NCBI RefSeq assembly: GCF_000695095.2
Contig: NZ_CP011454.1
Span: forward strand, 3,906,001-3,970,000
DNA from: Gemmatimonas phototrophica
GTDB taxonomy: Bacteria; Gemmatimonadota; Gemmatimonadetes; Gemmatimonadales; Gemmatimonadaceae
DNA length: 64,000 nucleotides
Direction of reading: 5' to 3'
Positions 1 through 64,000 of the stretch are shown piece by piece. The notes under the pieces were generated by a model, which made no database searches, had not been told where the DNA came from, and saw only the letters and a program-made list of their open reading frames with translations. Each line of letters opens with the position of its first letter. Position 1 is the first letter of the stretch. Position numbers and translations under genes: made by a program.

Positions 1-1063
1 GGAGAGACTGCAGGGAGTCATCAGGGCTTTCCAGATTGACGCCAGGCGCACGGTACAATCCCCACTGGGAGGCTTTCCCGGTGAGCAACATGTCTACAGT
101 GGGGACTCCAAAGGCTGCCGCGGCGTGCGCCACACTGGTGTCGGGAGTAAACAGCACGTTGGCGCGCGACACGACCGCGAACGCGTCACGCAGGGAGTGT
201 GTGGCGACGTACCGCCCCTGCGTGGTTGCCGCGAGAGACTCTCCCAACGCCCGATCGTGCGGCGCCGACATGATGCAGAGTTGCAGGTCGGGGGTCACCG
301 TGCGCGCGGAGTTAATGACGGCGGCGTAGGAGGCGAGTGGCCACCGGCGCGACGTTTTGCCGGCCGAGATATTCACAAGCAACCGAAGCCGTGACTCGGT
401 CGTCGCGGCGGACTCGCGGGCGGCGTTCCACACGCTCTCGGCCTGGGCACTCTCGTCATCCCGCAGCACCAGAACGGGGCGGGGATCCCGCAGCGCGGCA
501 TCGGTACGAAATGGTGCCACGAACAGCGCCAGATGATCAACGATGTGCGCCTCGAGCGGCAGCGAGGGCGTGGCCGGGGAAAAGATCTCGTCGATCCCCC
601 GCCCCGACGTGCCCACACGGCGACGCGCGCCCGAAGCCAGCATGAGCATCAGCGTGGTCACCGAGGGTGCCGTGGGCATGCAATCCACGACAACGTCGTA
701 ATCTTTCGCCCGCATCTCCCTCACGATGCGCCACACGTGCGACCACCGTGAGCGGTCGAGCACCAGCACCTCGCGCACTTGCGGTTCGTGCGCCAGCACC
801 GGCGCATTGGCAGGTGACGCCAGGACGTCCAGCACCACGCCGGGGGCACTGCCAATGGCACGCAGGACGCCCGTGGAGACGATCATGTCGCCGATGCGAT
901 CGGGGCGCAGAAACAGGACACGTTGCGGCCCGGGACGACGTGGCGTAGCTGGATACCGCGTTCGCAGCCGATCGCGACCGCGCAACAGCGCGGCGAAGAG
1001 GCGCACCATGCGCCGCCGCCACCAGAGCTCCAGTCGTCGGCCCACCCGTTGGTCAGCGGACAT
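1..1063 (-). CDS. Glycosyltransferase family 9 (heptosyltransferase-like), 3' end cut by window edge
   Basis: The reading frame is open from an ATG at 1063 through base 1, giving about 354 visible residues; the C-terminus lies outside the window. An in-frame stop lies six codons before the ATG, so this start (or a nearby non-ATG codon) is real. The N-terminal part has the ADP-heptose transferase signature RVLFLRPDRIGDMIVSTGVL near residues 48-67. Near residue 315 is the donor-site motif FTPDTSVAHAAAAFGVPTV, which is typical of GT9 enzymes. These enzymes add heptose or related sugars to lipopolysaccharide core at the cytoplasmic face. The hldD epimerase at 9736 could supply the donor. No clear ribosome binding site precedes the ATG. 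The exact sugar specificity cannot be read from the sequence. Confidence 0.85.
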   Translation of the reverse strand, partial: MSADQRVGRRLELWWRRRMVRLFAALLRGRDRLRTRYPATPRRPGPQRVLFLRPDRIGDMIVSTGVLRAIGSAPGVVLDVLASPANAPVLAHEPQVREVLVLDRSRWSHVWRIVREMRAKDYDVVVDCMPTAPSVTTLMLMLASGARRRVGTSGRGIDEIFSPATPSLPLEAHIVDHLALFVAPFRTDAALRDPRPVLVLRDDESAQAESVWNAARESAATTESRLRLLVNISAGKTSRRWPLASYAAVINSARTVTPDLQLCIMSAPHDRALGESLAATTQGRYVATHSLRDAFAVVSRANVLFTPDTSVAHAAAAFGVPTVDMLLTGKASQWGLYRAPGVNLESPDDSLQSL

Positions 1064-1293
1064 ATTCAGCCTGCGCAGTCACTGAGGGTCGTTGGAGACC
1101 ATCTATTCCTTCCCTGCGAAGGACACTGGGATTTTCGCAGAAATGGCACAACATTCATTTAACTTAACGTCGTTTTTCTAAATGCAACACCCACTGGCAC
1201 AATAACAATCCGGAGGCACGTGGGGCGACTGCTGATGAGGAACCGGGCTCGCGCGCGTCGTCCCGCTAAGGTGCGGCCACCGCCGCAACCGAC

Positions 1294-1713
1294 TTAGAGC
1301 TTGTGCGTCGACAGCAGCAGACTGGTTTCGGTATTGGCGACACCGCGCACCTTGCCGATCTGCCGGAGGACTTCGTCGAACTCCTGCAGGGTGTCCGTTG
1401 CGAGTTCGGCGACAATGTCCCAGCGCCCGTTGGTGGTGTGCAGGGCGCGCACCTCGGGGTAGCCGCGCAACGTGCGCAGCACCTGATCGGCGTCTCCTTC
1501 CGTGCGCACCATCGTGATGGCCCGAATGCGATGGGACGCTGCTTCCGGCGTGGTGCGCACGGTGAACCCCAGCAGGATGCGCTCCTCAAGCAGCTTGTCG
1601 ATGCGGTTCTGCACCGTCCCGCGCGACACTTTGAGCTGCGTGGCGAGAGTGGAAATCGGTATGCGGGCGTTGGCGCGAAGCAGCGAAATGAGCTGGGTGT
1701 CGAGGGTGTCCAT
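1294..1713 (-). CDS. Lrp/AsnC-family transcriptional regulator
   Basis: This is a 139-residue protein, a normal length for the family. Residues 1-50 form an AsnC-type helix-turn-helix (LDTQLISLLRANARIPISTLA, then a recognition helix around VSRGTVQNRIDKL). Residues 65-139 form the RAM/AsnC ligand-binding alpha-beta domain, which in this family binds amino acids and drives oligomerisation. The gene is divergent from the arginase/ornithine aminotransferase operon. A set of half-sites at 1728, 1749 and 1770 lies in the shared promoter region. The likely job, inferred from position, is control of arginine catabolism in response to arginine or ornithine, with autoregulation. Confidence 0.93.
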   Translation of the reverse strand: MDTLDTQLISLLRANARIPISTLATQLKVSRGTVQNRIDKLLEERILLGFTVRTTPEAASHRIRAITMVRTEGDADQVLRTLRGYPEVRALHTTNGRWDIVAELATDTLQEFDEVLRQIGKVRGVANTETSLLLSTHKL

Positions 1714-1727
1714 TGGCGTCTTTATTG

Positions 1728-1778
1728 AAACTGCAGAGATGACCTTACAAACTGTTCAGCAAAGATGAGCAGTTTGTA
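1728..1778. promoter_or_regulatory. Candidate Lrp-type operator: three phased AAACTG half-sites
   Basis: The hexamer AAACTG occurs at 1728-1733 and 1749-1754, and its reverse complement CAGTTT at 1770-1775. The hexamer starts are exactly 21 bp apart, about two helical turns, so all three face one side of the DNA. The last two extend to a perfect 9-bp inverted repeat (1746-1754 and 1770-1778). The site sits between the divergent regulator and arginase genes, which suits a multimeric Lrp/AsnC protein. Function is inferred from position and symmetry. Confidence 0.55.
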
Positions 1779-1847
1779 CGACTGATTGCAATATTTGTGC
1801 ATTTTTCTGTCTTGTTGCTGGCACAGGAAACGCGGCATTCTGTGTTC

Positions 1848-2783
1848 ATGATGACTTCAGCCCTTAGTCGACCGCCGCACTCAGGCACGGTCCAGCTCAT
1901 TGGGGTACCCCTCGACCTTGGCGCCAGTCGCCGCGGCGTCGACATGGGCCCCTCGGCGATGCGGGTCTCCAGCCTCGTGCGGCAGTTGGAGCGTTTGGGC
2001 ATCGTGGTCCAGGACACGGGCAATGTGACCGTGCCCGACCGAAGCGCGCTGGACGACAGCCCCACCGCCTTTCTCGACGCCATTACCGGCGTCTGCGCAA
2101 ACCTGGCCCAGCGAACGGCCGCCGCCGTTCGCAGTGGCGTGCGCCCGCTGGTCTTGGGGGGCGATCACTCGCTGGCCGCCGGCTCCGTCGCGGGCACGGC
2201 CACGGCACTGCACGAGCGCGGCCAGCGCACGGGACTCATCTGGCTCGACGCCCACGCCGACATCAACACACCGGTCACGAGCCTCAGTGGCAACGTGCAC
2301 GGCATGCCGGTGGCGCACCTGCTGGGCTATGGCCATGCACCGCTGGCCGGTCTCAGTGCCGCTTCGCCGGCAGTGCTGCCCGAGCATCTGGTCTACGTGG
2401 GGCTGCGCGATCTTGACGACGCCGAAAAGGCATTCATACGCGAGCTCAAAATCACGGCCTTCACCATGCGCGACATCGATGAGCGCGGGCTGCGCGCCGT
2501 GATGAACGACGCCGTACGCATCGCCACCACCGGCACCGGTGGGGTGCACCTCTCCTGCGACGCCGACTGGATTGATCCGCAGGAAGCCCCCGGTGTGGGA
2601 ACGCCGGTGCGCGGCGGCGCCACACTGCGCGAGGCGCATCTCGCCATGGAAATCATTCACGACACCGGCGCCCTGGTGGCGATGGATCTCGTGGAGATCA
2701 ACCCGATTCTCGACTCCCGCAACGCGACGGCAGAACTCGCGGCGGAACTCATTGCCAGCGCCTTCGGGCGACACATTCTCTAG
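1848..2783 (+). CDS. rocF: Arginase
   Basis: Hydrolyses L-arginine to ornithine and urea with a binuclear manganese centre in the cytoplasm. With the ATG at 1848 the protein has 311 residues, normal for arginase; a second ATG follows at 1851, and an upstream in-frame ATG at 1797 would add an unlikely 17-residue extension. The start of the fold carries GVPLDLGASRRGVDMGPSAM. The metal ligands are visible: GGDHS (His about 107), DAHAD (about 134-138) and SCDADWIDP (Asp about 238 and 240). The gene is followed after 9 bp by ornithine aminotransferase, so the pair converts arginine to glutamate semialdehyde. Nearest alternative is an agmatinase-type ureohydrolase, but the LGASRRGVDMGP segment favours arginase. 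Confidence 0.93.
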   Translation: MMTSALSRPPHSGTVQLIGVPLDLGASRRGVDMGPSAMRVSSLVRQLERLGIVVQDTGNVTVPDRSALDDSPTAFLDAITGVCANLAQRTAAAVRSGVRPLVLGGDHSLAAGSVAGTATALHERGQRTGLIWLDAHADINTPVTSLSGNVHGMPVAHLLGYGHAPLAGLSAASPAVLPEHLVYVGLRDLDDAEKAFIRELKITAFTMRDIDERGLRAVMNDAVRIATTGTGGVHLSCDADWIDPQEAPGVGTPVRGGATLREAHLAMEIIHDTGALVAMDLVEINPILDSRNATAELAAELIASAFGRHIL

Positions 2784-2792
2784 GATCTCCTC

Positions 2793-4010
2793 ATGGCCAC
2801 CGCTACGATGTCTCCCACCACGGATTTCATTGCACGCGAGGACGCGTGGGGCGCGCACAACTATCACCCGCTGGACCTTGTGATTGCCGAGGCCAAGGGG
2901 GCGTGGGTCACCGATGTGGAAGGGAATCGCTACCTCGATTGTCTCAGCGCCTACAGCGCGGTGAATCAGGGGCACTGCCATCCGCGGCTGTTGCGCACGC
3001 TCGTTGAACAGGCATCGCGTGTGACGCTCACCTCGCGTGCCTTCCGCAACGATCAGCTGGGCGGGTTCTGCGAGGACCTGGCACAGTTGTGTGGCATGGA
3101 GATGGTGCTCCCCATGAACACCGGCGCGGAAGCGGTGGAAACCGCCATCAAGGCCGCCCGTCGCTGGGGGTATCGCACCAAGGGCATTCCCGACGGCCAG
3201 GCGCAAATCATTGCCTTCGAGAACAACTTCCACGGGCGCACGACCACCATTGTGGGGTTCTCCAGTGAGCCGGCCTATCGGGCGCAGTTCGGGCCGTTCG
3301 CGCCGGGGTTCGTGCTGGTTCCGTTTGGTGATCTGGACGCGGTACGACGCGCGATGAACGCCAATACCTGCGCGGTGCTCATTGAGCCCATTCAATGCGA
3401 AGCGGGCGTGCTCATGCCGCCCGATGGCTTTCTGCCGGCACTCTCCGCACTGTGCGCCGAGCAGCAGGTGCTGCTCATGGCAGACGAAATCCAGACGGGA
3501 CTCGGGCGCACGGGCACGCTCTTCGCCTGCGATCACGAGGGCGTTACCCCCGACGTCTATATCCTTGGCAAGGCGCTCAGCGGCGGCTTCTATCCCGTGT
3601 CGGCCGTGGTGTCGCGGCGCGAGGTGCTGGAGGTATTCGGCCCGGGGTCACATGGCAGCACGTTTGGTGGCAATCCACTCGGCTGCGCGGTGGCGCGAGA
3701 GGCCATGCGCGTGTTGCACGACGAGGCGCTGGTGGAACGCAGTGCTACCGAAGGGGCGTGGTTGCTGGAGCAGCTGCGAACGCTGCGTCATCCGGCCATC
3801 AAGGCGGTGCGTGGGCGAGGACTCATGTGTGCCATTGAACTGCACGAAGCGGCGCGCCCCTACTGTGAAGCGCTGCAGACACGCGGCGTCTTGTGCAAGG
3901 AGACGCACAGCACGGTGATACGCCTGTCACCACCGCTGGTGGTGGCGCACGACGATCTGGTGTGGGCGGTGGAGCAGCTGCGGGCGGTGTTCGACGAACA
4001 AGACCGTTAA
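2793..4010 (+). CDS. rocD: Ornithine aminotransferase
   Basis: Class III PLP-dependent aminotransferase of 405 residues. It transfers the delta-amino group of ornithine to 2-oxoglutarate, giving glutamate-5-semialdehyde and glutamate. The N-terminus has the ornithine aminotransferase pattern GAHNYHPLDLVIAEAKGAWV and a YSAVNQGHCHPR segment. The PLP lysine is Lys260 in ILGKALSGGFYPVSAV, preceded by the cofactor aspartate in LLMADEIQTGLGRTG. The start lies 9 bp after the arginase stop, so the two are almost certainly cotranscribed under the same upstream regulator. The downstream side ends in a long hairpin (4017-4117) before the convergent lipoprotein gene. Confidence 0.95.
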   Translation: MATATMSPTTDFIAREDAWGAHNYHPLDLVIAEAKGAWVTDVEGNRYLDCLSAYSAVNQGHCHPRLLRTLVEQASRVTLTSRAFRNDQLGGFCEDLAQLCGMEMVLPMNTGAEAVETAIKAARRWGYRTKGIPDGQAQIIAFENNFHGRTTTIVGFSSEPAYRAQFGPFAPGFVLVPFGDLDAVRRAMNANTCAVLIEPIQCEAGVLMPPDGFLPALSALCAEQQVLLMADEIQTGLGRTGTLFACDHEGVTPDVYILGKALSGGFYPVSAVVSRREVLEVFGPGSHGSTFGGNPLGCAVAREAMRVLHDEALVERSATEGAWLLEQLRTLRHPAIKAVRGRGLMCAIELHEAARPYCEALQTRGVLCKETHSTVIRLSPPLVVAHDDLVWAVEQLRAVFDEQDR

Positions 4011-4016
4011 CAGAAA

Positions 4017-4117
4017 AGCTCTCCCGGAGGTCTCGGAGGGACGGAGGTCACGGAGAACAGCACATGCCGTCGCTGCTTGCCCCGTGACCTCCGTCCCTCC
4101 GTGTCTCCGTGAGAGCT
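4017..4117. repeat. Long interrupted hairpin between convergent genes (terminator or dispersed repeat)
   Basis: A perfect 19-bp inverted repeat (4035-4053 with 4082-4100) is flanked by outer arms 4017-4029 and 4105-4117 with one mismatch in 13. The whole element spans about 101 nt in the 153-bp gap between rocD and the convergent lipoprotein gene. The arms are built from short GGAGG/ACGGAGG-like units. No T-run follows, so it is not a textbook intrinsic terminator. It may terminate from both sides or be a copy of a dispersed palindromic repeat. Confidence 0.6.
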
Positions 4118-4163
4118 GTTCATACCCACTCAGCCAGGCGCCGAAGCCTGGCCGGCCAAACAC

Positions 4164-4940
4164 TTACCGATTCACAGAGTTATCCAGGAACGGGCGGTTG
4201 GTGGCCGTGGTTGACGTGACCGTCATATCACCACGCGCCGTAATCGTGTAGACGCGACCCGCAATGAATGACACGCCGGTGCGGGAAATGGCGTTCGTCG
4301 TTGCCCCGGCGGTACGGGCGAACAAATCGTACGCGCCTGCTGGCAGTGCCACGAATGCTCCGCCGGCCTTGTAGGCTACCGACGCACCCACCGTGACATC
4401 GGCTGTGGCCGTAGAGCTGCGCGCGGACAGCTGCATGGGCTGTGAGTTGGGGCTCGCGTTGACGAAGCGCACCAAGGCACTGGTGTAATCGAACGCCGTG
4501 GGGAAGGCATCTTCCACCACAAAGCCTTCCACCTGCTTCGTGGTGGTGTTGTAGAACCCGCTCAAATACACCGAGTAGGCCTTACCGGCCTCCAGCGTAC
4601 CGGCGATGGTGGAGATGGGCAGGTCCTTGTCTACCGTAGCGGAGATTCGTCCGGAGAAGCTGGCCGCGCCGGCCGGCAGGTCCACGTACAGGTTGCCCGC
4701 CGCCACGGCGCCGTAGGCTACCCCCGTGGTCGCCTCGGCGGTGGTCGTGGAGGAAATGGCCGTGACCTTGGTGGTGCCGTTGTAAAAGTTCACCGGCGGC
4801 GCATTGATGCCGAAGTTGAAGAACTTCACCCGGGCACCGGTCGTGGGCTCGGTAATGCTGTCGATCTGCACGGCGTTCTTGTCACATCCCGCAAGGGCGA
4901 CGAAGCCGAGCAGCATCGCAAAAGATCGGATGGTCTTCAT
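4164..4940 (-). CDS. DUF4397-type surface or periplasmic lipoprotein
   Basis: A 258-residue predicted lipoprotein: a short basic N-terminus, a hydrophobic stretch and the lipobox LAGC with Cys near residue 19. The mature part has two DUF4397-like modules. One begins around ARVKFFNFGINAPPVNFY (about 36-55) and the second around VRFVNASPNSQPMQL (about 157), each followed by a phrase of the type LPAGAYDLFARTAG. DUF4397 proteins are beta-rich exported proteins of unknown function. It is the last gene of an apparent SusC/SusD operon, 6 bp after the SusD stop, so it is plausibly an accessory lipoprotein of that transporter. Substrate unknown. Confidence 0.8.
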   Translation of the reverse strand: MKTIRSFAMLLGFVALAGCDKNAVQIDSITEPTTGARVKFFNFGINAPPVNFYNGTTKVTAISSTTTAEATTGVAYGAVAAGNLYVDLPAGAASFSGRISATVDKDLPISTIAGTLEAGKAYSVYLSGFYNTTTKQVEGFVVEDAFPTAFDYTSALVRFVNASPNSQPMQLSARSSTATADVTVGASVAYKAGGAFVALPAGAYDLFARTAGATTNAISRTGVSFIAGRVYTITARGDMTVTSTTATNRPFLDNSVNR

Positions 4941-4946
4941 CGCTGA

Positions 4947-6542
4947 TTACGGTTGAGTGATCCAGAGCGGCTTCGTATGGAAATCGAGTTCAAGCCCGCC
5001 GATGACCTGGAGGGCGTCGCGATTCCACACGTATTCCGAGTTGAAACGGGCACGGATACGCTGCACGATCTTGCCATTGTTGTCGGGGAACAACACCGCC
5101 GGCGTGGAGAACCCGGGGTAGATCTGTGTACCCGTGACCGGATCGAGGCCGGTGTAATTGTAGCGACGCATATCCATCCACGTTTCCACGTGGCCCCAGG
5201 CCCACTGGGCGATGTACTTCTGCGACATGATCTGCGAAAGCGTCAGATTGCCGGCGGTAGGAATGATGCTCGCATTCGCCAGGAAGGCACTCTTTTCGGA
5301 CGCACTGATGGCCGTCACCGCCTGCCCGTCGTCGGTATTGCGCGCGTTCACGAAATCGATGTGTGACGAGACCCCATTGGTATACGCGGCAAGTGCCAGG
5401 GCCCGGTTCCCGGCCTTGTACGCCGCCTCTGCCTTGATGAACTGCAGCTGCGAATACGTCATGATGGGGAAGCGGCTCTTGTCGGCAAACAGGTAGCGCG
5501 ACGGGAGCCCGGCACCGGCGGTACCAACCGAACCGAAGAAGTTGTTGGGACGCTGCGTAAGGGGCAACGCCGTAACGCCGCTGTTCGGATCCCATCCGCG
5601 GTACACGCCATCAGGAGCGGGGGACAGCATCCGTGAAAGCCGCGGATCGACGACCCCGCCGAACGCCGTACCGTTGAGCAGCCCGAGGACGAACAACGTT
5701 TGACGGTAGCTGTTGATGTTGCCGCGGCGCGGCCCCCAGAAGTTACCGTCGGCATTGTCGGCGCTGGTGCCCGAATACGGCAGCAAGGCATCGTCGGCAT
5801 TGCTCGTGAACGACTGGTCGATTGCCGCAATCACGTCCTGCGATTTGTACGAGGACTTGTTGCTGAAATGATTCAGCGCCATGCCCTTGAGGCCGTATGC
5901 GAACTTGAGCCACTTCGTGCGGTCTCCACCGTACACACGATCATAACGCGACAAGTACGCCTGGTTCACCGCCCCGTCAGTGCGCGACAGGTTGGCGATG
6001 GCCGAATCGAGCAGGCGGTTCACTTCCTGATAGGCGAACTCCTGCGTGTCGTAATTGAACGTGAACTTCGACTGATCAAACGCTTCCTTGATGATCAGCT
6101 CACCATGCACGTCGGTGACCTTGAGCCAGCCCCACGCCTTGATCACCTGCCCAATTCCGAGCAAGTCCCAGCGCTCTTCGGCGCCGGCAAGGCGGTTCAT
6201 GTCGACGAGGTTCTGACCAATGCTCCAGTACACGTCACGCCAGAGCTGTCCGCCGTTATCGCTGGAGGGGTCGTAGCCCATGCGATCCCAGGTGCTGGGG
6301 AGCGTGGCGCCGGATGGCAGGGTCCAGTTCTGCGTGAAGCGGCCAATGAACCGGCCGTCGAACTGCTCAGACGTGGACACCCAGTGCAGGATCGGCGCGA
6401 GGTAGAGATTCGCCGAGACGGTTTGCGGCGCGTTCGGATTTTCGTTGACGTCCAGGAAGTTCTGACAGCTGGCCGTCACGGCAAGGGCGCCAACCAGCAG
6501 CGCGCCGCGGGCAATTTTCATGGTCGGAAGTGAAGGGCGCAT
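4947..6542 (-). CDS. SusD/RagB-family nutrient-binding outer-membrane lipoprotein
   Basis: A 531-residue lipoprotein of the SusD-like type. After the start, MKIARGALLVGALAVTASC gives a signal peptide ending in a lipobox cysteine. It is followed by the typical QNFLDVNENPNAPQ opening and a helical TPR-rich fold with KAWGWLKVTDVHGE and a C-terminal KYIAQWAWGHVETWMDMRRY region. SusD proteins cap a SusC channel and bind the substrate at the cell surface. The ATG at 6542 lies 2 bp from the SusC stop and has a GGGG stretch about 8 bp upstream; a second ATG at 6521 is possible. The absence of glycoside hydrolases nearby makes a peptide or other non-glycan substrate as likely as a glycan. Confidence 0.9.
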   Translation of the reverse strand: MRPSLPTMKIARGALLVGALAVTASCQNFLDVNENPNAPQTVSANLYLAPILHWVSTSEQFDGRFIGRFTQNWTLPSGATLPSTWDRMGYDPSSDNGGQLWRDVYWSIGQNLVDMNRLAGAEERWDLLGIGQVIKAWGWLKVTDVHGELIIKEAFDQSKFTFNYDTQEFAYQEVNRLLDSAIANLSRTDGAVNQAYLSRYDRVYGGDRTKWLKFAYGLKGMALNHFSNKSSYKSQDVIAAIDQSFTSNADDALLPYSGTSADNADGNFWGPRRGNINSYRQTLFVLGLLNGTAFGGVVDPRLSRMLSPAPDGVYRGWDPNSGVTALPLTQRPNNFFGSVGTAGAGLPSRYLFADKSRFPIMTYSQLQFIKAEAAYKAGNRALALAAYTNGVSSHIDFVNARNTDDGQAVTAISASEKSAFLANASIIPTAGNLTLSQIMSQKYIAQWAWGHVETWMDMRRYNYTGLDPVTGTQIYPGFSTPAVLFPDNNGKIVQRIRARFNSEYVWNRDALQVIGGLELDFHTKPLWITQP

Positions 6543-6544
6543 GA

Positions 6545-9500
6545 TCAGTACCCCAGCGTGATGCCGAACGAGAATCCGCGCGGCATGGGGAAGTTGCCGA
6601 AGTCGATGCCAACGGCACCCGAACCACCCACAGCGGCGGTGTTACCGTTCACAATGGGGTCGAGCCCGGAGTAGTTGGTGAAGAGCAGCAGGTCGGTGCC
6701 GCGTACGAACGCACTGGCCCGGCGGGCCTGCAGATACTTGCCCGGCAGCTCCATGCGCACCGTGATGTCACGCAGGCGCACCCAGTTGATGTTCTTCTCC
6801 ACAAACAGCTCTTCGCTCATGGCGGTGTAGAAGCCCGGCTGCACCTGCGGAATGACCACGATGTTGTTCGGCGTGGGCGTGGCGCTATTCTGCTTGCCGT
6901 CACGCAGCACGCCGGGAATGATCCGTGGCGTTTCGCGATCCAGCGTCTGCATGGACAGGCCGCGCGCCGTGAGCAGGTGCTGCGTGGCGTTGAACACATC
7001 GCCGCCGCGGCGGAAGTCCCACAGCATGGAGATCGTGGCCTTCTTGTACTTGATGTTGTTCGTCACGCCCATCGTCCACAGCGGCTGTCGGTCGTAGCCC
7101 GCATCAATGAACGCCGTGCTGCGAATCGGGAGCCCCGTGGTGGGATCGATGAGCAGCTTGCCTTCGGTATTGCGCTGATAGAACAGGCCGGTCATGGAAC
7201 GCGTGGACAGCCTGGGCGCGACCCCGTTGCGGATGTTGCCGTACAGCCATGTGTCCGACACATAGGACTCGGGGAGCGCGTTGGGCAGCGCCACTACGCG
7301 GCCCTTGGCCTGTTCGTAGTTGGCAATCACTTCCCACGAGAGGTTGTTCGTCCGCACGGGCATGGCCCGCGCGACCACTTCCACACCCGTGTTCTTGGTC
7401 CGCGCCCCGTTCAGGTTGAACAGAATGAAACCCGTGCCGTAGCTGCCACGAATGTCATTGACGATCTGGTCGCGCGTCTGCTTGCTGTAGTACGTCGCGT
7501 CGAGCCCGAGGCGATCGTCGAACATCGACATTTCAAAGCCCCCTTCGGCCGACTCGGCGAACTCCGGCTTGAGGCCAAGATTCGGACCGGTGAAGCCATA
7601 GCCATAGCCCCCGCCGGTGGTCGTCTTGGATTCGAGTGCCGGTCGGTAGGCGTACGGGCGAGCATCACGCCCCACCTGCGCCCAGCTGGAGCGCAGCTTG
7701 AGCGTCATGTGACGGCCGATGGCCGGCACGGCATCCGAAAGAATGAAGCTGCTCTGGACGGAGGGGTAGAAGAACGAGTTGCGTTCCACCGGAATCGTGG
7801 AGGTCCAGTCGTTGCGGCCGGTTACCGTGACGAACCACAGATCCTTGAACCCCACCTGCGCCTGCCCGAAGACACTCACGAGGCGACGCTGCGCGATCGT
7901 GGTGCGCGCAAAACGGGTGGCCACGTCGGTGTTGTTGATGGACACGAAGTTCGGGTCGAGCCAATTGCGGCCGCTTTCGGCGTTCACCGTGGACTTGGAA
8001 TCGCTCAGCGCGTGGCCGAGCAGGCCGGAGAACGAGAAGTTCTTGCCGACATCCCGACGGTTGATGTTGAAGAGCGTCTGCGTGTTGATGTTCCGCGTCA
8101 CGTCCACGGCGTTGTCCAGAATGCCGTTGTTGTTGAAGCCCACCGCGCTTTCCGGGTGGCGGACGATGAGGTTGGAATTGGTATAGTTGTCAACGCCGAT
8201 GTTGGTCTTAATGTAGCCCCACGAAAACGGCGTGACGGTCAGACCGAGGTTCGGAAAGAAACGCGTGGTGCGTGCGTCAATCTTGTTGCGGCTGATGCTG
8301 AAATACGGGTTGTCCGTTTCGCTGTTCGCGGCCAACGTCGTGATCCGGCGCCGCGTGCCGGCCGGCGACAGGAAGTCGGAGGCATCATCCGTCTGCGGCC
8401 AGAGCAGCAGCCCCAGCAGCGGACCATTGCCTCCCTTTTCCGGCTGATTGTTCTCCGACTGCATATACAGCATGGAGAGATCGGCCTTGAGGTACTTGTT
8501 CACCTGAGCCTGGGAGGCACCGGTGAGGTTTATACGCGTGAGATCCGACCCGGGGATCACACCATTATTGCGGTTGAGATTGCCCGAAATGCGGTAGTTG
8601 ACGCGATTGTCAGGCGATGCACCGCTGAACGTGAGCACATGTTGCTGCGAGATCGCGGTGCGGAAGAATCCGTCCACGTTGTCGAAGAACTGGGTACCGG
8701 CTGCATAGGGCGCGCCGAAGTACTGGAAGGACCCCAGCGTGCCACCGGTGTTGGTGGTCGGCCCGTAGATCTGCTGAATTTCGGGCTGCGCGCGCGTGGC
8801 ATCCATGCGCACCCAGTTGCTGTACTCGAAGCCCCCGGTGCCGGCCTTGCCCCGCCTGGTGGTAATCACGATCGCGCCGTTGGCGGCGTCGATGCCGTAC
8901 AGAGCGGCGGCTTCCGGGCCCTTCAGCACCACGAGGCTTTCAATATCCTCAGGATTGATGTCGGCGGCGCGGTTGGTAAAGTCTACGCCACGATTGCTGA
9001 AGGCGGTCGCCGATCCCGGCGCATCAGAGGCCAGTACGCCCGTGTTGAGCGTCTTGTTGTCGAGCGGCAAGCCGTCGACAATCATGAGCGGCTGGTTGCT
9101 GCCGCTGATGGAGCTCACACCGCGAATGGTGATGCTGGACGAGGAGCCGGGCACGCCGGAGCTGCTGGTCACATCGACACCTGCCACACGACCAGCCAGG
9201 GCGTTGATGAAGTTTTCGCGACCGGTCTGGGCGATTTCCGGCCCGCTCACGGTTTGCTGGGCGCTACCGAGGCTTCGCTTGGTGGCCGTCTGGCCAAGGG
9301 CCGTCACCACCATGGCATCGAGGTTGGCGGCGTTCTTTTCCAGTTCGATGTTGATCGTCGCCGCCGTGCCCACCAACCGTTCCTGCGGCACGTAGCCGAT
9401 GAGACGGAACTGGAGCGTCTGCCCCTGGGTGACGGTAATGGAATAGGTACCGCGTGTGTTGGTCTGCGTGATCTGGCTGGTTCCCTTCACCACGACGGAA

Positions 9501-9622
9501 ACGCCGGAGAGAGGGACAGAGCCATCGCGCGTCACAGTGCCGGTCACGGTCCGCTGCTGCGCGTCAAGACTGGACGCAGCAAGGAAGGTGGCCAGCAACA
9601 CCGCGTGGATGCGAGTGTGCAT
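6545..9622 (-). CDS. SusC/RagA-family TonB-dependent outer-membrane transporter
   Basis: About 1025 residues from the ATG at 9622, chosen because it opens directly into a signal peptide (MHTRIHAVLLATFLAASSLDAQ); an upstream TTG at 9655 would add 11 residues. Domains in order: a carboxypeptidase-regulatory-like beta-sandwich (about 25-100), a TonB plug with AGRVAGVDVTSSSGVPGSSS and VVLKGPEAAALYGIDAANGA, then a 22-strand-type barrel ending in an aromatic residue (ITLGY). Energised by TonB, it imports a ligand presented by the SusD lipoprotein encoded next to it. It is the first gene of the SusC/SusD/DUF4397 operon and is divergent from hldD. Confidence 0.93.
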   Translation of the reverse strand: MHTRIHAVLLATFLAASSLDAQQRTVTGTVTRDGSVPLSGVSVVVKGTSQITQTNTRGTYSITVTQGQTLQFRLIGYVPQERLVGTAATINIELEKNAANLDAMVVTALGQTATKRSLGSAQQTVSGPEIAQTGRENFINALAGRVAGVDVTSSSGVPGSSSSITIRGVSSISGSNQPLMIVDGLPLDNKTLNTGVLASDAPGSATAFSNRGVDFTNRAADINPEDIESLVVLKGPEAAALYGIDAANGAIVITTRRGKAGTGGFEYSNWVRMDATRAQPEIQQIYGPTTNTGGTLGSFQYFGAPYAAGTQFFDNVDGFFRTAISQQHVLTFSGASPDNRVNYRISGNLNRNNGVIPGSDLTRINLTGASQAQVNKYLKADLSMLYMQSENNQPEKGGNGPLLGLLLWPQTDDASDFLSPAGTRRRITTLAANSETDNPYFSISRNKIDARTTRFFPNLGLTVTPFSWGYIKTNIGVDNYTNSNLIVRHPESAVGFNNNGILDNAVDVTRNINTQTLFNINRRDVGKNFSFSGLLGHALSDSKSTVNAESGRNWLDPNFVSINNTDVATRFARTTIAQRRLVSVFGQAQVGFKDLWFVTVTGRNDWTSTIPVERNSFFYPSVQSSFILSDAVPAIGRHMTLKLRSSWAQVGRDARPYAYRPALESKTTTGGGYGYGFTGPNLGLKPEFAESAEGGFEMSMFDDRLGLDATYYSKQTRDQIVNDIRGSYGTGFILFNLNGARTKNTGVEVVARAMPVRTNNLSWEVIANYEQAKGRVVALPNALPESYVSDTWLYGNIRNGVAPRLSTRSMTGLFYQRNTEGKLLIDPTTGLPIRSTAFIDAGYDRQPLWTMGVTNNIKYKKATISMLWDFRRGGDVFNATQHLLTARGLSMQTLDRETPRIIPGVLRDGKQNSATPTPNNIVVIPQVQPGFYTAMSEELFVEKNINWVRLRDITVRMELPGKYLQARRASAFVRGTDLLLFTNYSGLDPIVNGNTAAVGGSGAVGIDFGNFPMPRGFSFGITLGY

Positions 9623-9735
9623 GTGGCTGGGGCGTAAGGGTGGGTAGATGGCCAACCTTACTACTTAACCGCGCGGCGCGCTACTCTTATCCCAGCGCCG
9701 TGCCTCCCGTCCCACGGAGGCAATCACACCCCCAG

Positions 9736-10785
9736 ATGACACAACCCGCCGCTGCCGCGATGTCTTCGCTTCCCCTCCCCGCCCTTCCTCCGCGCCTGCC
9801 CTCCCGCGTGCTTGTCACCGGTGGTGCCGGCTTCATTGGCAGTGCCCTCGTCTGGGCACTGAACCAGCTGGGCGTGGAACGCATTGTGGTCACCGACCGC
9901 CTTGGCCGGGACGAAAAGTGGCGCAACCTCGTGCCGCTACGGTTCGAAGATTACCTCGAGGCGGACGACCTCATGGCCCCACTCACCAGCGGCGCGCTGG
10001 GGCATTTTGACCTCGTGCTGCATCTGGGAGCCTGCTCGGCGACCACCGAGTTGGACGCGACCTATCTCGCGCAGAACAACTTCGCCTACACCAAGCATCT
10101 GGCGCACTGGGCGCTGGGGCATGAGGTGCGGTTTGTCTATGCGTCCAGCGCCGCCACGTACGGCGACGGGGCGCTGGGAATGGACGACCGCGACAACAGC
10201 ACGGCCGGCTTGTCCCGTCTGCGGCCGCTCAATGCCTACGGGTATTCCAAGCACCTGTTCGACCAGTATGCGGCGGGCATGGGCGTGCTGCCCAACGTCG
10301 TGGGGCTCAAGTACTTCAACGTGTACGGCCCCAACGAAGCGCATAAGGCAGACATGCGCTCTCTGGTGCACAAGGCGTTCGGGCAAATCGAGGAGACCGG
10401 GCGCGTCAAGCTGTTCAAGTCGCACCGCCCGGATTTCCGCGACGGGGAGCAGCGCCGCGACTTCCTGTATATCAAAGATGCCATCGCAATGACGTTGCAC
10501 CTCGCCATGTCGCCGGAGGCCGGTGGGCTGTACAACATTGGCAGCGGTGAGGCACACACCTGGCTGGAGCTCACGGGGGCGCTCTTTACCGCCCTGGGCA
10601 AGGCGCCAGTGATTGACTTCATCGAGATGCCGGAGAGCATTCGCGCCAAATACCAGTACCACACGCAGGCGGAGATCGCCAAGCTGCGGGCCACCGGATA
10701 CACCGCGGCTGTCACGCCGCTGGCCGATGCAGTCCGCGATTACGTGCAGGGGTATCTCGTAGGGGATCACCGCCTGGGTGATTGA
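9736..10785 (+). CDS. hldD: ADP-L-glycero-D-manno-heptose 6-epimerase
   Basis: Extended short-chain dehydrogenase family. It converts ADP-D-glycero- to ADP-L-glycero-manno-heptose, the donor for LPS core heptosyltransferases. The NAD(P)-binding motif is VLVTGGAGFIGSALVWALN. The HldD-specific TDRLGRDEKWRNLVPLRFED follows, then the SSAATYGDG strand and the catalytic pair in YGYSK. With the ATG at 9736 the protein has 349 residues, slightly longer than usual because of a Pro-rich leader; ATG 9760 is an alternative. A GGAGG at 9716-9720 is 15 bp from ATG 9736. The partial GT9 gene at the left edge is a plausible user of its product. Confidence 0.93.
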   Translation: MTQPAAAAMSSLPLPALPPRLPSRVLVTGGAGFIGSALVWALNQLGVERIVVTDRLGRDEKWRNLVPLRFEDYLEADDLMAPLTSGALGHFDLVLHLGACSATTELDATYLAQNNFAYTKHLAHWALGHEVRFVYASSAATYGDGALGMDDRDNSTAGLSRLRPLNAYGYSKHLFDQYAAGMGVLPNVVGLKYFNVYGPNEAHKADMRSLVHKAFGQIEETGRVKLFKSHRPDFRDGEQRRDFLYIKDAIAMTLHLAMSPEAGGLYNIGSGEAHTWLELTGALFTALGKAPVIDFIEMPESIRAKYQYHTQAEIAKLRATGYTAAVTPLADAVRDYVQGYLVGDHRLGD

Positions 10786-10828
10786 GCGGTCGTTGAACGG
10801 CAGAGCGTTCGGGCCGATACATTCCGGC

Positions 10829-12298
10829 GTGCTCCGCCACCTTTTCCTCGCGTGCGCCCTGCTGCTGGCTGCCTGCGCCTCTCCCTCGTCGGCGCCGTCC
10901 ACCGTACTGCGGTGGGGCGGCGACGCCGAGGGCGGGGCGCCTTTTGTGGAGGCCGACCCCGCAGACCCGGCGCGTGTGCGCGGCTTCGACGTGGAGATCG
11001 TCGAGCAGCTGGCCCGGGGGCTGGGGCGGACGCCGCAGTTTGTGCAGGTGGCATGGGCCAACATTGAACAGTCGGTGGAGCGCGGGGACTTTGCGCTGGG
11101 ACTGTCGGGGCTCGAAGACCGTCCAGAGCTGCGCGAGCGCTACGCGGTCAGTCTGCCCTATTTCGAGTTCCGCGAGGTGCTGGCGGTGCGGCCGGCAGAC
11201 ACGACCCGCTATCACACGCTGGGCGATCTGGCCGGCAAACGGGTGGCGACGCTGGGCGCCACGCAGGCGTATCGACTGCTGCTCGACGCGCAGCGCGCCG
11301 ACGGGGTGGTGCCCGTGTCGTACGACGACGATGTGCACCCGTATACGGACCTCCTCGAGGGACGCGTGGACGCGGTGCTGTTGGATCATGTGATTGCTGA
11401 ACGGGCGCTCAAACGGACCCCGGGCTTTGTGATTCAGCCGGGAACGATTGCCGTTGGCCACTACGTCGCTGTATTCGCCAAGCGGAATACAGCGCTCCGC
11501 GATTCCGCCGATGCCATTTTGCGGGCGGGGCTCCGCGACGGGACGCTGGCGGCAATGTTCCGGCGGTGGGGGGTGTGGGATGCTCAGCAGGCCGCCTACC
11601 AGCAGCGTTTGTTGTCGGACAGTGCGGGAGTAGCCCGGGGACGGCCGGTGGTGGCGGGTGCGACAACCGTCTTCTCCTATCTGCCCGCGCTGACTCGCGC
11701 AGCGGGCATTACCCTCGGCATTTCGTTCGCGGCCATGCTGCTGGCCGTGTTGCTGGGCGTCGGCATTGCGGCCGGACGCGTGTACGGGAATGCGGCCACC
11801 CGGATGCTGCTGAGCGGCTACGTGGAAGTGGTGCGCGGCACGCCGGTGCTGCTGCAGCTGTTCGTGCTGTACTACGGACTGAGCGCCTTTATAGCCCTGC
11901 CGGCGCTGCTGGCCGCGATCATTGGATTGGGGCTCAACTACGCGGCGTACGAGTCGGAGATCTATCGCAGTGCCCTGCTGGCCATTCCGCGGGCGCAGCT
12001 GGAGGCTGGGCGCACCCTGGGGTTATCGGAGTGGCAAATCTTCCGGCTGATTCGCGCCCCGCAAGCGCTGCGGCTCGCGCTGGCGCCCATGACCAATGAT
12101 TTTGTGGCGCTGCTGAAGGACTCGTCGCTGGTGAGTGTGATTACGGTGGTGGAGCTCACCAAGCAGACGGCGATTTACGCCACCAACATTGGCAGCTGGT
12201 TTGTGCCGGGGCTGCTGTGCGCGGCCATGTATCTCGCCATGTCGCTGCCCCTGTCGCGGATGGCGCGCGCCCTGGAAGCGCGCTGGAGTGTGCGCTGA
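10829..12298 (+). CDS. Polar amino-acid-type ABC transporter: substrate-binding domain fused to permease
   Basis: A single protein of about 489 residues from GTG 10829. It starts with a lipoprotein-like signal (LRHLFLACALLLAACAS). A family-3 solute-binding domain (about 25-275) contains GFDVEIVEQLARGLGR and LGDLAGKRVATLGATQAYR. A HisM/GlnP-type permease follows (about 290-485) with several membrane helices and the coupling segment YESEIYRSALLAIPRAQLE. This layout resembles GlnP-type fusions. An upstream GTG at 10778 would overlap hldD by 8 bp but would bury the signal peptide. The ATPase gene begins on the last base of the stop (TGATG). Probable role: import of a polar or cationic amino acid; substrate not determinable here. 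Confidence 0.88.
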   Translation: MLRHLFLACALLLAACASPSSAPSTVLRWGGDAEGGAPFVEADPADPARVRGFDVEIVEQLARGLGRTPQFVQVAWANIEQSVERGDFALGLSGLEDRPELRERYAVSLPYFEFREVLAVRPADTTRYHTLGDLAGKRVATLGATQAYRLLLDAQRADGVVPVSYDDDVHPYTDLLEGRVDAVLLDHVIAERALKRTPGFVIQPGTIAVGHYVAVFAKRNTALRDSADAILRAGLRDGTLAAMFRRWGVWDAQQAAYQQRLLSDSAGVARGRPVVAGATTVFSYLPALTRAAGITLGISFAAMLLAVLLGVGIAAGRVYGNAATRMLLSGYVEVVRGTPVLLQLFVLYYGLSAFIALPALLAAIIGLGLNYAAYESEIYRSALLAIPRAQLEAGRTLGLSEWQIFRLIRAPQALRLALAPMTNDFVALLKDSSLVSVITVVELTKQTAIYATNIGSWFVPGLLCAAMYLAMSLPLSRMARALEARWSVR

Positions 12299-13068
12299 TG
12301 ACGCCGGTGTCCCGTTCCGTGCTGACCATTGAAGGGCTGCGTCTGACGCGCACGCACGACGGCATAGCCCGTGATGTGCTGCAGGAGGTGTCGCTGTCGC
12401 TGCAAGCGGGTGAGATTTGCGCGCTGATGGGCGTCTCCGGGGCGGGCAAGAGCACGGTCCTGCGAGCCGCCGTGGCGCTCGAGCCTTTCCAGGCAGGGCG
12501 CATTGTGATTGATGGGGTGGCGCTCACGCCGGGGCCGGTACCGCAGGAGTCGGCGCTCCGCAATTTCCGCCGCAAGGTGGGCATGGTGTTTCAGCAGCAC
12601 GCCCTGTTTACGCATCTCACGGTGCAGCAGAACGTGGCGCTGGCGCCGCGTCATGCCCTGGCTCAATCGCCAGCACAGGCGGCAGAGGTCGCCATGGCCT
12701 TGCTGGACTCGCTGGGCGTGGTGCACCGCGCGCAGGCGTATCCGTCGCAGATCTCCGGTGGCGAAGCGCAGCGGGTGGCCATTGCGCGGGCGTTGGCGCT
12801 CGACCCGCCCGTGTTGCTCATGGACGAACCCACCGCCGCCCTCGATCCCGCGCGTCGCGGCGCACTCGCGGACACACTGCGGGCGCTCGCCGCGCAAGGG
12901 CGCAGTCTGCTGATCACCACCCACGACCTCGCGTTTGCGCGCGCCGTTGCCGACACCGCAGCCGTGCTAGCAGACGGAGTGGTCGTGGAGCGGGGGGCTG
13001 TTACCCAAGTCCTCGACACGCCAAGGCACGAGGAGACGCGCAAGCTCATGGCGGTAGACGCGCAGTAG
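12298..13068 (+). CDS. ABC transporter ATP-binding protein (amino-acid importer)
   Basis: A 256-residue ATPase with every expected motif: Walker A GVSGAGKST, Q-loop GMVFQQHALFTHLTV, signature ISGGEAQR (Glu in place of the more usual Gln), Walker B VLLMDEPTAALDP and switch histidine in TTHD. The ATG at 12298 overlaps the permease stop by one base, so the two subunits are translationally coupled and this is the energy module of the fused binding-protein/permease. Sequence around the Walker motifs is of the GlnQ/HisP class. The gene ends before a long hairpin (13086-13171) and the convergent glgA. Confidence 0.93.
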   Translation: MTPVSRSVLTIEGLRLTRTHDGIARDVLQEVSLSLQAGEICALMGVSGAGKSTVLRAAVALEPFQAGRIVIDGVALTPGPVPQESALRNFRRKVGMVFQQHALFTHLTVQQNVALAPRHALAQSPAQAAEVAMALLDSLGVVHRAQAYPSQISGGEAQRVAIARALALDPPVLLMDEPTAALDPARRGALADTLRALAAQGRSLLITTHDLAFARAVADTAAVLADGVVVERGAVTQVLDTPRHEETRKLMAVDAQ

Positions 13069-13085
13069 ACGCGCGTAAAAGCGTT

Positions 13086-13171
13086 ATGGGTTATGAGTCA
13101 TCGGGTTACCGAGTAACTGCGGGAACTGCGGTTACCGCGTTAACTCGGTAACCTGATAACTCGTAACCCAT
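13086..13171. repeat. Long hairpin between convergent genes (bidirectional terminator candidate)
   Basis: Arms 13086-13114 and 13143-13171 are each 29 nt and match as an inverted repeat with three mismatches, around a 28-nt loop. The arms are built from GGTTAC/GTAACC and GGTTATGAG units and are clearly less GC-rich than the flanking genes. The element fills almost the whole 110-bp gap between the ABC ATPase and glgA, which are convergent. No T-run is present. Its sequence is unrelated to the hairpin at 4017-4117. Confidence 0.55.
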
Positions 13172-13178
13172 GACGCAG

Positions 13179-14618
13179 TTACCGTATCAACTGCGTCGCC
13201 CACGTGTATACGCCCGCGTACTGCCGGGCGGCCGTGGTCCACGAGTGGTCCTCTCTCATGCCGCGTTCCCGCACGACCGCCCATGAGGCGGGGTCACGGT
13301 AGCATTGCAGCGCGCGCCAGATGGCGTCGCCGAAGTCCTTGGGGTCGTAGCGGTGAAAGACAAACCCGTTGCCCTCCAGCCCTTCGCGTACCGTGTCCAC
13401 GAGCCCACCGGTGGCGCGCACAATGGGGACGGTGCCGTAGCGCAAGGCAATGAGTTGCCCCAGCCCGCACGGCTCGAAGCGTGAAGGCATGAGAAACGCA
13501 TCGCTGCCGGCGTAGATCTGCTGCGCCAGCGCCGCGTCGAAGCCAATGCGCACCGCCACCCGGTCACCATGCTGCTCACCGTGCCGCAGGAAGGCCTCCT
13601 GCAGATACGGCTGCCCGGAGCCCAGTACCACCAGCTGCGCGTCCGTCTCGCGCAGCAGCCACGGCAGGATCTTGTGCAGCAGATCGAGCCCCTTCTGCTC
13701 CACCAGGCGGGACACGATCCCGAGCACGGGGCGCTGCGGGTCGACCGCCAGCCCGCACCGCTGCTGCAGCGCGGCTTTGCACGCCGCCTTGCCCGCCATG
13801 TCGCCAGCCCCGTAGGGGGCCGCCAGCTGTCTGTCCGTCTGCGGGTCGAACACCGTGGTATCGATGCCGTTCAAAATTCCCACCACACGATCCTGCTTGC
13901 TGCGCAGCAGCCCGTCCAGCCGTTCACCGTACTCGGTGGTGAGAATTTCCCGGGCGTAGGTCGGACTCACGGTGCTCACCACGTCGGCGTACAAAATGCC
14001 GCGCGCCATGATGTTGAACGAATTGGCGATCCCCGGCCCCATCCCGTTTTCCACCAGCCCGCCCTCGGCGAGACCGGCCAGCTGCGCCACGTCCGGATGG
14101 ACCTGTCCCTGATAGGCCAGGTTGTGGATGGTGAACACCGTGGCGATGTGGCCGAAGGTGTAGGCGTAGTAACTCTTGAGGTAGTTGATCACCAGCGCCG
14201 CGTGCCAGTCGTGACAGTGCACCACATCGGGCTGCCAGCCGTCCACCTCGCGCAGGTGCTGCAGACAATCCATGACGCCGCGGGCAAAGAGGATGAAGCG
14301 CCGGGCATCGTCGGGCTCGCCATACACCGCGGCCCGTTCAAAGGCGGCGGGAATGTCGAGGAAATAGACTGGGGTCTCGCTCCCCGTGGCCCGCCAGATG
14401 CGCTGTTCCTCGGCGCGCACCCCCACCGGCAGGAACGACGCCCCTATGGGCCCCGCCATGGGAACGCCCTGTTCCCGGAGGGAGCGGTAGCGCGGCATCA
14501 CCACGCGCACGTCATGACCGGCCGCCCGGAGGGCCGCCGGCAGGGCGCCGGCCACATCGGCCAGACCGCCAGTCTTTACAAACGGGGCCACTTCGGCCGC
14601 CACAAAGAGAACGTTCAT
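13179..14618 (-). CDS. glgA: Glycogen synthase (ADP-glucose type)
   Basis: A 479-residue GT5 family enzyme that elongates alpha-1,4-glucan from ADP-glucose. The N-terminus [27 protein letters not shown] carries the ADP-glucose-binding KTGGL motif at residues 15-19. The C-terminal donor domain has [32 protein letters not shown], the conserved E-x-cysteine-GL loop. Length and start fit the family closely. It is divergent from glgC with a 94-bp shared promoter region, so precursor synthesis and polymerisation are probably coregulated. Confidence 0.96.
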
Positions 14619-14712
14619 CCCCCTACCTTACGCGAAGCACGCGCGTGACGCAAAATGTCGCGGAGCCTGGTTGCTCCCCACCCCTGCCCTCAGAGTTGGA
14701 GAAGGATCTCGC

Positions 14713-15975
14713 ATGACGCCGTATACCCGCGGAACGCTCTCCCGTCACGCCATGGCCTATGTGCTCGCCGGAGGGCGCGGGTCACGCCTGTATGAGTTGA
14801 CCGACCGCCGGGCCAAGCCCGCCGTGTACTTTGGCGGCAAGACGCGCATCATCGACTTCGCGCTGTCCAATGCCATCAACTCAGGGATCCGCCGCATTGG
14901 TGTGGCGACCCAGTACAAGGCGCACAGCCTCATCCGCCATTTGCAGCGCGGCTGGAACTTCCTGCGCCCGGAGCGCAACGAAAGCTTCGACATTCTGCCG
15001 GCGTCGCAGCGGGTGAGTGAAACGCAGTGGTACGAAGGCACCGCGGACGCCGTGTACCAGAATCTCGATATCATCGAGGCGTACCACCCGGAGTACATGG
15101 TCATTCTGGCAGGCGACCATATCTACAAGATGGACTACGAGCTCATGCTGCAGCAGCATGTGGCGCAGGGAGCCGATGTCACGGTGGGGGTACTGGAAGT
15201 GCCGCGCATGGAGGCCACCGGCTTTGGCGTGATGCACGTGGACGAGCACGACCGCATCGTGCACTTCCTCGAGAAACCGGCTGACCCGCCGGGCATCCCC
15301 GGCAATCCCGACATGGCCCTCGCCAGCATGGGCATTTATGTCTTCAAGACGAGCTTTCTGGCCGACCTGCTGCGACGCGACGCCGTGGATCCGCACACGA
15401 CGCACGACTTCGGCAAGGATCTCATTCCGTATGTGGTCGCCAACGGCAAGGCCGTGGCCCACCGGTTCAGTGACTCGTGCGTGAAGGCGTCGCGGGAAAG
15501 CGAGGCGTACTGGCGGGACGTGGGCACCATTGATGCCTACTGGGAAGCCAACATCGACCTCACGTCGGTGCTCCCCGGGCTGGACATGTACGACCACGAC
15601 TGGCCCATCTGGACGTACGGCGAGATTACGCCCCCGGCCAAGTTTGTGCACGCGGAAGAAGGGCGTCGTGGCTTTGCGCTCGACTCCCTGATTTCCGGCG
15701 GGTGCATTGTGTCGGGCGCCGCCGTGTTCCGCTCGCTGATGTTCACCAACGTGCGCATCCACTCCTATGCCCATCTCGACGGCGCAGTGCTGCAGCCCGA
15801 CGTGGATGTGGGGCGTGGTGCCCGCCTGACGAACGTCGTGGTGGATCGTGGGGTACGAATTCCTCCGGGGCTGATTGTGGGCGAAGACCCGGCGTTGGAC
15901 GGCGCCCGGTTTCGCCGCAGCGACAAGGGCGTCGTGCTGATTACGCAGCCCATGATTGACCGACTTTCTCTCTGA
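14713..15975 (+). CDS. glgC: Glucose-1-phosphate adenylyltransferase
   Basis: Makes ADP-glucose from ATP and glucose-1-phosphate, the committed step of glycogen synthesis. The start at ATG 14713 is set by GGAGAAGGA at 14698-14706, six bases upstream, and gives 420 residues. Visible motifs are the nucleotidyltransferase loop [20 protein letters not shown], the [17 protein letters not shown] segment, the substrate site around [12 protein letters not shown], and a C-terminal left-handed beta-helix (about 300-400). It is divergent from glgA and followed 11 bp later by a small lipoprotein gene. Confidence 0.96.
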
Positions 15976-15986
15976 TCCCTGCTGTC

Positions 15987-16409
15987 ATGTCCACGTCACG
16001 ACGGACCTCACGCCGCTCGGCGCTCCTGCTGCTCCTGGGGGCGCTGGCTGGCACCACGGCCTGCTTCAGCAAAGGGGCGTCCGGCTCGGGACAGCCGTCC
16101 GTCATTCTCATTGCCAACAATCGCGGGTTCTACGATGTGAACATCTATTCGGTGCGCTCTGGGCAGACCCAGGGGCGCCGACTGGCCACCGTGACTGGCA
16201 ATTCAACGCAGACCATCAAGGTGCCGGTGACGGAACTGCAGCCCGGCAGCATGCTGTCGGTGCAGGTGCGTTCGGTGGGGGGCCGGTATTCGTGGATCAG
16301 CCCCACCGTGCAGATGGGCCCTGGCGTTATTGCCCGGCTCGATGTGATCCAGACCGCAAACGGCACCCTCAGCCAAAGCCAGATGTATTCACAGGTGGCG
16401 CCGCAGTAG
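15987..16409 (+). CDS. Small lipoprotein of unknown function downstream of glgC
   Basis: A 140-residue protein with a basic N-terminus (STSRRTSRRS), a hydrophobic leucine-rich stretch and a lipobox-like GTTAC with Cys near residue 26, so it is probably an exported lipoprotein. The mature part is about 110 residues, predicted beta-rich, with a segment NNRGFYDVNIYSVRSGQ and no motif I recognise. It begins 11 bp after glgC and is likely cotranscribed, but nothing links it to glycogen. It ends 11 bp before the convergent serine hydrolase gene. Confidence 0.65.
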   Translation: MSTSRRTSRRSALLLLLGALAGTTACFSKGASGSGQPSVILIANNRGFYDVNIYSVRSGQTQGRRLATVTGNSTQTIKVPVTELQPGSMLSVQVRSVGGRYSWISPTVQMGPGVIARLDVIQTANGTLSQSQMYSQVAPQ

Positions 16410-16420
16410 AATCCGACGTG

Positions 16421-17317
16421 TTACCGTGGCGCGACGGGCGTCCAGTGCGCGGCAACCGCTTGTCCAATTCGCGCGATGACCGCATTCCCTTCCGAATCGG
16501 TCCAATAGCGTTTATCCACGTTCTCCCTCGTGAGCACGCACGCCACCACACGCGCCGGCAGATAAAGGACGCCACAGTCCGTGCGTGACTGATCCACGTC
16601 ACCAGTTTTGTGCGCCGCGCGCACGCCGTAATTGAAGCGCATGAGCTTCGAGTCGTCTTCGTTGTGCTCGAGGATATCCAGCATTACGGAGTCGGCCCGC
16701 GGACTGACCGCCTTGCCATGCGCCAACAGCGTAAAGAGTTGCGCCATTTCATTGGGCGTAGTAACGCCCAGTCCGTACTTGGCCGAACTGTCGGGGGCCA
16801 CACTGGCAATGCGGGTCATGCTCCCCGAGTGCACCTTGGTGCGCGGCAAGCCCAACGCTTCCATTTTCTGCCAGACGCGCCGGATCTTGATGCGGTCGAG
16901 TACCAGATTGGTGGCCGTATTGTCGCTCAACGTGGTCATGAGCCACGCGGCGTCCCACAGCCGCAGCGTGAGCGGCGTGCGCAGGTACTGCAGCTGGCCG
17001 GCACCGCCCACCTTGTCGATGGCCGTAAGCACCACGGGATCCTCAAGCGACAGCTGTTGCTGCTCGGCCAGATCAAACAGCGCCACCAGAATAGGCACCT
17101 TGATCAGCGACGCGGTGGAGAACGGCTCGTCGCCGCGTCGCTCCAGATGCTCGTTCGTTTCGAGATTGGTGATGCTGTAGCCCACCACGCCGCGGTGCCC
17201 GTCGGCAATGCTGTCGATGGTGCGGCGGAGGGTCGCTAGGGATTGCGCGGCGGCTGGCGCACCAGGAAGGGCGCCGGCCAGCAGGCCCACGCAAGCAAGA
17301 ACGGGGAGGAGTCGCAT
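16421..17317 (-). CDS. Class A beta-lactamase-fold serine hydrolase
   Basis: A 298-residue exported protein (signal peptide ending APAAAQ near residue 25). The three core elements of penicillin-recognising serine enzymes are present: SLIK (nucleophile Ser and Lys), SDN in LSDNTATN, and KTG in AHKTGDVDQS. The omega-loop region between SDN and KTG (around SGSMTRIASVAPDSSAKYGL) shows no clear ExxxN, so the deacylating Glu166 of true class A beta-lactamases is not apparent. It may be a weak or non-hydrolysing penicillin-binding or peptidase-like member. It stands alone, convergent with the lipoprotein gene and divergent from the flavoprotein gene. Confidence 0.85.
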   Translation of the reverse strand: MRLLPVLACVGLLAGALPGAPAAAQSLATLRRTIDSIADGHRGVVGYSITNLETNEHLERRGDEPFSTASLIKVPILVALFDLAEQQQLSLEDPVVLTAIDKVGGAGQLQYLRTPLTLRLWDAAWLMTTLSDNTATNLVLDRIKIRRVWQKMEALGLPRTKVHSGSMTRIASVAPDSSAKYGLGVTTPNEMAQLFTLLAHGKAVSPRADSVMLDILEHNEDDSKLMRFNYGVRAAHKTGDVDQSRTDCGVLYLPARVVACVLTRENVDKRYWTDSEGNAVIARIGQAVAAHWTPVAPR

Positions 17318-17587
17318 GCCGGGAACTTAGAGGTTCCCTCAGCGCCTCGCTCCCCGTTTTCCGCTCCGGCCTGTCCCTCAACAGTCGAAGCGGTTTCCCC
17401 CCTGCTGCCCAAGAGACACGTGAGATCGAACGCCCCCTATGTCGCCGACACCGCGCCGTCACCCGTTCCCCTACAAAGGCGTCGGGCGTTTCACGAATTA
17501 CAGAACCTGCACCTGTCGGTCCACATTGCAGTGGATAGCCCCGACCGCATCGGGCTGCCTCTCCCGTGCCTTCATCCCAGCCCGACC

Positions 17588-19042
17588 ATGGTGACCACCG
17601 AGACCACTTCGCCCCCGACGCTCCCCCAGATCATTCAGGGGGGCATGGGCATCGGCGTATCCAACTGGCGGCTGGCCAACGCCGTGTCGCGCCTCGGCCA
17701 GTTGGGGGTGGTATCGGGAACTGTCATCGACACCGTCCTCGTGCGTCGTTTGCAGGATGGCGATCCGGGCGGTCACATGCGGCGAGCCCTCGCCCACTTC
17801 CCCATTCCCGGGATCGCCGACGAGTTGCTGCGGCGCTACTTCCTGCCGGAAGGACGGGCACCGGGTGCTCCGTACCATCTGCTCCCCATGTACAAGCAGG
17901 TAGTGAGCAGTGCGCGTCAGCGCGTGACCGTGGCGGCAGGCTTCGTGGAAACGTGGCTGGCACGCGAGGGACACGAGAACGACGTGGGGATGAATCTGCT
18001 GACGAAGGTGCAGATGCCCAATTTGCCCACGCTGTACGGCGCGATGCTGGCGGGTGTGGCTACCGTGATCATGGGCGCCGGTATTCCGCGCGAGATTCCC
18101 GGCGCGCTCGACGCACTCGCTTCGCACCGCAAGGCCACGCTGCGTTTTGACGTGGAGGGGCTGGCCCGCGACGACGCCGAGTGGCTCACCTTCGACCCGG
18201 CAGAGATCTGGCCGGAGGGGACGCTTCCGGCCACGCCGTTGCGCCGCCCGCACTTCTACCCTGTGGTCTCGGCGGTTTCGCTGGCCGCGACACTGGCGCG
18301 CAAGTCCAACGGCCGGGTGGATGGGTTTGTGGTTGAGGGCCCCACGGCGGGCGGGCACAATGCGCCCCCACGCGGCGCCATGCAGCTGGATGCGCTAGGT
18401 CAGCCCATTTACGGGGAACGCGATGCGGTGGATCTGGTCAAGCTCGCGGAGCTGGGGCTGCCCTTCTGGGTGGCCGGTGGCGTGGGCACTCCCGATGGGC
18501 TGTGCGCCGCTCGCGCGGCCGGCGCGGCCGGCATTCAGGTGGGAACCCTGTTCGCCTTCTGCGACGAATCGGGGTTGGCCCCGGATATCAAGCAGGAAAC
18601 GCTACGCGGAGTACTGAGCGGCACGGTGGAAGTGCGCACCGACCCACGGGCCTCGCCCACCGGATATCCGTTCAAGGTGGTGCAGCTCCCTGGCCACGAG
18701 CAGGACGCCGCCGAACGCGAACGCATTTGCGACCTGGGCTATTTGCGTGAAGCGGTGAAGCGGGACGATGGCCGGATGATTTATCGGTGCGCAGCAGAAC
18801 CGGTGAACACGTACATGCAAAAGGGTGGCACCTTCTGCGACACCGATGGACGCCGGTGCCTTTGCAACGGGTTGCTGGCCGACGTGGGGCTGGCGCAGGA
18901 GCGCGATGGCCACGTGGAACCACCGCTTGTCACGAGTGGAGACGACCTGGCCTCGCTGGCCCACTTCGCCTCACCGGAGGGCTACACCGCCGGTGAGGTT
19001 CTCGAGTGGTTATTGCACGGCACCCTGGTCGCGACGGCGTAG
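17588..19042 (+). CDS. Nitronate monooxygenase-like FMN-dependent protein
   Basis: A protein of about 484 residues from ATG 17588 (GTG 17591 is adjacent), with a TIM-barrel fold of the 2-nitropropane dioxygenase/NMO superfamily. Visible are the opening IIQGGMGIGVSNWRLANAVS, a GVATVIMGAGIPREIPGAL segment, the VVEGPTAGGHNAP loop that in this family carries the catalytic histidine, and the FMN phosphate site VAGGVGTPDGLCAARAAGAA. A Cys-rich C-terminal segment (GTFCDTDGRRCLCN) lies near residue 420. Related proteins include enoyl-ACP reductase II and polyunsaturated-fatty-acid-synthase-associated trans-acting proteins, so the physiological substrate is open. The 270-bp upstream gap stays open in frame but has no better start. 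Confidence 0.78.
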   Translation: MVTTETTSPPTLPQIIQGGMGIGVSNWRLANAVSRLGQLGVVSGTVIDTVLVRRLQDGDPGGHMRRALAHFPIPGIADELLRRYFLPEGRAPGAPYHLLPMYKQVVSSARQRVTVAAGFVETWLAREGHENDVGMNLLTKVQMPNLPTLYGAMLAGVATVIMGAGIPREIPGALDALASHRKATLRFDVEGLARDDAEWLTFDPAEIWPEGTLPATPLRRPHFYPVVSAVSLAATLARKSNGRVDGFVVEGPTAGGHNAPPRGAMQLDALGQPIYGERDAVDLVKLAELGLPFWVAGGVGTPDGLCAARAAGAAGIQVGTLFAFCDESGLAPDIKQETLRGVLSGTVEVRTDPRASPTGYPFKVVQLPGHEQDAAERERICDLGYLREAVKRDDGRMIYRCAAEPVNTYMQKGGTFCDTDGRRCLCNGLLADVGLAQERDGHVEPPLVTSGDDLASLAHFASPEGYTAGEVLEWLLHGTLVATA

Positions 19043-19076
19043 GGTCACGACACGGACCATGGCCGGCGCGCGGTAC

Positions 19077-19637
19077 TCACCAGCCACGCCGCGCGCTGCT
19101 GCTGTTGTTGTCGCACGGCGGCGCCTGCGGCATGAGCACGCGATCAATCACGTGAATGAGACCGTTGCTCGCGGGAATGTCGGCAATGCGCACCACGGCG
19201 TTGTTCACGCGCAACTCGCCGTCCACATCACGCAGCTGCACCTTTTGATTGGCCACCGTTTCTGCGCTGGACACGGTGCGCGCCTGCGCTGCGGTAACGC
19301 GCCCCGGCAACACGTGGTACGTGAGCAGCGTGACGAGTTTTTCGCGATTCTCCGGCTTGAGCAGATCGGTGACGGTGCCGTTGGGCAGGCGCTTGAAGGC
19401 TTCGTCTGTAGGCGCGAATAACGTGAAGGGGCCGCGACCGATGAGCGTTTCCGTGAGCCCGGCCGCATCGACGGCTGCGAGCAACGTGCTGAACTGCCCC
19501 GCGGTGCGTGCGACCTGAGGAATGTTGGGGCCGCGCGCCGGGTGCTGCGCAGCACTGACGGACGGACGGGCAACGAGTACGAGAGCAGCAAGGGCCGCCG
19601 CACGGGACAGCAGGCGGACAACATGGCGCATAGACAT
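19077..19637 (-). CDS. Secreted fasciclin (FAS1) domain protein
   Basis: A 186-residue exported protein. The ATG at 19637 is preferred because CGGAG lies just upstream; a second ATG is at 19631. A Sec signal ends around SVSAAQ (near residue 30). A single FAS1 domain follows, with the H1 motif FTLFAPTDEAFKRLPNGTV, the YH motif LLTYHVLPGRV and the H2 motif NGLIHVIDRVLMP. FAS1 proteins act in adhesion or matrix contacts outside the cell. The gene is divergent from an ECF sigma/RskA-type pair, and a promoter-like sequence at 19708-19735 matches one in front of the sigma gene. It is therefore probably the sigma factor's target, as MPT70/MPT83 are for mycobacterial SigK. Confidence 0.9.
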   Translation of the reverse strand: MSMRHVVRLLSRAAALAALVLVARPSVSAAQHPARGPNIPQVARTAGQFSTLLAAVDAAGLTETLIGRGPFTLFAPTDEAFKRLPNGTVTDLLKPENREKLVTLLTYHVLPGRVTAAQARTVSSAETVANQKVQLRDVDGELRVNNAVVRIADIPASNGLIHVIDRVLMPQAPPCDNNSSSARRGW

Positions 19638-19707
19638 GGGCACTCCGGTGTTGGGATGACTGGTGAGGCCGCGGAGAACTTGTGGGATCCGCCGGCCGTG
19701 CATCGCT

Positions 19708-19735
19708 ATTCGTCCGGTGTGTTGCGGTTGGATGC
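19708..19735 (-). promoter_or_regulatory. Candidate ECF-sigma promoter of the fasciclin gene
   Basis: Read on the minus strand, GCATCC (19735-19730) is followed after 17 bp by CGAAT (19712-19708). This would place the transcript start about 60 bp before the fasciclin ATG. The same pattern stands in front of the divergent sigma gene. From memory it also resembles the mycobacterial SigK promoter (CCATCC, about 17 bp, CGAAT). The extended -35 boxes of both promoters form a 13-of-14-bp inverted repeat (19728-19741 and 19797-19810). Confidence 0.6.
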
Positions 19736-19802
19736 AGCGCCTGCCCAGTCTCCACGTTCCAGACGGTGGATGGCGGCGATGGAGCGTGACTCCTCAGGCA
19801 CT

Positions 19803-19829
19803 GCATCCAAATCGGGGCCCGGAGCGAAG
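19803..19829 (+). promoter_or_regulatory. Candidate ECF-sigma autoregulated promoter of the sigma/anti-sigma operon
   Basis: GCATCC (19803-19808) is followed after 16 bp by CGAAG (19825-19829), a near copy of the divergent promoter toward the fasciclin gene. Start of transcription near 19836 would leave a leader of about 30 nt containing GGAG (19857-19860) before the GTG at 19866. This supports that GTG rather than the upstream in-frame ATGs as the sigma-factor start. Confidence 0.5.
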
Positions 19830-19865
19830 TCTCTGGTGTCCCCTGTCCAGTCTCATGGAGAACGT

Positions 19866-20576
19866 GTGGAATTCGGCCGCCGGCCACAGCTTGCCTCATC
19901 CGTGTCTACAGATCCGCCAGAAGTGCCGTCGACCGACGCGTTGGCGTCGCGGGCGCGTCTCGCGCTCGTGAAGGAGTCGCCTGCCACGACGAACGCCAAC
20001 GTGGTGGTGAGCGACGTCGTGCACGTCCTGCCGCGTGTCGCCGCCGGAGACGAGCTGGCGGTACGCGAATGCGTGGAACGCTACGGCTCCCTCATCTGGG
20101 CGCTCGCCCGTCGCTGGTCCCCCGACCCGCGCGATGTCGAAGACGCCGTGCAGGAAGTCTTTGTTGACCTGTGGCGCAGCGCCGGTCGGTACGATGCCAC
20201 ACGCGCCACAGAAGCGGGGTGGGTGGCCATGGTGACCCGGCGCCGTCTTATTGATCGTATGCGCCGGCGGCAGCGGGCGGTGGAACTTGAACCGCTCCCG
20301 GAAGATTTTGACCAGGCCGATGATCGCGAGATCGATCTCGACCGCCAGGTCCGCGTTGAGCAGGCCCACGCCGTGTTGCAGGCGTTGCCGCTCAACCAGC
20401 GCACCATGCTGGAGCTCTCGTTGCTGCATGGTCGCACGCACGATGAAATCGCACGGGAGACCGGCACTCCGCTGGGCACCGTGAAGTCGCACATTCGTCG
20501 CGGGCTGCAGCGCGCCCGTGATCTGCTGCAGGCCGCGCCGGCATCGCGCGCGGCGCTTGAGGACACTTCCGTATGA
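19866..20576 (+). CDS. ECF-family RNA polymerase sigma factor (SigK-like context)
   Basis: About 236 residues from GTG 19866, which has GGAG five bases upstream. Upstream in-frame starts (ATG 19770 and 19779) would place translation ahead of the predicted promoter. Region 2 is visible as LAVRECVERYGSLIWALARRW through DVEDAVQEVFVDLWRSAGRYD. Region 4 runs from LPLNQRTMLELSLLHGRTHDEIA into GTVKSHIRRGLQRARD. Its stop overlaps the start of an RskA-type anti-sigma gene (ATGA), and the divergent gene encodes a fasciclin protein. Predicted regulon: itself and the fasciclin gene. The first 50 or so residues are poorly conserved and the start could be further downstream. Confidence 0.88.
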   Translation: MEFGRRPQLASSVSTDPPEVPSTDALASRARLALVKESPATTNANVVVSDVVHVLPRVAAGDELAVRECVERYGSLIWALARRWSPDPRDVEDAVQEVFVDLWRSAGRYDATRATEAGWVAMVTRRRLIDRMRRRQRAVELEPLPEDFDQADDREIDLDRQVRVEQAHAVLQALPLNQRTMLELSLLHGRTHDEIARETGTPLGTVKSHIRRGLQRARDLLQAAPASRAALEDTSV

Positions 20577-21316
20577 CTGCCAACACGAACGACACCATGC
20601 CCGACGCTTTCGAGCCAACCGGGCACGACCTGCTCGCCGGAGAACTGACGGCGGCCTTGCTGCCCGATACGCTCGGCGCCGAAGACGTCCTCCCGCCAGC
20701 GTTGGCGGCGCGCATTACCGCTACGGGCGAGGCGCTGGTGCGCGCTCGCACGGTGCCGCCCATTGTGACGCCCATTGGAGCGGCTGGAGCGGCGCCCATC
20801 GCGCGCCGTAGACCGGCGTGGAGCACGTGGGGTGGCTGGCTGGCCGCCGCCGCGCTGCTCGCCCTGTTTGTGCGGGACCGTGGTCCCACTGCGTCGGAAT
20901 CCCGCCCCGTCTCCGTGGTGGATGCGGTGGCCGCGCTACGCGACTCCCTGCTCAGCGACAGCACGCTGTTGCGGCGCACGTGGACCGTGACCACCGACAG
21001 CACGTCCACCACCGCCACGGGCGAAGTTCTCTGGGATGCGCGCAGCCAGCGTGGCGTCATGCGCTTTGCCGGGCTCGCCCCCAACGACCGCGCCAAGTGG
21101 CAGTACCAGCTGTGGATCTTCGACAAGGCCCGCGACGAACGATACCCGGTAGATGGCGGGGTCTTTGACATCCCGGCCAATGGGGGCGAAGTCCTCGTGC
21201 CCATTCGGGCCCGCCTAGCCGTGGGCGAGGCGGTGCTCTTTGCCGTTACCGTCGAGAAACCGGGCGGTGTGGTGGTCTCCGGGCGGGAACGCATTGCCGT
21301 GCTGGCAAAGATTTAA
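20573..21316 (+). CDS. RskA-type membrane anti-sigma factor
   Basis: A 247-residue protein whose ATG overlaps the sigma stop by four bases, so the two are made in a coupled way. Residues 1-80 would be the cytoplasmic sigma-binding part. A membrane helix lies around WGGWLAAAALLALFV (about 85-100). The extracytoplasmic part has the RskA C-terminal pattern, including WQYQLWIFDKARDERYPVDG and VDGGVFDIPANGGEVLVPI. Such proteins hold the sigma factor inactive until regulated proteolysis. The N-terminal part has no clear zinc-binding HxxxCxxC motif. Confidence 0.83.
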   Translation: MTANTNDTMPDAFEPTGHDLLAGELTAALLPDTLGAEDVLPPALAARITATGEALVRARTVPPIVTPIGAAGAAPIARRRPAWSTWGGWLAAAALLALFVRDRGPTASESRPVSVVDAVAALRDSLLSDSTLLRRTWTVTTDSTSTTATGEVLWDARSQRGVMRFAGLAPNDRAKWQYQLWIFDKARDERYPVDGGVFDIPANGGEVLVPIRARLAVGEAVLFAVTVEKPGGVVVSGRERIAVLAKI

Positions 21317-21388
21317 CCGGAACCAACCGATACTCGGTGGAGGGCCTATGGCTGGCCCAGCTTCCCTTGGGCCCCTCCCGTCGCCAGC

Positions 21389-22528
21389 ATGTTCTTCAAG
21401 CGCTCCAGTCCGTCCACCACGCCCCACGGTGCCGCCGATACCCCAGCCATGCCTGATAGCGATCAGGCGCTGCTGATTCTCGACACCCTCGGGCAGATTC
21501 TCGCGTCATACATTCACGGCTGCATTGAGACGCCGCGCGGCAGCGATGCCGCCGCGCAGGAAAGGCTGCAGGCCTGGCGTCGGCACGCACTGCTGGGTGT
21601 CCCCGTTGCCGAGGCAGACGAGGGCCAGGAGGCGCCCACCCCTCACGCCTCGGGCGGGGCGATCGCGCAACGGGACTGGAAAGGGGTCTCCAGCACCTTT
21701 GCCGAGCACCGCCGCGACGAGCAGCATTTTGTCGAGCACGCGTTGGCGGACTTGCGTGACGCCCTCTGGACGTGCGTGGAACGTACCCATCTGGCTCTGC
21801 AGCGGGAGCATCAGGCCGACGATGCCTCAGCGCAACAGGTACAGCGCGTACGGGGCGCGCTCGACCGGTTGGATACCAGCGCCGTGAAAGACGAGATCTC
21901 GCAGGCCATGACGACGCTCGAGGCGATCACGACCGAACGGCAGAACGCGCAGAGCGGCATTTATGCGGAGCTGGCGGCGCGAGTGGAGCATCTGGGCATC
22001 GAACTGGAAGCGGCACGCAAAGCCAGTGAAACCGATCCGCTTACCGGTCTGGGGAATCGCTTGGTCTTCGATCGGACCACCTCACGACAGGTGTATCTGC
22101 ATTCGCTCGGTGGACAGCCCGTCTCGCTGGTTATGCTGGACCTCGACATGCTGAAGCCCATCAACGATACGTGCGGGCATCACGCAGGCGACCAGGCGCT
22201 GCTGCACCTGGCGAACGCCCTGTCCAAGGTCTTCCTTGGCGACGCGGATGTGCTCTGTCGCATTGGCGGTGACGAGTTCGCGGTGGTGCTCCCCAACACG
22301 CCAGTCACCGTGGCGGAGCGACAGCTCGCTCGGCTATCGGCTGTCCTGGAACGTGTGGACTGGCCCTTCACGGACGCTGGCGTGCCACTGTCCGCCAGTG
22401 TCGGCGTTGCCGAGTGGAAGAAGGGCGAAACGGTTGCGGACTGGATCCGGCGTGCCGACACCGCCATGTACGAGAACAAGCGCAGCAAACGGCATCCCAC
22501 ACCAGCAGCCGGGCAGAACGCGGCGTAA
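21389..22528 (+). CDS. GGDEF-domain diguanylate cyclase
   Basis: A 379-residue soluble protein. The N-terminal 200 residues are helical, with coiled-coil character, and have no recognised sensor domain or membrane segment. The GGDEF domain begins at ASETDPLTGLGNRLVFD (about 210) and its active-site motif RIGGDEF is intact at about 292-297, so it should make cyclic di-GMP. The usual RxxD product-inhibition site just before the motif is absent (GDAD at that place), so feedback inhibition is not expected. No EAL domain is fused. It starts 72 bp after the anti-sigma gene and is probably a separate unit. Confidence 0.93.
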   Translation: MFFKRSSPSTTPHGAADTPAMPDSDQALLILDTLGQILASYIHGCIETPRGSDAAAQERLQAWRRHALLGVPVAEADEGQEAPTPHASGGAIAQRDWKGVSSTFAEHRRDEQHFVEHALADLRDALWTCVERTHLALQREHQADDASAQQVQRVRGALDRLDTSAVKDEISQAMTTLEAITTERQNAQSGIYAELAARVEHLGIELEAARKASETDPLTGLGNRLVFDRTTSRQVYLHSLGGQPVSLVMLDLDMLKPINDTCGHHAGDQALLHLANALSKVFLGDADVLCRIGGDEFAVVLPNTPVTVAERQLARLSAVLERVDWPFTDAGVPLSASVGVAEWKKGETVADWIRRADTAMYENKRSKRHPTPAAGQNAA

Positions 22529-22570
22529 GTTGGGGAGGAGTTGTGCTCCGTCCTCCCTTTTCCCGCCGCC

Positions 22571-24061
22571 ATGCGTCCTTCCTTTCCCATTCTGGCCGTC
22601 CAGACGGCCGTTGCACTGGCCGTTGCGCTGGCCGGCACCGCTCCCGCCCTGCGCGCGCAGTCTGACACCGCCATTTCGCGGGCAGAAGTGGCCGCGCGAC
22701 GTGCGGCGTTTGCCGAACGGGTGGGGAACGGCGTGGTGGTGGCCTTTGGCGGCCGTGCCCTGGTGCACGACTTCAGCACGTTCTACCAGTTGGCGGCGTT
22801 CCGGTATCTCACGGAACTGAACGAGCCCGATCACGCCATGGTCATGGTGGTGCGCGACAAGGTGCCTAGCACCACGCTCTTTCTTACCAAGCTCGAGCCG
22901 CGCTCGGCGTTCTACTACGGGCAGCGTACCGACTCCGCCAACAGCGTGCAGCGCACCGGGTTGCCCGGGCGTTCGTACGACGCGCTGTGGCCGGTACTCG
23001 ATTCACTTGTGGCCACCGGGCTGCCGTTCTTCCACATCCCCGATGTGGAAACGATGGATTTCTCGCGCAACGATACCCTTACCCGCGGACAGGAAGCGGT
23101 GAAGGCGCTGGCGCGCAAGCATCCCACACTCACCGTGCGCAACGCCATGCCGCATGTCCTTGCGGTGCGTGGCAAGAAATCGGCGGCCGAGCTGGCGCTC
23201 ATTCGCAAGGCGGTGGAGATCTCCAGCGAGGGGCATCGCGCGGCCATGCTGACGGCCAACCCGCTGCACGAGTATGAACTGCGCGCCGCGTTGGAGTACG
23301 AGTTCACTCGTCGCGGGGCGGAGCGGCCGGCGTACGGTTCCATTGTGGGGTCGGGGTACAACGGCACCACGCTGCATTACATGCGAGATATGGACCCGGT
23401 GAAGCCGGGGGACCTGGTGGTGATTGACGCCGGCGCAGAGTTCCGTGGCTACGCGGCCGATGTAACGCGCACCATTCCCGTGAGTGGCCGCTACACCGCC
23501 GAGCAGCGGCAATTGTATTCGCTGGTGCTGAATGCGCAGCTGGCCGCCGAACGGAACAGCAAGCCCGGCATGAGCATTCGCGCGGCGGCGGATAGTTCGG
23601 TGGTGGTACGCACCAAGGGCTTGGCGGCGCTGGGACTGATAGAGAGCGAAGAGGCCCAGTACGATCCGCCCTGGCGCGTGGATTGTGTGGCCAGCCCGGC
23701 GTCTTGCAAGCAGGCCAACCTATGGATGATACATGGCATCTCGCATGGCATTGGCCTCGCAGTGCACGACCCGCTGCAGGGCGATCAGAACGGCGGCAAG
23801 TTTGCCGAGGGAGACGCATTTACCATTGAGCCGGGCATTTACGTGAGCACCCGTGCACTGGACGTGCTTCCCGATACGCCGCGCAACCGGCAGTTCAAGG
23901 CCAAGGTGCTGGCCAAGGTGAAGCAGTTCGAGAACACCGGTGTGCGCATTGAAGACGATTACATCATTACCGAAAAGGGACTCGAGCGCATTTCCCTGGT
24001 GCCCCGGGAGATGGACGAAATTGAAGCACTCATGCAGCGTCGTCGCGTGATTCAGCCGTGA
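22571..24061 (+). CDS. Secreted M24B Xaa-Pro aminopeptidase-like protein
   Basis: About 496 residues from ATG 22571, which opens a Sec signal ending ALRAQ. An aminopeptidase-P N-terminal domain (about 35-190) has the typical FRYLTELNEPDHAMVMVV phrase. The C-terminal pita-bread domain carries the full metal set: Asp in VVIDAGAEF, Asp in YAADVTRTIPVSG, His in GISHGIGLAVHD, Glu in FTIEPGIYV and Glu in VRIEDDYIIT. It should remove N-terminal residues preceding proline from peptides outside the cytoplasm. An acetyltransferase gene follows after 7 bp. Confidence 0.92.
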   Translation: MRPSFPILAVQTAVALAVALAGTAPALRAQSDTAISRAEVAARRAAFAERVGNGVVVAFGGRALVHDFSTFYQLAAFRYLTELNEPDHAMVMVVRDKVPSTTLFLTKLEPRSAFYYGQRTDSANSVQRTGLPGRSYDALWPVLDSLVATGLPFFHIPDVETMDFSRNDTLTRGQEAVKALARKHPTLTVRNAMPHVLAVRGKKSAAELALIRKAVEISSEGHRAAMLTANPLHEYELRAALEYEFTRRGAERPAYGSIVGSGYNGTTLHYMRDMDPVKPGDLVVIDAGAEFRGYAADVTRTIPVSGRYTAEQRQLYSLVLNAQLAAERNSKPGMSIRAAADSSVVVRTKGLAALGLIESEEAQYDPPWRVDCVASPASCKQANLWMIHGISHGIGLAVHDPLQGDQNGGKFAEGDAFTIEPGIYVSTRALDVLPDTPRNRQFKAKVLAKVKQFENTGVRIEDDYIITEKGLERISLVPREMDEIEALMQRRRVIQP

Positions 24062-24068
24062 GGCTCGC

Positions 24069-24554
24069 GTGATTCCCGGCGTAACCCTGCGGCCGCTGCG
24101 CGTGGGCGATATGGGGTGGATTGTGCACCGTCAGGCCCTGTTGTACGAGCGCGAGTACGGGTGGGGCGTGCGCTTTGAGGCGTTGGTGGCGCGCGTGGCC
24201 GCCGACTTCATGCAGCACTTTGATGCGCAATACGAACAGGCGTGGGTGGCCGAGCGTGGTGGTGAGCTGGTGGGCGCCGTGTTTCTCGCCAAGGTCAACG
24301 AGCGCACCGCCAAGTTGCGCATGCTCTATGTGGAGCCCTCCACCCGTGGGTTGGGGCTGGGGCGGCATCTTGTACAGACCTGTATTGCCGGTGCCCGGGC
24401 GCGTGGCTACCAGACCATGACGTTATGGACCAACGCCGTGCTCACGGCGGCGCGGGCCATTTATGTGGCCGAAGGGTTCACCCTGGTGCACAGTGAGGTG
24501 CACGAGCTGTTTGGCCCGCAGCAGGTGGGGGAGACGTGGGAGTTGGTGCTGTAG
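24069..24554 (+). CDS. GNAT-family N-acetyltransferase
   Basis: A 161-residue protein starting at GTG 24069, 7 bp after the peptidase stop. The acetyl-CoA-binding motif A is KLRMLYVEPSTRGLGLGRHLVQTCI. The N-terminal phrase GDMGWIVHRQALLYEREYGWGVRFEALVA matches the catalytic half of MarR/GNAT two-domain regulators, but no MarR domain is present here. It acetylates an amino group on an unknown substrate. Cotranscription with the aminopeptidase is likely but no functional link is evident. Confidence 0.88.
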   Translation: MIPGVTLRPLRVGDMGWIVHRQALLYEREYGWGVRFEALVARVAADFMQHFDAQYEQAWVAERGGELVGAVFLAKVNERTAKLRMLYVEPSTRGLGLGRHLVQTCIAGARARGYQTMTLWTNAVLTAARAIYVAEGFTLVHSEVHELFGPQQVGETWELVL

Positions 24555-24576
24555 TCTTGCTACGTTTGGAGTCTGA

Positions 24577-25158
24577 ATGACTATGGGGATCATCGTTCTG
24601 TTGGCGGCTGGACTGCTGCTAGTCCAGCCCCCGAAGGCGCAGGCGCAACAATCGACGGACCGCCAGTTGGTTCTGTCCGCCATCGCCTCGTTTGTCGATT
24701 CAATTGCTACCGTGGACCCGCGCTTCACCTGGCCTTCCTTGAGAAAAATCAAGATCTCGTCGGAGCTTTGCTCAAATGGCGGGCTGCCAAACGACTGTGC
24801 TCTCGGCGGCTGGCAAGGACGAGCAGCGGAGGCTGAGTGGGCACCCGATGTTGAGACCGCACTTCGGGAGCGAGTACCGCGGCAGGGCATTGATTGGCGA
24901 GTCGGGCAGAGCACGCGCTACACGGGATCGTTTTCAGTCAGCGACGTTCGATGTGCCGCAAAGGAGCTCATTACCTTCGTCACCCCAGTGGACACAGACC
25001 GGGAGGAGATACGCGTCCCGCTCCGACTGTCGGTGCAGCCAGGTGACAGCCAGTGCACCCTGTTGCCGAATTGGAGCGACGGAGTGCTGGTGTTCGTGAA
25101 ATCTGTGAACGCGCTGCGCCTGAAGAGCTTCAGCGGCTTTCGCCATTCCGGCTCGTAG
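24577..25158 (+). CDS. Exported protein of unknown function
   Basis: A 193-residue protein with a short signal peptide (hydrophobic IIVLLAAGLLLV, cleavage likely after KAQAQ). The mature part has four cysteines (SSELCSNGG, PNDCALGG, DVRCAAKE and SQCTLLP) that could form two disulfides in the periplasm. I recognise no family. The gene is visibly less GC-rich than its neighbours, suggesting different codon use or a recent arrival. It is convergent with the CehA-like gene, with stops 6 bp apart. Confidence 0.6.
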   Translation: MTMGIIVLLAAGLLLVQPPKAQAQQSTDRQLVLSAIASFVDSIATVDPRFTWPSLRKIKISSELCSNGGLPNDCALGGWQGRAAEAEWAPDVETALRERVPRQGIDWRVGQSTRYTGSFSVSDVRCAAKELITFVTPVDTDREEIRVPLRLSVQPGDSQCTLLPNWSDGVLVFVKSVNALRLKSFSGFRHSGS

Positions 25159-25164
25159 TACGCA

Positions 25165-26658
25165 TTACCTCTTTGGCACCGTGATGAAAATGGGGTTGCT
25201 GTAGAACCACAGATCCGACCACGGATTTTCGCCGCGCTGGTCGGGTAACGGTTCCAGTTCCGTGGTATTGGTTCCACGCACGCGGATGTAGCTCGAGCTG
25301 CTTACGTTGCGCAGCAGGTACGTCACGGTGACGACCTCGCCGCGGCGCTGCCAATCCGTAGCCGTGAAACGCTGCACCACCCGCGTGCTGGGGTTCTTGT
25401 CAGCACTGCGGTCAGACACCGGTCCCGTCACCTCGCCAATGATAAGATCGACCCGAGCCACCGTGGGCCGATCTCCGTGATGATTGGTGGTGTCGGGGTC
25501 GCGAAAGCGAATGGTGACGCGTACATCGCCACCCGCGGGCAGCGAGAGTTCGCCACCGATCTCCGCCTGCGCCCGTGCGCCTGAAGCCGCCACGGCCACC
25601 ACGTCCAGCTCCTTGATGAGATCGCCGGTGGTGACAAAGATGCGGCCGCCACGCAATCCATCCAGAATGTCGGCGTGCGTATGCTGTGCCCGGACATAGG
25701 TCTTGGAGTATTCGCCCGGCCAGAAGTCGCTGCCACCGTCGCGCCAATTGACGTGCGAGTCAGAGGTGGACGTGATCCACCACCGGCGTCCTTCACCCAG
25801 CAGGGAGTCCCATAGTCCACCTACCTTGGCGGTCATCTGATCGAATCCGCCCAGCGTTGGGGAGCGGCTGTACCCACCGCGCGCGCCCGCAGAATCGAGC
25901 GATCCATCTTTGTTGATCGCACTAGCCTGGTGGCCGGGCGCCCCTTCCATGCCAATGGCCACCGTGGGCGCCGTGTCGTTCCAGTTGCGGAACTCCGCTG
26001 GTCGGTCAAGTCCATACATGCCGAAGCCCGTGGCCGAGCGCGAAGGATGATGGGCAATGACCACCGGCGGCATGGTGATGCTGCGCATGAACGTCAGTGC
26101 CTCAAGCATCTTGGGCTCGGTGTCCCACGAGACGTCGCTCGGATACGGCTCCCGCTTCGAGAAGCGCGATTCGATATCGCGAAGCGTTGTCCGCTCGGCA
26201 TCGGATTTGGGCACAATGATGCTGCTATGATCGGCCCCCGGCGTATCGAACTCCATGCCGTAGAACTGCACGACTTCCGGCACCTCGTCGCGCGCCTTGA
26301 GCAGCGCCGGATAGGCCTGCTCGTAGTTCAGTTTGGAGTGATTGGGTCCGCCATGATCGGTGGCCACCATCCAGCGCAACCCGTGCTGCCGCGCCATCCA
26401 CGCGTTGAGCGGAATGGAATAACGGCCGTCGGCGCCGAGCACCGGTTTGGGGGGTTCGGTGGTACCGGCCGGCGGCGCCTCGTACCCCACGCTGAACTCG
26501 CTGTGAATGTGATGGTCACCGGCCAGCCATTCCCGACCGGCGGCGAACGGAACATCGGTACCGCGCGGGATGGAGGGACCAATGCACGCGCCAAACACCG
26601 GAAGCACGGCGATGTGCAGCATGCGACCGAGCTTCCTCCGCTCAACGATAGGGATCAT
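25165..26658 (-). CDS. CehA/McbA-family PHP-type metallohydrolase (lipoprotein)
   Basis: A 497-residue exported protein with a lipobox-like FGAC near residue 25; ATG 26622 is a possible shorter start. The PHP/amidohydrolase-like fold shows the metal motifs GDHHIHSEFS (about 48), ATDHGGPNH (about 98), the Glu in YGMEFDTPGADHS, IAHHPS (about 205) and TSDSHVNWRDGG (about 290). A beta-sandwich domain of about 130 residues follows. CehA-like enzymes hydrolyse esters, carbamates or phosphate esters; the substrate here is unknown. It stands alone on the minus strand downstream of the Cys-rich protein gene. Confidence 0.82.
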   Translation of the reverse strand: MIPIVERRKLGRMLHIAVLPVFGACIGPSIPRGTDVPFAAGREWLAGDHHIHSEFSVGYEAPPAGTTEPPKPVLGADGRYSIPLNAWMARQHGLRWMVATDHGGPNHSKLNYEQAYPALLKARDEVPEVVQFYGMEFDTPGADHSSIIVPKSDAERTTLRDIESRFSKREPYPSDVSWDTEPKMLEALTFMRSITMPPVVIAHHPSRSATGFGMYGLDRPAEFRNWNDTAPTVAIGMEGAPGHQASAINKDGSLDSAGARGGYSRSPTLGGFDQMTAKVGGLWDSLLGEGRRWWITSTSDSHVNWRDGGSDFWPGEYSKTYVRAQHTHADILDGLRGGRIFVTTGDLIKELDVVAVAASGARAQAEIGGELSLPAGGDVRVTIRFRDPDTTNHHGDRPTVARVDLIIGEVTGPVSDRSADKNPSTRVVQRFTATDWQRRGEVVTVTYLLRNVSSSSYIRVRGTNTTELEPLPDQRGENPWSDLWFYSNPIFITVPKR

Positions 26659-26737
26659 TTACCTGAACTTTCCCTTCACGTGCATTAATGCAAGTAGCCG
26701 TGCGAGATGTTACCCGCACGTGCCACAGCGACCAGTG

Positions 26738-27079
26738 TTACAAGACAACCTCCCACGGCCGCGTCGTACCGCACACCAGACACGACGCACGGTTCTCACC
26801 CACCAGCGCCAGCTCGGATTCCAGACCACAGGCGTCGCAGTACCCGCTCACCCGAGTGAGCTGGTCCGTGGGCAATCCATGGCGAATGAGCCGGTGCACC
26901 ATGGCACTCGGCTCGGCGACGCCCAGCGGGCACAGCGTGCCGGTGCAATGCGTGCCCACTTCTAGGCAGGCCAACTCCTCGCCGGTCACGTTGGCCTGGG
27001 CATCATCGGGGGCGCTGTCGGTAACCACCACGGCCACGTCCCGGTCGCAGCCACTGCAGTACATCGTGGTAACGTTCAT
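26738..27079 (-). CDS. Small Cys-rich (zinc-ribbon-like) protein downstream of the 2-oxoacid oxidoreductase
   Basis: A 113-residue soluble protein. The ATG at 27079 is chosen because AGGAG lies seven bases upstream; a longer form would start at 27103. It contains the pairs CSGC (near the N-terminus), CDAC and CLVC, with further cysteines in ELACLEVGTHCTGTLCPLG. A metal site, zinc or iron-sulfur, is therefore likely. It lies 30 bp after the pyruvate:ferredoxin-type oxidoreductase stop on the same strand, so it may be a partner of that enzyme. I do not recognise the family. Confidence 0.7.
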   Translation of the reverse strand: MNVTTMYCSGCDRDVAVVVTDSAPDDAQANVTGEELACLEVGTHCTGTLCPLGVAEPSAMVHRLIRHGLPTDQLTRVSGYCDACGLESELALVGENRASCLVCGTTRPWEVVL

Positions 27080-27109
27080 GATGTGCTCCTGGTGTGAACC
27101 CATGCGGGC

Positions 27110-30100
27110 TCACACCGTTGCGGTGAGAGTGGGAAATGACGCTTTGAGCGCACTGATGCGGCTTTCGTACTCGTCGGTGAGCGTCTTGAGGCGGAGCTGA
27201 TAGTCCTTCTCCAGCGTGTCGGTGAGCCGCTGCTTCACGGAGTCGGCCACTTCCAGGCCGGCCATTTGCCGCAGCTCATTCCAGTACTGCTGCCGTTCGT
27301 CGGCCAGACGAGCCATCTCCTCGGACACGCTCAACCGGTGCAGCGTACGGTCGTCGAAGGTGGCGTAGATGAACGGCACCTTGCCCACACGCTCCTCGCG
27401 GGACAGCAGCAGGTACTCGTGGAAGAGCATCTGGTTGTCGGCCGTGCCTTTGAGCTCCTTGAAGTGTTTCTTGAAGCGCCCCTCGGTGGCCGCCCAGTCG
27501 GCGGTGGTGAGCGGCAGCTCCATGCGCTGCTCCGTACCGTCGCCGTCGAGGTAGCGCAGCGAATACTGCGGCCACGCGGTTTTCACGCTGGGATTGCCAT
27601 TGAGGCTCAGGCAATCGGCCATGGTGGGGCCGGCGTCGGGATCGTACGTGATGAACGGGAAGGCCCGGGACTCGAGCGCCAGCTTGGCGGCATGCTGCGC
27701 CAGGTTGTCGGCGAGACCGTGCTCCACCGGGCACGGGGTGTAGATGTTGAACAACGCCGGACGCCGCTTCTGCAGACCGCGCAGGACACCGGCAATGAGA
27801 TGTGACGGGGTGGCTTGCGAGGTCTGGTGCACGTACACGCCACGGTGCGCAATGGCGATGAGCGCCAGCTCCTTGCGCACTTCGGTTTTTCCGTGCTGCG
27901 CCGACCCGAAGGCTGACATGTCCGCCACCTGACCGGTAAAGCCGCTCGTACAGGCTTGCCCACCGGTGTTGCTGTACACCTGCGTATCCAGCACCACCAC
28001 ACGAATGGGTTTCCCACTGGCCATGAGCCGCGAGAGATTCTGGAAGCCGATGTCCAGCATGGCGCCATCCCCACCCATGGCAATGACCGGTGGGCACATG
28101 GCAAACTCCTCGTCGTCGAACTGCTTCCACATGAAGGTGGAAAGCTCAGGCTCAAGCACGGCCGCATCGTACGTGCCGTTGGCCAATGCCTGCGCCCGGC
28201 GCACATGTACAAAGCCATCGGCCATCTTGCGCATGTGCCCTTCAAAGACGCCAATCGCAATGGATGGCGCATCCTGGAACAGGTGGTTCACCCACGGGAA
28301 GGGGTACGGATTGTACGGATATGTGCTGCCCCACACCGACGAGCAGCCGGTGCTGTTGGCCATGGCGAGATGCGCGCGGCCCTTGCCGCTGGGGCCAACC
28401 GTATAGCGCCAGAGCAAGTCTTTCAGACCACGCAGCGTGCGCGCCACGACCTCGCTCTGCTCCTGCTGTTCCAGCGTGGCAATGAGCTGCGTGAGACGGT
28501 CCACATAGGCGGCCGCGCGAGGGCGCATCATGGCTTCCACCGCCGACACCACCAGGTGGACCGCCGTCTTTTCGCCGCACCCCATGCAGGCCCCGTCGCC
28601 GCCCACCATACTGCGATACGTTTGCTTTTTGAGCAGCAGACTCGTGAGCACACCTTTTCCTTCTTCGAGATCGCTCACCTTGATGTAGCGATCGCTGGTA
28701 TCAGGGAGATGCTCCCAGAACTCGAAGTTGCGGCGCATCGTGCTGAGCGTTGGCGCATCCTGCTTCATTGTGACCAGTGCCTCTTCCGGGCACACCTCCA
28801 CACAGAGGTTGCACCCTTTGCACGATTCCGGATTGATGGTGATGGACAGCAGTCCCCCACTGCCCTTGGCATTCTTCTCCGGCACGTTCCAGAACGGCTT
28901 GGTGCGGGACAGGGGTAAGGTGCTCACCACCTCGCGAACCCGGTCCCATTCGTCGTTGAGTGTCTGCACGTCGGCGGCACTCAACGAGAGCGTATCACGC
29001 ACCGTGGGAAACGCCGCTTCCAGTGCTTCGGCAAAGCTGCTCTCGGGGCGGGCGTCCAACTGCGCGCGCACCTCAACGGACAGCTTCGCCGAGAGCCGAC
29101 GCACATGCGTTTCCACTCCGTGGGCTGCCGCCGTGTCAATCGCAGCGTGCACCACTTCTTCCACGCTGTTCACCAGCGCCGGGATGGCCGAGTCGGGGCA
29201 CTGCGTCCAGCAGTTGGCGCAGCCGGTGCACTTGTCCGCGATGTACCTCGGGACTTCCATGCGCACGCCCGACATGTCGCGCAACACGCCGGTGGCCGCG
29301 GGAAGGGCACTTACCGCAGCAAAGGGGTCGGCAATGCCGTCGGTGGAAACCTTGCACACCGCGCACACCTGATCAAAGAACCGATTGGGGTTGGCCAACC
29401 CATCGGCCGCCTGGGGAGAGTCGAACGACGACGGGATAACTGGCAGGTCGCGCACATGGTCGTCACTCATGATGGCACCGTGCGCCACCTCCTGTACTTC
29501 GTCGAAGCCGCGACGAATCACGCGCAGGTTGTCTTCCACCACGCGCTCGCCCTTGCGACCGAACTTCTTGGTGAGCTGCTCACGAATGCCGTTGAAGAGA
29601 CTGGCTTCGTCCAGATGTTCGCGTTCCAGCAGCGGCGACACCCGGAAGAACGCGCCCATGAAGGCCGTGCCCTGCATGCGATAGCGCAGCTCTTCGTCAC
29701 TGGCTTCAGACGCTGCAATGGCAAAGGCGTCGAGCGTGAAAAGCCGGATCTGCCGCTCCACCATCTGACGCTGCGCCCACCCGGGGAGACTGTCCCAGAG
29801 TTGATTGGCGGGCAGTTCGCTCTGCAGCACGAATACGCCACCGGTGGAGATTCCGGCGAGCGGATTGGAGTTGCGGAACACGTTGGGGTCGGGGCTGAGC
29901 ACCACATCCACGTGCTTGAGTTCCGCGTTGAGCTTGAGCGGCTCATGCGCAAGCGTGGCGAAAAACGTGGTGGGCTGTCCCTTCTTTTCCGATCCGTACT
30001 TGGGATTGGCCTTGATGTGCAGCCCAAACAGTTCGAAGGCCGTCAGCGCGAGGTTCTTGCCCATGGTAATGGCACCCCACCCGCCCACCGAGTGGATGCG

Positions 30101-31579
30101 AATGGACATGGCCCCGTTGGGCATGAGATCAAAATCTCCTGCCGATGGAAGCGCCATGCTGGCCAGGTGCGGATACGCCTGCACCAACTCGTCCTGCCAG
30201 GCATCCAGCTTCTCAAGCGACGTGCCGCGCCGAATGAAGTCGATGCCGAGATAGAACTGGCGGCGCTGCGCTCCGCCGGGGAGCATGTTGTTCACGGCGG
30301 CGACAATGTCGCCCGGCTGGAGATCACGGCTGCCCAGCCCAAAGCAGCCGCTGTAGAACAGCGGGACATCGTCGGGGGCGATACTGGCCAGCGTGGGGAA
30401 CGGCCGTGCCTTCCCCGGCGCCGTGCGGGCGTTCTCGGTGCCCTGCCCCATGGCGGCGCGAATCTCGCGCAGCAGCGGTGGATCGACGGCCAGCGGCTGG
30501 TCGGTACGCTCCAGCACCACCACCGCTTTCTTGCCGCGCAACAGTTGCGTGACCAGATCCGCTGGGAAGGGCCGGAACATGGTGAGATTCACCACGCCCA
30601 CCTTGAGCTGCTGCGTGGCGCGCAGATGGTCGACCACGGCTTCGGCGTTGGCACACACCGACCCCTGCCCCATGATCACGTACTCAGCGTCGTCCAACCG
30701 GTAGCCGCTCACGCGCGCATAGTGCCGGCCACTCAACGCGGCGTATTCGGCCATGGCCTGGTCGGTCAGTTCGGCCACATGATCGAAGTAGAACGGCCGC
30801 TGCGCCGCCACACCCTGCGCGTAGCTGTCCTGGTTCTGCACCGTGCCCAGCATGGCCGGATAGTCGATGTCGTACATCTCCGGAATGCGGCGACGCCGCG
30901 CGCCAAACACCAGGCGCTGCGACGGCGTGGGGGCGTCAATGAGATCGGCCGGATCGCCAAGGAAGGCTTTGATAAGCCCCAGCTCAGGGAGCCGCATGGA
31001 CTCAATGACATGACTGGTGAGAAAGCCGTCCTGCGCACAGATGCCCGGATTGAGCGAGAGCTCAGCGATCCGATGCGCAATGAGATTGAGGTCGGCGACC
31101 TCCTGCACGTCTTTCGCAAAGAGCTGAAAGAACCCCGTGTCGTCCACGGCGTGATAGTCATCGTGCCCTGCGTGCACATTGAGCGCGTGTTTGGTCATGG
31201 CGCGCGCGGCCACGTTGAGCACGTACGTGAGCCGCTTACCTACGGCGGCGTACAACGATTCGTGCATGTAGGCGATGCCCTGGCCACTGGAGAAATTGGT
31301 GGCGCGCAGCCCCATCATGCTCATGCCGGCGGTCACCGCCGCGGCGGCATGTTCGCCTTCCGGTTCAAAGAAGAGCAGACGGCGCCCGTTCACATTCTCG
31401 CGCCCTTCGGCCACTGCGACGGCCCACCCCTCACCCATTTGGGTACTGGGGGTAATGGGGTACACCCCGGCCGCTTCACTGGCGGCGGTTTCCATGGCCA
31501 CCACGGCGCTGCTGCCGTCGAGCGCCTCTTCAACGCCGGGGAAGGGGACGGACGGCGGGGTGTTTTGCTGGACAGACAT
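27110..31579 (-). CDS. Pyruvate:ferredoxin/flavodoxin-type 2-oxoacid oxidoreductase, extra long
   Basis: A single-chain enzyme of 1489 residues; NifJ proteins are usually near 1200. ATG 31579 is set by GGAG eight bases upstream. Order: pyrimidine-binding domain (EAAGVYPITPSTQMGEGWA near 35), transketolase-like domain II, gamma domain (SVGGWGAITMGKNLALTAF near 510), two 4Fe-4S clusters (CTGCANCWTQCP near 785, CKGCNLCVEVCP near 918), and the TPP domain (GDGACMGCGEKTAVH near 995, GGDGAMLDIGFQNLSR near 1167, NTGGQ). Roughly 125 residues separate the two clusters, and a charged helical tail of about 100 residues ends the protein. It should oxidise pyruvate or another 2-oxoacid with CoA, reducing ferredoxin or flavodoxin. 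Confidence 0.92.
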   Translation of the reverse strand: MSVQQNTPPSVPFPGVEEALDGSSAVVAMETAASEAAGVYPITPSTQMGEGWAVAVAEGRENVNGRRLLFFEPEGEHAAAAVTAGMSMMGLRATNFSSGQGIAYMHESLYAAVGKRLTYVLNVAARAMTKHALNVHAGHDDYHAVDDTGFFQLFAKDVQEVADLNLIAHRIAELSLNPGICAQDGFLTSHVIESMRLPELGLIKAFLGDPADLIDAPTPSQRLVFGARRRRIPEMYDIDYPAMLGTVQNQDSYAQGVAAQRPFYFDHVAELTDQAMAEYAALSGRHYARVSGYRLDDAEYVIMGQGSVCANAEAVVDHLRATQQLKVGVVNLTMFRPFPADLVTQLLRGKKAVVVLERTDQPLAVDPPLLREIRAAMGQGTENARTAPGKARPFPTLASIAPDDVPLFYSGCFGLGSRDLQPGDIVAAVNNMLPGGAQRRQFYLGIDFIRRGTSLEKLDAWQDELVQAYPHLASMALPSAGDFDLMPNGAMSIRIHSVGGWGAITMGKNLALTAFELFGLHIKANPKYGSEKKGQPTTFFATLAHEPLKLNAELKHVDVVLSPDPNVFRNSNPLAGISTGGVFVLQSELPANQLWDSLPGWAQRQMVERQIRLFTLDAFAIAASEASDEELRYRMQGTAFMGAFFRVSPLLEREHLDEASLFNGIREQLTKKFGRKGERVVEDNLRVIRRGFDEVQEVAHGAIMSDDHVRDLPVIPSSFDSPQAADGLANPNRFFDQVCAVCKVSTDGIADPFAAVSALPAATGVLRDMSGVRMEVPRYIADKCTGCANCWTQCPDSAIPALVNSVEEVVHAAIDTAAAHGVETHVRRLSAKLSVEVRAQLDARPESSFAEALEAAFPTVRDTLSLSAADVQTLNDEWDRVREVVSTLPLSRTKPFWNVPEKNAKGSGGLLSITINPESCKGCNLCVEVCPEEALVTMKQDAPTLSTMRRNFEFWEHLPDTSDRYIKVSDLEEGKGVLTSLLLKKQTYRSMVGGDGACMGCGEKTAVHLVVSAVEAMMRPRAAAYVDRLTQLIATLEQQEQSEVVARTLRGLKDLLWRYTVGPSGKGRAHLAMANSTGCSSVWGSTYPYNPYPFPWVNHLFQDAPSIAIGVFEGHMRKMADGFVHVRRAQALANGTYDAAVLEPELSTFMWKQFDDEEFAMCPPVIAMGGDGAMLDIGFQNLSRLMASGKPIRVVVLDTQVYSNTGGQACTSGFTGQVADMSAFGSAQHGKTEVRKELALIAIAHRGVYVHQTSQATPSHLIAGVLRGLQKRRPALFNIYTPCPVEHGLADNLAQHAAKLALESRAFPFITYDPDAGPTMADCLSLNGNPSVKTAWPQYSLRYLDGDGTEQRMELPLTTADWAATEGRFKKHFKELKGTADNQMLFHEYLLLSREERVGKVPFIYATFDDRTLHRLSVSEEMARLADERQQYWNELRQMAGLEVADSVKQRLTDTLEKDYQLRLKTLTDEYESRISALKASFPTLTATV

Positions 31580-31683
31580 ACGGAGGGCTCCACGAGAGGA
31601 CGAATCCGACACTGATGTCGAATTTCGGCCCGGAGCACACCGGCGTCTGTCAGGTTGCCGGAAGGGGACGTCGGGGAAAAGCC

Positions 31684-33027
31684 CTACTTGAGCGTGGTGA
31701 ACTCCGCCAACGTGGTCTGCAGAATCCCGGTGACCGCCTGCCGTTCCTCGTTGGTCAGGTCACTGGCTTCGCGGGCCTCCAGCACGTCGCGCAGGCGTGC
31801 GTACACGGCGCGGCGGGCCATGGTGGGAAGGGCACGGAACGCGTCGGAGTAGATGAGAAAGCTGCAGGGGTACTTGAAAAGCCGATGACTGAGATCGAAG
31901 TCACGCAGCGAACGACCCTGCGGGTCGCGTATGGCGCGTCGCGAGAAATCCTCGGCGAACGTCGTGCTCCCCTGCATGGGTGCCGTGAGGCGCGCCTCGC
32001 GCACAAACAGCAGCGCGCGGGTCAGATTGTCCACGGCGCCGCGCAGCCGGGGCGTTACGGGGGCAGACAAACTATCCATGCGGACGGCGCCAATCTGTGC
32101 TTCCAGAATGGCTTCGCGGGCCGCCTCCTGCACCGCCATGATGAGGTTGTGCACCACAGTCTGGTGTGTAAGCACCATGAGGGCCACGACGTCGCTCTGC
32201 CCGGAAATGTACGCCGTGGTATCAAAGAGACTGTCGAGCGTGCGGCGTGAGTTGGCGGCCGCGCGCTGGAACTGTACGGAAAACTGCGTGCGAAACGCCG
32301 GCTTATCGTGCACCTCGTGCCCCAGCAGCGTCGCGTACACGTTGCCCGCGTGGGGGCCGGAACCGGTGACGTAATACCCGCCAAAGCGCTGGGCGACGGG
32401 CGTGACATCGGTCGTGGAGCCTTCGTGCACACCCGTGATGGGATAGCCGTGCCGATCGGCAATGGTACTGAGTACCATGAAGCCTGGCACGCCCCCCGTC
32501 GCGCCTTTGCTCGAATGGCACATGAGGCAGGTGGTGGTTTCGCGCTGAAAGTTCGAGCGGGCGCGCGGCGCCTGACTGAGCGTATAGAACATGCCGCCCT
32601 TTACGGGGTCGACGGCACCGATTTCGAGGAAACGGCTGTCGAGCACGTAGCCCACGTACACGTCGTCGTTGAAGTACAACGCGCGCGGCGACCACGGGGT
32701 GATCTTGTCGGTCTGCAGACTGGTGCGAGAGAAGACGAGCGTCTGCGAAGAGACCGGAATGTCGAGTGCCTTGAGCAGGGCGGGCAAATATCCCAGCACG
32801 CTGTCGTGGGCCAAGGTCACCGTGCCGGCGGCGAGTTGGGCCTGTAATCGGGCGATTGGATCGTGCGACACGCTGGTGTCGGCGGCCAGACGGGGGACTA
32901 CCGCGGTGGCTGCCCCGTTCGCGCCGCGTTGAACGGTTGCCAGCGCGACCGTGAGCAGCGCCAGCGACCAGCGCAGCCGGTGACGGCCGGCAGCGGAACG
33001 CATTTCACGGAGCCAACGAGCAGACAT
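31684..33027 (-). CDS. Exported protein with a single CxxCH heme-binding motif
   Basis: A 447-residue protein with a basic N-terminus and hydrophobic segment (SLALLTVALATV, about 21-32), so probably exported. One CLMCH motif near residue 165 would bind a c-type heme covalently; there is no second CxxCH. The motif is followed by SSKGATGGVPGFMVLSTIADRHGYP. The flanking regions (GYVLDSRFLEIGAVDPVKGG, DLSHRLFKYPCSFLIYSDAF) look like a conserved but unnamed family. It lies 104 bp upstream of the 2-oxoacid oxidoreductase on the same strand. Function unknown; a periplasmic electron-transfer role is inferred. Confidence 0.7.
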   Translation of the reverse strand: MSARWLREMRSAAGRHRLRWSLALLTVALATVQRGANGAATAVVPRLAADTSVSHDPIARLQAQLAAGTVTLAHDSVLGYLPALLKALDIPVSSQTLVFSRTSLQTDKITPWSPRALYFNDDVYVGYVLDSRFLEIGAVDPVKGGMFYTLSQAPRARSNFQRETTTCLMCHSSKGATGGVPGFMVLSTIADRHGYPITGVHEGSTTDVTPVAQRFGGYYVTGSGPHAGNVYATLLGHEVHDKPAFRTQFSVQFQRAAANSRRTLDSLFDTTAYISGQSDVVALMVLTHQTVVHNLIMAVQEAAREAILEAQIGAVRMDSLSAPVTPRLRGAVDNLTRALLFVREARLTAPMQGSTTFAEDFSRRAIRDPQGRSLRDFDLSHRLFKYPCSFLIYSDAFRALPTMARRAVYARLRDVLEAREASDLTNEERQAVTGILQTTLAEFTTLK

Positions 33028-33122
33028 GAGGCGGCGGGCAGGGGGGCGAGAATACCAGTATCCCGGTTACTGGATTCTACCCCTCATTGGCGGACCGGCC
33101 AGCAGGTGATCCCTGACAGCCG

Positions 33123-33554
33123 TCAGCGGGCGTCGCTTTTGCGCTTGGAGGCCATGGCGGCGGCCGAAATGAGCGCAAAGGGGCTCACGGTGGCCACGAA
33201 CACGCTGGCGATGAAGACCGAGGTGCGGGCCGGGATGGTCTCGTGCGTATTGTCGGGCTCGCCACGAATGAGCGTGACCGCCAGCATGATGAGCGGCTGG
33301 GTGGCCAACAGGATGGTGGCCCAGCGCCAGGAGCGGTCAGGGTGGAGCCAGCCGCACAGTCCCGACGCGACGATCACGAACGCCAGCCACAGAAACTGGA
33401 CCGCACCGGTGGGGATGCCGTTGGCGGTGAACCAGGGGGTGGCATCGATAATGACGTACGCTACCACGCCGAGGGCGGCCGCCAGCGCGGCAGTTTGCGG
33501 CGTGCTGAGGGAGGTTGGGACGGACGTGGACGGGGCGGACATATCGATCTGCAT
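33123..33554 (-). CDS. Small integral membrane protein of unknown function
   Basis: About 143 residues from ATG 33554 (ATG 33542 also possible). Longer in-frame extension into the upstream gene is rejected because it would be antisense-like, low-complexity sequence. Four hydrophobic segments are visible: AALAAALGVVAYVII, VQFLWLAFVIVASGLCGWL, WATILLATQPLIMLAVTLI and SVFIASVFVATVSPFALISA. The C-terminus is basic (KRKSDAR). No family recognised. It follows the three-gene MFS operon after 107 bp and may be its last member. Confidence 0.65.
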   Translation of the reverse strand: MQIDMSAPSTSVPTSLSTPQTAALAAALGVVAYVIIDATPWFTANGIPTGAVQFLWLAFVIVASGLCGWLHPDRSWRWATILLATQPLIMLAVTLIRGEPDNTHETIPARTSVFIASVFVATVSPFALISAAAMASKRKSDAR

Positions 33555-33661
33555 CGGGGCCGGCGGCTGAACGGACGTGAGGGGCAACGCGGTCCGGTGA
33601 AGTGTAGTGGGCGGGACGGGCTTCCGGGAATTCCGGGGGTGGCGGTGCCTGCACGGCGCCC

Positions 33662-34486
33662 CTATCGGACGAGCGGCTCCAGCCACGGCGCCAGCGTGTC
33701 GTACACCCGAACGCCGGTCCTCACCCATAGCGGATGTCCAATGATGGACACTTCCGCGAGGTGCAACAGGATGAGCAGGACACCAACGTTGAGTAGCACC
33801 GTCTGAATGTGCCCACGCGTGAAGCGATCGTGCAGCCACGCCACCACAATGAGACTGTCGGCCAGCACCACCCCCAGCCACACATCCGGGTCAGGGACCC
33901 ACGGCAGGAAGTGGCGCCACCGGAACCAGGCTGGCCAAATGACCACAATGGTGGCGAGCAGCATGAGGCGCTTATGAATGGTGCCGTGGCGGGCATACAA
34001 TGCTCCGCCCAGCACCAGCAACAGGAACTGCGCGGCGCTGCTGATGGCGCCCAGGATCATGGCCCGCGCCACGTTGCCACCGCCTGACATCGCATCGCGC
34101 GTGGACGCGAAGAACTGCGCAGGGACCATCGTGACGGCCACACCAATCGCGAGCGCAACGCCAAGGATGCCCAGCCAGCGGTGTACCGGTACGGCGTTAT
34201 AGCGTATCAGCCACGGCTGCACGGCAAAGAGCAACACCCAGCCCATGGCGAAGGCGCCGTGCCAGTGCACAATGGCGGGCGCCTTGAAGGTACCGCTCTG
34301 CATGGGGCGCACATACGTCCCCTGAAAACCAATCAGCACCGCACTGAGTGCGATCAGCCCCATGACGATGAACAGCCAGCTTCTACTGCTCTGGGGGATG
34401 GAGCGATCCGCGACAGGACGCGGTGCGGTAACCACCGTTGCTCGCGCCGGCACCTGCTCCGCCGAATTCGCCTCAGGGGATGTCAT
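33662..34486 (-). CDS. Multi-pass integral membrane protein of unknown function
   Basis: A 274-residue protein. The first 35 residues are soluble; then about seven membrane helices follow, including WLFIVMGLIALSAVLIGF and AQFLLLVLGGALYA. Histidines occur at helix ends (VHWHGAFAMG, VPVHRWLGILG, TIHKRLMLLATIVVIWPAWF), which recalls heme-binding quinone-type membrane proteins, though no cofactor site can be assigned. Its ATG overlaps the stop of the PP-loop gene by four bases (34483-34486), so it is the third gene of a tightly coupled operon. Confidence 0.75.
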   Translation of the reverse strand: MTSPEANSAEQVPARATVVTAPRPVADRSIPQSSRSWLFIVMGLIALSAVLIGFQGTYVRPMQSGTFKAPAIVHWHGAFAMGWVLLFAVQPWLIRYNAVPVHRWLGILGVALAIGVAVTMVPAQFFASTRDAMSGGGNVARAMILGAISSAAQFLLLVLGGALYARHGTIHKRLMLLATIVVIWPAWFRWRHFLPWVPDPDVWLGVVLADSLIVVAWLHDRFTRGHIQTVLLNVGVLLILLHLAEVSIIGHPLWVRTGVRVYDTLAPWLEPLVR

Positions 34487-35220
34487 CGTCCGAACGTCCC
34501 CGCCGCCATGGGCTCCGTGTCCATGCCCTCAATCAAATCGCAATACTGAAAGCGATCGTCGCGCAGCAGCTGCTCACCGGTGTGCACCACAATGGGCGTG
34601 CGAAAAATGGGCCCATCGGTCACGCACGTATGGAACTCGCCATTCTCGCCGCACGGATCGACCGACATGGGGAGCGTGTCCAGCAGCGCGTCGTTGAACG
34701 GCCGTCCGGCAAAATCAGGCGCCAGCTGGTGCGTATCGACGCACGTCAGTGTCGCGATGTAGCCACGACGAACGAAGTAGCGCGCCAGCGCTGGCGTGGC
34801 TTCACCCCACAACGGGTACACGCCCAGCCATCCGTGTTCGCCAAGCAACGTCTCGCGATATTGGCGCACGTCGGCGAGGTACAGATCACCGAACGCCATG
34901 GTCCGGATGTCAGGATACGCCTGCTCCAGCGCCCGCAGCCCTGCCGCAAACGCCGCGGCATAGTCGTCGTTGGATGAGGTGGCTCCCAACAGTATTTCGT
35001 GCAGCGGCAAGCCCAGACTCGACGCCTGCGCGCGCAGGATGGAACGACGCACGCCATGAATGCTGATCCGGTCGTACACCGACGACACCGTGGTGATGAG
35101 CGCACGGACCACGACGGATGGGTCATCGAGGAGACGCTCCAGCATGAGCGTGCTGTCTTTCCCACCACTCCAGGAGACCACGACTGGCGTTGGCATCACG
35201 TTGACCGCGGTAGTCATCAT
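34483..35220 (-). CDS. PP-loop ATP pyrophosphatase, Dph6/diphthine-ammonia ligase family
   Basis: A 245-residue protein from ATG 35220, which overlaps the MFS stop (35217-35220). The PP-loop SGGKDS lies at about residue 15 in VVVSWSGGKDSTLMLERL. Further conserved phrases are RISIHGVRRSILRAQASSLGLPLHE, FGDLYLADVRQYRETLL and CVDTHQLAPDFAGRPFNDALL, closing with the CGENGEFHTCV motif typical of this family. Such enzymes adenylate a carboxylate and replace AMP with ammonia. Bacteria lack diphthamide, so the bacterial substrate is unknown. Coupling to a transporter upstream and a membrane protein downstream suggests a small-molecule amidation role; that is inference. Confidence 0.87.
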   Translation of the reverse strand: MMTTAVNVMPTPVVVSWSGGKDSTLMLERLLDDPSVVVRALITTVSSVYDRISIHGVRRSILRAQASSLGLPLHEILLGATSSNDDYAAAFAAGLRALEQAYPDIRTMAFGDLYLADVRQYRETLLGEHGWLGVYPLWGEATPALARYFVRRGYIATLTCVDTHQLAPDFAGRPFNDALLDTLPMSVDPCGENGEFHTCVTDGPIFRTPIVVHTGEQLLRDDRFQYCDLIEGMDTEPMAAGTFGR

Positions 35221-36383
35221 GGCGGGCTCGTGGCGCGCCCGCCGCCAAGGGGAATCCGGGTGGCCCCCAACATCAGAATGAGGCTGGCGCCAATGAGCGT
35301 GCACAACGCCCAGGAGAGGCTGGCGGCATGCGCAATGCCGCCCACCAACGGCGGACCGATCATGAACCCCACGTAGCCAATGGACGACGCCGACGCGATG
35401 GCGGCGGCGCGACTGACGCCCGGTACCTTGGTCGACGCGTTGTACAAAATGGGCACCACCGTAGCCAACCCCACGCCTACGAAAGCGAACCCCACCAGCG
35501 CCGCCATTTCACTGCGCGCCAACAGCACGATACCCATGGCGACAGACGCCAGCAGCGCCCCGGTCATCACGATCGTTCGCTCCGGCACTCGCGCCCGCAC
35601 CCAATCCCCGGCGAAGCGCATGAGCGCCGTGGCCCCCGAAAAACTGACGTACGCCATAGCGGCCCGCTCCGGCAACGCCCCCAACTCCTGCTGCACGTAC
35701 AACACACTCCAATTGTACATCACCCCCTCGGCCATCATCCCCGAGAGAATGAGCAAACCGATCATGAGCAGCAGCCCCGTGGGCCAGGCGAAGTGCGCAT
35801 CGCCCGAGGGCGCCGGCGGATGCATGGGCAACATGCCGCGCGCCGCCACCGACAGCCCGGCAGCGACCACCATCCCGACGGCCAGCAGCTGCATGGACGG
35901 CGGCACCTGCCAGCGGAACATCACGGCCGCAGCACCAGCGCCCAACATCGCCCCCACGCTGAACATTGCGTGAAAACCACTCAACACCGCCCGTCCGCCG
36001 AGAATCTCCAGCATGGAGCCCTCGGCGTTGATGGCAATATCGTAAAGGCTTTCGCCAGCGCCGAGCGCACACATGACCGGATAGACCAGCCACGGCGAGG
36101 GTAGTTGCAGCAGGGCCATGAGCGACAGACAGAACGTCCATCCCGCCACGATGGTGGTGGCCCGTGCCCCCATCCGCGCAATGATGCGCCCCGCCAGCAG
36201 AAGCATGCTCACGGAACCGGCCGTCGCCGCCAGCAGCGCCAGGGCAATGCGCTGCTCGTTGAAGGCATACCGCGCCGCCATGGACGGAACGTGCGCGCCA
36301 AACAGGCCGGCAATGATTCCGAGGTGCATGAACTGCGCGCGGGTAGACCACCGGGCACGGGCCAGCGACTGGGGGAGCGTCAT
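35217..36383 (-). CDS. Major facilitator superfamily transporter
   Basis: A 388-residue protein from ATG 36383 (a TTG two codons upstream is less likely), with about 12 hydrophobic segments and the YbjJ-like opening QFMHLGIIAGLFGAHVPSMA. The loop between helices 2 and 3 reads GRIIARMGARATTIVAG, the MFS motif A region. Sugar or drug export and small-molecule uptake are all possible. It is the first gene of a coupled unit with the Dph6-like enzyme and a membrane protein, and is divergent from the S9 peptidase gene. No good ribosome binding site is visible. Confidence 0.87.
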   Translation of the reverse strand: MTLPQSLARARWSTRAQFMHLGIIAGLFGAHVPSMAARYAFNEQRIALALLAATAGSVSMLLLAGRIIARMGARATTIVAGWTFCLSLMALLQLPSPWLVYPVMCALGAGESLYDIAINAEGSMLEILGGRAVLSGFHAMFSVGAMLGAGAAAVMFRWQVPPSMQLLAVGMVVAAGLSVAARGMLPMHPPAPSGDAHFAWPTGLLLMIGLLILSGMMAEGVMYNWSVLYVQQELGALPERAAMAYVSFSGATALMRFAGDWVRARVPERTIVMTGALLASVAMGIVLLARSEMAALVGFAFVGVGLATVVPILYNASTKVPGVSRAAAIASASSIGYVGFMIGPPLVGGIAHAASLSWALCTLIGASLILMLGATRIPLGGGRATSPP

Positions 36384-36502
36384 GGGCAAAAACTAATGCG
36401 GTGACCGCGCAGAATGGTGGTGCAGGCAGCACATTGCAGAGGCGGTACCCGCCGCGTTCCCGACACGGTCACTTCATGTCATGCGTTGAGGATACGAACT
36501 CC

Positions 36503-38881
36503 ATGCGCCCGTTCCTTCTGTGGTGTTGTGCGATGGCCGTGATGGCTGTGATGGCGCCGGGTACGCTGCCCGCGCAGGGGCGCGCTGCGGATTACCAGCG
36601 TTCCGACAGTTTGAACAAGCGGTTCCAGGGGCTCGCCGTTGGCATGACCGAAACGCCGCGCTGGGTGTCCGACACCCGCTTCTGGTATCGTGTCTCCGCG
36701 CCGGGCGGCTTTCGCTTTGTGCTGGCCGATGCCGCCGCGCGCCGCACGGCGCCGCTCTTTGATCACGCCAGAGTAGCAGCCGCGCTCTCCCACGATACCG
36801 TGACGTTCACGCCGGTCACGCTGCCGTTTTCGGTGGTAACTCTGGAGGGCGACAGTGCCTTCACGGTTGTGGTGGAGCGCATGCTGTGGCGTTGCGCCCT
36901 GCCCGACACGCGCTGCATCAAGGTGGGACCGGCCCCATTGCCTGAAGGAGGCCCTCGCGGCGGCGCCCGCGCGCCGGACGTGCATGATTCGTTACCCGAC
37001 GAGGGTCCTTCGCCGGAAGAGCAGGAGGCACGGGAGGAAGTCTCCCGGCTGTTCCAGCCACCGGTACGCGGGCAGCAGGACACGCCACGCAAGAGTCCAG
37101 ATGGCGCTCTGGAGGCGACCGTACGCCAGTTCAATGTGTACACCAGGCGCGTGACGGGCCCGGATACCGCGTGGCAGCCACTCAGTTACGATGGCCGCGA
37201 GTCGTCGCCGTATTCGGCCGCGTCTATCCGCTGGTCTCCCGACAGCCGGAAGCTGGTGGCGTGGCGGGTCACCCCCGGCGATCGCCGCATGGTGAAGTAT
37301 GTGCTCTCGTCGCCGGCCGATCAGTTGCAGCCACGTGATACGGCACGCTTCTACGAGAAACCCGGCGATGCCCGCGATCTGCGCGAACCCGTGCTGTTCG
37401 ACCTCGCGTCGCGTCGCGCCATTCTCATTGCGCAGACCCACTTTCCCACTCCGTATTCCATTTCGCAGCCTGCGTGGCGCAATGATTCCCGCGCCATCTC
37501 GTTTGAGTACAACGAACGCGGGCATCAGCGATATCGCATCATCGAAGCCGACGCGGAGTCGGGCGAAACGCGTGTCGTGCTCGAAGAGCAGGCCAGCACG
37601 TTCATCTATTACAACACGACGAACGATGGACTTTCATCGGGGAAGCGCTACCGGTTTGACATCGGTGACGGCGCCGAAGTGCTCTGGATGTCCGAGCGGG
37701 ATGGCTGGAATCATTTGTACCTCATGGATGGCGCCACGGGTGCCGTGAAGCAGCAGATCACCAAGGGGGCGTGGGTCGTGCGCCACGTGCAGCGCGTTGA
37801 CACGGTGAGCCGGCAGATCTGGTTCTCCGGCAACGGACGCAACAGTGGCGAAGATCCGTACCTCCTGCACTATTATCGCGTGAACTTCGACGGCTCCGGA
37901 CTGGTGGATCTGACTCCCGCCATTGGCAATCATGCGGTGACCTGGTCGAATGACTTTGCCTATTTCGTGGATCAGTACTCACAGGTGAATACCGCGCCGA
38001 TTACTGAGCTGCGCCGCGCCGATGGGACGCTCGTGATGCCGCTGGAACAGGCCGACCTGTCGGCGCTTGTGCGGGCCGGCTGGCGCGCCCCCGAGGTGTT
38101 CGTGGCCAAAGCGCGCGATGGGGTGACGGATATCTGGGGGGTGATGTTCCGCCCCACGAATTTTGATCCGCGAAAGCGCTACCCCGTCATTGAGAACATC
38201 TATGCCGGACCGCAGGGATCGTTCGTCCCCAAAAGCTTCAGTGTCATGAACGGCATGCGTTCGTTGGCCGAGTTGGGCTTCATCGTGGTGCAGATGGACG
38301 GCATGGGGACCTCCAATCGTTCCAAGGCCTTCCACGATGTCGCGCACAAGAATCTGGCCGATGCCGGCTTCCCTGATCGCATTCGCTGGCATCAGGCCGC
38401 GGCCGCACGCTTTCCCTGGTATGATGCCTCACGCGTCGGGATCTACGGCACCTCCGCCGGTGGTCAGAACGTCATGGGAGGCATGCTGTTCCATCCTGCC
38501 TTCTACAAGGCCGCGTTCTCGGCCGCCGGCTGCCATGACAACCGCATCGACAAGATGTGGTGGAATGAGCAATGGATGGGATGGCCAATTGGCCCGCAGT
38601 ACGCGGCGAGCTCAAACACCGAGCATGCGGCCAAGCTCCAGGGGAAGTTGCTGCTGGTGGTGGGAGAATACGACACCAACGTGGATCCGGCGTCCACCCT
38701 GCAGGTGGTCAATGCCCTCATCAAGGCCAACAAGACCTTTGATCTGCTGGTCATTCCCAACGCCGATCACACCAGCGGTGGCCCCTATGGTGACCGCAAG
38801 CGCAACGATTTCTTTGTGCACCATCTGATGGGACTGGAACCACCGGATCGTAATCGTGCCGCAGATCAGGCCCGCAAGTGA
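36503..38881 (+). CDS. Secreted S9-family (DPP-IV-like) serine peptidase
   Basis: About 792 residues from ATG 36503, which has GAGGA upstream and opens a signal peptide ending TLPAQG. A DPP-IV-type beta-propeller occupies about 40-545, for example IRWSPDSRKLVAWRV and QPAWRNDSRAISFEYNERG. The catalytic alpha/beta-hydrolase domain follows: nucleophile Ser651 in GTSAGGQNVMG (Ala replaces the usual Tyr of GxSYGG), acid Asp in VGEYDTNVDP and base His in IPNADHTSGG. It should cleave dipeptides or post-prolyl bonds from peptides in the periplasm or outside. It is convergent with the sialidase gene, with only 24 bp between. Confidence 0.93.
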   Translation: MRPFLLWCCAMAVMAVMAPGTLPAQGRAADYQRSDSLNKRFQGLAVGMTETPRWVSDTRFWYRVSAPGGFRFVLADAAARRTAPLFDHARVAAALSHDTVTFTPVTLPFSVVTLEGDSAFTVVVERMLWRCALPDTRCIKVGPAPLPEGGPRGGARAPDVHDSLPDEGPSPEEQEAREEVSRLFQPPVRGQQDTPRKSPDGALEATVRQFNVYTRRVTGPDTAWQPLSYDGRESSPYSAASIRWSPDSRKLVAWRVTPGDRRMVKYVLSSPADQLQPRDTARFYEKPGDARDLREPVLFDLASRRAILIAQTHFPTPYSISQPAWRNDSRAISFEYNERGHQRYRIIEADAESGETRVVLEEQASTFIYYNTTNDGLSSGKRYRFDIGDGAEVLWMSERDGWNHLYLMDGATGAVKQQITKGAWVVRHVQRVDTVSRQIWFSGNGRNSGEDPYLLHYYRVNFDGSGLVDLTPAIGNHAVTWSNDFAYFVDQYSQVNTAPITELRRADGTLVMPLEQADLSALVRAGWRAPEVFVAKARDGVTDIWGVMFRPTNFDPRKRYPVIENIYAGPQGSFVPKSFSVMNGMRSLAELGFIVVQMDGMGTSNRSKAFHDVAHKNLADAGFPDRIRWHQAAAARFPWYDASRVGIYGTSAGGQNVMGGMLFHPAFYKAAFSAAGCHDNRIDKMWWNEQWMGWPIGPQYAASSNTEHAAKLQGKLLLVVGEYDTNVDPASTLQVVNALIKANKTFDLLVIPNADHTSGGPYGDRKRNDFFVHHLMGLEPPDRNRAADQARK

Positions 38882-38887
38882 GCCGCG

Positions 38888-38926
38888 TGGCTGGGGATCT
38901 TCACGTCAACGACAGGTCCCCAGCCA
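38888..38926. terminator. Inverted repeat between convergent S9 peptidase and sialidase genes
   Basis: Perfect 10-bp arms, TGGCTGGGGA (38888-38897) and TCCCCAGCCA (38917-38926), surround a 19-nt loop. The right arm lies inside the last codons of the sialidase gene. Position between convergent stops suggests a shared transcription stop, but there is no T-run. Confidence 0.35.
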
Positions 38927-40081
38927 GTTGGCGGGAAAGCGCACGAAGCTGATGGCGTCGTACGAGCCACGCTCGTAGAGCATCCCCACGGTGTGTTCAT
39001 CGAGGAGCGCCATGGTGGAATACGCCGAGGGGCCGGGCACCATCACCTTGCTGAATGGCCAGGTGCGTCCGTTGTCGCACGACAGCCGCACCGTCAGCCG
39101 TTGACGCTCGGCGCGGTCGCCCGTGTTGCTGAACAGCAGCGCTCGACGCGCGCCCTGTCCTATGGCCAGCAGCCCCGCGTTGTTGGCCGGATCCACCCGC
39201 AGGGAATCTGGCCGCGGTGTACTGTAGGTCACGCCACCATCGTGGGAGTCGGCCACGAGACGAAAGGGACGGGCCCGCGAGTCGAGACGCACGGTCCCGT
39301 CGGGGAGTTCCACGAGTTCATGCTCGTCCATGCCCGGGCCAACGAGTGCGCCCATCCGCCACGTGGCGCCGTGGTCATCGCTGATCAGCGATGCGGCATA
39401 CACGCCCTCTGCCCGCTTGATCACCACCGGCTGCAGCAGCCGGCCGCGATGCTTTCCGACCGCCAGCTGCACCCCCGCTCCCGACGATCCGAACAGCCCG
39501 CCCCACGTCGGATCTTTCACCTGAGAGGTGAGCCGTCGATGCTGCCACGTCTGGCCCTCATCGTCCGAGGCACTGACATCAACGTGCAGGATGTTCGGAT
39601 CGTCATCACGATTACCGGTGCTGCTGCCAAAGAAGCCCTGGCGAATGGACGCTACGTGAAAGAGAAATACGCGTCCGGTGTGGTGATCGACCACGAAACT
39701 CGGATCGCCATATCCGTACGGAACGGTGTCGCGACGCACGGTCTCACGAGGCCCCCAGCTGCGCCCGCCATCGGTGCTGCGTCGTAACACGAGGGCAATG
39801 TTGCTGGGGACATCGGCCATGGTGGGGCGAGCATCGTAGGCGGCGAGTAACGTTCCGCGTCGCGTGACTGCAAGGGCCGGAATTCGATAGACTGGCGCGC
39901 CGACGCCCCGGACATCGAGATCCACCACGTGCGGGACGAACAACGCGGAGTTCTCGCGGTGTGCGGACCCATGACGACATGCGGCAGCGAATACAGCGGG
40001 ACTCACCAGCAGCAGGTGGGATAGGAGGCGGAACCAGCGACGCCGGAGCCCACTCATTCCCCTGAGTTGTGGCTTTCGCAT
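38906..40081 (-). CDS. Sialidase-like exo-glycosidase with BNR/Asp-box repeats (lipoprotein)
   Basis: About 391 residues from ATG 40081; ATG 40057 is an alternative and neither has a clean ribosome binding site. A lipobox-like FAAAC follows a hydrophobic stretch. The six-bladed propeller shows the sialidase YRIP motif (VYRIPALAV) carrying the first arginine of the carboxylate-binding triad. Asp boxes are present: STDGGRSWG, SDDEGQTW, SDDHGATW, SHDGGVTY and SCDNGRTW. A C-terminal GMLYERGSYDAISFVRF places the nucleophilic Tyr with Glu. It probably removes sialic acid or a related acid sugar outside the cell. No sialic acid transport or catabolic genes are near. Confidence 0.87.
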   Translation of the reverse strand: MRKPQLRGMSGLRRRWFRLLSHLLLVSPAVFAAACRHGSAHRENSALFVPHVVDLDVRGVGAPVYRIPALAVTRRGTLLAAYDARPTMADVPSNIALVLRRSTDGGRSWGPRETVRRDTVPYGYGDPSFVVDHHTGRVFLFHVASIRQGFFGSSTGNRDDDPNILHVDVSASDDEGQTWQHRRLTSQVKDPTWGGLFGSSGAGVQLAVGKHRGRLLQPVVIKRAEGVYAASLISDDHGATWRMGALVGPGMDEHELVELPDGTVRLDSRARPFRLVADSHDGGVTYSTPRPDSLRVDPANNAGLLAIGQGARRALLFSNTGDRAERQRLTVRLSCDNGRTWPFSKVMVPGPSAYSTMALLDEHTVGMLYERGSYDAISFVRFPANWLGTCR

Positions 40082-40238
40082 GTGGCGGTGCACGTCCGGA
40101 TTGATCACGGTGCTGCGTACACGCTGTTGCGCCGCCACACAGCACGGCGACCGCAGGCCAATGCTGAGTCCTGCGACGAAAACACGCGGTCCGGCCAGCG
40201 GTTCCAGAAGACCCCCGGATTGACGATGGACGCACGCA

Positions 40239-41477
40239 CTATTTTGCCTGGCGACGACGCGCCGTCAGGAGAACGGCGATTTCATCCGGCCGAGGATTCA
40301 CGAAATCCAGCCGGGTACGGCCGTCCGGAAGCGTGGTGAGTGTCGCCGGGATGCTGCTGTTGGTGAGTATCCATCCGGCGGGAAGCACAACCGCATTGGC
40401 TGGACGGCCAAAAACGCGATCCCACACGAGCAGTTCGCCGTCAAGGCGGTAGCGGGCGGCGTCGGTGTATGTCTCTGACATCCGGAGTCGTACACTGGAG
40501 CCCGGCCGCACGGGCGGAAACCGGAAGACAACCGCCTCCGTGGTGGCGGTCACGTCGGAAACGTTCAGTCGGGCCGCGGTTATGGCGCTGCCCTTGAGGA
40601 TGTCGAATGCCAGTCGCTCACCGGTATCCAGATTGCGCGCTGACGGATTGCTGACGGTGCTGCCGGCGCGAACGACGTTGATATAGTGATCAACGCCCTC
40701 CCGATCTTCGGTGTAGTCGTGATACAGATCAAACGCGTGCGTTTCCGGCTGCTGGAGGAAGTACACGATCTCCCGGTTTTGCACCGCCCGTTCCTGCAGC
40801 CGTGACACCAGGGGAGCGGGCAGGGGCGCCGCGGTACGCTGCATGGCTGACGATGGCAGCGCACGCAGCACCAGGGGAGCTTCCGCAGGCGTGATGTTCC
40901 AGAAGCTCACGGTCAGACGTCTGTCGGCCTCCTGCAACAGTTGCGAGGGATAGTTGCACGACAGCAGTTCATACCCGACTGGCAACACAATGGCATTACG
41001 CTTGATACCCAGCGGCCGATCAAACACGATGGTATCACCACGAACGAAGTAGCTCTTGTGATCCTCATACGTTTTGTCGATACGTACGCGGGCTTCGCCC
41101 CCACTGTCCGGCACCGGACGAGCCAACGTGACGCGGATGTACTGTTGTGACGTGTCACTTACACGCACACCGCCGGCCCGGGCCACACTTCCGCCTACCA
41201 CATCAAAGACCAGTGGCTGTCCTGACGCCCGATCGACGACGCGTTCGTCGGTGGCGATGCTGCCGGTGCGAATCGGATTGAAATAGTAGCGCGCCCCGGC
41301 GGTGGTGGCGGTGACGTCGTACAGGATGCGAAACTTGCCGCTGCCCGGCGCCAGCAATTCATAGCGGGTGTAGGCGTCCGCTTCGGTTTGACGAAGCGGC
41401 ACCTGTCCTGCTGCTGGCGCCCCTGCCAATACACCGGCCAGCGTGAGTATTACGGTGAACACGCGCGCGGTAGTCAT
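40239..41477 (-). CDS. Exported protein built of two homologous halves, unknown function
   Basis: About 412 residues from ATG 41477; a TTG two codons upstream is possible. A signal peptide ends around GAPAAGQ. The mature protein is a tandem duplication. The first half (about 35-205) and the second (about 235-405) share the order of phrases FDVVGGS / FDILKGS, VRVSDTS / LNVSDVT, RIDKTYED / RMSETYTD, IVFDRPLGIKRNAIVLPVGY / LVWDRVFGRPANAVVLPAGW. Each looks like a beta-sandwich. I do not recognise the family. It is divergent from the PAS protein gene. Confidence 0.65.
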   Translation of the reverse strand: MTTARVFTVILTLAGVLAGAPAAGQVPLRQTEADAYTRYELLAPGSGKFRILYDVTATTAGARYYFNPIRTGSIATDERVVDRASGQPLVFDVVGGSVARAGGVRVSDTSQQYIRVTLARPVPDSGGEARVRIDKTYEDHKSYFVRGDTIVFDRPLGIKRNAIVLPVGYELLSCNYPSQLLQEADRRLTVSFWNITPAEAPLVLRALPSSAMQRTAAPLPAPLVSRLQERAVQNREIVYFLQQPETHAFDLYHDYTEDREGVDHYINVVRAGSTVSNPSARNLDTGERLAFDILKGSAITAARLNVSDVTATTEAVVFRFPPVRPGSSVRLRMSETYTDAARYRLDGELLVWDRVFGRPANAVVLPAGWILTNSSIPATLTTLPDGRTRLDFVNPRPDEIAVLLTARRRQAK

Positions 41478-41615
41478 GGGCAAGGTGAGGAGAAGCGATG
41501 AAGTGTGTTTGGGCTCCGCAGTGGCGATGCAGAGTCAGGTGCTGCTGAAACTACTGGTTGCCCCCACGCTCCGCGATTCGCACCACGAACTGGGAATTCC
41601 GTCGGGGAATGCCTG

Positions 41616-42227
41616 ATGAAGTCACAAGCGGAGTGGACGATACCAGTATCCGGTGCGCCCGACGTTGAGCGCGGCAGGTCCCTTTCTTCGAACTCCACCA
41701 TGTCCGCCGCCACACGCGCGACGCCGACCGGCATCGAACGCCCGTTTGCGCTTGAAGAGATCATTGTCTCCAAAACCGATCTCAAAGGGCACATCACCTA
41801 TGCCAACGACATCTTCGTCCGGGTGTCAGGGTACGAGGAGCACGAGCTGATCGGCCAGCCGCACGCCGTCATCCGTCATCCGGAGATGCCGCGGGCCGTT
41901 TTCAAACTGCTCTGGGACACCGTTGAGTCAGGGCGCGAACTGTTCGCCTATGTGAACAACATGGCGCGCAATGGGGATCACTACTGGGTGCTGGCCCATG
42001 TCACCCCGTCCTATGATCGCGAAGGGAAAATCGTGGGGTATCACTCCAATCGCCGTGTCCCCGAGAAGAGTGCACTGGCCAAAGTGATTCCGCTGTACGA
42101 TGCGCTCCGCGCGGCTGAACGCCGCCATAGTGACCGAAAAGATGGACTCGTGGCGTCAACCGCGATGCTGGAAGGCGTCCTCGCACAGGCGGGCATGTCA
42201 TATCACGAGTGGGTCTGGACTCTCTGA
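41616..42227 (+). CDS. PAS-domain protein, Aer-like, upstream of a chemoreceptor
   Basis: About 203 residues from ATG 41616, which has GGGGA nine bases upstream; ATG 41700 would start just before the conserved part. One PAS domain matches the aerotaxis receptor type: IIVSKTDLKGHITYANDIFV, YEEHELIGQPHAVIRHPEMP, FAYVNNMARNGDHYWVLAHV. In Aer this fold binds FAD. No membrane segment follows. The next gene, 11 bp downstream, encodes a soluble methyl-accepting signalling domain, so the pair may work as a split redox or oxygen receptor for taxis. Confidence 0.83.
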   Translation: MKSQAEWTIPVSGAPDVERGRSLSSNSTMSAATRATPTGIERPFALEEIIVSKTDLKGHITYANDIFVRVSGYEEHELIGQPHAVIRHPEMPRAVFKLLWDTVESGRELFAYVNNMARNGDHYWVLAHVTPSYDREGKIVGYHSNRRVPEKSALAKVIPLYDALRAAERRHSDRKDGLVASTAMLEGVLAQAGMSYHEWVWTL

Positions 42228-42238
42228 GGACGCGCGCC

Positions 42239-43489
42239 ATGGGCACTATGATCATCGAACTCGACACGTTGGCCACTGTCACCGCGGAGCGGGATGCGCT
42301 GCGCGCCGAGTTGGCGGCGCTGCACGACGGCATCGCGCGGATCGTTGACGTCTGCGAGCGTACCGCGGAAGGCGATCTGGAACCCCGAGTGCTGGGGATC
42401 CCGCGCGATGGCCCTCTGGGTGGATTATCCAGCGGGATCAATCGACTGCTGGACTTGACGGACGCCTTTGTGCGGGAGGCGCGGGCGTCGCTGCAACACG
42501 CCAGCCGCGAACAGTACTGGCGGCGCGTGCTGGAACGCGGATTGCCCGGTACCTACCGTGGCGCGGCGCGGTTGATCAACGAAGCCACCGATCAGATGTC
42601 CGCCAAGACACAGCAGCTCAAGAACGCGGAGATCTCACGCCTGCGGCTGGCCGATGAGTTTGAAGCGGCGATCAAGGTGGTGGTGGATAATGTTGCTGCG
42701 GCTGCCACCGAAGCACGGGCCACCGCGGAATCACTCCTGGGCACGGCGGATCACACCACGACCCGTTCTACCATCGTAGCGGCGGCGGCGGAAGAGACCA
42801 GCCGCAGCATGGATGCCGTAGCAGCCGCCAGTGAAGAGATTGCGGCAACCGTGAGCCATATTGAGGGACAGTCCCGTCAGGGGCTCGACGTGGCTGGCGA
42901 AGCAGTGATGGCCGCGCGACATGCGGGTGCCGTGGTCACGGGCCTGGCGCAGGCGTCGGGGCAGATCTCTCGTGTGGTAAAGCTGATTACCGATATCGCG
43001 AGTCAGACGCGCCTGTTGGCGCTCAACGCCAACATTGAGGCGGCACGCGCGGGCGAATACGGGCGCGGTTTTGCCGTCGTCGCCAGCGAAGTGAAGACGC
43101 TGGCGACGCGCACCGGCGATGCCACGGGCGAGATCGAGAAACAGGTCCACGACATTCAGAAGGCCACCAACGATGCGGTCGAGGCCATTGAATCGATTGG
43201 TGGCGCCATCAGCCGTATGCACGATGTGTCGTCGTCGGTCAACGAGTCTGTGCAGAGTCAGCGCCTGGCCACCGACGACATCACGCGCAACATCCACGAG
43301 GCGGCGACCGGCACGCGCGAGGTGACGGTCAGTATATCGGCCGTGTCACAGTCGGCGGCCGATACGAGTACCGCCGCAGGGCACCTGTCGCAGGCGTCCG
43401 GTGAACTGTCCCGTATGGCCGAGCTGTTGCAACAGGAAGTGGCGCGGTTCCTGGCGGGCGTGAGGAGCGGAACGTCCCAAGCGACGTGA
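42239..43489 (+). CDS. Soluble methyl-accepting chemotaxis protein
   Basis: About 416 residues from ATG 42239, with GAGGA eight bases upstream. No membrane helix is present. The N-terminal 110 residues look HAMP-like (RTAEGDLEPRVLGIPRDGPL, LSSGINRLLDLTDAFVREAR). The signalling hairpin contains the highly conserved tip segment ITDIASQTRLLALNANIEAA, AGEYGRGFAVVASEV and the flanking heptad-rich coiled coil. It would signal to CheA/CheW. No che genes are in the window. It probably takes input from the adjacent Aer-like PAS protein. Confidence 0.92.
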   Translation: MGTMIIELDTLATVTAERDALRAELAALHDGIARIVDVCERTAEGDLEPRVLGIPRDGPLGGLSSGINRLLDLTDAFVREARASLQHASREQYWRRVLERGLPGTYRGAARLINEATDQMSAKTQQLKNAEISRLRLADEFEAAIKVVVDNVAAAATEARATAESLLGTADHTTTRSTIVAAAAEETSRSMDAVAAASEEIAATVSHIEGQSRQGLDVAGEAVMAARHAGAVVTGLAQASGQISRVVKLITDIASQTRLLALNANIEAARAGEYGRGFAVVASEVKTLATRTGDATGEIEKQVHDIQKATNDAVEAIESIGGAISRMHDVSSSVNESVQSQRLATDDITRNIHEAATGTREVTVSISAVSQSAADTSTAAGHLSQASGELSRMAELLQQEVARFLAGVRSGTSQAT

Positions 43490-43546
43490 CATTGCAGTGC
43501 GTGTCAAATGGCTGGCGAGTTGCCACGGCAGAGTTAGCTTCTGCAG

Positions 43547-46500
43547 ATGAGCACCTGCATAACTGGTAGTCGGCGGCCTCGGCGCGGCGCAGGCCGAGCG
43601 AGATGGTTGCCAGTCGCACTGGTGCTCAGCGCTGTACTGAGCGCGCCAGTGCCCGGGCAGCAGGTGCGTCCCCTTCAGATTGATGATGCGGCGTACACCT
43701 TGCTTGGCCGCCGCGAAGGGTTGCCGGACGGTCCGTTGTATTGGTTGTCCACGGGCAACGACGGCCAGCTGCTGGCGGGAACGTCCGATGGCGCGAGTCG
43801 ATATGTCGGCGGCGCCTTTGTGAAATTTCCCGCTATCCCAGAGCGCCTGCGACCTACGGTGCGGGTGGTGTACGATCAGCGGAACGGCGACCGTGTGTTT
43901 GCGGACGTGTTCAGTGTTCACATCCAACGGAAATCCGCGTTCATCACTCACGCCCCCGTGGGCGAAGAGCGGGGCACCATTTTCTCGGCGCTGTCGATGC
44001 CATTCGACGAGCCGTCCGAACAGGTCATCGTGGGCACCAGCACCGGGCCCTACGTACTGCGTGCGTCTGGACAGTTCGCCTCCCTGCCACTGCCCCCCAC
44101 CATGGAGCGGGCTGACGCGATGGTGGCCACACGGTCCGTCAACGGGACGGATGAGTTATGGGTGGGCACCCGGGGCGGCGGTGTGGCACGCTGGCGTGCA
44201 GGCGAGTGGAAGCGCTTCACGGTAGCCGACGGCTTGAACGACCTGCGTATTGAACACATCGCGATGGCGCCTCCAGGTGACTCAGCCATTGCGATCGCGT
44301 CTACGCCCAGCGGTGCGTTTGTACTCGTGGGGGCACGCTGGCGGGCCGTTGGTCCGCGGGTTAACGCATCACGTGCCCTCCGAGTGATGGTGGGCGACCG
44401 GCTCGAAACGTGGATTGGGACGTTCAGTGGGGAGCTGTACCGGAGTCTCGACGATCAGCACTGGCGTGCCCTGGATGTGCCGGCGCGCGGGTCACGGGTG
44501 CAGGTACTGCAGGCATTTACGCACGGTTTGGATCGCCCCGTCGTCTACGCAGGATTCCGCAGTGGCCTCTTGCTGCGATTCCGGGTCGGTATTGCCGGCC
44601 GGGCGCTGCTGCCAACTCCGCTGGATAGTCGCCCGGTCACCGCCGTATCACAAAGCGCCTCCGACGGATCATTTTGGACGTGGCACATGGGTATTGGCGC
44701 GGTACGTTTTCCCGATTTGTTGGAGCGCCGCCCTACCGTTCAGCCGTTCATTGAAGTGAATGGGCCAGTCCGCCTGAGCCTCGCCCCCGGCGGCCCTGTC
44801 CTGCCTCTGTATGTGGCCACCGACCACCTCATTGATCGATTCGAACCTGGCGGCGGTACCCGGGTATTGACGACCCCCGTGGGTTCCGGCATCCGGGATG
44901 TCCAGCAGCTGCAGATCCCGGAGATGGGGGCGCGGGTTGTGGCCTATGGCTTGGACCAAGGCTGGTACACGGACGGCGGCGGACGGTTGCTGCCGTGGGT
45001 CGGTTTTCCGACTGCGACTCGAGTCCTGATCGAAGACCGTACGACCACGCCGAAGCGGCTGTTGGCTGTGCGTCAAGACCGGGTAGTTGAATATGCACGG
45101 GGACGCTGGACGTCCTTGGCAGGCAGCACACTGCCACTCGCGGGATCTGTGCTCACGGCTGCGTCCCTCCGCTTGGCCAGCGGCGAGTGTGCCCTGTTGG
45201 TGGGAATGACCGAGGGGATTGCGCTGCATCGGACCTGTGGGGGGCCTCCCCAGTGGCGCGTCTTTGCCGATTCGACGCTCCCCGGGCTGCCGAGTAATGA
45301 AATCACCGGTATCACGATCTTGGCCGGGGATCTGGTGGCTCTCGGAACCTCGCGCGGAGTGGTCGTGGTTCAACCTGGACCATCGTACAAGGACGGGCTG
45401 CGTATCGTGCGGACCTTTACGGCGGCCGATGGCTTACCGGCGTCGAACATTTTCGCATTGGGACCGGTGGACCGGGACGGTCGCCTCTGGGTGGGGACCT
45501 CCCTCGGGATGGGATTTGTTGATCTGTCAGTGCTGCCGATCCCCATCGCACTACCAGAAACTCCCGAGCTCAGCATCACCCGCGGTCCGGATCAGCGCAT
45601 CGCCGATGGGGCGTCGCTCGCCGCCACGACCACGTTTCTGGATCTGGAGGCATTCGCCACCACCAACCATCGTGATGACGAATTGCGCTTTCGTTTCGAG
45701 CTTGATGGTGAGGCCCTGCACACGACGGATTGGATTGAGCGCAATTCGATTCGTCTGACCAGCCTCACTCCCGGTCAACATGTTGTCGCTGTACAGGTCC
45801 ATGATTACGACGGGCGCCGATCCCTCGTGGCCACACGAACCTTCACCGTGTTGTTGCCATGGTGGCGTCGGCCGGCCTTCCTGCTGCTGGCACTGTTCGG
45901 AACGGTGGGATCAGCCATTGTTTGGGAGCGGGCGCGGCTTGCCGCCACGAGGGAGCGGGCGCGTGTCCTTGAGGAAAATGAACAACGGCTTGCCGCAAGC
46001 GAACTCCGTTTCCGCCGCCTCTTCGAGGGAGGGACGGCGCCGCAACTCCTGCTGACGGAAGGGCGGATCCGTCAGGCGAACGCCGCCCTTGGGACAATGC
46101 TGGGAGTGTCGGCGGACACTTTGGCTGGCGCCGATGCGGAATCGCTGTTGCCGGGGCTGGCTTCACATCTGCACACGACATCGGTGAGTGCGGTCTGGGA
46201 TGGCGTCCTGACATACGGCGACACCCTTCACATGCCGGTGGAACTGCACCGTACACGCATTGTGCTGCCGGAACAGGTGATCGAGCATCTCGAGGTACAC
46301 GACCTTCGTGAACAACAACGGCTCGAGCGCGAGCGTGAGGCCCTTGAAGTACAGCTGCGCACTACGCAGCGTCTCGAATCAGTGGGCACCCTGGCGGGCG
46401 GCGTTGCCCACGACTTCAACAATCTGCTCACGGTCATTCACACCAACGCCGAACTGGTGGCGAACGACGTCTCTCCGTCGAGTGACTCTGGTCAGGCACT

Positions 46501-47464
46501 GCAGCAGCTCTTGTTGGCCAGTACCCGCGCCCGGGAAGTCGTGCGACAAATTCTGACGTTCAGTCGCCACGCGACCCCGCAGCAGGTGCCCGTGATGGTG
46601 AAGACGCTTCTAGAGGAAACGGAATCACTGCTGCGGGCTACGGTCCCCACCACAGTCCGATTGGTGATCGACAACACCGCAACTGATGCGGTAGTGCACG
46701 GCGACGAAACACAGCTGCAGCAAGTGCTGCTCAACCTCGGCTCAAACGCTGAACATGCCATGCGAGCGACCCTTGGTGGTACGCTGCGTATTTCGGCTGC
46801 ATGGGTTGAGGACGCGGAACGTCCATTGCAGATGAGCGTCCAGGACACCGGCGTTGGCATTCCTGACGATGTGCGCTCTCGGATGTTTGAGCCATTTTTT
46901 ACGACCAAAGCCGTTGGTGAGGGCACCGGGCTTGGCCTCAGCGTGCTGTACGGCATTGTCCAGAGCCACGGCGGAACGGTGCACGTGCACTCACATGTTG
47001 GCGAAGGTACGCGGGTGGATATCCGACTCCCTGCATCGCGAACAACACTGTCGGCAAGCACCGTGGCCGCTCCGGTATATGCTGCTGTGGGCGACCCTGC
47101 CCGGATCCTCGTTGTGGATGACGAAGAGGCGGTGCGCACGTCCGTGGCTCGCGTGTTGACCCGTCGTGGATTTGTGGTCGATACCGCAGGACATGGCGAG
47201 GAAGCGCTGGCGCGGATCGCTACGTCGCCTGCGTTTGCCTTGGTCATTACTGATCAGACCATGCCCGTCATGACCGGGTGGGAGTTCGTTTCGCGACTCC
47301 GCTCCGCCGGCAACAGTATTCCGGTGATCATTGCGTCCGGGTACGGACTGAGCACGGATCAGTCCACTCTTGAACAGGTCCCCAAGCTGTGGCGTATTGA
47401 CAAGCCCTTCAGCACCGACGAGCTGGTGGGACTTATCCACACCATCCTCGAGCAGCGCGCTTGA
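43547..47464 (+). CDS. Hybrid histidine kinase with periplasmic two-component propeller sensor
   Basis: A 1305-residue protein. It has a signal or anchor (WLPVALVLSAVLSA, about 20-33). A periplasmic reg_prop beta-propeller covers about 45-660 (for example LWVGTRGGGVARWRAGEWKR and DGRLWVGTSLGMGFVDL). A Y_Y_Y domain follows (about 690-765), then one membrane helix (PAFLLLALFGTVGSAIVW), a PAS-like domain, HisKA with phospho-acceptor His955 in GGVAHDFNNLL, HATPase_c (LNLGSNAEHAM, DTGVGIP, GTGLGLS) and a receiver domain with acceptor Asp1236 in VITDQTMPVMTGW. Unlike classic HTCS proteins it has no AraC output, so it must phosphorelay to another protein. The ligand is unknown. It is convergent with cysM, 4 bp apart. 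Confidence 0.93.
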   Translation: MSTCITGSRRPRRGAGRARWLPVALVLSAVLSAPVPGQQVRPLQIDDAAYTLLGRREGLPDGPLYWLSTGNDGQLLAGTSDGASRYVGGAFVKFPAIPERLRPTVRVVYDQRNGDRVFADVFSVHIQRKSAFITHAPVGEERGTIFSALSMPFDEPSEQVIVGTSTGPYVLRASGQFASLPLPPTMERADAMVATRSVNGTDELWVGTRGGGVARWRAGEWKRFTVADGLNDLRIEHIAMAPPGDSAIAIASTPSGAFVLVGARWRAVGPRVNASRALRVMVGDRLETWIGTFSGELYRSLDDQHWRALDVPARGSRVQVLQAFTHGLDRPVVYAGFRSGLLLRFRVGIAGRALLPTPLDSRPVTAVSQSASDGSFWTWHMGIGAVRFPDLLERRPTVQPFIEVNGPVRLSLAPGGPVLPLYVATDHLIDRFEPGGGTRVLTTPVGSGIRDVQQLQIPEMGARVVAYGLDQGWYTDGGGRLLPWVGFPTATRVLIEDRTTTPKRLLAVRQDRVVEYARGRWTSLAGSTLPLAGSVLTAASLRLASGECALLVGMTEGIALHRTCGGPPQWRVFADSTLPGLPSNEITGITILAGDLVALGTSRGVVVVQPGPSYKDGLRIVRTFTAADGLPASNIFALGPVDRDGRLWVGTSLGMGFVDLSVLPIPIALPETPELSITRGPDQRIADGASLAATTTFLDLEAFATTNHRDDELRFRFELDGEALHTTDWIERNSIRLTSLTPGQHVVAVQVHDYDGRRSLVATRTFTVLLPWWRRPAFLLLALFGTVGSAIVWERARLAATRERARVLEENEQRLAASELRFRRLFEGGTAPQLLLTEGRIRQANAALGTMLGVSADTLAGADAESLLPGLASHLHTTSVSAVWDGVLTYGDTLHMPVELHRTRIVLPEQVIEHLEVHDLREQQRLEREREALEVQLRTTQRLESVGTLAGGVAHDFNNLLTVIHTNAELVANDVSPSSDSGQALQQLLLASTRAREVVRQILTFSRHATPQQVPVMVKTLLEETESLLRATVPTTVRLVIDNTATDAVVHGDETQLQQVLLNLGSNAEHAMRATLGGTLRISAAWVEDAERPLQMSVQDTGVGIPDDVRSRMFEPFFTTKAVGEGTGLGLSVLYGIVQSHGGTVHVHSHVGEGTRVDIRLPASRTTLSASTVAAPVYAAVGDPARILVVDDEEAVRTSVARVLTRRGFVVDTAGHGEEALARIATSPAFALVITDQTMPVMTGWEFVSRLRSAGNSIPVIIASGYGLSTDQSTLEQVPKLWRIDKPFSTDELVGLIHTILEQRA

Positions 47465-47468
47465 GCAC

Positions 47469-48392
47469 TCATCCCGGGAAGATGCCGGTGCTGAGGTAGC
47501 GGTCACCACGATCGCACACGATGAAGACGATTGTTGCGTGCTCCAGTTCGGCCGCCAGACGCAGCGCAATCACGCACGCCCCCGCCGCCGATGGGCCACA
47601 GAAAATGCCCTCCTCGGCCGCCAACCGACGCGCCATCTGCTCCGCATCTACCTGCGAGACCAACTCCACCCTGTCCACCCGGGCCGGCTCATAAATGGTG
47701 GGCTGGTATGCTGCTGACCATTTGCGGATCCCGGCAATCTGCGAACCGTCAGCGGGCTGCGCCCCCACGATGGTGATGTTCGGCTGCACCTGCCGCAGAT
47801 AGCGCGAGACGCCCATGATGGTCCCCGTGGTCCCCATGGCACTCACGAAGTGGGTAATTGTCCCGCGCGTATCGCGCCAGATTTCCGGACCGGTGGTTTC
47901 ATAATGCGCGCGCGGATTGTCCGGATTGCCAAACTGGTCCAGCACACGCCCTTCACCTTGTGCCTGCATTTGCATCGCAACATCGCGAGCGTACTCCATG
48001 CCACCGGCCGCGGCCGGCGTCAAGATGAGTTCGGCCCCGTACGCCTTCATGCTGGCGCGCCGTTCGGCGCTCAGGTTATCCGGCATGATGAGCGTCATGC
48101 GATACCCGGTCATGGCGGCAATCATGGCCATGGCAATACCGGTGTTGCCGCTGGTCGCTTCGATCAGGCGGTCGCCGGGCCGAATCTCACCACGTGCTTC
48201 AGCTCCCCGGATCATGGACAACACCGGACGATCCTTGACCGACCCTCCCGGGTTGTTCCCCTCGAGCTTGCCGAGCAGGGTGACCCCGCGCGCCTCGATG
48301 GTGGGGCCGGGCAACCGCTGCAAGCGCACTAATGGCGTATTGCCGATTGTCCGGTCAATCGTGGGAAAGGGCTGTCCGGGAGCGTAGGTCAT
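47469..48392 (-). CDS. cysM: Cysteine synthase B (O-acetylserine/O-phosphoserine sulfhydrylase family)
   Basis: A 307-residue fold-type II PLP enzyme. It opens TIGNTPLVRL; the PLP lysine is in GNNPGGSVKDRPVLSMI, the substrate loop is EATSGNTGIAMAMIAA, and the C-terminal PLP phosphate/pyridine site is GIFCGPSAAGA. The pattern (no KIEP-like CysK loop, short C-terminus) fits CysM, which can use thiosulfate as well as sulfide. The substrate preference is inferred. It is convergent with the hybrid kinase and divergent from the M20 gene. Confidence 0.93.
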   Translation of the reverse strand: MTYAPGQPFPTIDRTIGNTPLVRLQRLPGPTIEARGVTLLGKLEGNNPGGSVKDRPVLSMIRGAEARGEIRPGDRLIEATSGNTGIAMAMIAAMTGYRMTLIMPDNLSAERRASMKAYGAELILTPAAAGGMEYARDVAMQMQAQGEGRVLDQFGNPDNPRAHYETTGPEIWRDTRGTITHFVSAMGTTGTIMGVSRYLRQVQPNITIVGAQPADGSQIAGIRKWSAAYQPTIYEPARVDRVELVSQVDAEQMARRLAAEEGIFCGPSAAGACVIALRLAAELEHATIVFIVCDRGDRYLSTGIFPG

Positions 48393-48531
48393 GCTTCAAA
48401 AATAGCCGATGGACCAAGGCGAACGGGGCGCCACTCGACCGTCTCAGCGCCCACCGGGGACTATCCGTCAGTAGTATACGCGTGGTGGCGCCGTCGTTCG
48501 CCGCCCAGCCCCTTTCGCCGAGGATTGCTCG

Positions 48532-50031
48532 ATGACCCGCTCCCCTGCCCGCTGCACGCCCGCTGTGCGTGCGGTGGCGCTTTCCCTCTTGTGGACAGCC
48601 ACGCCGCTGGCCGCAACGCTGGGCGCCCAGGCGGCGCTCCCCAAGCCGGCGGCCAACACGGCACCGATGCTTACCGGACTGGATGCCGCCACCGAGAAGT
48701 ACGCGGCCATTGCCAAGCAGATCTGGGGCTTTGCCGAAGTGGGCTATATGGAAGAGAAAAGTTCAGCGCTCCTCCAGTCCGAACTGCGGAGTGCCGGCTT
48801 TGTGATCACCTCCGGAATTGCCGGTGAGCCCACCGCCTTTGTGGCAGAATACGGCAGTGGCAAACCCGTCATCGCCATTCTGGGCGAGTTTGATGCCCTG
48901 CCGGGGCTGTCTCAGGAGGCCGTGCCGGAACGCCGGCCCATCAAGCCAGGAGCCCCCGGGCATGGGTGCGGGCACCATCTCTTTGGGACCGCCAGCACGG
49001 CCGCGGCCATCTCCATCAAGCAGTGGATGATTGCCAATCACGTGAAAGGCACGCTGCGCATGATCGGGACCCCCGCCGAAGAAGGCGGGTCCGGGAAGGT
49101 GTACATGGTGCGTGACGGCGTTTTCAATGACGTGGACGCCGTGATTGCGTGGCATCCGGGGGATGAAAACGCGGCCACCGGCGAGCGTACCATGGCCAAC
49201 ATCACCGGCAAGTTCCGCTTTCACGGCATTTCGTCGCATGCCGCCGGTGCGCCGGAGCGGGGCCGGTCGGCGCTCGACGGTGTGGAAGTCATGAACGTCA
49301 TGACCAACTTTCTGCGCGAACATGTGCCCGACGCCACGCGCATTCACTACGTGGTGACGAATGGCGGCAAGGCGCCCAACGTCGTGCCCGATGAAGCGGA
49401 GGTGTACTACTACGTGCGCCACGTGGACATGAACGTGGTGAAGGACGTCTGGAGCCGCGTGGTGAACGCCGCCAAGGGGGCCGCCATTGGGACCGGCACG
49501 ACGTACGACCTGCAACTCATTGGCTCGGTGTACTCACTCCTCCCCAACGAAACGCTGCTCCGTGTGGAACAGCGCGCGCTGGAACGTGTGGGGGGCTACA
49601 CCATGAGTCCGGAGGAGCGTGTCTTTGCCGAGAAGCTGCAGAAGAGTGAAACGTTCGTCCCGGTGGCGCTCGAGGCCACCCAGAAGATCAAGCCGCTCGT
49701 GATTGGCCAGGCCGGCTCTGCCTCCACCGATGTGGGCGATGTGAGCTGGGTGGTCCCGACCGTACAATTGGGGACGGCCACTTGGGTCCCCGGCACGACC
49801 GCGCACTCGTGGCAGGCCGTAGCGGCGGGCGGCATGAGCCTTGGCACAAAGGGCATGATGGTGGCAGCCAAGACCATGGCGCTCACGGCCGCTGATCTGT
49901 TTGTCTCGCCGGCCACGCTGGCCGAGGCGAAGAAGGAATTCGACGCCAAGCGCGGCCCGAACTTCAAGTATGAAACGCTCATCGGCAACCAGAAGCCGCA
50001 ACTCGATTACCGCAAAGGCACCTCCAACTGA
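48532..50031 (+). CDS. Secreted M20D-family amidohydrolase (AbgB-like)
   Basis: A 499-residue protein with a signal peptide (ending LGAQA, about 34). The di-metal peptidase fold shows [17 protein letters not shown] (metal Cys/His pair), [10 protein letters not shown] (catalytic Glu) and [10 protein letters not shown] (metal His). The inserted dimerisation lid begins around [19 protein letters not shown]. AbgB-type enzymes cleave N-acyl or p-aminobenzoyl amino acids. Export makes peptide or acyl-amino-acid scavenging likely. It is followed after 1 bp by an M24 enzyme and then by a cyclase-family gene with an overlapping start, so the three form one coupled operon. Confidence 0.9.
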
Positions 50032-50032
50032 C

Positions 50033-51451
50033 ATGAACGCACTTCGCATGTTGTTCCGATCGGCCAGTGTTGGCGCGGCGCTGATCCTGGTCACTTCTCA
50101 CGCGAGCGCGCAGGACGTACGTCAACGCGCCACGGTGAAAACCACACGCCCCGCCTCCTCACGCGCGTCGATGCGCGTTCCGGAAGCGGATGCCTTGCTC
50201 CCCTTTTCACAGCAGATTGCGATTCGCGAGCAGTGGCTCAGCAAGCGTCATGAGATGCTGTTGCCCATGATGCGCAAGCATGGCATTGGGATGTGGGTCG
50301 TGGTGAACGAAGAGTTCCACGATGATCCGCTCTCGCAGTATGTGGCGCCGCCGCGCCCCTACACGGGGAACCGGGATTTCTTCGTGTTCATCGACGCGGG
50401 GAGCGAAGGGCTGAAGAAGTACGCCATTACCGGCTATACCGAAGAGAATCTGGCCCGATTCTTTGACGCGCCGTTTACCGAGCCCCGCCCACCGGCGGCT
50501 ACGCTCCGTGATCTGTACGCCAAGTTCAAACCCGCCACGGTGGGACTGGGGATCCGCGGCACGCGCGGACAGACCCGCTCGCTGGGCTATGACAGCTACC
50601 GCTTCCTGGCGGAAACACTGGGCCCGGATGCAGAGAAGACGTTTGTGAGTGCCGGCGAACTCGTGCAGGAGTATCTGGACACGCGCATTCCTGAAGAGAT
50701 GGAGCACTACCGGACGGCGGTGAGCGTGACCGAAGCCATTGTGAAGCGCGCACTGTCCAACGAGATCATCACGCCGGGCAAGACCACGGTGGGTGATGTA
50801 CGCCGGGCCCTCTTTGACATGCTGTGGGCTGCCGGCGTGCGCACGTGGTTCCAGCCAGACCTGCGGGTGCAGCGGGCCAGCGGCGACGTGGCCACCTCAC
50901 GGGGCTTTTTAGCCGTCGCGCCGGAGGGGACGGTCATTGAGCGCGGCGATGTCGTGCACATTGATTTCGGGATCAGCTACATGGGCTTTGATACTGACTG
51001 GCAGAAGATGGCGTACGTCCTCAAGACCGGCGAGAAGGAGGTCCCTGCCGGACTGAAGCAGGCCATGGCCAACTCGAACACACTGCAGGACGCGCTCATG
51101 AAGCGTCACTCCCGTCCGGGGGCTACCGGGGGCTCGGTGTTCAACGCCACGATGGCCGAGATGAAGCAGCGTGGGATTGAGGCCATGATCTATTCGCACC
51201 CCATTGGTGCGCAGGGGCACGGACTGGGGGCATCCATCGATTTTCGGAGTGCGCTGCGCAGCGACACCACGGCGCAGAACTCGCGCCTGCGCAATGGCTC
51301 GTACATCAGCATTGAGCTCAACACCGCCACGCCTGTTCCGGAGTGGGGTGGCAAGAAGGTCTTTGTGATGTTCGAAGATGATGCGCATCTGACCGAGAGC
51401 GGCTTCACCTTTTTCCGACCGCGGCAAGAGCAGTTCTATCTCATTCGCTGA
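50033..51451 (+). CDS. Secreted M24-family metallopeptidase
   Basis: About 472 residues from ATG 50033, one base after the M20 stop; in-frame codons upstream belong to that gene. A signal peptide ends ASAQD. The N-terminal domain (about 60-250) is creatinase/prolidase-like, with [20 protein letters not shown]. The catalytic domain has metal ligands in [19 protein letters not shown] (two Asp), [11 protein letters not shown] (His), ISIELNT (Glu) and [10 protein letters not shown] (Glu). Expected activity is Xaa-Pro aminopeptidase or prolidase-like. The next gene starts at the last base of its stop. Confidence 0.9.
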
Positions 51452-52110
51452 TGTCGCACTACGTCGATCTCAGTCATCACATTGAAAGCGGGAAGGTGTA
51501 TTACAAGGGCCTTCCCGCGCCCGTGATCTGCGACTATCTCAGCCGCGAGGCCTCACGGGCATTGTACGCCGATGGCACTGAATTTCACATCGGCCGCGTC
51601 GAGCTGATTACCAACACCGGCACGTACATCGATTGTCCATTTCATCGCTATGCCGACGGGAAAGACACGGCATCCATGGCGCTGGAGCGGTTCGTGGATC
51701 AGCCGGCGCTGGTGGTGGACGCCACCGCGCGCACGGGGCGGGCCATTGGTGCCGAGCTGTTTGCAGGGCTGGCGGTGCGCGGCAAGGCGGTGCTGGTGCA
51801 CACCGGATGGAGTGCGCATTGGCAAACCGACCAGTATTTCGAAGGGCATCCCTATCTCACGGAGCAGGCCGCCTGTTGGCTGCGCGATGCCGGGGCCGTG
51901 CTGGTGGGGATCGATTCCATGAACATCGACAATACCGACGGCACCACGCGACCGGTGCATTCGGTCTTGCTGCGCGAGGAGATTCTCATTGCCGAACACC
52001 TGACGAATCTGTCGGTGCTCCCGCGTGAGGGGTTCACGTTCACGGCGGTGCCCCCCAAGCTTGTGGGCGTTGGCACGTTTCCGGTGCGCGCGTTCGCGAA
52101 AATCGGGTAG
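51451..52110 (+). CDS. Cyclase-family (kynurenine formamidase-like) metalloprotein with altered metal motif
   Basis: A 219-residue protein whose ATG shares a base with the M24 stop (TGATG). The family signature HxGTHxDxPxH is seen here as TNTGTYIDCPFHRY near residue 60: the first and second histidines are replaced by Asn and Tyr, while the Asp and last His remain. The rest of the fold is recognisable (LVHTGWSAHW, VLVGIDSMNIDNTDGT with DS in place). Family members hydrolyse N-formylkynurenine or related cyclic amides. Changed metal ligands make the activity uncertain. It has no signal peptide, unlike its two operon partners. Confidence 0.8.
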   Translation: MSHYVDLSHHIESGKVYYKGLPAPVICDYLSREASRALYADGTEFHIGRVELITNTGTYIDCPFHRYADGKDTASMALERFVDQPALVVDATARTGRAIGAELFAGLAVRGKAVLVHTGWSAHWQTDQYFEGHPYLTEQAACWLRDAGAVLVGIDSMNIDNTDGTTRPVHSVLLREEILIAEHLTNLSVLPREGFTFTAVPPKLVGVGTFPVRAFAKIG

Positions 52111-52117
52111 GGGTGCC

Positions 52118-52603
52118 TCAGGGCAGCGAAGCGCTCGCCGAGAACGACAGCCCTTGCAATTTTCGCGCGTACGTTGCGCCGCCGGCATCGGCAATGCGCG
52201 ACGAGTAGAGGAAGTTCATCTCCACCGGATAGCCGAACTCCGCGTCAAACTGCACGGTGATGTCCTCGAGTTCCGACTCCCCCGTTCTGATCAACTGCTC
52301 AAACAGTTGGTCTACCGTACGGTACCAACTCCAGCGGTTGCTGGGCAGCACCGTTCCCGCGGCGTTCTTCACCGACACAACGGCACCGTTGCGTACCGTC
52401 ACGGTGTGCCACTCGGTCACCTCCGGCGGGCAGAAGCAGGATTGACGCACCTCAAACTGATACTCATTCCGGATCGAGCTGCCGTTCCATTTGGCCCGTG
52501 CAAGAGCCAGCTCGCGTACCTCGCGTGGAGAGAGGGGGTCCGTCATCTGTTCGCATCCCCCCAGCAGCAACAGGGCGAAAACCAGCGGAACGGCTTTGAT
52601 CAT
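52118..52603 (-). CDS. DUF6174-type lipoprotein
   Basis: A 161-residue lipoprotein: hydrophobic VPLVFALLLLGGC with the lipobox Cys near residue 17. The mature part contains the family phrase NEYQFEVRQSCFCPPEV, with a close CFC pair, and FDAEFGYPVEMNF near the end, which resembles DUF6174 proteins. The function of this family is unknown. It is convergent with the cyclase gene (7 bp apart) and lies 80 bp downstream of the metallo-beta-lactamase/M28 fusion gene. Confidence 0.75.
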   Translation of the reverse strand: MIKAVPLVFALLLLGGCEQMTDPLSPREVRELALARAKWNGSSIRNEYQFEVRQSCFCPPEVTEWHTVTVRNGAVVSVKNAAGTVLPSNRWSWYRTVDQLFEQLIRTGESELEDITVQFDAEFGYPVEMNFLYSSRIADAGGATYARKLQGLSFSASASLP

Positions 52604-52683
52604 GGCGATTTCCTGGTGCGAGAGGGCTGGCTGGCATTGGTGGACGATCCATCACATGCCATACCCGCCCACCCCAGTTGCCG

Positions 52684-55065
52684 TCACGGCACCAACGGGA
52701 CAGCGAAGAAGCTCTTCGCACGCCACGATGGACGCGTCGCGCGATTGGCCACCCGTAACGCCAAATCGGCGTACATGGCGTTGAAGCGGGCCGCCGTCTC
52801 GAAGTTGACCGGCTGCGTAGTGTCGTCCGAGAGCTTGTGATAGTGGTCGCGAACCCACGCCTGCCAGATCGTGGCTTCGGGCGTACCCGGTGTATATCCG
52901 ACCTTGAACGCCAGCGCCGGTATGCCGCGCCGAATAAAGCTGTACTGATCGCTGCGCACAAACCGGTTTTCCTGCGGCTCCGGGTCGGGGAGTACGGCAA
53001 TCCCCCGCTCTCTCACCACGGCGTCGAGATCGTCGGCCAGATCCGATTCCTCGTACCCGTATGCGAAGACGCCCTTGAGCGGGATGAGCGGCAGAAACAT
53101 GTCGGTGTTGAGATTGGCCACGATGGTGCTGGTGCCGAGCGACGGATGCGCGGCGAACCAACGCGACCCCAGCAACCCCTTTTCCTCGGCCGTCACGGCG
53201 ACAAACGCCAGCGTCCGCTTGTTGCCACCGCGCTGCGCAACGAGCCGGGCGGTTTCCATGAGTGTGGCAGCCCCGGACGCGTTATCCATGGCGCCGTTGA
53301 AGATGCTGTCACCGGTGAGCACCGGGCCCTTGAAGGTGCCCACGTGATCGCTGTGCGCCGAATACACCACCACCTCGTGGCGCAGCGCCGGATCGGTGCC
53401 GGGAATGATCCCGACCACATTGGGTGACGTGAGCGTACGCCGGTGGGTTGGCAGCGTGGCCTGCAGCGACGTGGTCAAGGCACCCGTGGGCAGTGGATCG
53501 CCACGACTGGCCCGGGCGGCCACACTGTCCCACACCAATGCACTGCCCGCAAAGAGCCGCGGAATCAGTGCGGGATTGATGGTACCGCCCACCCGTTGGC
53601 CACGGGCATCATCCAACAGGCTGTCGGCAAGCGAAAGACTCGACGTGGCGCCGGCGCCGTTGCCCCACACGCCGGCACTGCCAATGGCAATGATGCCGAC
53701 GGCGCCGGCGTCACGCATGGCCGCCCAGCGATTGCGGGAGCCGTGCGCCTGCAGGGCCGGCGACAGACCGTTTGGCACTCCCGCCATGTGCACCACGATC
53801 TTGCCCCGGAGGTCGAGCCCGTTCAGATCGTCCACGCCGGCCTGCGGCAAGGAGAGTCCGTAGCCAGCAAATACCAGGGGCGCATCAACGTTGCCGGTGG
53901 CCGGGCGCGGCGTAAGCCGAAGATCACGACCGAGCACCAACGGCGTACTCCCAGTGGGCGTGCGCAGCGCCAGCTGCACCCGAGGCTGATCAAGCGTGAC
54001 TTCAACAAACGGGATGCGCTGAAACCAGCCGTCCGTTCCCGATGGTGTCAAACCAGCCGCCGCGAACTGCTGCGCGATATACCGGGCCGCACTTTCGTGA
54101 CCGGGCGACCCTGTGTCGCGTCCCTTGAGCGAATCGTGCGCCAGCACTTGCACATGGCGCCACCATTCGGTGGCTGGGGGCGCTGGAGGCGCGGGTGCGG
54201 CCGCCTCGGTCGCCAGGCGATTCTCCAACGCCACTCGAGAACTGACGGCCAATCGCTTGCACCCCTGCGCGTCAATAAGCGTGCCCTTGGCCACCCGTTC
54301 CCACAGCTGCGCGGCCCCGGGATGCGGCATCACCAGCAGGTCACAGGGCATCGTCTCAAACAACGCATGCGCCTTACGGAAATCCTGCACACCGGTGGAG
54401 TAGGTGCGACTGTCCGTGTACCGAAAGCCGTTCGCCGAAATCGGCGTCTGACTGTCCGCGTACACGACATCGACGCACGTGCTACCGTCGCAAGAGCGCC
54501 AGCTCCACGACGTACCACCGGGCGTGTGACCTCCGGTGAAATGCGCCGTGAGCGCCAGCCGTCCCACTTGCACCACTTCGCCGTCGCGCAGCACCCGTAC
54601 GCGCGGGACAGCTGGGAACGGGGCGTTCAAGCCGAACTGCGGATCATCCTCGAGCGCCGCCCCCGCCATGAGCCAGCGGGCGCTGGGCGCACTGGCGGCC
54701 ACGGTGGCGCCGCTGAGGCGGGCCAGCATGGCAATACCACCGGCATGATCGTTGTGCGCGTGTGAGTTCACGATGAGCTTCACATCGCTCAACTTGAAGC
54801 CGAGGGCCTCGATGTTGCGGCGAATCAGCGGCGCCGACTCCGGCAGTGCGCCATCCAGCAGCACATGGCCATCTGGGGAGGTGACCAGCAGGGCCGCGAG
54901 TCCGTTGGTCCCGACGTAGTACGTATTCCCGAACAGCTTGAGCGGTTCATGTGGCGTGTTCCATTCGGCACACGAGGCGCAATTCGGCGTGGGGGGCACC
55001 ACATCGCGATCCTGCGCCGCAGCACCGGCGGGGAGCAGCAACGCAAACAACAGGAGCATCCTCAT
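52684..55065 (-). CDS. Secreted fusion: subclass B3 metallo-beta-lactamase domain + M28 aminopeptidase domain
   Basis: A 793-residue exported protein (signal ending GAAAQ, about 18). Residues 30-285 are a complete subclass B3 metallo-beta-lactamase. Its zinc ligands are all present: SHAHNDHAGG (His102, His104, Asp106, His107), His180 in GGHTPGGTSWSW and His248 in MPHPGAAQ, plus B3 phrases LFGNTYYVGTNG and VYADSQTPIS. A Pro/Ala linker (about 286-299) leads to an M28 peptidase (about 300-775) with a PA-like insert and the co-catalytic zinc set: His571 in SAHSDHVG, Asp594 in MDNASG, Glu627/628 in AEEKGLLGS, Asp655 in NTDMF and His743 in YHKLSDD. One uninterrupted frame encodes both. It may open a beta-lactam or other amide and then trim peptides. 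It is last in a seven-gene co-directional run. Confidence 0.93.
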   Translation of the reverse strand: MRMLLLFALLLPAGAAAQDRDVVPPTPNCASCAEWNTPHEPLKLFGNTYYVGTNGLAALLVTSPDGHVLLDGALPESAPLIRRNIEALGFKLSDVKLIVNSHAHNDHAGGIAMLARLSGATVAASAPSARWLMAGAALEDDPQFGLNAPFPAVPRVRVLRDGEVVQVGRLALTAHFTGGHTPGGTSWSWRSCDGSTCVDVVYADSQTPISANGFRYTDSRTYSTGVQDFRKAHALFETMPCDLLVMPHPGAAQLWERVAKGTLIDAQGCKRLAVSSRVALENRLATEAAAPAPPAPPATEWWRHVQVLAHDSLKGRDTGSPGHESAARYIAQQFAAAGLTPSGTDGWFQRIPFVEVTLDQPRVQLALRTPTGSTPLVLGRDLRLTPRPATGNVDAPLVFAGYGLSLPQAGVDDLNGLDLRGKIVVHMAGVPNGLSPALQAHGSRNRWAAMRDAGAVGIIAIGSAGVWGNGAGATSSLSLADSLLDDARGQRVGGTINPALIPRLFAGSALVWDSVAARASRGDPLPTGALTTSLQATLPTHRRTLTSPNVVGIIPGTDPALRHEVVVYSAHSDHVGTFKGPVLTGDSIFNGAMDNASGAATLMETARLVAQRGGNKRTLAFVAVTAEEKGLLGSRWFAAHPSLGTSTIVANLNTDMFLPLIPLKGVFAYGYEESDLADDLDAVVRERGIAVLPDPEPQENRFVRSDQYSFIRRGIPALAFKVGYTPGTPEATIWQAWVRDHYHKLSDDTTQPVNFETAARFNAMYADLALRVANRATRPSWRAKSFFAVPLVP

Positions 55066-55090
55066 AAACTCGCTCGGGAATGAAGTGTGC

Positions 55091-55615
55091 TTACAGACTC
55101 GGCTGATACAGCATTACGGGATCGAGGCCAGGCGCTGAGGTCACCAGCGCATCGGCGCGGTACCCCAATGATTCGACCACGCGAATGGATGCCACATTTC
55201 CCGGTGCCACAATGGCAACGACGCGAGGCAGCTGCAGCGTCTCGCGGGCATACTGCAATACACCGGCGACGGCCTCACGGGCATATCCCGCGCCCCGGGC
55301 CTCGGGGACGAGGGCATACCCCACGTCCACGTCGTCCAGCGTTGGGCGCTTGAGCAGCCCACAGGTGCCAATGGGTACGCCGCCATCGCGATGTTCCACG
55401 CACCACAGTCCGAAGTTGTTTGCCTCGTAGGAGGCCAACGGACCGAAATCGAGATACTGGCGGGCGTCGGCTTCCGTCCGCACACCACGGTCCCCGATGT
55501 GCAGCAGGAAGGCGGGGTCATTCAGCAACGCGACGAGAAATGGCGCATCTTCGTACGTGAAGCGACGGAGCCGTAATCGTGCCGTGGTGATCACGACTCC
55601 GTCGACGATGCTCAT
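55091..55615 (-). CDS. GNAT-family N-acetyltransferase (RimJ/RimL-like)
   Basis: A 174-residue protein opening TARLRLRRFTYEDAPFLVALL, the RimJ/RimL-type start. The acetyl-CoA motif is around VDVGYALVPEARGAGYAREAV, and the C-terminal part NVASIRVVESLGYRAD completes the fold. It would acetylate an amino group of a small molecule or protein N-terminus; the substrate is unknown. The gene begins 1 bp after the stop of the upstream hypothetical gene and ends 25 bp before the metallo-beta-lactamase/M28 gene, so cotranscription is likely. Confidence 0.9.
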   Translation of the reverse strand: MSIVDGVVITTARLRLRRFTYEDAPFLVALLNDPAFLLHIGDRGVRTEADARQYLDFGPLASYEANNFGLWCVEHRDGGVPIGTCGLLKRPTLDDVDVGYALVPEARGAGYAREAVAGVLQYARETLQLPRVVAIVAPGNVASIRVVESLGYRADALVTSAPGLDPVMLYQPSL

Positions 55616-55616
55616 A

Positions 55617-56075
55617 TCATCCCTGCGCTGCCTTGGCCGCTGCGAGATGGGCCTGCACGCGCTTGCGGAACCGTTCGGCGATCAGTCGCCCCAGGTCGGT
55701 CTCTTTGGCCACCCATTCGGCGTTGCGAAACGCCAACGGATTGCCGATGTGCTGGCGATACTGGTCCAGCCACGGTTCGATGCGCGTGAACAGCAATAGC
55801 CCTTCGCCACTGCTTTCCATCATGAACTCCCCATGCATTACGCCGTGGCGGGCCATGGAGTAGACCATTTCCCAGTAGGTGGAGCACTGACGGAACGCCG
55901 CATTGAGTGGATGCTCCGGCTTGGTGACTGCCAGCACGTCGTCCCAACTGGCAGGGAGAAACCGGGCGACTACCGCGGTCCGTGATTCGCGCATGACCGC
56001 TTCACGGCGCAGGTCGTAGAGCTTGATCGCCAGGTCGGCGTCGTGATGATCCGGATGTTTCTTCTTGGGAGGCAC
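55617..56075 (-). CDS. Conserved-looking protein of unknown function
   Basis: A 152-residue soluble, helical, charged protein that opens with a basic/His segment (PPKKKHPDHHDADLA). Tryptophan-rich phrases (PASWDDVLAV, YWEMVYSMARHGVMHGEFMM) and RNAEWVAKETDLGRLIAERF suggest a real fold, but I cannot name a family. There is no signal or membrane segment. It sits in the co-directional run between the VOC gene (18 bp gap) and the acetyltransferase (1 bp gap). Confidence 0.7.
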   Translation of the reverse strand: MPPKKKHPDHHDADLAIKLYDLRREAVMRESRTAVVARFLPASWDDVLAVTKPEHPLNAAFRQCSTYWEMVYSMARHGVMHGEFMMESSGEGLLLFTRIEPWLDQYRQHIGNPLAFRNAEWVAKETDLGRLIAERFRKRVQAHLAAAKAAQG

Positions 56076-56093
56076 AGTGCTGATGGACAGAGG

Positions 56094-56483
56094 TCAGATG
56101 GCGGACACAAGGAGTTCACGGAACTGTACCACGTTGCCTTCCGGATCGCAGGCGTTGCAGGCGCGGAACCGCCGGGAGGTGAACTCCCGCTCGGGGGGAA
56201 AGACGAACCCTCCCAGCAGAGGGGCCATGTCTCGGGCCTTGGCCAAACTCCCGACCACGAAGAATGGCTTGATGGCCGTGTCTTCCCGCGGCTCAGGAGC
56301 CGCCCCCGACGCCGCCGGCGCCAGCACCTGAGGCGGCACCCCATGAATGACCAGTTCGGTACGATCTGAGGCGATGACCCGCAGCCCCGGCTCGACATAC
56401 ACCGGGGACATGGTGAGGATCACTTCGTAGAATCGCGCGACACGGTCCACGTTGGCCGCGAAGATGACGGCACCATTGTTCAT
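56094..56483 (-). CDS. VOC (glyoxalase/bleomycin-resistance) superfamily protein
   Basis: A 129-residue protein with a single VOC fold: the opening GAVIFAANVDRVARFYEVIL is typical, and the closing NACDPEGNVVQFREL matches the second metal-ligand strand. VOC proteins bind metals and small substrates; isomerase, lyase, dioxygenase or drug-binding roles are all possible. Its ATG overlaps the stop of the large amidohydrolase gene by four bases (56480-56483), implying coupled translation with it. Confidence 0.87.
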   Translation of the reverse strand: MNNGAVIFAANVDRVARFYEVILTMSPVYVEPGLRVIASDRTELVIHGVPPQVLAPAASGAAPEPREDTAIKPFFVVGSLAKARDMAPLLGGFVFPPEREFTSRRFRACNACDPEGNVVQFRELLVSAI

Positions 56484-59400
56484 CGAGGATCCTTCTTGTC
56501 GTGGTGCTCAACTTTTTTGCGATTCTGCTGCAGCATGTCGTCGTTCACCCAGTACGTTGGTCCAAACGGCACGGCTTTCGGCCAGATCTGATCGAGGGAC
56601 ATGGCATCATAGAGCATACCGCCCTTCATCACCAGTTGCGCGTCGGCCGTGCTCCGAATGTTCTCGAGTGGGTTGCCGTTGAGCACAAGCAGATCGGCGA
56701 CCTTGCCCACGCTCAGGCTTCCCAGATCCTTGTCGGCGCCAAGGAATCGAGCGCCGTGCATGGTGGCCACTTCCAGTGCGCCGTGATTTCCGAGCGCTGA
56801 GGCGCCCATCCACAGCTCCCAATGCGGGGCCAGACCATGATGCTCGCCGTGACTGCCCAGCGCACCCCAGCCCCCTTCGGCGATGATGTCGGCCATGGCC
56901 TGCGCGATAAAGGGGAAAGAGTAGTCGGTGGCGGGACGCAGGATACGGGTGCGCGTGTGCGGCACCAGCGCCCGCCACGGGAACCATTTCCGCTGCTTGG
57001 CATCCTTCCAGACATCCGACTCCTGGAACCAGTACTCAATGCTCCAGGGCCCCGGACCGGCAACCACGAGCGTTGGTGAATACGTGGCACCAGCTTTACC
57101 AAGAAACTTCGCGCCATCGCTGTACAGGGGGAGCTCGCTGAAGGCATGCTCCCATCCGGTCTGGCCGTCCATGATGAAGCCAAGGTTCTCGAAGAAGAAC
57201 CCGCCTTCGGAGGTGAGGTTGGCGCCCACCGTGCGAGCCGCGTCGGCCATCCATTGGCGTTGATCGCGCCGCGGTTGTGCGTATTGCTTGATGGCGGTGG
57301 CCCCCCACGACACCATTTTGGTCACGGCCGCGAGTGCATCCCGCGGATTGTTGATTTCGTTCGCGCGCGCGCCGTCGCCAGCCGTGATGTTGTCCCCCGT
57401 ACTGAAGCCGCGGGGACCAATGATCTCGCCCACCTCAACCAGTTCGGCGGTGGGAAACATGTTCTGGCTGTACATCGACACATCCATCGTGGTGGTCACA
57501 CCATACGCAAGATAGATGGCCTGCTCGAAGTCGTGCCGCGGACGCATGCCACGCCACTCGCGGTAGTGGTGGGAGTGCATATCCACCAGCCCCGGCATGA
57601 TGGTCTTTCCGGTCGCGTTCACCACGCGATCCACACCGGTTGTGCTGCATGTTCCCACACAGGTGATGCGGCTGCCCGTGACGACCACGGTTCCGTTCTC
57701 AATCACCTGACGATTGTCCATGGTGATGATGCGCGCGTTGGTCAATGCCACCGACCCCGTGGGGACGGCACGCGGCGCCGACAGACGCATGGTCAGCGTA
57801 TCGGTTTTTCCGGTGGTCACGTCATGCACGAAGTGCAACGCACCGCTCGCGTATTCGAGCATGGTTCCCGTGCGCCAGCGTGGGAATAACCCGCCATCGC
57901 GGGTGAGCGACGTGACCGGAATCTGCCCGCGTCGCTTCTCAATGCGCGGAATCGCGCTCCCCACGCCGCCCCACACCATGGGCGTGACGTACACGTTGTC
58001 CCCTTCCTGGAAGGCCAGCCACGCGCCATCGGGAGAGGGCAAGATTTCATCGGCATTGGGGAGCACCACATGATCGCGCAGATCGGTGCCGTTGGATGCC
58101 ACACTGCGGAGCGTGGTACCACGCACGCCCGTACGTTGCTCCGGCCAGAAGATGCGCCCCTCTGGGCCCACCGACGGTCGTGGCAGCTGGCGACGTGCTT
58201 CGCCCCCCACGGACGTGCCCGATGGGCGATTGATGGTGGCGAGCACCACACCAGTGTCTCCGCCCGCTGCCACGGCGTCAAAGCGCGTGATGTCGTACCA
58301 CACGTTGTGCGTCATGGTGCGGCCGCGGGCCGTGGCGCCTTCGCCGCGCGCCACAATGACGAACCGCCCGTCGGCGCTCCACACGGGGTCGGTGTAGTCA
58401 CCGGGATCGCGCGACAACCGCTGCGGCGTACCACCCACCGACGGCACCTTCCACACGTGTCCGCGCGCGCTGTCATCCCAGGTGACAAACGTGATGAACC
58501 GCCCGTCGGGGCTCCATGACGGCGCAAACTCCAGCGGACCAAAGGCGGCCGGCGTGAGACGGCGCGGCGTTCCCGCGACACCGTCCTGCACATGGACGCG
58601 ACCCAGCGCCTGAAACGCCAGGCGCTTCCCGTCGGGGCTGCTGGAAGACCATCGGAAGAACTTCGCCTGCACAGGATCATCGCTGAGGCGGAATTCCTTG
58701 CGCGCCATCTGCGAGATGGTGCGATGCACCGTCGCCGTGAAGGGAATGGTGCTCACGGCGCGCGTCGCCACATCCACCCGACGCACCTTGCCCCCCTGCA
58801 TCAGCACCAGGCTCTTGCCATCGGCCGCCCATTTGTAGCGCGGCAGCACCCCCAGCGTTTTCGAACCGCTCGCCGCCATGGGCTCAATGGGATCCATCAG
58901 CAATCGTTCGGCCCCCGTTTTGAGGTCGCGCAGCCACAACGAGGTGCGCGGTCCGAACTGATGCCCCTTGAATTCCAGCGTCCCGTCGGGAATGTGCCGG
59001 GCAAACGCCAACCATCGCCCATCGGGAGAGATCTCCGGTGCGGCCCCGCCCCCGCTCGAAAAGCGCGACGCGGCGGCATCGCCGGTTTCGCCGTTGGTGA
59101 TGTCCACGATCTCACCATTGGCGAAGGTGAAGCGCCGCAGCTGCTGCGCCCCGCCCACCGGCTCGCGAGGTTCCACGGGCATGGAGACGTGGTAATACAG
59201 GTGCTTCCCATCCGGTGACACGCTCGGCCACGACGGAGCGCCATTCACGCCGCCCGTACCGGCCGCCACCAACGGCACACCCGACCCCCCATCCTTGTGG
59301 TACATCCACAATCCGCCCGCCGGCGCCGCCCCCTCTCCACCACCGCGCCCGCCTTTGCGCACCACGATGAATCGCCCATCCGGGGTCCACGCGGGCTCGA

Positions 59401-59836
59401 AGGCCGTTGCGTTGAGATCCGTGAACACCGGGCGCGGGTTGCTGCCGTCGGCGTTCATCACCCAGAGATTGTACTGCCCGCGGCGATCGGTGATAAACGC
59501 AATCGTTTTGCCGTCGGGCGAAATACGGGGCTGCATGTTGAGTGCGACGCCAGTGTTCTGCGTGAGCACTGTGGCTGCACCACCAGTACTCGGCATGCGA
59601 TACACATGACCGAGCAAGTCGAACACCAGCCAGCTCCCATCGGCGGAGATGTCCACCGACATCCACGTCCCCTCACTGGTGGTGAAGTCGATATCTCGCG
59701 TCGTGCCACGCGCCTGCGTGACATCCCAGCGTGGCTCAGTGGCGGGCGCCTGCGCCACGAGGACGGGGGCGCTGCCTATCACCAGTGTTGACGTCACGAC
59801 GATGCGCAACGTGGTCGAGGCCAATCGAGTGGACAT
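56480..59836 (-). CDS. Secreted TolB/PD40-propeller amidohydrolase
   Basis: About 1118 residues from ATG 59836, which opens a signal peptide ending PVLVAQ; an upstream ATG at 59881 would overlap the preceding gene. Residues 50-650 form PD40/WD40-like propellers (MQPRISPDGKTIAFITDRRG, APSWPSVSPDGKHLYYHVSM, FAPSWSPDGRFITFVTWDD). Residues 720-1110 are a metal-dependent amidohydrolase: MPGLVDMHSHHYREW, the GATAIKQYAQPRRDQRQWM lysine segment, GALGSHGEHHGLAPHWELWM and the end SLSVGKVADLLVLNGNP. It probably cleaves peptides or amides outside the cytoplasm. The upstream neighbour is another amidohydrolase, 31 bp away. Confidence 0.9.
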   Translation of the reverse strand: MSTRLASTTLRIVVTSTLVIGSAPVLVAQAPATEPRWDVTQARGTTRDIDFTTSEGTWMSVDISADGSWLVFDLLGHVYRMPSTGGAATVLTQNTGVALNMQPRISPDGKTIAFITDRRGQYNLWVMNADGSNPRPVFTDLNATAFEPAWTPDGRFIVVRKGGRGGGEGAAPAGGLWMYHKDGGSGVPLVAAGTGGVNGAPSWPSVSPDGKHLYYHVSMPVEPREPVGGAQQLRRFTFANGEIVDITNGETGDAAASRFSSGGGAAPEISPDGRWLAFARHIPDGTLEFKGHQFGPRTSLWLRDLKTGAERLLMDPIEPMAASGSKTLGVLPRYKWAADGKSLVLMQGGKVRRVDVATRAVSTIPFTATVHRTISQMARKEFRLSDDPVQAKFFRWSSSSPDGKRLAFQALGRVHVQDGVAGTPRRLTPAAFGPLEFAPSWSPDGRFITFVTWDDSARGHVWKVPSVGGTPQRLSRDPGDYTDPVWSADGRFVIVARGEGATARGRTMTHNVWYDITRFDAVAAGGDTGVVLATINRPSGTSVGGEARRQLPRPSVGPEGRIFWPEQRTGVRGTTLRSVASNGTDLRDHVVLPNADEILPSPDGAWLAFQEGDNVYVTPMVWGGVGSAIPRIEKRRGQIPVTSLTRDGGLFPRWRTGTMLEYASGALHFVHDVTTGKTDTLTMRLSAPRAVPTGSVALTNARIITMDNRQVIENGTVVVTGSRITCVGTCSTTGVDRVVNATGKTIMPGLVDMHSHHYREWRGMRPRHDFEQAIYLAYGVTTTMDVSMYSQNMFPTAELVEVGEIIGPRGFSTGDNITAGDGARANEINNPRDALAAVTKMVSWGATAIKQYAQPRRDQRQWMADAARTVGANLTSEGGFFFENLGFIMDGQTGWEHAFSELPLYSDGAKFLGKAGATYSPTLVVAGPGPWSIEYWFQESDVWKDAKQRKWFPWRALVPHTRTRILRPATDYSFPFIAQAMADIIAEGGWGALGSHGEHHGLAPHWELWMGASALGNHGALEVATMHGARFLGADKDLGSLSVGKVADLLVLNGNPLENIRSTADAQLVMKGGMLYDAMSLDQIWPKAVPFGPTYWVNDDMLQQNRKKVEHHDKKDPR

Positions 59837-59867
59837 GGAGAGGGGAGTGGAGGGGGATGGCCAGCAA

Positions 59868-61217
59868 TCAGTGAGACGCATCGTGGCGGTGAATCACGCC
59901 ACCCTTCATGACAAAGCGTACGCGCTCAAGCGCGGTGATGTCCGCCAGTGGATCGCCGGGGACAGCAATCAGATCAGCCAGCTTCCCCGGGCGCAGCGTA
60001 CCAAGCTGGTCCTGCAACCCGAGAATCTCGGCGTTGAGCGCGGTGGCCGAGACGATGGCCGCCATTGGAGATTCCCCAAGCCGCACCCGCTCGCCAAACT
60101 CGCGGGCGTTCTGTCCGTGGGGGATGACCATGGCGTCGGTGCCAAAACCAATGGGTATCCCCGCCGCCAGCGCGCGACGAAAGCCGGCATCCTTGATGGC
60201 ACTGACCTGACGTGACCGCACCCGTTCGCTCTCGGGCACGGGGCTGTCAGGTCGATCAATCGCGGCCGATGTATACAACGTGGGCACGTAGAACGTGGCT
60301 CGGTTGGTCGCCTTGAGCAGTGCAATCGCTTCGTCGTCGAGATAGGATCCATGGTCCACCGTCCGAACGCCGGCGCGTATGGCGGCCTTGATGCCATCGG
60401 CCCCATGGGCGTGCGCCGCCGCTGGGCGCCCCCATCGACGGGCCTCGGTCACCGCCGCCTGAATCTCGGCATCCGAATACTGCTGGGCCCCCGGACTGAT
60501 CCCCTTGGACAGGACCGCGCCGGTGGCGAGAATCTTGATGTGATTGGCCCCCTGCTTGAGGTTGGTGCGCACGGCCTTCGTCACTTCGTCCGGCCCATCG
60601 GCGAGATTACGCACCATGGGGACCTCCACGTACGGACTGAACTGCCTGGCATCGCCCGCACCGCCCGTAGACGACACATAATTGCCGGCGACCAGCAATC
60701 GTGGGCCCACGACAAGCCCTTCGTCGATGGCGTTGCGCAATGCCACATCCACAAAGGGCCAGGTGGGCCCCATGTCGCGACAGGTGGTGAACCCCGCCAG
60801 CAGGGTAATGCGGGCATTGCGGGCGCCCCACAGCGCATCGTAAGCCGGCGTCGTCTTGAGCAGCCCGTCCTCCCAGTGCACCCGCTCATCACCCGTGAGA
60901 TGGGTATGCAGATCAATCAGTCCGGGGAGCAACGTCGCATTGCCGAGGTCGATGAGCTGGGCACCAGAGGGAACCGGCAGCGACGTACCGACAGCGGTGA
61001 TGCGCTCGCGCTCGATGCGCACCATGGCCGGCGACAGCACCGCTCCACCAGTGCCATCGATGAGTCGCGATGCGCGCAGCACAATGACCGTGGAAGCCGC
61101 GGGCGTCTGCGCGGCGGATTGTGCGGCCGCAGGGCGCGGGGCGCTGGACAGCATCGTCAGTACGCCCGCCGCGATGCCTGTTGCCACGCGCCCTGATCGA
61201 ACACGCGCGCGGACCAT
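59868..61217 (-). CDS. Secreted amidohydrolase (imidazolonepropionase/Xaa-Pro dipeptidase-like)
   Basis: A 449-residue exported enzyme (signal ending PAAAQ, about 33). The binuclear amidohydrolase set is visible: LLPGLIDLHTHLTGDERVHW (HxH), the probable carboxylated Lys in NHIKILATGAVLSKG, His in AAAHAHGADGI and VDHGSYLDDEA, and Asp in IGFGTDAMVIPHG. Relatives hydrolyse Xaa-Pro, Xaa-Arg or Xaa-Lys dipeptides. The start overlaps the stop of the upstream esterase gene by one base (TGATG). Function as a dipeptidase is inferred from family and context. Confidence 0.9.
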   Translation of the reverse strand: MVRARVRSGRVATGIAAGVLTMLSSAPRPAAAQSAAQTPAASTVIVLRASRLIDGTGGAVLSPAMVRIERERITAVGTSLPVPSGAQLIDLGNATLLPGLIDLHTHLTGDERVHWEDGLLKTTPAYDALWGARNARITLLAGFTTCRDMGPTWPFVDVALRNAIDEGLVVGPRLLVAGNYVSSTGGAGDARQFSPYVEVPMVRNLADGPDEVTKAVRTNLKQGANHIKILATGAVLSKGISPGAQQYSDAEIQAAVTEARRWGRPAAAHAHGADGIKAAIRAGVRTVDHGSYLDDEAIALLKATNRATFYVPTLYTSAAIDRPDSPVPESERVRSRQVSAIKDAGFRRALAAGIPIGFGTDAMVIPHGQNAREFGERVRLGESPMAAIVSATALNAEILGLQDQLGTLRPGKLADLIAVPGDPLADITALERVRFVMKGGVIHRHDASH

Positions 61218-62980
61218 CAGTAGCGCCAGCTCAGCGTATCCGCACCACGCGGCGCCCGCGCGCGCATGCGGTCGAGAATGCGCGGGATATACATCTGGTG
61301 ATAGCGCAGCCGCGAATACGCGTTGCTTCGCGTGGCATCACCGTTCCAGCAATGCTCGGCGCGATCCCCGTAGGTGATCTCGCCACTCCACTTGGGCGTG
61401 CTGGTGCCCTTCAGGAAGTCCTCCACGAGATACACGGCATTGTTGAGATAGTAATTGTCCATGTCTCCGACATAGATGTTCAACTTGTCGTGCACCTTGG
61501 GGCCCAGTGTGGCCCAGTCGCGGCGCAGGATATACGACAGATCGAAGTGCTCGCGCCAGTACGCAGCGACTTCCTTATCGATCACGCCGGTCTTCTTGTC
61601 CCAGATGGGCTTGGGATAGCCATCGGCGCCCATGGGTGAATAGGTGGCCTGCCAGATGTCCCACTGATCACCACTGCGCCCCTTGCTGCCCAAAGCCGCT
61701 TCGCGTCGATTGGCCTCTTCCATGGTGGTCTGCACCTGCCCGAGGTCGTTGCGATGCGCCGGGCGCGGCGTGCGCTTCCACTGACTGTCGAGGAAGAACG
61801 CGTTCGTCTCCTCGTACAGATTGAAGACCGTATTGGCGCGGAAGTCGATGGGGTCGGGGCACGCAATGTACGCCCCGTTGAATTCGTCCGGGTAGAACAT
61901 CTGCACGGCCATGGCTTCCCAGCCACCGGTGCTGCCGCCGTATGTGATGCGCGCCCACCCTTGCCCGAGGCCGCGGAAGCGCTTCTCCACTTCGGGGATG
62001 AGTTCGTACATGATGGCGTCGCCCCACGGCCCCTGCGACGCGGAATTCACGGCGTACGAATCGTCGTAGTACGGAGTGGGGTGACGCACTTCCATGAGCA
62101 GCACACGCGGGAAGTTCGGCCCCGTCCAGTCCTTGTAGAACTGGTGGTTGAGCTCCTGCTGAATGCGGTTGTACCCGGCGAGATTGAAGCGCGCCGAGAA
62201 ATCCGGCTTGAGATTCGGATCGGGGGGTGTCTCGCGAAACCCTTCGAAGGTGGCCGGAAAGTGTCCGTGGTAGACCACCAGCGGATAGCGTGCCGCGGCA
62301 TGTTCGTCAAAGCCTGCCGGGAGCAGCACGTTGGCCCCGATATACATGTCGCGTCCCCAGAACTTGGAGAGCCGCTCACTGCGGATGGTGACGTGCTTGA
62401 TCCACTTCGTGTCCTGCGGCGGCGCAATGGCCGGGATTTCCTGATCGAGCACCACCGTTGGCAGCATCCGCTGACGCGCATCGAGCGTGACCCAGCGTGG
62501 CGTGCTGTACAAATTGCCCGGCTTGCGGCTCCACTGTTGTCCTTCGCCTTTGTCGGGCGGGAGTTTGACTGTGTGTCCGGTGCTCAACGTGAAGGTTTCG
62601 TAGCGATTGAGCAGCGCCTGCACCCAGTAGCGCCCGCGCGGCAGATCACGCAGCGAGGCGAGGGGATACGCGTCGGCGCGTTCGGTCACCATGCGAGCGC
62701 TCCCTGGCTGCCAGCGCTCGACATCGGTACCGAACACCAATTGCGATTCGGCGCCATCGCTGATCTGGAAGCGTGGCTCGCGGGTGCTGTCGGTGGAGAT
62801 GAGAAGCAGCAGCCGTCCATCCAGCGGCGCCGTGGCTTTTCCCGTAGGCAAGGTGACCTGCACCTGTACCGACGGCCGCGGTGGGGTGGGGGTCGGCTGC
62901 GCCGGCAGCAGAGGCGCCCCCAATGGCAGCGCCAGCGTTAGGATGGCAGCGCGAACGGCGAACGGGCGGGCAGGCAGCAT
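61217..62980 (-). CDS. Secreted alpha/beta-hydrolase (esterase-like)
   Basis: About 587 residues from ATG 62980 (an upstream start at 63022 is less likely), with a signal peptide ending PLLPAQ. The N-terminal 200 residues are beta-rich. The hydrolase part begins at MYIGANVLLPAGFDEH and YPLVVYHGHFPATFEGF. The nucleophile elbow is YGGSTGGWEAMAVQMF, like enterochelin-esterase and acyl-esterase relatives, and a late histidine in GDRAEHCWNGD may complete the triad. The substrate is unknown. It is the first gene of the seven-gene co-directional run ending with the metallo-beta-lactamase/M28 fusion. Confidence 0.83.
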   Translation of the reverse strand: MLPARPFAVRAAILTLALPLGAPLLPAQPTPTPPRPSVQVQVTLPTGKATAPLDGRLLLLISTDSTREPRFQISDGAESQLVFGTDVERWQPGSARMVTERADAYPLASLRDLPRGRYWVQALLNRYETFTLSTGHTVKLPPDKGEGQQWSRKPGNLYSTPRWVTLDARQRMLPTVVLDQEIPAIAPPQDTKWIKHVTIRSERLSKFWGRDMYIGANVLLPAGFDEHAAARYPLVVYHGHFPATFEGFRETPPDPNLKPDFSARFNLAGYNRIQQELNHQFYKDWTGPNFPRVLLMEVRHPTPYYDDSYAVNSASQGPWGDAIMYELIPEVEKRFRGLGQGWARITYGGSTGGWEAMAVQMFYPDEFNGAYIACPDPIDFRANTVFNLYEETNAFFLDSQWKRTPRPAHRNDLGQVQTTMEEANRREAALGSKGRSGDQWDIWQATYSPMGADGYPKPIWDKKTGVIDKEVAAYWREHFDLSYILRRDWATLGPKVHDKLNIYVGDMDNYYLNNAVYLVEDFLKGTSTPKWSGEITYGDRAEHCWNGDATRSNAYSRLRYHQMYIPRILDRMRARAPRGADTLSWRY

Positions 62981-63062
62981 GGCATTTCCCGGAGTCAGGG
63001 GGGGTGGTGTCCCGCCTAACATACGCCCGGGTGGAGTGACCTGCTGCTGCGTGCCCTATCGC

Positions 63063-63530
63063 TCAGCGCTTGGTGGTGATGCCCTGCAGCAAGGCGCCAA
63101 GGGCAATACCGGCAATGGCCCATCCCAGCTCATAGCTGCCGGCGCCGAGGCCCGCGATGGCGGGACCGGGGCACACACCGCACAGCCCCCAGCCAATGCC
63201 GAAGATGGCGGCGCCGACAACAGTAGGGCGATCAAGCGCGGCGGCGCGAATGGCGAACACGCCACCAAGCAGGGGGCGGGTGAGAAAGCGCGGCGCGAGT
63301 TGGTAGGCAATGAGTGATACCACCACCCCGCCGCCCATCACCAGCATGAGGCCCATGTCCTGGAAGCGCAGAAAGCCCAACACGACGTCGGGGCGAATCA
63401 TGGTGGAGAGCGCGAGCCCGAAGCCGAAGAGCACGCCAGCGACCAGCGCGGTCAACAGCAGCGCAGCGGGCTTGACCGACGTGACGCGCTGCCCGTCGCG
63501 TGTGAGGGTGGGGATGACCGTTGATGCCAT
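63063..63530 (-). CDS. YeeE/YedE-type (DUF6691) membrane protein
   Basis: A 155-residue protein from ATG 63530; the longer in-frame extension runs into the neighbouring gene and is rejected. Four hydrophobic segments are present, with LLLTALVAGVLFGFGLALSTMI first. The motif GWGLCGVCPGPAIAGLGAGS carries the conserved CxxCPGP of sulfur-compound channel proteins (TsuA/YeeE superfamily). It is probably one half of a split transporter with the gene directly upstream (2 bp gap), moving a sulfur species such as thiosulfate. The substrate is inferred from family. Confidence 0.9.
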   Translation of the reverse strand: MASTVIPTLTRDGQRVTSVKPAALLLTALVAGVLFGFGLALSTMIRPDVVLGFLRFQDMGLMLVMGGGVVVSLIAYQLAPRFLTRPLLGGVFAIRAAALDRPTVVGAAIFGIGWGLCGVCPGPAIAGLGAGSYELGWAIAGIALGALLQGITTKR

Positions 63531-63532
63531 GA

Positions 63533-64000
63533 TCAGCCGCCGGTGGTGAGGAAGCGCGCCATGACGTTCGCGGTCAGAATCGCGGTGGCCATGAACGTGC
63601 AGACGGCCACGAGTGAGGGCCGCGAAAGGGATGCGAGTCCGCAGATGCCATGTCCGGAGGTGCACCCCTGCGAGAGGCGTGCTCCGTAGCCGACCAGCAG
63701 CCCCCCAATGAAGAGCTGCCACGTAGGAATCGTCACGGCCACGCGTGCAGGTTGTTGAGACAGCATGAACCAGAGCGCGGCACCGGCCACCAGGCCGACG
63801 GCGTACACCAAACGCCACGCCCGGCTCCCCACCAGCGTCGGCTGCTGAAAGAACGGGCGGCGTACCACGAACGACCAGGTGGACGAGAAGACGGTGCTCA
63901 TTCCGCCAATCATGCCGGTGAGCACAAAGAGCAGCGCCACGCCGGTGCCAATGATCAGACCACCCTGCAGATACTGGAGCCAGCCGTGTGGAAATACGCC
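63533..64000 (-). CDS. YeeE/YedE-type membrane protein, 5' end cut by window edge
   Basis: Open from base 64000 to the stop at 63533, 155 visible residues. The frame enters the window at GVFPHGWLQYLQGGLIIGTG, which is typical of the very start of these proteins, so only a few residues are missing. It then runs through ALLFVLTGMIGGMSTVFSSTW to YGARLSQGCTSGHGICGLAS, the conserved Cys-containing channel motif. About four membrane segments. The paired gene starts 2 bp downstream. An internal GTG at 63940 is not the start because homologous sequence continues upstream of it. Confidence 0.88.
   Translation of the reverse strand, partial: GVFPHGWLQYLQGGLIIGTGVALLFVLTGMIGGMSTVFSSTWSFVVRRPFFQQPTLVGSRAWRLVYAVGLVAGAALWFMLSQQPARVAVTIPTWQLFIGGLLVGYGARLSQGCTSGHGICGLASLSRPSLVAVCTFMATAILTANVMARFLTTGG

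Follow-up and report, generated by a model that had tools for sequence, protein, structure and literature searches.

An in-frame fusion of a subclass B3 metallo-beta-lactamase and an M28 peptidase in the genus Gemmatimonas

In the window analysed here, a stretch of 64,000 nucleotides from the genome of Gemmatimonas phototrophica (one contig of 4,716,552 bp), a single reading frame joins a subclass B3 metallo-beta-lactamase domain to an M28 peptidase domain downstream of a common N-terminal signal peptide (table 1). This hydrophobic sequence ends in AAAQ and is the only one of its kind in the whole protein. The gene is located at the downstream end of a minus-strand series of genes that overlap or lie close together (52684-63022). 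In order, these encode an esterase-like protein, an amidohydrolase, a TolB-propeller/amidohydrolase of 1133 amino acids, a protein without a Pfam match, a DUF4760 protein, a GNAT acetyltransferase and the fusion protein, and they probably represent a single operon of secreted hydrolases. The same genome also holds type II reaction-centre genes, whose M and cytochrome subunits are identical, as far as they align, to those of PDB 7o0u, the G. phototrophica complex; within the window there are no Rfam matches.

Table 1. Features of the fusion gene and its conserved neighbours (window positions).
Feature	Position	Strand	Basis
Fusion gene, 793 codons plus stop	52684..55065	minus	ATG start, no internal stop; second fused copy in G003
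Signal peptide MRMLLLFALLLPAGAAAQ (approx. residues 1-18)	55012..55065	minus	Sequence and hydropathy; no lipobox cysteine
Subclass B3 metallo-beta-lactamase domain, residues 34-287	54205..54966	minus	NF033105; PDB relatives; residues
Ala/Pro-rich junction AAAPAPPAPPATEWW, approx. residues 288-302	54160..54204	minus	Junction alignment with G016, G013, G003 and G005
M28 peptidase half, residues 297-793	52687..54177	minus	Pfam; invariant residues; structural match
GNAT acetyltransferase gene, directly upstream of the fusion, conserved neighbour	55091..55615	minus	Pfam; synteny
Putative cyclase/arylformamidase-like gene, convergent, conserved downstream neighbour	51451..52110	plus	Pfam PF04199; synteny

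The N-terminal half matches NF033105, the NCBI equivalog model for subclass B3, over its entire length (model positions 1-257 of 257) with 313.1 bits against a cut-off of 240. All zinc ligands are present (His102, His104, Asp106, His107, His180 and His248), with the zinc motif reading HAHNDH and not the HARLDQ variant. Structural matching gave 44-46% identity to Rm3 (5iqk; 46%), MEM-A1 (6e0s), AIM-1 (4awy) and SMB-1 (3vpe), with which the B3 half has the full-length domain and the complete set of zinc ligands in common. By these characters, it falls well inside canonical subclass B3 and, having all that beta-lactam hydrolysis requires, it would most likely cleave beta-lactams in the periplasm or outside of the cell. 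The four relatives, however, are single-domain proteins, whereas the Gemmatimonas protein continues in frame into a C-terminal M28 peptidase, i.e. it departs from the stand-alone status that is usual, though not defining, for subclass B3. From the same genus as the host of the fusion, another subclass B3 enzyme, GRD33-1, has been assigned to Gemmatimonas by functional metagenomics; in E. coli, this soil-derived enzyme shows activity towards imipenem (PMC5184135), and a term search of that paper found no mention of a peptidase or a fusion. The suggestion in an earlier note on this DNA that the protein may mark an ancestral, non-resistance role of the B3 fold is unsupported, as the B3 half is canonical and the fusion is derived rather than ancestral.

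The C-terminal half contains the Pfam M28 domain PF04389 (139.5 bits against a cut-off of 21.3, at residues 549-766) with its metal ligands and catalytic residues His571, Asp594, Glu627, Glu628, Asp655 and His743, and an alignment of 32 relatives shows no variation at any of these positions. By both profile and fold, aminopeptidases match this half best, with glutamate carboxypeptidases matching too. The aminopeptidases of Aneurinibacillus (2ek8), Pseudomonas aeruginosa (PaAP; 8ack), Bacillus subtilis (YwaD; 6hc6) and Vibrio (1amp) have the M28 fold and all metal-binding and catalytic residues in common with the M28 half, but are only approximately 20% identical to it and are not linked to a lactamase domain. 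The M28 half has all that peptide hydrolysis requires and is most likely an aminopeptidase, which would remove N-terminal residues from peptides. Altogether, twelve of twelve metal-binding or active-site residues were found in the fusion protein, all of them at the positions given in the earlier note, whose description of a single secreted protein with complete B3 and M28 domains is borne out by the reading frame, the profile matches and the residues.

In a predicted structure of the full protein, confidence is fair to high for most of the M28 half and low for the B3 half, the latter because few alignment rows cover this part. Its fold matches were M28 aminopeptidases first, and its B3 part matched Rm3 and AIM-1. 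Since the metal sites are partly located in low-confidence stretches, and the placing of the two halves relative to each other is not readable, the model alone is no proof that both sites form; that the metal sites are intact is argued from residue conservation instead.

That two separate genes are found in close relatives might suggest that the joined frame is an assembly or sequencing artefact, generated by a missed stop codon or a frameshift. This is extremely improbable, because a whole segment, comprising stop codon, spacer and signal peptide, and not a single base, is absent at the joint, and because a second genome has the same joint: in G003, an independent draft genome of the same genus (L144/L027) with a run of N within its B3 half, the junction is read through in one frame (NRLATEAASPPVPPAAEAWWRYVQVL). 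With the window itself belonging to a single-contig genome, an error of this kind between the domains, as the earlier note had asked about, is practically excluded. The two halves of the gene are also near-equal in GC content by codon position (0.67/0.52/0.78 versus 0.68/0.53/0.77). A separate M28 product made from an internal start was considered and rejected, since none of the in-frame GTG or TTG codons near the junction is followed by a signal peptide and such a product would go unexported. As there is no second export signal in the protein, the M28 half depends on the signal peptide of the B3 half, by which the entire product is most likely exported. By its sequence, the B3-M28 fusion is a genuine new domain architecture, built from two well-known enzyme families.

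How this architecture came about can be read from the relatives. In genomes of the same genus, the M28 protein is mostly stand-alone and secreted, and in G009, G018, G005 and on one contig of G013 its gene occupies a conserved locus, with some or all of three small genes (encoding a protein without a Pfam match, a DUF4760 protein and a GNAT acetyltransferase) upstream and convergent cyclase, M24 and M20 genes opposite. In G016, a B3 gene lies between the GNAT and M28 genes at this position; the two enzyme genes are adjacent and unfused, with each product having its own signal peptide, the B3 gene ending in its own stop codon and the M28 signal peptide being followed by AAPAPPPQAPPAGSAAEAWW. 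At the window junction, the B3 C-terminus NRLATE leads directly into AAAPAPPAPPATEWW, and stop codon, spacer and M28 signal peptide are all absent. Aligning this junction with those of G016, G013, G003 and G005 showed that what looks like a linker corresponds to the N-terminus that unfused M28 proteins have in their mature form. In G005 and G029, B3 and M28 genes are found at different loci. In G013 (L139, G013:C114, approx. 10200-11400), a GNAT-B3-M28 tandem was observed in which the M28 gene is broken off after its first part; another contig of this bin carries an intact M28 gene, and recombination, pseudogene formation or mixing of genomes in the bin are possible causes.

We consider it likely, therefore, that the gene is a lineage-specific in-frame fusion of two adjacent genes for secreted enzymes, with the halves acting as independent enzymes that are served by one export signal. 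A B3 gene would have been placed directly upstream of the M28 peptidase gene; once its stop codon had been lost together with the short spacer and the signal peptide of M28, the two would have become joined in frame, with the product being exported via the B3 signal peptide. What the covalent link provides would be shared export and a fixed stoichiometry rather than a shared substrate pathway. Both halves are under purifying selection, as indicated by their dN/dS values (B3, 0.12-0.14; M28, 0.10-0.17), which are rough, since dS is near saturation. In the M28 tree, the window half is sister to the M28 proteins of G009 and G018 (support 100/99), both of which are unfused, and a single clade of the fused M28 halves (window and G003) was rejected with an AU p of 0.003, a test to which G003 contributed only 107 residues. 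The M28 halves thus speak against a single simple origin of both fusions, whereas the B3 tree is weaker and does not resolve the B3 halves. This pattern may be due to two separate fusions or to a single one that was later split in G009/G018. As the fused M28 halves are not sisters, the fusion could have arisen twice and been favoured, which would count against the reading given above.

On a larger scale, B3 genes above the cut-off are present in 56 of 298 Gemmatimonadota genomes and in 58 of 179 genomes of the family Gemmatimonadaceae. In 46 inspected Gemmatimonadota genomes, the B3 frame ends no more than 38 codons from the aligned B3 domain, and the statement of the earlier note that B3 enzymes are normally stand-alone thus holds for these genomes. 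Long in-frame C-terminal extensions of B3-type domains were found only in the window and G003 (both M28), in G210 and in G355. The G210 gene (L152, G210:C170, 1-2820; P0002) is one frame of 940 codons, with its 5' end cut by the contig, in which a B3 domain with complete zinc motifs is followed by a Pro-rich linker and an alpha-galactosidase (melibiase)-like domain; like the window gene, it combines B3, Pro-rich linker and a second hydrolase in one frame, but its partner is alpha-galactosidase-like instead of M28 and its N-terminus is missing at the contig end. In G355 (L166, G355:C28, frame from 1182, plus strand), a B3-like domain that has lost its metal ligands (SQARIDNAG) precedes an alpha/beta hydrolase, the latter named by motif inspection only. 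Shorter tails of approximately 100 codons follow the B3 domain in G193 and G374; in G193 (L132, G193:C38), the B3-like motif reads HAHCDHAGD and the frame continues for 98 codons into a stretch that by eye is DUF2283-like.

The B3-M28 fusion itself was found in two genomes only, both Gemmatimonas, in a search of Gemmatimonadota and Acidobacteriota, which beyond the phylum covered 297 Acidobacteriota genomes and 8 single genomes; among the matches listed for the 297 Acidobacteriota genomes, B3 and M28 were neither fused nor adjacent. With only these two genomes carrying the domain pair and no paper on a B3-M28 fusion found in the open-access literature, it does not appear to be an already well-described family. 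A parallel is offered by LRA-13 and its homologues, a class C-class D beta-lactamase fusion, which is likewise a natural in-frame fusion from environmental bacteria with both sites complete; there, however, both halves are serine beta-lactamases and fusion widens the spectrum, whereas the Gemmatimonas partner is a peptidase (PMC5967600).

The other possible readings concern what the joined halves do. The earlier note had taken the covalent pairing as a sign of one pathway, in which ring opening of a lactam or other cyclic amide by the B3 half is followed by trimming of the resulting peptide by the M28 half, such that a peptide antibiotic is both detoxified and used. The pairing as such, with both sites intact, an abundance of secreted peptidases and amidohydrolases in the neighbourhood and a fusion that possibly occurred more than once would all be in line with this idea. 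Yet the join looks like a local event between adjacent genes, and the halves also occur apart: in 30 Gemmatimonas genomes, 8 have both genes, 6 only B3, 5 only M28 and 11 neither, a co-occurrence that falls short of significance (Fisher one-sided p 0.15), and G005 and G029 keep the two at different loci. An aminopeptidase, moreover, acts on a free N-terminal amine, which hydrolysed penicillins lack when their side chain is acylated. Finally, B3-type domains in the family have other partners as well, one sugar-hydrolase-like and one an alpha/beta hydrolase, and this variety suggests that joining is opportunistic and involves whichever secreted gene happens to lie downstream. The single-pathway proposal is thus unsupported and, in our judgement, quite improbable.

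The same variety of partners (M28, melibiase-like, alpha/beta hydrolase), including one case of lost metal ligands, could also mean that the B3 domain serves the fused protein mainly in a structural, binding or export capacity, with its lactamase activity being incidental and B3-type folds having been recruited in front of secreted hydrolases in this family. We regard this as rather unlikely, given that the window B3 half retains all its ligands under purifying selection and that 46 inspected B3 genes are stand-alone. It is clearly unlikely, too, that a fused B3 fold has repeatedly been recruited as N-terminal module of secreted hydrolases in Gemmatimonadaceae for a role beyond resistance, e.g. 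in substrate handling, stability or export, a reading that counts the M28 peptidase (possibly twice), the alpha-galactosidase-like domain and the alpha/beta hydrolase behind a dead metal site. A neutral fusion, joined by deletion, tolerated without advantage and heading towards a new split, would agree with the mixture of fused, tandem and separate states on the trees and with the unfused state of G009 and G018 as sisters of the window M28 half; it is very unlikely, however, in view of the conservation of both halves and a joint that is in frame in two genomes. The fusion of neighbouring genes for two enzymes that most likely work independently is thus the reading we prefer.

Resistance to ampicillin and penicillin has been reported for G. 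phototrophica (PMC7844134, PMC8779627), which is also cultivated with ampicillin (PMC8779627, PMC5749889, PMC7844134). This phenotype fits an active B3 half but is confounded by class A-like proteins. One of these, a class A beta-lactamase-like secreted serine hydrolase with SLIK, SDN and KTG motifs, is encoded in the window itself (16421-17317, minus strand; 85 bits with NF033103, cut-off 200), and a second one elsewhere in the genome (L175). Both are possible alternative sources of penicillin resistance, and an attribution of ampicillin resistance to the fusion gene alone was rejected on account of these two candidates. G. groenlandica is amoxicillin-susceptible (PMC7844134) despite having a stand-alone B3 gene.

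For the annotation of resistance genes, the fusion illustrates that a confident B3 match may span only approximately one-third of a protein. Separate, tandem and fused states, all found within one genus, outline a route by which an environmental beta-lactamase gene may become joined to its neighbour. With G. phototrophica being in culture and ampicillin-tolerant, the share of a fused beta-lactamase in the natural resistance of this organism is thus amenable to experimental testing.
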